DNA of 17,161 bases from Dehalococcoidia bacterium (GTDB lineage: Bacteria > Chloroflexota > Dehalococcoidia > Plut-88900): the NCBI GenBank assembly GCA_012270635.1, contig JAAXHX010000290.1, positions 1-17,161 on the forward strand. Reading direction: 5' to 3'. The notes under the pieces were generated by a model that made no database searches, was not told where the DNA came from, and was given only the letters and a program-made list of their open reading frames with translations. Below are positions 1 through 17,161 of the stretch, piece after piece (position 1 is the stretch's first letter; each line of letters starts with the position of its first letter). The translations under genes and the position numbers were made by a program.

Positions 1-98
1 TCATCTACATAGAGCCGGAGTAGGATGGGGGGCGTCGGGCCCTGTGATATCCTGTTTTTCTCCGGCGGACTGATGGGTCGGGCGTCGAGAGGAGTGCC

Positions 99-507
99 AT
101 GCGTTCCCGTGCGACCACAAATTTAAGTGAAGGGGCGGGAGGAGGGCCTCCCGATCTTTCCGACGCCCTCGCCGATCTAGGGGATGCAGTAGAAGAGGCC
201 AAGGAAGACGGGCTCCCTATCCCCAGCCCCGAACTCCTGGACGCTTCCGAGCGGCTCTTGAGGAAACTGCACGAGGTCTGGCCCCCACCGGTTCGAGGTT
301 TATCCCATGCCGGACGGCGAGATTGCCATTGACGCACGCAATGGGCGGGGAGCAGCAGTCTTAATCTTGTGCGAACCCGGCGGGGAGGAGCTTTGCTTGG
401 TCTATGCCAACGGCGAGCATCGAAGTAGCAGGTATCCATCCACGGACAATCTGCCGGACGAATTCATGTCCGAAGCCCTGTTATCTCTGGAGCGCCCCAC
501 CGGCTAG
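99..507 (+). pseudogene. Small conserved-type hypothetical gene broken by a one-base frameshift
   Basis: The 5' part starts at ATG 99, four bases after an AGAGGAG ribosome binding site, and encodes an acidic helical segment ending ...LLRKLHEVWPPP. The 3' part lies in the next frame (from about 292, FEVYPMPDGEIAIDA, to the TAG at 505-507). Read with one base skipped near the C-run at 282-286, the two parts join smoothly into one protein of about 135 residues: a helical N-terminus, then a strand-rich domain ending in SEALLSLERPTG. Without the skip, frame one ends at 332. I recognise the layout (leucine-rich helix, then PDGEIAIDA and LCLVYANG) as typical of short hypothetical proteins of unknown function and assign no role. 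Explanations are a true frameshift mutation, an assembly error in the homopolymer, or programmed frameshifting. The first two are more likely, because no slippery heptamer with a downstream structure is evident. Confidence 0.5.
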
Positions 508-851
508 CTCGTATGCCAGCCTCTGAAACCGTTGCCGAGTGGGAAGAGCTAGGTAGCGGAATCTATTCGAGAGGCTCCACCAAACGTGCGAGCAGAAACC
601 GTGTACCATATCAGGTGTTTCTGCCGCCATGGAGACCTTTGCATAACCTGAGTCGGAGGGGCTGGGCCGCTCGTGCTGAGCCTGTCGAAGTATGAGCGGG
701 AGGGGAGTAGGGATCATCCAACATAGCAGAAGGAGTGCGCACTAGCGCTGGCAAGCTCTTCCGGTTGGCCAAAGGCCCGGATCCCGTTTAGCATAGACCC
801 CGCCCCGAGACCCGTGGAAATACCATCCTAGCCCAACCCCCGGAGGCGTAG
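508..851. other. Non-coding stretch before the dpp genes
   Basis: I see no convincing gene here. The short open frames on both strands have no ribosome binding site or recognisable protein. The stretch contains one copy of the dispersed palindromic repeat (about 631-718). It ends in the ribosome binding site CGGAGG (841-846) of the first permease gene. No clear promoter hexamers were found. Confidence 0.6.
631..718 (+). repeat. Dispersed palindromic repeat, copy 1
   Basis: The core at 667-700 is an imperfect palindrome. CCGCTCGTGCT at its left end pairs with AGTATGAGCGG at its right end over 11 positions, with two G-T pairs, around a loop containing CCTGTCGA. Similarity to copy 2 (11831-11912, inverted) extends beyond the core: both have a GACCTTTGCAT segment on one side and a G-rich tail on the other, giving a unit of roughly 80-90 bases. 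Translating such repeats gives the spurious peptide RQAQHERP. This is a REP/MITE-like intergenic element with no encoded protein. Confidence 0.8.
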
Positions 852-1781
852 ATGAAGGCCTACATACTGCGCAGGATGCTCTGGGTCCCCGTAGTCCTTC
901 TCGTCGTATCCTTCGTCACCTTTGCCCTCGGCCACTATGGCCCCGGGGACCCCGTATCCGTCATTGCGGGACAGCACCGAGACCCCGATGTCATCGCCCG
1001 CATCACGGAGCAGCGCGGCCTGGACGATCCCTTCTTCATCCAGTACGGACGCTACATCTGGAACGCCATCCGGGGAGACCTCGGGGAGAGCTTCACCTTC
1101 CGCGGCGAACCCGTCAGTAGTCTCATCGCCGGCAAGATATGGGTGTCGGCCCAGCTGGGCATCGCTGCGACCATAATCTCGGTGTTCGGAGGCGTGCCCC
1201 TGGGCCTAATCGCCGCCCTAAACCAGGGCCGGTGGATGGACCCCGTCATCGTCGCCACCACGCTGATCTTCGTCTCGGTCCCCGTCCTGGTCACCGCGCC
1301 GCTGCTGGCCCTCGTCTTCGTCGTCTGGCTGGACATATTGCCCAGCGGCGGCTGGGGCGGCTTCTTCGACACCCGCATATTGATGCCCGCCATCGTCATG
1401 GGAGTGCCCGGCATTGCCATAATGACCCGGCTCATGAGGGCCAGCACCCTGGACGTCCTCGGCCAGGACTACATACGCACGGCCCGGGCCAAGGGCCTGC
1501 GGGAATGGACCGTCCGCCGCCGACACATCGCCCGCAACTCCGTCATCCCCATCGTCACCGTCGTCGGCCTCTCCCTGGGCGACCTGGTAACCGGGGCCTT
1601 CATCACCGAAAGGCTGTACGGCATACCGGGCATCGGCAGGCTGGCCGTCGACTCCATATTCAACCGGGACTACCCGGTGATAATGGCCCTCGTCCTGCTC
1701 ATCGCCGTATCCTTCGTGCTCGCCAACCTCCTGGTCGACGTGCTATACGCCTTCCTCGATCCCAGGATCAAGTATGACTAA
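852..1781 (+). CDS. dppB: Peptide/oligopeptide ABC transporter permease, DppB type
   Basis: This is an inner subunit of a binding-protein-dependent importer of the Dpp/Opp/nickel family, which passes peptides or similar solutes across the cytoplasmic membrane. Its 309 residues are the usual length. The N-terminus (MKAYILRRMLWVPVVLLVVSF) is the classic DppB start with the first membrane helix. The first external loop carries the family-type GDPV segment and the GLDDPFFIQYGRY motif. Five more hydrophobic segments follow. The EAA loop that contacts the ATPase is at about residues 200-225 (DYIRTARAKGLREWTVRRRH). The end, FLDPRIKYD, is also typical. The start is supported by CGGAGG five bases upstream. 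The gene overlaps the next permease gene by eight bases, so the two are translationally coupled. No ATPase or solute-binding protein gene is present in the window, so the substrate is unknown. Confidence 0.93.
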   Translation: MKAYILRRMLWVPVVLLVVSFVTFALGHYGPGDPVSVIAGQHRDPDVIARITEQRGLDDPFFIQYGRYIWNAIRGDLGESFTFRGEPVSSLIAGKIWVSAQLGIAATIISVFGGVPLGLIAALNQGRWMDPVIVATTLIFVSVPVLVTAPLLALVFVVWLDILPSGGWGGFFDTRILMPAIVMGVPGIAIMTRLMRASTLDVLGQDYIRTARAKGLREWTVRRRHIARNSVIPIVTVVGLSLGDLVTGAFITERLYGIPGIGRLAVDSIFNRDYPVIMALVLLIAVSFVLANLLVDVLYAFLDPRIKYD

Positions 1782-3825
1782 CCCCCTACACCTGCTCCCC
1801 GGCCTGCGACGCCGCTTCCGCCGGGGCCAAGACTCCGAAACGGTGCCCGATAGCCCCGCCCCCCCGGCCCCGAGGCGCGGGGGTCCCTGGACCCAGGCCT
1901 GGAACCGGCTCCTCCACAAGAAGGTCGCCCTGGGGGCCCTCATCCTCATCATCATCCTCTATGGCGTCGGCATCTTCGCCCCCTGGGCCGCCCCCCGAGA
2001 CTACCGTGAGACCCCGTCCACCGACCTCGAGGAACTGCCCGGCTTTCAGGGGCTGGTCATGTCCTCGAGCTGGGCCGAGAACTCGACCATATACAACTAC
2101 ACCCCTGTTGGGGTGTTCCGCTCGGAAAACGCGGGCGGGTCGTGGGTACAAACCAGCGCGGGGCTCGGGGCGGTAAATGTAGACGTCCTGGTCCCCGTCC
2201 CGAACACCGCACCCGGCGAAGTGATATACGCGGGTACGCCCCAGGGAGTGTTCGTGTCCCGGGACGGGGCCTCCAGCTGGACGTCCGCCAACGTCGGCCT
2301 CCCGGAGAACCGGGCCATCAATCACTTGGCGGTGTCTCCCTCTTTTGAAGTCGATGGGACCGTAATTGCCGCGCTCCCCGGGGGGCTGTTCAGGAGTGGG
2401 GACCGGGGCGCCGGCTGGACCAACGTGAACAACGGGTTCCAGGGCGACTCCCCCGCCGCATCTCACGTCGTCTTCTCCCCCGCCTTCGCCACCGACTCCA
2501 CGGTCTTCGCCACCGTCACCGAACGCAAGACCGGCTCCTTCCGCACCGTCGAGGAGGTCTACCGCTCCACCGACGGCGGGATCAACTGGATGCAGGTCTA
2601 CGAAGGCAGGTCCGGCACCTCCCGGGAATCGACGATGGCCATATCCCCGGACTTCAACCGGGACGGGACCCTGTTCGCATCCACGTCCCAGGGCCTGCTC
2701 CGCTCCCGGGACCGCGGCACGACCTGGTCCGTGATCGACGAAAGCCTCGGCAGCCACCAGGTCCTGGCCCTCCTCATCTCCCCCGACTTCGAGTCCGACA
2801 GCACCATCTTCGCCAACACCGGCAGCCTCGGCATCTTCCGCTCCGTCGATGGGGGTGCGTCGTGGGGGGCGGTCGTTACGGGCCTGAGCATCACCAAGGC
2901 CGAGGGCTTGGCCATCTCTCCCGACTTCGGCAGCGACGCCACCCTCTTCGCCGGCACCCTGGACGGAGGTCTCTTCCTATCCACCAACGGGGGCGACCTG
3001 TGGACCGAGCTAGCCTCCACGGACCTCATCGAAGGGCCGTCCATCTTCAACTGGCCCCCGAGCCTGGAACACCCCCTCGGCACGGACAGGATAGGCCGGG
3101 ACCTGCTGAGCCGGGTTATCTACGGCATCCGCACCACCGTCATCATAACTTTGGCCTCCGTGCTGACGGGTTCGCTGCTCATCGGCGTATTCATGGGCGC
3201 TGCGGCAGGCTACTTCGGACGACGCGTCGACACCGTGATCATGCGCACCGGCGACATATTCCTCGCCTTCCCCGGAATCCTGCTGATCATTCTCATCGCG
3301 GCCACGGTCAAGCCGAGGGTCGTGGAATGGACGAGGGGGTTCGAGGACTGGTCGGGCATCGACGGGATAGTCAGGTCGGGGGCCGTGGACTACTTCGTGG
3401 TCTTCGCCTCCCTGACCCTGTTCAGCTGGGTGGGCATGGCCCGGTTGGTGAGGGGCCAGGTGCTGTGGCTGAAGGAGAGCCAGTACGTGGAGGCGGCCAG
3501 GGCCATGGGCGCCTCCAACCTGCGCATCGTCTTCCGACACCTGCTCCCGAACGCCATCAGCCCGGTCATCGTATCCGTATCGGTGGGGATGGGGGCGGTC
3601 GCGGGCTCGGAGGTGGTGCTCAGCTGGTTCGGCATCGGGATCCAGCCCCCCAACCCGAGCCTCGGGCGCATGATCCTGGAAAACTTCGGCGTCTCCAACC
3701 TCTCCATCCTCCGCGACGACCCCCACCTCCTCCTCGTGCCCGCGGCCACCATTGCCGTCCTCATCTACGCCTGGAACCTCCTCGGCGACGGCCTCAACGA
3801 CGTGCTGAACCCCCGCACCCGGTAG
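1774..3825 (+). CDS. dppC: DppC-type ABC permease with an inserted seven-repeat BNR/Asp-box propeller domain
   Basis: This is the second permease of the importer, but it is 683 residues long where DppC proteins are usually about 300. Residues 51-70 form the first membrane helix. The normal DppC core resumes at 433 (HPLGTDRIGRD), with the remaining helices and an EAA loop at about 571-592 (YVEAARAMGASNLRIVFRHLL). Between them, residues about 85-425 hold seven Asp-box motifs of the form S-x-D/N-x-G-x-x-W: SENAGGSW 117, SRDGASSW 162, SGDRGAGW 208, STDGGINW 265, SRDRGTTW 311, SVDGGASW 357 and STNGGDLW 403. Six repeats are spaced 45-46 residues apart, with one gap of 57, and ISPDF/DSTIFA-type strands lie between them. 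Seven such units fit a seven-bladed beta-propeller of the sialidase/sortilin/HCF136 type. It sits exactly in the first extracytoplasmic loop. A second, shorter insertion lies at about 511-540. The reading frame is open throughout, so this is a true fusion. A role in capturing solute or docking a binding protein is inferred. Confidence 0.92.
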   Translation: MTNPLHLLPGLRRRFRRGQDSETVPDSPAPPAPRRGGPWTQAWNRLLHKKVALGALILIIILYGVGIFAPWAAPRDYRETPSTDLEELPGFQGLVMSSSWAENSTIYNYTPVGVFRSENAGGSWVQTSAGLGAVNVDVLVPVPNTAPGEVIYAGTPQGVFVSRDGASSWTSANVGLPENRAINHLAVSPSFEVDGTVIAALPGGLFRSGDRGAGWTNVNNGFQGDSPAASHVVFSPAFATDSTVFATVTERKTGSFRTVEEVYRSTDGGINWMQVYEGRSGTSRESTMAISPDFNRDGTLFASTSQGLLRSRDRGTTWSVIDESLGSHQVLALLISPDFESDSTIFANTGSLGIFRSVDGGASWGAVVTGLSITKAEGLAISPDFGSDATLFAGTLDGGLFLSTNGGDLWTELASTDLIEGPSIFNWPPSLEHPLGTDRIGRDLLSRVIYGIRTTVIITLASVLTGSLLIGVFMGAAAGYFGRRVDTVIMRTGDIFLAFPGILLIILIAATVKPRVVEWTRGFEDWSGIDGIVRSGAVDYFVVFASLTLFSWVGMARLVRGQVLWLKESQYVEAARAMGASNLRIVFRHLLPNAISPVIVSVSVGMGAVAGSEVVLSWFGIGIQPPNPSLGRMILENFGVSNLSILRDDPHLLLVPAATIAVLIYAWNLLGDGLNDVLNPRTR

Positions 3826-3872
3826 GGTCCCGGGGCGTGGTTCCAAGGCGGGAAGTATAACGGGTCACTTAA

Positions 3873-4223
3873 GTGGGGCCGCGCGTGCTCTTCAAGGAGT
3901 TTATTGCGCCTAGCTACAATATAAGGGAGCTCAAGGCAAGGGCCAGCGAGATCATTCGCGGGCTGAAGAATGGGGAGGAAGTGATTATCACCCGGCGGGG
4001 AAAGCCATGCGGCAAACTCACCCCCGTACCGTCTTCCGGCGAAATCAGATCTTCCCTGGCCACTCTTCGCGGCGCCTTCACCAACCTGCCGGATGCAATC
4101 TATCAAGATTTCCTGGATATCAATACGATCTGGTCGTCCGGTATCCGGCAAATTGACGGTGCCAACAGAGACAGCCCTACGGGCTCTGCCCAATTCCTGA
4201 TAGCCTCCGAGCAGCCTGAGTAG
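3873..4223 (+). CDS. Phd/YefM-like antitoxin, apparently without a toxin partner
   Basis: The segment SYNIRELKARASEIIRGLKNGEEVIITRRGKPCGKLTPV is the DNA-binding half of the Phd/YefM antitoxin family: an N-terminal fold that dimerises on an operator, with the characteristic I-T-R-x-G-K-P signature. A toxin-binding-like tail follows (LRGAFTNLPDAIYQDFLDINTIW). The last 28 or so residues do not match the usual ending. The start is unclear. GTG 3873 and GTG 3885 are in frame but lack a good ribosome binding site. AAGGAG at 3894-3899 lies just before an in-frame ATT at 3903, close to where the domain begins. The palindrome CACTTAAGTG (3867-3876) overlaps the first GTG and could be an autoregulatory operator. 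I find no toxin gene (PIN or RelE) beside it. It may be an orphan or a degraded module. Confidence 0.72.
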   Translation: MGPRVLFKEFIAPSYNIRELKARASEIIRGLKNGEEVIITRRGKPCGKLTPVPSSGEIRSSLATLRGAFTNLPDAIYQDFLDINTIWSSGIRQIDGANRDSPTGSAQFLIASEQPE

Positions 4224-4311
4224 GGGCAATCAACGTCACTTCCTCCGGATCTCCATCCACAAGGCTCCCACTGTATACCGACAACCCGTGCCCCTACCCC
4301 CACTTCAACAT

Positions 4312-4342
4312 AGTTGGCGGTTTGCTAAGCAAACCGCCAACT
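4312..4342. terminator. Perfect hairpin between convergent genes
   Basis: The arms AGTTGGCGGTTTGC (4312-4325) and GCAAACCGCCAACT (4329-4342) are exactly complementary over 14 bases around the three-base loop TAA. The hairpin lies between the antitoxin gene (+) and the peptidase gene (-), so it can serve both strands. No long T-run follows on either side. The terminator role is inferred from position and stem strength. Confidence 0.7.
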
Positions 4343-4392
4343 GTCGTCTCTATTCGTCATAGGGGAAGAATCCCTGCCTCAGGCCATCACAT

Positions 4393-5796
4393 TTATTCTA
4401 GCGGGGTGGCGGAGGTGGCATCCTTTCCCCTGCGCCTACGCACCGCCCACACCCCCAGCCCCGAGGCCGGAACCAGCAGCAATAGCAGCAGAAGCCAGAG
4501 ATGCCAGCTTTCCCCCGACTCGACGATGGGCGGCACGCCCGGAAGCCCAACGGTCGGGGGCGGCATTGGCGCCGGGGCGGGCGTCGCCGTGGAGGCGCCC
4601 AGCGGGGGGCGGGTGGGGATAGGCGTCGGGGCGGTCGACTCTGGGCGGTTGCCTATCCTCTCCATCGAGACAGGCGGCACCCCTATGCTGTCCCTCCACA
4701 TGTTGTCCAGGGCAACCAGGTCGATCCCGTAGACCCTCTCCAGCGTGTCCTCGAAGTTCTGCTCCCCGTCCCGGTATTCCCTCAGCAGCTCGCTCATCTT
4801 CGCCGCGCCAAAGGTGTCTATCATGAAGTGCACCACCTGGCGAGAGTGGCCGTAGAAGACGATGACGTCCTCGGGATCTCCGGGCCGGTTGGCAAGCTGG
4901 ACCAGCGGGTACAGGGTATCCGTCCTGACGGCCCGCAGCACGGCCAGGTCATAGGAGAAACCCGGCTCTATATTGCCGTACTCCGCCAGCCCTTCGTTCA
5001 ACCAGTCCGGGACCCGCTTACCGGGCCCCTCCGCCGCCTGCGCGACCAGTAGATGGGTGACTTCGTGGGAGACGATGCCCCTGATCTGGCTGTCGAACCC
5101 GTTTATTAGCAGCACGCCCTCCTTCCCATGGGCCTGCCCCTGGGTCACCAACCCGCTGGAGCTGGTCCGGCTTATGAACGGCAGGGCGTCCTTCATCTGC
5201 ACCGGGTTGTTGTACATCACTATGTTGATGTTCCGGGTCAGCGAGGTCTCCAGCAGCCGGCCCATGCTGCCCAGGGTCTGCGCCGACGCATCCAGCACCG
5301 TTTCGGCGCGGGTCTGCACGGGCCCGTTGTAGTAGACGGTCACGTTCTCCCAGGAAACGGCGTTCCACTCGAAACGGGTGTCGGTGTATACGAACTCGGT
5401 GGCCTCGGTCTCCGCCGCGTTCCCTTCCTCATCTTCGATGATCCACCTGTAGGAGATCACGGCGCCGGGGGGTATGAAGGTGCTGCTGCCCCCCCGAGTC
5501 CTCAGGGTGAATTCCGCAGTGGTCGGCTGCCCCTCTTCGACATCCGCCGGCTCCACCCGCCTCGAGTCCTGTCCCACTATCAGGAAGGTCAGGTTGGCCC
5601 GGGCCACGGGCCTGTCGGCGGTGAACTCCAGGGTGAACACCATGTCTTCCGGGAAGTTGGTCACGACCGACTGCTCCCCGAACTGGACCCATCCGTTCTG
5701 CGCCGAGGCCCCTCCCCCCAGCCCCACCCACAACGCCGCCGCGATTATGGCAACGGCCGCAGCCAGACCGATGCGCTTGTTCATCCGTAGTGCCAT
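4393..5796 (-). CDS. Exported, C-terminally membrane-anchored gluzincin peptidase (peptidase MA family)
   Basis: A zinc metallopeptidase-like protein of 467 residues expected to act outside the cytoplasmic membrane. Residues 1-33 are a signal peptide or anchor (MNKRIG followed by an alanine-rich hydrophobic stretch ending in ASA). Residues 40-140 form a beta-rich immunoglobulin-like segment. The catalytic region has HEVTH at 244-248 (zinc ligands His244 and His248, catalytic Glu245) and NEGLAEY at 267-273, where Glu268 is the third ligand, as in gluzincins of the Peptidase_MA families. A Pro/Thr-rich linker (about 385-425), one membrane helix (433-452) and a basic RRRR stop-transfer follow. 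In-frame ATGs at codon 1 and codon 5 are both possible, and neither has a strong ribosome binding site. The gene starts 21 bases after the M28-like gene ends, so the two probably share a transcript. The substrate is unknown. Confidence 0.85.
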   Translation of the reverse strand: MALRMNKRIGLAAAVAIIAAALWVGLGGGASAQNGWVQFGEQSVVTNFPEDMVFTLEFTADRPVARANLTFLIVGQDSRRVEPADVEEGQPTTAEFTLRTRGGSSTFIPPGAVISYRWIIEDEEGNAAETEATEFVYTDTRFEWNAVSWENVTVYYNGPVQTRAETVLDASAQTLGSMGRLLETSLTRNINIVMYNNPVQMKDALPFISRTSSSGLVTQGQAHGKEGVLLINGFDSQIRGIVSHEVTHLLVAQAAEGPGKRVPDWLNEGLAEYGNIEPGFSYDLAVLRAVRTDTLYPLVQLANRPGDPEDVIVFYGHSRQVVHFMIDTFGAAKMSELLREYRDGEQNFEDTLERVYGIDLVALDNMWRDSIGVPPVSMERIGNRPESTAPTPIPTRPPLGASTATPAPAPMPPPTVGLPGVPPIVESGESWHLWLLLLLLLVPASGLGVWAVRRRRGKDATSATPLE

Positions 5797-5817
5797 GGGT
5801 ACGGTAGAGTCCCGCCC

Positions 5818-7185
5818 CTAGGAGCCCGCCATGCTGCGCACCAGCGCAGCGACGAGGTTGGCAACGTCCCCTACCAGGGCCGCATCCACGAACTCCAGGG
5901 TGTCCTCGGGGGTGTTGACCCGGGAGATGTCATCTCCGAAGAAGAACACCGAGGGTATACCCACCGCCTCGAAGACGGCGTGGTCGCTGATGCCGCCTTC
6001 GGGCTCGTTGCCGGGGCTGACCATCACGCCCAGCTCGGTCCCCAACCGCAGGGTCTCCAGCTGGATCACAGGGTCTCCGGCGACGATGGCCCTTTCGCCG
6101 GAGCCCACCACGTCCAGGTTGATCATCAACGGCACGTTGACCGTGTCCTCGGCGAGCAGGCCGCTGACGAAGTGCTGGGCGCCTATCAAACCGAGGTCCG
6201 ATGCACCGAAGGCCACGAAGGTCACGTTTATGGGAAATTCGTCATCCTTGAGGGCATGGGCCACGGCCAGCAGCGCCCCCGTCCCCGCTGCGTTGTTGTT
6301 CGCCGCCACCGACAGGTCGTCTCCCTCGTAGTGGGCCCCGACGACGATGCTCGGTGCGCCGGGAATCGTGCCTTCCTTCGTAGCCACCACGTTGCGGCTC
6401 TCCCGGTCCAGCGTCAGAACCCTGACCCTGACCGTCACCTTGCCGGTCTCCATCGTCGCCAGGAGGGCCTGGCCGTCTTCCTGGCTTACCGAGAGGACCG
6501 GCGCCCGGCCTTCGGATTGCACGGTGCCGGAGAAGTTGCCCGGTTCGTTGTTGTAGATTATGACCGCCAGGGCGCCTGCGGCTATTGCGTTAGTGGCCTT
6601 GGTCTCGAAGTTTATCGCCCCCCGCTCTACCAGCGCCACCGCCCCATCCATCCCCTCTTCCGGGAAGTCAGCTTCCATCCCGAGCCCGGCATGTTCCAGC
6701 CTCCCTTCCACGTCTCCGAAACCCGTGCCGAACAGGAAGCGAGATTCGATGACCCGGTCCTCTTCGCTGGTGACCCTCAGCCACGGCTCCGCGTCGTCCA
6801 CCACCTGGAGCTCGAAGCCCTGCACCTCGGCGTCGTATCCGAAGCTGCGAAGCTCTCCGGCGATGAATTCCGCCGTCGCCAGTTCTCCTGCCGTCGTGGA
6901 CTTACGCTCCGGGAAGTCGGTGACTATGGTTTCCGCGTACCCGTAGGCGATGTCCTCCAATTCGGGGATAAAGGAGACCGCCGTGGGTATCTCAACCCCC
7001 GGCGCGGGGATGGGTGTCGAAGTGGGAATGGGCGGGGTGGGGGTCGGTTCCCTGTCCGTCCCCTCGATTGCCTGGGGAGTCAACACCCCAGCCTCGGTGG
7101 TCGCCGTGGCGTCTGCCCCGCCTCCACACGCGGCCGCAACCGTCAACGCCAAGACTGCAACGGCCAGAATCTTCAACTTGATCAT
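5818..7185 (-). CDS. M28-family aminopeptidase-like lipoprotein with substituted active-site residues
   Basis: A protein of 455 residues counted from ATG 7185, which has GAAGG five bases upstream; an in-frame GTG at 7197 is less likely. A lipoprotein signal ends in LTVAAAC (Cys20), followed by a Thr/Pro-rich linker to about residue 66. A PA-like insert lies at about 150-235 (VALVERGAINFETK). The M28 fold follows, with a notable pattern. His285 of the HYD motif and its Asp partner region read HYE. The bridging Asp of the usual ANDNASG is Asn297 (AANNNAAG). The Glu-Glu pair of the usual FGAEE reads FGASD (Ser329, Asp330). Asp358 (NLDVVG) and His402 (SDHAVF) are kept. General base and metal bridge are thus changed, so normal dinuclear zinc catalysis is doubtful. 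It may be a binding protein or use another mechanism. It heads an operon with the HExxH peptidase. Confidence 0.85.
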   Translation of the reverse strand: MIKLKILAVAVLALTVAAACGGGADATATTEAGVLTPQAIEGTDREPTPTPPIPTSTPIPAPGVEIPTAVSFIPELEDIAYGYAETIVTDFPERKSTTAGELATAEFIAGELRSFGYDAEVQGFELQVVDDAEPWLRVTSEEDRVIESRFLFGTGFGDVEGRLEHAGLGMEADFPEEGMDGAVALVERGAINFETKATNAIAAGALAVIIYNNEPGNFSGTVQSEGRAPVLSVSQEDGQALLATMETGKVTVRVRVLTLDRESRNVVATKEGTIPGAPSIVVGAHYEGDDLSVAANNNAAGTGALLAVAHALKDDEFPINVTFVAFGASDLGLIGAQHFVSGLLAEDTVNVPLMINLDVVGSGERAIVAGDPVIQLETLRLGTELGVMVSPGNEPEGGISDHAVFEAVGIPSVFFFGDDISRVNTPEDTLEFVDAALVGDVANLVAALVRSMAGS

Positions 7186-7291
7186 GTCAACCTTCACCCT
7201 CGTAACGGGATGGGGTGGCAGGCCCTGAGCCTACCGGTCTCATCAAACAATAACGCACTTGCCGCCTTTTGGTTCCTACCCCTCAGCATAC

Positions 7292-7326
7292 AATAATGGG
7301 AACCTGCGGGGCAGGTTCCCATTATT
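7292..7326 (-). terminator. Perfect 16-bp hairpin terminator of the seleno-FTR gene
   Basis: The arms AATAATGGGAACCTGC (7292-7307) and its exact complement (7311-7326) enclose a three-base loop. The hairpin begins 24 bases after the TGA stop of the FTR gene and lies before the M28-like gene, so it separates two transcripts running the same way. Its A/T-rich outer end could act as a partial U-tract. Confidence 0.75.
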
Positions 7327-7350
7327 TCGATTCTCGGCATACGGACGGGG

Positions 7351-7782
7351 TCACTCCCCCCGGGTCACCGGCCCCCGAGCCGACTTCTTCGGCGCGCCGG
7401 TGTACTTCTCCTCCGGGAACAGCTCCTCGCCCGGCGCGCCTCCCTCGCCGGCAACCGTGCTCATCGGCTCCCCGCCCGCCTCCATCTTGCGAAGAAACTC
7501 TTCGCTCACGAAGAACATTCATATACAGAACCCGTCCCGGGCAATGTCCTCGTGGTGCCTCTCGCAGGGGCAGATCTTCATGCGATCCCGCTCCGGGTCG
7601 CCCTCTACGATCATTCAGGGACAGTAGCGGTAGCCGTATTTCACCTCATTTTTGGCCAGGCCCTTCTGCACCTCGTCGACTATCTCCGGGTCCGAGTAGA
7701 ACTCGTAAGGCCCTTTCTCCACGTACTTCTCGGACATCTTCACCGCGCCCTTCAGGGCCTGCTCGAAGGTCTTCTTCTTCAC
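7351..7782 (-). CDS. Ferredoxin:thioredoxin reductase catalytic subunit homologue, predicted selenoprotein with two Sec (UGA) codons
   Basis: Translating through two TGAs gives 143 residues. The start GTG 7782 has AAAGGAGG seven bases upstream. Residues 28-56 read EFYSDPEIVDEVQKGLAKNE, then KYGYRYCP-TGA; further on come KICPCE (70-74) and DGFCI-TGA-MFFVSEEF (83-96). This is the FeThRed_B family pattern (CPC...CPC...CHC). The six positions map as Cys54, TGA56, Cys71, Cys73, Cys86, TGA88. In Synechocystis FTR the first, third, fourth and fifth Cys bind [4Fe-4S], and the second and sixth form the redox disulfide. Both TGAs (7615-7617 and 7519-7521) fall on the redox pair only. The His of CHC is Ile87. 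Spacings are x14 and x12, versus x16 and x8 in plant-type FTR. Residues 105-143 are a low-complexity tail. The third TGA (7351-7353) lies outside any Cys context and is the stop. Expected role: electron transfer from ferredoxin to thioredoxin-like or other disulfide substrates. No sel genes or FTR variable subunit lie in the window. A pseudogene is the alternative. Confidence 0.88.
7489..7505 (-). promoter_or_regulatory. Candidate bacterial SECIS hairpin for the second UGA (codon 88)
   Basis: In the mRNA, GCGAAGA pairs with UCUUCGC over seven bases around the loop GUU. The loop starts 20 bases after the UGA at 7519-7521. A short stem with a G-U at the start of the apical loop, 16-37 bases downstream of UGA, is what bacterial SelB-binding elements need. 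A competing hairpin (UCUUCG/CGAAGA with a UGAG loop) overlaps it. Confidence 0.6.
7584..7612 (-). promoter_or_regulatory. Candidate bacterial SECIS hairpin for the first UGA (codon 56)
   Basis: The inner stem CCC/GGG (7587-7597) encloses the loop GGAGC, which starts 20 bases after the UGA at 7615-7617, the same distance as for the second UGA. GAUC segments at 7609-7612 and 7584-7587 could pair below it, leaving a large one-sided bulge. The three-bp core is weaker than the second element. Confidence 0.45.
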
Positions 7783-7789
7783 GCTCGGT

Positions 7790-7795
7790 CCTCCT
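7790..7795 (-). promoter_or_regulatory. Ribosome binding site of the seleno-FTR gene
   Basis: The minus strand reads AAAGGAGG then seven bases then GTG (7782-7780). This consensus site fixes the start of a gene that is otherwise easily missed because of its internal TGA codons. Confidence 0.85.
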
Positions 7796-7816
7796 TTGCG
7801 TGCGGCTTATTGTTCA

Positions 7817-7822
7817 ATTATA
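7817..7822 (-). promoter_or_regulatory. Consensus -10 box for the seleno-FTR gene
   Basis: The minus strand carries a perfect TATAAT preceded by GGGG. It would place the transcript start near 7810 and leave a leader of about 28 bases before GTG 7782. No good -35 hexamer is seen at 16-18 bases spacing. Confidence 0.5.
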
Positions 7823-7846
7823 CCCCACCCCCCACCCCAAAAGTTC

Positions 7847-7852
7847 TATAAT
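7847..7852 (+). promoter_or_regulatory. Consensus -10 box for the cyclase-thiD operon
   Basis: A perfect TATAAT lies 43 bases upstream of the first cyclase ATG (7896). With the oppositely oriented box at 7817-7822 it forms a divergent promoter pair inside a 113-base spacer. No convincing -35 hexamer is seen, so an activator or a different sigma preference is possible. Confidence 0.5.
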
Positions 7853-7895
7853 CTGGGCGCTCGCTCCACCCATGATCCGAAAACGGGAGGCAGTC

Positions 7896-8771
7896 ATGAC
7901 CAATTCCAACCTCTCCAACTGGGGCCGCTGGGGCCCCGACGACCAAATAGGCGTCCTCAACCTTCTCCAGGGCCGGGACAAGGTGCTCAAGGCCTTTGGC
8001 ATGATCAAGCAGGGGAAGATATACAGCCTGGCTGTGCCCCTCGAAAAGGACGGGCCCCAGATGCCCACCTTCCACAAGACGTGGCGCGTCTCCCACGTCG
8101 CCGAGCGGAAGGACCCCGACCTCTCCATCATCGACGACGTCATCGTCATGGAGACCCACTCCGGCACCCACATCGACGCCATAGGCCATGTCTGGGCCGA
8201 CGGTCAGTTCTACAACGGCTTCTCCTCCGACGAGTTCGCCAGCAGCCGGGGCGTCGAGCGCACGGGCATCGAGAACGTGCGCCACATCGTCGGAAGGGGC
8301 GTGATGTTGGACGTGGCCGCCTACAAGGGCGTCGACCATCTCCAGGAAGCCGAGCCCATCACCCCGGACGACCTGGACGGAACGGCCCGGGCCCAGGGCA
8401 CCGCCCTGGAACCGGGGGACGTGGTCATGATTCGCACCGGGTGGTACACCCTGTTTGAAAAGGATAGGGCCCGGTGGGCCACATCCTTCCCGGGTCCCGA
8501 CAGCTCGGTCCTCCCCTGGCTCAAGGAGCACGACGTCTGCGCCATCGGCACCGATCACCCCACCTGCGAACTCAGGATCAAGGTCGGCAGCCCCGAGGGC
8601 GGGCTCCCCCTGCACCGCTACGCCCTGCGGGACCTGGGAGTCTACATCCTGGAAAACCTGGACCTGGAGGACCTGGCCCGGGACAGGGTCTACGAGTTCC
8701 TGTTCATCGGGGCGCCCCTTCGGCTGACCCACGCAACGGGCTCCCCCTGGAACCCCCTGGCCATCATCTAA
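7896..8771 (+). CDS. Cyclase-family metal-dependent hydrolase (kynurenine formamidase-like), copy 1
   Basis: A 291-residue member of the cyclase family (PF04199), which includes kynurenine formamidase and isatin hydrolase. These enzymes use a divalent metal to hydrolyse amide, formamide or cyclic amide bonds. The hallmark HxGTHxDxxxH is present as His88-Ser-Gly-Thr-His92-Ile-Asp94-Ala-Ile-Gly-His98. Also present are GRGVMLDV (about 137-144), GDVVMIRTGWY, and TDHPTCE near residue 220. The start is ATG 7896 with GGGAGG five bases upstream. A longer open frame reaching back to 7269 is only antisense to the FTR gene and is rejected. The gene is followed 12 bases later by a close paralogue and then thiD, so the three form one operon. 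The substrate cannot be read from sequence. The family context suggests an N-formyl or lactam compound. Confidence 0.9.
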   Translation: MTNSNLSNWGRWGPDDQIGVLNLLQGRDKVLKAFGMIKQGKIYSLAVPLEKDGPQMPTFHKTWRVSHVAERKDPDLSIIDDVIVMETHSGTHIDAIGHVWADGQFYNGFSSDEFASSRGVERTGIENVRHIVGRGVMLDVAAYKGVDHLQEAEPITPDDLDGTARAQGTALEPGDVVMIRTGWYTLFEKDRARWATSFPGPDSSVLPWLKEHDVCAIGTDHPTCELRIKVGSPEGGLPLHRYALRDLGVYILENLDLEDLARDRVYEFLFIGAPLRLTHATGSPWNPLAII

Positions 8772-8783
8772 CGAGGGACTGCC

Positions 8784-9656
8784 ATGACTACACAGAAGCT
8801 TTCAAACTGGGGCCGCTGGGGCCCCGACGACCAGATAGGCGTCCTCAACATCCTCCAGGACCCGGCCACGGTCCTCGAAGCCGTGAAGCTGGTCAAAAAG
8901 GGGGACATCTACAGCCTCGCCGTGCCCCTGGAGAAGGACGGACCCCAGTTCCCCCTGTTCCACAAGACCTGGCGCGTCTCCCACTGGCAGCGCCTCCACG
9001 GGCCCGAGCTGGACATCATCGACGACATGATCGCCATGGAGACCCACTCCGGCTCCCACATCGACGGCCTGGGCCACTCCTGGCACAACGGCCAGTTCTA
9101 CAACGGCTTCTCTTCCGATGAGTTCGCCAGCAGCCGCGGCGTCGAGCGACTGGGCATCGAAAACGTGCGCCACATCGTGGGGCGGGGCGTCATGCTGGAC
9201 GTGCCGGCTTACAAGGGCGTCGACCACCTACAAGAAGCCGAGCCCGTCAGCGCTGACGACCTGGACAGAGTCGCCGAGGCCCAGGGCATCGGGTTCAGGC
9301 CCGGAGACGTCGTCCTCGTCCGTACCGGCTGGTACACCCTCTTCCACACCGACAGGGAGCGTTGGTCCCGGACCTTCCCCGGCCCCGACGGCTCCGTCCT
9401 GCCCTGGCTAAAGAAGCATGACGTGGTTGCCATAGGGGCAGACCACCCCGCCTGCGAGCGTTACGAAAACTTGGAAGATCCCGTGGAAACGCCCCTGCAC
9501 CGTCACGGTCTGCGGGACCTGGGCGTCTATCTGCTGGAAAACCTGGACTTGGAGGACCTGGCCCGGGACAAGGTCTACGAATTCCTCTTCGTCGGGGCGC
9601 CGCTGCGTATTACCCACGGCACCGGCTCGCCCTGGAACCCCCTGGCCATAGCATGA
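8784..9656 (+). CDS. Cyclase-family metal-dependent hydrolase (kynurenine formamidase-like), copy 2
   Basis: The 290-residue tandem paralogue of the preceding gene is alignable without gaps over the first 100 residues and mostly identical throughout (for example [17 protein letters not shown] in both). The metal motif is His88-Ser-Gly-Ser-His92-Ile-Asp94-Gly-Leu-Gly-His98, with Ser replacing the Thr of copy 1. Divergence is concentrated at residues 24-40, 68-80 and the stretch near 225-235 ([12 protein letters not shown] versus a GSPEGG-containing loop), which may line the substrate pocket. Its TGA stop overlaps the ATG of thiD (ATGA), so the genes are translationally coupled. This is a recent tandem duplication that kept both active sites, so the copies may differ in substrate or form a heteromer. 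Confidence 0.9.
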
Positions 9657-10525
9657 CGTCTTCACGGGCAAACCGGACACCCGTGCCCCGGGCCATGACC
9701 ATCGCCGGCTCCGACTCGGGCGGGGGGGCGGGCATCCAGGCCGACCTCAAGACCTTCGCCGCGCTGGGCGTATACGGCGCTTCCGTAATAACCGCAGTCA
9801 CCGCCCAGAACACCGTCTCCGTGAATGCCATCGCTGATATCTCTCCGGACATGGTCGCGGCCCAGATAGACGCTGTTATGTCCGACATCGGCGCCGACGC
9901 CGTGAAGACCGGGATGCTGGCCCACGGTGGGATCATCGAGGCCGTCGCCGAGCGAATCCAGGCCCTGGCCATGCCCAACGTCGTCGTCGACCCCGTGATG
10001 GTAGCCAAGAGCGGAGACCGGCTCCTCCGCGAGGAAGCCGTCGAAGCCTATCGTACCCGCCTCCTACCCCTGGCCCTGGTCGTCACCCCCAACATCCCCG
10101 AGGCCGAAGCCCTCACCGGCTTCCCCATAGAGACCGACGACGACGCCCTTCGCGCCGCCAGGACTATCGCCGGCATGGGCGCCAGGAACGTAGTCATCAA
10201 GGGCGGGCACCGGGAGGGGCCCGTGAAGGATATTCTTTACTCGGCTGGCGAGGTGCGGGAGTTCACGTCTGAGCGGATTCAATCGAAGAGCACCCACGGC
10301 ACGGGCTGCACTTTCGCCTCGGCTATCGCCGCCCACTTGGCGCGGGGTTGCTCTCTGGAGCGGGCGGTGCTCCGTGCCAAGGAGTATGTCTCGGCGGCCA
10401 TAGAAGCCGCGTTTCCCGTGGGCCGGGGCCACGGGCCCATGAACCATTTCTACGCCCTATGGCCACCCCTCCAGGACCCGACCGCAGGAGCCGGGATAGA
10501 AGCCTCGCCTCCTCTCCCTGGATAA
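9653..10525 (+). CDS. thiD: Hydroxymethylpyrimidine/phosphomethylpyrimidine kinase
   Basis: A cytoplasmic ribokinase-fold enzyme of thiamine synthesis or salvage that phosphorylates 4-amino-5-hydroxymethyl-2-methylpyrimidine and then its monophosphate, using ATP. Visible signatures are [20 protein letters not shown] (14-33), the HMP-binding start; TAVTAQNT (47-54); VKTGML (84-89); [11 protein letters not shown] (111-121); [13 protein letters not shown] (144-156); and the anion-hole/catalytic [15 protein letters not shown], with Cys219. The length of 290 is a little above the usual 265-270 because of an N-terminal extension of about 14 residues and a C-terminal tail. The ATGA overlap with the upstream cyclase gene supports ATG 9653; an internal ATG at codon 15 would give the canonical N-terminus. 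No other thiamine gene is in the window, which leaves its role as salvage or synthesis open. Confidence 0.95.
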
Positions 10526-10600
10526 GACGTTTACACAACCTGAGTCAAGGGCCCCGGGGCCGCTCGTACCGGGACTGTCGGAGTATGAGCGGGGGACCTG
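10525..10600 (+). repeat. Dispersed palindromic repeat, copy 3 (diverged)
   Basis: The core at 10560-10592 matches copies 1 and 2 with several substitutions. It shares ACAACCTGAGTC and CCGCTCGT on the left and GAGTATGAGCGG on the right. It abuts the thiD stop codon. A fragment resembling its left end (GGTTACACAAAC, near 10648) lies further on, before the amidohydrolase gene. Confidence 0.7.
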
Positions 10601-10752
10601 CCCCATCTCCCTCCGACGGGTGAGGGTAACGGGAGTCCGGTAACAACGGTTACACAAACTTCTCTCGATGGGTTAGAGTGTTGATGAAGTTTGAGTACAC
10701 AGCTTCGCAAAAGCCCTTGCGGAGCGATTAGACAGCAGTGAGGTGGTGGACG

Positions 10753-11823
10753 ATGATTATCGATAACCATATCCATATCTTCCCTGACCAGGCAGGCCCA
10801 GACACAGGCCCCGACCCCACCCGCCACGTCGCTCAGCTCCAGAAGAGCGTCGCCGACTTCTGGGGACGGATGGTCTCCAGCCACGCCGACCCCAAGTTCA
10901 TGCCCGCCGCAGGGGAGAACGTCGACTTCACCGTCGGCAGGCACGGCCGCTACTACTGGCGAAAGCATGGCGAGTCCTGCTGGCTCCAGCGCGGGCCCGC
11001 GTTCATGGCCAGAATGGAGTCCACCCCCGAGCAGATCATCGCCCACATGGACGCAGTCGGCGTGGACATGGCCGTAATACAGGCCGACTACGACTACGTG
11101 GACTTCGATACGGGACGCGAGGTCTACTTCCGGGACGCGATCAAGACGCGCCCAGACCGCTTCATCGGCACGGTTGCCGTTGACCATCGGCTCTCCCGCT
11201 CCGACGAATTCCTCCAGGGCCAGGTGGCCAACCTCACCCACGCCGTCGAGGACTACAGGTTCCGGGCCCTGTTCCTCGGCGGGGAGGCCATCCCCGACCC
11301 GCTGGACGACCCCCGCTGCGATCCCTTATGGAAGGAAACTGTCCGCCTCGGGGTGCCGGCTTACGTCAATACGGGTTTCTGCTCCAGGGAAAAGTACCTG
11401 GAGCAGCTTCGGGGCCTCAAGGTCGTCCTGGACCGATACCCTGATCTCAATGTAATCGACGCCCACCTCGGCGGGAACCTCCTCCACCCCTCCAACCCCG
11501 AGTACGTCGAAAGCCCCACCGAGCTCTTTCCCCTGCTGGAGACGGGCCAGTTCTACCTGGAAGTCGGCTACGTCCTCGCATACGAGGACCACCGAATCTG
11601 GGGTCCCGACTCCCTGTACCCCTACCCTCGCCACGCGGGCATCATCCAGGAGGTCTACAAGCGCTTCGGGCCCAAGATGGTCTGGGGGTCGGACCTGCCC
11701 TGGTGCTATCGCACCTGCACTTACCAGCAGAACCTGGACTTGGTCCGCCTTCACACCCCCTATATGACCGACAAGGACCGGGACCGAGTCCTGGGCGGCA
11801 ATCTCTCCCGCCTCCTGGCCTGA
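10753..11823 (+). CDS. Amidohydrolase-2 family metal-dependent hydrolase/decarboxylase
   Basis: A 356-residue TIM-barrel protein of the amidohydrolase-2 family (PF04909), whose members include ACMSD-type decarboxylases and lactone or aromatic acid hydrolases. The N-terminal metal motif is MIIDNHIHIF (His6 and His8). A later His is in VIDAHLGGN and the conserved Asp in WGSDLPW, both expected positions for zinc ligands and the catalytic Asp. Residues about 25-85 form a long insert (SSHADPKFMPAAGE...YYWRKHGESCW) before the barrel continues at HMDAVGVDMAVIQADYDY. ATG 10753 is preferred over the in-frame GTG at 10738 because AGGTGG lies six bases before it and the family normally begins right at the HxH strand. 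The reaction is unknown. The gene stands alone, between a repeat-bearing spacer and a convergent gene. Confidence 0.88.
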   Translation: MIIDNHIHIFPDQAGPDTGPDPTRHVAQLQKSVADFWGRMVSSHADPKFMPAAGENVDFTVGRHGRYYWRKHGESCWLQRGPAFMARMESTPEQIIAHMDAVGVDMAVIQADYDYVDFDTGREVYFRDAIKTRPDRFIGTVAVDHRLSRSDEFLQGQVANLTHAVEDYRFRALFLGGEAIPDPLDDPRCDPLWKETVRLGVPAYVNTGFCSREKYLEQLRGLKVVLDRYPDLNVIDAHLGGNLLHPSNPEYVESPTELFPLLETGQFYLEVGYVLAYEDHRIWGPDSLYPYPRHAGIIQEVYKRFGPKMVWGSDLPWCYRTCTYQQNLDLVRLHTPYMTDKDRDRVLGGNLSRLLA

Positions 11824-11830
11824 CTCCCCC

Positions 11831-11912
11831 ATCATCCCACCCCCTCCCGCTCATACTTCGACAGGCCCAGCACGAGCGGCCCCAGTTCCTCCAACACGGT
11901 CATGCAAAGGTC
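11831..11912 (-). repeat. Dispersed palindromic repeat, copy 2 (inverted)
   Basis: The inverse of copy 1, with the core at 11847-11879. On the minus strand it has CCGCTCGTGCT, then a GCCTGTCGA loop, then AGTATGAGCGG, differing from copy 1 at one core base. Flanking GACCTTTGCAT on one side and a G-rich tail on the other are also shared. It lies between the convergent amidohydrolase and molybdopterin oxidoreductase genes, where its hairpin could also stop transcription. Confidence 0.8.
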
Positions 11913-11979
11913 GCTGTCCGGGAGCGGCCCCTACGACGCGGATTATGCAACGGTCCGGGAGGGGCCGGAGTGGGGGAAG

Positions 11980-13005
11980 TTACTGAGTGGGGAGGGGCGG
12001 CTGCCACCAGGACGGGGTCTCGCTGATCTCGATCTCCGTGACCCACTTGACCCATTCGAAACCGCGACGACCGGGAGCGACGAGGCGAAGGGGGAAGCCG
12101 TGGCCGTGGGACAACCGCTCGCCGGTTACGTGAGTAGCCAGCAGGAAGCCTTGGGCATCGTCGAGGGGGAAGCGCCGGTAATACCCGGTAACCGACCGCA
12201 CCAGGATGCTGCGGGTGGTCTCAGCGGGGACGGCCTGGGAGAGGACCCGGGAGAGAGGGACTCCATCCCAACGCTGCTCGGAGAACCATCCCCCGGTACA
12301 GTCGATGGTTGCCGTCTCTTCGGAGAGGCGGGAGAGGTCTTCGTAGGTGAGGTTGACCTCCCGTTCCACTTCTCCGAAGACCCTCAGCGTCCAACCTTCA
12401 GGATCGATGGGCGAGGGCCGGTCGTTCAGCCAGGATACGATCGGGTAGTCGTTTCCTGTGAAGCTCCCCACCTCGTAGGACCCGGTGAACCGCCGGGCAG
12501 ATCCCCCGAGGCTCGCGGCCCGGGCAATCCCCTCCGAGAGCTGCCATGCGAGAAGCCCTACAACTGCAAGGCCGCCGAGCCGGAGGACGGAGCGGCGCTC
12601 GGCCCAGAAGGAGACGGGCGGGCCCCGGAACATGTACCAGGCGTGCCAGAGGAGCAGGGGCGCCAGCGCGACGCCCGCATAGATGTGCCAGCTGAGGCCG
12701 CTGAACATCCACCAACTGAACTCACCGAAGATCGACCACACGAGGCCCAGGGCCAGGGTGACGACCAGTATCACCGCCAACGCCAGGGAGGCGATGCGGA
12801 CCGGTCTCTTCTTGGGCCATTTGAGGGACCGGATGACGTTGGCCGTCTTCCAAGCCAGAACGGCCAGGATGCCATAGCCGGAAACGCGGTGGACCTGGAT
12901 GTAGATGGCCCGGTCCTCGGAGCCCGATATCAGGCCGAAGAAACCCGAGACCATGTCGGCGAGGATGAATAGCAGGAGAAGGATGTTGGCCCAAGGATAG
13001 CGCAT
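11980..13005 (-). CDS. Cytochrome b-type membrane domain fused to a sulfite-oxidase-family molybdopterin domain
   Basis: A 341-residue fusion. Residues 6-28, 41-60, 72-92 and 105-127 are membrane helices with His39, His107 and His121 as candidate haem b ligands. A fifth hydrophobic segment (about 142-157) leads outside. Residues 180-330 are an oxidoreductase molybdopterin-binding domain (PF00174, the sulfite oxidase/MsrP type). Cys236 in IDCTGGW is the expected molybdenum thiolate ligand, and HGHGFPLRLVAP plus FEWVKWVTEIE near the end is the family signature. The molybdopterin domain is expected on the external face and would exchange electrons with the quinone pool through the haem domain, like MsrP and MsrQ on one chain. 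The substrate (sulfite, methionine sulfoxide or other S/N-oxide) is not readable. ATG 13005 is only six bases after a TATAAT box, which suggests a leaderless mRNA. Confidence 0.88.
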   Translation of the reverse strand: MRYPWANILLLLFILADMVSGFFGLISGSEDRAIYIQVHRVSGYGILAVLAWKTANVIRSLKWPKKRPVRIASLALAVILVVTLALGLVWSIFGEFSWWMFSGLSWHIYAGVALAPLLLWHAWYMFRGPPVSFWAERRSVLRLGGLAVVGLLAWQLSEGIARAASLGGSARRFTGSYEVGSFTGNDYPIVSWLNDRPSPIDPEGWTLRVFGEVEREVNLTYEDLSRLSEETATIDCTGGWFSEQRWDGVPLSRVLSQAVPAETTRSILVRSVTGYYRRFPLDDAQGFLLATHVTGERLSHGHGFPLRLVAPGRRGFEWVKWVTEIEISETPSWWQPPLPTQ

Positions 13006-13011
13006 GGCTCG

Positions 13012-13017
13012 ATTATA
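13012..13017 (-). promoter_or_regulatory. -10 box placed for a leaderless transcript of the molybdopterin oxidoreductase
   Basis: The minus strand reads GGGTATAATCGAGCCATG. Six bases separate the perfect -10 hexamer from the start codon, so transcription would begin at or next to the A of ATG. No Shine-Dalgarno sequence fits in that gap. A GAGACA-like -35 lies too close (14 bases) to be convincing. Confidence 0.5.
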
Positions 13018-13091
13018 CCCACACGCAAGATTGTCTCCATCCGCCCCCCGCCATCCACTATCGACGCGCGTTTATCCATTGGGCGAGAAAG

Positions 13092-13126
13092 CAATAGGGG
13101 CGTGTGCTATGCACACGCCCCTATTG
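13092..13126 (-). terminator. Perfect 16-bp hairpin terminator of the CoA-transferase operon
   Basis: The arms CAATAGGGGCGTGTGC (13092-13107) and its exact complement (13111-13126) enclose the three-base loop TAT. The hairpin lies 25 bases past the stop of the downstream CoA-transferase and is followed on the minus strand by a short pyrimidine run (CTTTCTC). It separates that operon from the molybdopterin oxidoreductase gene. Confidence 0.8.
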
Positions 13127-13151
13127 GACGTTCCTATGGAACAAGAGCAGC

Positions 13152-14366
13152 CTAGTTGACTATCTCGGCGATCTTCATCTCGATGACCTCGTCCCAGGAG
13201 TAGCCGCAGGTCTCGGTGAGTATCTCTTCGGTGTGCTGGCCGAGGTCCGGGGCAGGCATACGCAGCTTGCCGGGGGTCTTGCTGAGCTTTACGGGCAGGC
13301 CGACGTAGTGGAGCTTGCCCTTATTGGGGTGGTCGAGCTCGGCAATGAACTCGTTCTCCAGGACGTGGGGATCGCTGAGGACTTCCGTGTAGTTTCGCAG
13401 GGGCGCCCAGGGCAGGTCCGTCGCATCGAGGGCGGGCCGCCAATGCCCTAAGGTCTCCTCTGCGAAGCGGTCGCGCAGTATTTCGTACAGGTCGGAGGAG
13501 CTGCCGTTGGTGCGCTTGGCCTGGGTGTCGAACCGGGGGTCGGTCTCCAGGCCGGGCCTGCCGACGGCTCGGCAGAGAGAACCCCAGTCCTCATCCGTAC
13601 CCTCGGCCCCAATGCAGAACCAGGCCCCGTCACTGTCCTGGTAGATGTTGTAGAACGGGTTCGGCAGATGGCCCTCACCGTTGGAGAGGGGGCTGACGGC
13701 CTCACCTTCGAAGAGGCGCTGCTGGAAATTGACAGCGCCCAGATGCACCTGCCCGCCGAGCAACGAGGTGTTGACCTCCTGGGAGATGCCGTGCCTCTCC
13801 CGGGCCAGGAGGGCGAGGGCTGCGCCATAGGCTAGCATGACCGCCCCGCCGCGGTCGGCGAAGTCGGACCAGATGGACATGGGCCCCTCAGCGGAGCCGT
13901 AGCTGACGTAGCCGCCCCAGAACTGGCCGATGATGTCGTTGGACTGCCGGTTCAACAGGGGCCCCTGGTCCCCCTGCCCCGAGCCGTGCGCGTAGATGAT
14001 GGCGGGGTTGATCTGCTTGACTTCGTCGTAGCTGAGGCCCAGCCGGCCCAGACCGCTCTTGCGCATGTTCGACAGGAATATGTCGGACTTTTCGAGGAGG
14101 CGGGTGATGACCTCGTGGCCCTTCTCGGTCTTCAGGTTGATGGCGAGGCTCTTCTTGTCCCGGTTGTTGTTTTCGAAGTAGTAGGAGAGACCCAGGGAAT
14201 TCTCCTCGCCGCCCAGGGACCCGCCGTGGCGTCCGGGGTCTCCCGACAGCCGCTCCTCGACCTTGATGACCTCGGCGCCCATGTCGGCCAGGAACGTGCC
14301 GCCGCCCGGGCCGTGGTGCCAAACGGTCATGTCGACCACGCGGACTCCTTCCAGTGCCATTACCAT
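13152..14366 (-). CDS. Class III CoA-transferase (CaiB/BaiF/Frc family), catalytic Asp present
   Basis: A 404-residue cytoplasmic enzyme of the formyl-CoA transferase family, which moves CoA between carboxylic acids through an enzyme-bound aspartyl anhydride. The N-terminus has the family strand VRVVDMT and the ADMGAEVIKVE motif (28-37) with GDPGR following. KSLAINLKTEKG (72-83) and SDIFLSNM (94-101) are also typical. Lining up the HGISQEV segment with Oxalobacter Frc (KTGRGQKV) places Asp171 (SDFADRGG) at the nucleophile Asp169 of Frc. The start ATG 14366 has AGGAGG eight bases upstream. It is the second gene of a two-gene operon, 16 bases after its paralogue. A second in-frame ATG at codon 3 is possible. 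The acid substrate is unknown. Confidence 0.92.
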   Translation of the reverse strand: MVMALEGVRVVDMTVWHHGPGGGTFLADMGAEVIKVEERLSGDPGRHGGSLGGEENSLGLSYYFENNNRDKKSLAINLKTEKGHEVITRLLEKSDIFLSNMRKSGLGRLGLSYDEVKQINPAIIYAHGSGQGDQGPLLNRQSNDIIGQFWGGYVSYGSAEGPMSIWSDFADRGGAVMLAYGAALALLARERHGISQEVNTSLLGGQVHLGAVNFQQRLFEGEAVSPLSNGEGHLPNPFYNIYQDSDGAWFCIGAEGTDEDWGSLCRAVGRPGLETDPRFDTQAKRTNGSSSDLYEILRDRFAEETLGHWRPALDATDLPWAPLRNYTEVLSDPHVLENEFIAELDHPNKGKLHYVGLPVKLSKTPGKLRMPAPDLGQHTEEILTETCGYSWDEVIEMKIAEIVN

Positions 14367-14382
14367 GTTCCGCTCCTCCTCG

Positions 14383-15591
14383 CTATCGGATAACGCCCTG
14401 CCCCCGCAGCTTTTGCATCCCCTCGGAATCGTAGCCGCCTATGGCGTTCAGGACCTCTTCCGTGTGCTCGCCAAGCTCCGGCGCCGGCGTTCGCAGGCTG
14501 CCGGGGGTCCCCTTGAGCCGGACGGGGATGCCGATCATTTGCACCGGCCCGACCTTGGGGTGCTCGAAATCGACGACATATTCGTTGGCGACTACCTGGG
14601 GGTCATCGGGGAGCATCTCGTAGTCGTTCAGCTTGGACCATCCCAGGTCGTGCCTGCCCAGAATCTCCACCCACTCATCAAGGGTCTTCTGAGCGAAGGC
14701 CTCTCGCATGATGGGTATGAGCTCCTGGTTGTTGATCTTGGTGCGCTTGGGGTTGGTGTCGAACCGGGGGTCGAATTCCAGGTCCTCGCGCTCGAGCACC
14801 TGGCAGAGGGTGTGCCAATCCCGGTTCTCCTGCAGGAACCCCAGACATAGCCATCGGCCATCCTTGGCCTGGTAGTAGTTCCAGAAGGGGCTGAGGGGTG
14901 CCTCCTTCTTCATGCCCCAAGGCTCTTTTTTGTTGAAGATGTTGCTCTGGACGTTCAGGGCCGCCCAGTTGATCTGGCTGCCCAGCAATGCGGAGTACAC
15001 TTCTTGCCCCACCCCGTACCGCTCCCGGGCGATGAGGGCGTTGACGATGCCGAAGGCCAGTAGGATGGCGTCTTCTTGGTTTGCCATACCGCCCCAGAAG
15101 GGTATGGGGCCATCCCGGTTCCCGTGGCTCTGGATGCCCCCGAGGAACTGCGCGGTGATGTCGTTGAGGGGCTTGTCCCTGTCGGGGCCCGTTGCACCCA
15201 TGCCGGTGGCCACCGCATAGACCAGCTTCCCGTTGGCGGCGGAGAGTCTCGGGTAGTCGAGGCCCATGTCGGCAAGAGCGGGTATGGAGAAATTGGAGAG
15301 GAATATGTCGGCGCGGGAGACGAGGTTGCGGACCACCTCCCGACCGGCCTCCGTGCCGTAGTCCAGCGCGACGCCCCGCTTGTTGCGGTTGTTGTTTTCG
15401 AAGAAATAGGACAGGGGAAAGGGTTCCCGTCCGGGGGTCTCGGTGCGTACGCTGCGGCCCGGGTCGCCGAGGTCCTTGTCCTCGATCTTTATGACGTCGG
15501 CGCCCATGTCGGCGAGGAGGGCGCCGGCCACGGGCCCTTGCTGGCCGGTTGCCAGCTCGATGACGGTGATACCTTCAAGGACCATGGGCAT
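14383..15591 (-). CDS. Class III CoA-transferase family paralogue with Asn at the catalytic Asp position
   Basis: A 402-residue paralogue of the next gene downstream in the operon, aligning without gaps over the first 170 residues (ADMGADVIKIE 28-38, GDPGRS, YFFENNNRNKRGVALD, ADIFLSNF). At position 171, where the other copy has Asp and Oxalobacter Frc has its nucleophile Asp169, this protein has Asn (GGMANQEDAILLA). Asn cannot form the aspartyl-CoA intermediates, so it is probably inactive alone, uses a neighbouring residue (Glu173 or Asp174), or serves as partner in a heterodimer with the active paralogue. The family forms interlocked ring dimers, so a mixed dimer is plausible. The start ATG 15591 has AGGAG nine bases before it. 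It is the first gene of the operon. Confidence 0.9.
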   Translation of the reverse strand: MPMVLEGITVIELATGQQGPVAGALLADMGADVIKIEDKDLGDPGRSVRTETPGREPFPLSYFFENNNRNKRGVALDYGTEAGREVVRNLVSRADIFLSNFSIPALADMGLDYPRLSAANGKLVYAVATGMGATGPDRDKPLNDITAQFLGGIQSHGNRDGPIPFWGGMANQEDAILLAFGIVNALIARERYGVGQEVYSALLGSQINWAALNVQSNIFNKKEPWGMKKEAPLSPFWNYYQAKDGRWLCLGFLQENRDWHTLCQVLEREDLEFDPRFDTNPKRTKINNQELIPIMREAFAQKTLDEWVEILGRHDLGWSKLNDYEMLPDDPQVVANEYVVDFEHPKVGPVQMIGIPVRLKGTPGSLRTPAPELGEHTEEVLNAIGGYDSEGMQKLRGQGVIR

Positions 15592-15829
15592 GGGTTGCTG
15601 CTCCTGGCGTCATCGGGATCGGAATTGTGAGGAAAGGTTATTGTCGCAGCAGACCCATGTCAAGGGTGGGGGGTAATAACCGTTGTCTGGGAGACCACGG
15701 GTCGGCCTATGTTGACAGTTATGTGAGCAATGGAATGGATAGTCCCCGCAACAACCTTACGGAGGAGGAATGGACCCATCGCATTAGGAATGCACTCATA
15801 ATGACCAGACGGCTTTCAAGCGCCCGGTC

Positions 15830-16816
15830 TTAAGGAGACTTGCTTGGATGCCTAACGCTCGTCAGCAAATCCTTTGCCTGCGATAAGAATCGAAGATCGC
15901 TTTCTCTATAGGTGATGCGCGGCAATACACCCTGGTCATAAGCCCGAAAGCATGCTGCCATTATCCTTGCAGTTGCCATGTGCATGACCAAGGTTATGAA
16001 GTCGTGTCGCGTGACATCGTTCCATGTGTCAGGAACAATCATCCCGGCATTCCGGAATCGTGTGAGCGTTCTTAATGTCATTGCCTTTATCTGTCTCTCC
16101 CCGTAATGCCACTCTTTGCTAGAAGCTTGAGAATCTTCGCCAAAGCCGTACTGTTGAGTTCCATTCTGAAAGGTCTTAATAGCTATGAATGGATGTTGTA
16201 GAGCTTGAATGCGTTGCAACATCTTCTCCATTCGTTTGCGAAGATATGCTCTGCACCCTATATCTACCGCCTCTACAAAGACCGGCTGATAAAAACACTG
16301 TTTGGGATCGCTGCGTCCATTAAGAATGAAGACATCGACCCCACTTTTATGCATGAAAGCGAGCTTCTTTTGACTAGGCGTCGAGGTGTCTACCACTTCG
16401 ATTACAGCCTTAGGTTTGTTAGCGCCTTTGGGATAAATGGCTATGTCTGGGATGAATCCGCCAAAGGGTTCTTCAAACGCTATCCGCCCTCCAGCCATAC
16501 CCTCTAGTATGTTTTCAACGACTATGCCACCAGTGCATCCCGAGTGTTCAGTCTCCTTAAAAGCTATGAAGACAAAGCCTGGCAACGGGTCGATGCGCTC
16601 GCTAACGCGCTCCATCGTCTCTCTCAGGCCCTGGGGAGAGGCTACATTAGACGGGATGTTGACTTGGCGCAAAGAACTATGCGGCAATGATGCGTAGGAG
16701 GTTATATTCTGATGCTTTAAGGCTCGCTCAAGCACGTGTCGTAGCATCGCTTTATTAGTGAAGTGAGGAAGTCCCTCTGGGTGTTCCAGGGTCCCCATGT
16801 TGAAGAAATCAACCAT
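15830..16816 (-). CDS. Hypothetical protein with a possible CoiA-like PD-(D/E)xK nuclease core
   Basis: I do not recognise this 328-residue protein as a whole. The middle part (about residues 120-170) reads FGGFIPDIAIYPKG, then AVIEVVDTSTPSQKKLAFM, then GVDVFILNG. An Asp in a strand, a Glu in the next hydrophobic strand, then a Lys-rich helix and a VxVFIL strand follow the order of restriction-endonuclease-like folds and resemble CoiA-type competence nucleases (D...EVQxS...WIL). The usual Lys of ExK is absent (EVV), so activity is uncertain. The N-terminus (FTNKAMLRHVLERALKHQ) and the C-terminal half (KAMTLRTLTRFRNAGM...VMHMATARIMAACFRAYDQG) look helical. The gene is visibly richer in A/T than its neighbours and has different codon use, which suggests recent transfer. 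ATG 16816 or the adjacent GTG 16819 could be the start. Confidence 0.7.
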   Translation of the reverse strand: MVDFFNMGTLEHPEGLPHFTNKAMLRHVLERALKHQNITSYASLPHSSLRQVNIPSNVASPQGLRETMERVSERIDPLPGFVFIAFKETEHSGCTGGIVVENILEGMAGGRIAFEEPFGGFIPDIAIYPKGANKPKAVIEVVDTSTPSQKKLAFMHKSGVDVFILNGRSDPKQCFYQPVFVEAVDIGCRAYLRKRMEKMLQRIQALQHPFIAIKTFQNGTQQYGFGEDSQASSKEWHYGERQIKAMTLRTLTRFRNAGMIVPDTWNDVTRHDFITLVMHMATARIMAACFRAYDQGVLPRITYRESDLRFLSQAKDLLTSVRHPSKSP

Positions 16817-16864
16817 CACTTTCTAATTTTTCCTTCAATCTAGGCTGGAGAACGTTATAGGGAG

Positions 16865-17161
16865 TCAAACGACCAGGTTCGCAGCGTATCCGACCATGCA
16901 GGCCCCGACCAGGGCGAGCAAGACGTACAGCGCGAACACCCGGGCCCGTACCACGGACACTACGGCCACCGCCGCATATAGGCTGATGGCCGCGCCCGAC
17001 ACCATGAGAGCAAGGGCCGCCCCGAAGCTCATCCCCATCTCCAGCAGGCCGCGGACCAAGGGCAAAGACGCGTAGCCGTCCAAGTACATCGGCGCGCCGA
17101 TGACCACGGCCAGGGGCACCGAGGCACCCGCCTCGCTACCGAACAGCGACATTATCCACTC
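16865..17161 (-). CDS. C-terminal end of a membrane permease (ArsP/DUF318-like), cut by the window edge
   Basis: The frame is open to the last base of the window and ends at the stop at 16865-16867. It encodes at least 98 residues of a polytopic membrane protein. GAPMYLDGYASLPLVRGLLEMGM, followed by SFGAALALMVSGAAISLYAA, resembles the repeated half-site of the permease family PF03773, in which a GxPxY/C...S..P...L...G.S.GAALAF segment is typical. Two further helices finish the protein (VFALYVLLALVGACMVGYAANLVV). The ATG at 17152 is internal (EWI precedes it), so the gene begins outside the window. Substrate unknown; members are described as exporters of metal or organoarsenical compounds. Confidence 0.65.
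   Translation of the reverse strand, partial: EWIMSLFGSEAGASVPLAVVIGAPMYLDGYASLPLVRGLLEMGMSFGAALALMVSGAAISLYAAVAVVSVVRARVFALYVLLALVGACMVGYAANLVV

Follow-up and report, generated by a model that had tools for sequence, protein, structure and literature searches.

The best known relatives of the gene described here are the ferredoxin-thioredoxin reductases (FTR), and a form of FTR with two selenocysteines (Sec) has been noticed before. In FTR, Cys87 is the redox residue on the cluster side and Cys57 attacks the disulfide of the substrate; the cluster works in one-electron steps. Electrons pass from ferredoxin to the cluster, then to the disulfide and from there to thioredoxin (PMC6006212). A 2008 survey of the Global Ocean Sampling data included two FTR selenoprotein sequences, one of them with Sec on both redox cysteines (PMC2398784). 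As in our gene, both redox cysteines of that sequence were predicted to be Sec and a bacterial SECIS was predicted. A Sec FTR family is listed in a 2022 review (PMC9312934), and a 2026 review lists it with two Sec and with the model NF041072 (PMC13188914). The guess in an earlier note on this DNA that an FTR with Sec at both positions was undescribed was therefore mistaken. However, the 2008 report has two sequences and, in its accessible part, names no source organism, whereas the present analysis covers 58 Chloroflexota loci, two constrained windows, the Sec machinery and the gene neighbourhood.

The window, i.e., the whole stretch of 17,161 nucleotides that was analysed, has on its minus strand a frame that starts with GTG (7782-7780), runs for 143 codons and ends with a terminal TGA (7353-7351). 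Its only internal stops are TGA at codons 56 (C-P-TGA-M) and 88 (C-I-TGA-M). The earlier description of the locus, a frame open except for these two codons, with a GTG start, a ribosome binding site and a hairpin after the stop, was borne out; the hairpin is the inverted repeat on the last of the following lines.

7817..7822, minus strand: TATAAT, a possible -10 box, read from the sequence only
7790..7797, minus strand: ribosome binding site AAAGGAGG, seven bases 5' of the GTG start
7351..7782, minus strand: catalytic protein of the ferredoxin-thioredoxin/disulfide reductase type, 143 residues long, with Sec predicted at both UGAs (frame, homology, relatives, fold)
7615..7617, minus strand: in-frame UGA codon 56, C-P-U, on the first redox Cys of FTR (alignment)
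7582..7601, minus strand: predicted SECIS hairpin 1, bases 17-36 from the U of UGA 56 (constraint and fold)
7519..7521, minus strand: in-frame UGA codon 88, C-I-U, on the second redox Cys of FTR (alignment)
7489..7505, minus strand: predicted SECIS hairpin 2, bases 17-33 from the U of UGA 88, GCGAAGA-GUU-UCUUCGC (fold, constraint, two compensatory pairs)
7292..7326, minus strand: terminator-like inverted repeat 3' of the stop, two 16-base arms, 7326-7311 and 7307-7292 (sequence)

TGA is the terminal stop of three of the 13 window frames that were checked, the FTR frame included, which agrees with the earlier statement that TGA ends ordinary genes here and that global recoding is unlikely. As to the surroundings, two similar tandem genes (8784-9656 and an upstream frame ending at 8771, plus strand) lie divergent to the FTR gene; by their sequence we take them to be cyclase-like. 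A 683-aa frame at 1774-3825 on the plus strand resembles, by eye, an ABC-transporter permease whose middle is interrupted by a repeat-rich insertion.

The read-through product matches Pfam FeThRed_B with 77.7 bits (E 8e-22; the Pfam cut-off is 22 bits) and the NCBIfam model NF041072, FtrB_double_U, with 214 bits (E 3.6e-64; cut-off 160) over the whole model, positions 1-121. UGA stands at both redox positions, as the name of this model implies, and judging by name and scores the window protein belongs to the 'FtrB family double-selenoprotein' with no essential difference. Both TGAs align with Cys of solved FTR and FDR chains (CPC and CHC/CYC; 4tpu, 7pwe, 1dj7 and others). Cys 54, 71, 73 and 86, which we take to be the ligands of a predicted [4Fe-4S] cluster, are invariant in 29 aligned rows. 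The earlier placement of the TGAs on the FTR redox cysteines, with the four other cysteines kept, thus agrees with the solved chains. An AlphaFold2 model (pLDDT 81.8) matches the FDR 7pwe and 4tpu and the FTR 7bzk, 1dj7 and 2puk; 13 Foldseek matches have E < 0.1 and every one is an FTR or FDR chain.

The best sequence and fold matches are the archaeal and bacterial FDR (4tpu, 7pwe). These have Cys/Cys with CYC, whereas the window protein has U/U with CIU and is not fused to another domain. The FDR of 4tpu is presumably joined to a rubredoxin, as its chain is named rubredoxin; that of 7pwe is joined to a glutaredoxin, according to the title of the structure. The plant and cyanobacterial FTR (1dj7, 2puk, 7bzk) have the catalytic fold and the CPx...CPC...CxX motif in common with the window protein, but they are Cys/Cys with CHC and have a variable subunit, whereas the double-UGA form is U/U. 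The His of their CHC is Ile or Leu in 59 of 59 double-UGA proteins.

A scan of 84,980 genomes, one for each species, with the patterns [VE][ER]DR[KM]KIC and PC[ED]RHHED retrieved 63 relatives; this number counts the relatives that match the patterns and is no measure of absence elsewhere. The 58 Chloroflexota relatives (records named Chloroflexi, Chloroflexota, Dehalococcoidia or SAR202) all have TGA at both codons. The other five, three from Bacillota and two from archaea, have Cys at both. Hence the check at codons 56 and 88 that the earlier note proposed, Cys or TGA, came out as TGA/TGA in all the Chloroflexota relatives retrieved, and what it named as evidence against Sec, random stops in homologues or TAA/TAG at these positions, is absent from a domain that is otherwise stop-free. 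In these 58, the next stop is not reached before matched residue 121, past the FTR domain (locus L047 runs into masked bases); over 64 frames, the window included, it is TAG in 28, TAA in 19, TGA in 16 and unseen in one. The nearest relative, locus L001 from a Chloroflexi draft genome, has 83% identity to the window gene, which makes it likely that the window too comes from a member of the Chloroflexota.

A set of 5.8 billion proteins contains 17 matches to the window protein, and these illustrate a lesson for annotation, as these entries either truncate double-Sec FTRs or put Trp at both sites. In nine of the 17 (P0002-P0010), Trp stands at both TGAs. The frame is broken by standard gene callers in the other eight (P0011-P0018), of which six stop at position 55 and two, P0011 and P0012, carry Cys at position 56 and stop at 88. 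Because P0011 and P0012 combine Cys56 with an end at 88, Sec56 may not be universal, and one-Sec variants of the double-Sec family may exist, to judge from these two sequences.

Synonymous codon use was compared over 59 genes, the reference being the longest frames of each locus, four at most and some of them possibly antisense. Fourteen codon columns exceed z 6, and all of them lie at +4 to +11 after UGA 56, at +5 to +10 after UGA 88 or directly 5' of each UGA; since the sequences are related, z serves as a ranking and the rest of the gene as the control. For example, Leu97 is CTT in 59 of 59 genes versus 9.0 expected, and the codon directly before the UGA is CCU in 41 of 59 (UGA 56) and AUA in 39 of 57 (UGA 88). 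The constraint is as localised around UGA 56 as around UGA 88. At the protein level, the residues 3' of both UGAs are conserved through the rest of the FTR domain. In predicted hairpin 2, compensatory changes (L033, L054) preserve two of the pairs, a result reached by six of 500 shuffles. Hairpin 1 has no covariation beyond shuffles (500 of 500 reach it), so its support comes from constraint and fold, and in some rows it is not the lowest-energy fold of the 45 nt. Folded as single sequences, the two window hairpins are mildly better than shuffles (z -0.83 to -1.84) and neither is outstanding.

The Sec machinery was sampled in 50 relatives' genomes, with eight of the 58 left out. Matches over the cut-off were obtained for SelB in 44, SelA in 43 and SelD in 47 genomes; six, seven and three genomes, respectively, have none. 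In most of these genomes the SelD match itself contains a single in-frame TGA; G006 and G008 carry, in addition, a full-length copy free of TGA. A tRNA-Sec scores over the cut-off in 47 of the 50 genomes and at 62 bits or more in 43, using a model that also matches other long tRNAs and passes its cut-off in five of 14 controls. The genome of the nearest relative (G001) has SelA, SelB and SelD and no tRNA-Sec over the cut-off (best 45.4 versus 47 bits), which is perhaps a gap in the draft. In addition, 393 genomes of the class were drawn, and SelA was counted at E 1e-60 or better. Among the matches listed, SelA accompanies a double-UGA FTR in 23 of 25 genomes and a one-UGA FTR in 52 of 56; it is also present in 36 of 65 genomes whose FTR matches are all stop-free (G093, with its TAG row, is not in these counts, and G157, which has both kinds, is entered as one-UGA). 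Fisher's test gives 1.6e-7 if the genomes are independent, which they are not, and so this value is too small because of their kinship.

We are highly confident that the product of frame 7782-7351(-) is a ferredoxin-type disulfide reductase with two selenocysteines and a member of the known family FtrB_double_U. That both UGAs are Sec, as the earlier note proposed, is well supported by TGA/TGA in 58 of 58 relatives, two RNA-constrained windows with SECIS-like hairpins, the Sec machinery in most of the 50 genomes and a curated double-selenoprotein family, NF041072. The alternative that deserves most attention is that only codon 88 is reliably Sec, with codon 56 read as Sec or Cys according to lineage or selenium supply, so that some cells would have a mixed Cys/Sec FTR. 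The Cys at 56 of P0011 and P0012 and the lack of covariation in hairpin 1 fit this, as does the single UGA of two other FTR families of the class, which occupies the second redox position in all 30 members examined (see below). Against it, TGA is at both positions in the window and all 58 genome loci, and the RNA-level constraint singles out UGA 56 just as sharply as UGA 88; we consider it improbable.

The other explanations have still less in their favour. Read-through at a SECIS competes with termination in bacteria, and hence the UGAs could be a selenium-dependent switch with a short N-terminal peptide as the main product; a peptide function would not need the conservation that continues 3' of both UGAs through the rest of the FTR domain, which makes a switch very unlikely. 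Reassignment of TGA to a sense codon such as Trp (a code 4 or 25 type) would match what the database callers wrote in nine of the 17 protein entries. It is contradicted by the TGA that terminates three of the 13 window frames and 16 of the 64 FTR genes, by the position of both TGAs on redox Cys rather than on Trp, and by the constrained downstream hairpins and the Sec machinery of most relatives, and we give it almost no weight. The same negligible weight goes to a decayed or mis-sequenced gene. Gene callers do break the frame, but the same two codons recur in 58 of 58 separate Chloroflexota assemblies in an otherwise stop-free domain, with the start, the ribosome binding site and the cysteine ligands intact, and this refutes decay.

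The double-Sec form is not the only Sec FTR of the class. Among the matches listed from the 393 genomes, at least 57 weaker FTR matches in 56 genomes have one TGA; 30 of these (L103-L132) were examined, plus 10 stop-free ones. All 30 have the single TGA at the second redox position, and the 10 stop-free matches are all Cys/Cys. The 30 fall into two families, B (23 members, CPC...CHU) and C (7 members, CPC...CYU, with a rubredoxin-like tail that matches Pfam RUBY_RBDX in both members scanned). None of the five one-UGA members tried passes an NCBIfam cut-off. In family B, a hairpin with the tip GGT-CTT is present in 23 of 23 UGA genes versus none of six Cys genes; a T-A pair is exchanged for C-G in four of 23, and the outermost pair fails in four of 22. 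No hairpin common to the members was found in folds of family C. In a tree of 65 rows, which included 18 of the 59 double-UGA genes, the latter form one clade (100/100), B groups with the plant and cyanobacterial FTR and C with the FDR; the inner forks are unsure because the columns are few, the bootstrap is unsettled and long branches meet. From these groupings, it is likely that Sec entered FTR at least three times in the class, always at the second position in the members seen.

The gene neighbourhood also displays a pattern. In 43 of the 59 double-UGA loci, the FTR gene is immediately preceded, on its own strand, by a gene for a protein of about 105 aa (e.g., L043:3641-3955 (+)), with a spacing to the FTR match that ranges from an overlap of 7 bases up to 143 bases before it. 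In 31 aligned members C45, C47, E56, K61, F84, C89 and H92 are invariant (CxC...CxxH), and none of the five members tried has a Pfam or NCBIfam match over the cut-off. The gene is missing beside the FTR in 16 of 59 loci, including the window and its nearest relative L001, and no copy was found elsewhere within the window. Among the matches listed, it was found in 11 of the 393 class genomes, every one of which belongs to the 25 with a double-UGA FTR (5.9e-15 if the genomes are independent); the profile was built from members beside double-UGA FTRs, and scoring in large genomes was confined to 11 first-look candidates. The gene and the FTR are on different contigs in three of the 11 genomes (G001, G002, G026); in G077 they share a contig and are divergent. 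The co-occurrence and the operon-like order suggest that the small protein is a functional partner of the double-Sec FTR.

In each of the 25 relatives' genomes tested, no FTR homologue other than the double-Sec form was found. G074, which has a double-UGA FTR and lies outside this set, contains a further FTR match, and in this it is alone among the 25 double-UGA genomes listed in the class draw. The FTR variable subunit, FeThRed_A, was found in none of the 25 relatives' genomes, and among 14 controls only Synechococcus elongatus matches. Therefore, the double-Sec FTR likely acts without the variable subunit, or with the small CxC...CxxH protein that is encoded beside it in most relatives. A thioredoxin-reductase-like flavoprotein scores above 260 bits in 23 of the 25 genomes, with 11 over the cut-off.

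By analogy with FTR, we would predict the following sequence of events. SelB would decode UGA 56 and UGA 88 as Sec by means of a SECIS hairpin just 3' of each. Reduced ferredoxin, or a similar one-electron donor, would feed the cluster held by the four conserved cysteines, and the cluster would reduce a Sec56-Sec88 diselenide in two one-electron steps. Sec88 would be the cluster-side residue, like Cys87 of FTR, and the attack on the disulfide of a protein, thioredoxin or another, would fall to Sec56, the counterpart of Cys57. At neutral pH a selenol is mostly in its ionised form, and this ionisation would speed the exchange. Such a site might also have the lower redox potential and the altered chemistry that the earlier note proposed.

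A broader reading, which we offer tentatively and consider possible rather than probable, is that a diselenide redox system of two components operates in the Dehalococcoidia/SAR202 bacteria, composed of the double-Sec FTR and a dedicated CxC...CxxH protein that would receive or relay the electrons of the ferredoxin-driven FTR. Sec would then have entered three FTR branches separately, always at the second position and only here at the first as well; its arrival each time at the second position would imply that the contact between the Fe-S cluster and the chalcogen is the site where selenium is selected.

The open-licence literature on SAR202/Dehalococcoidia selenoproteins, Sec FTR and FtrB contains, in the parts available, nothing on the biochemistry, lineage or neighbour gene of the double-Sec FTR. 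The kind of protein was already known; what we did not find in print, within that literature, is the fixation of the double-Sec form across the lineage, the small gene beside it, the likely entry of Sec into several FTR branches of the class, and the double-Sec form as the only FTR homologue of a genome, with no variable subunit (25 of 25 genomes).

In conclusion, an active site in which a [4Fe-4S] cluster faces a diselenide would be unusual, and the neighbour gene is a concrete candidate for the partner of the double-Sec FTR. As FTR has been studied thoroughly as an Fe-S disulfide reductase, the presence of Cys/Cys, Cys/Sec and Sec/Sec FTRs in one bacterial class provides a natural series for asking what selenium buys at each position.
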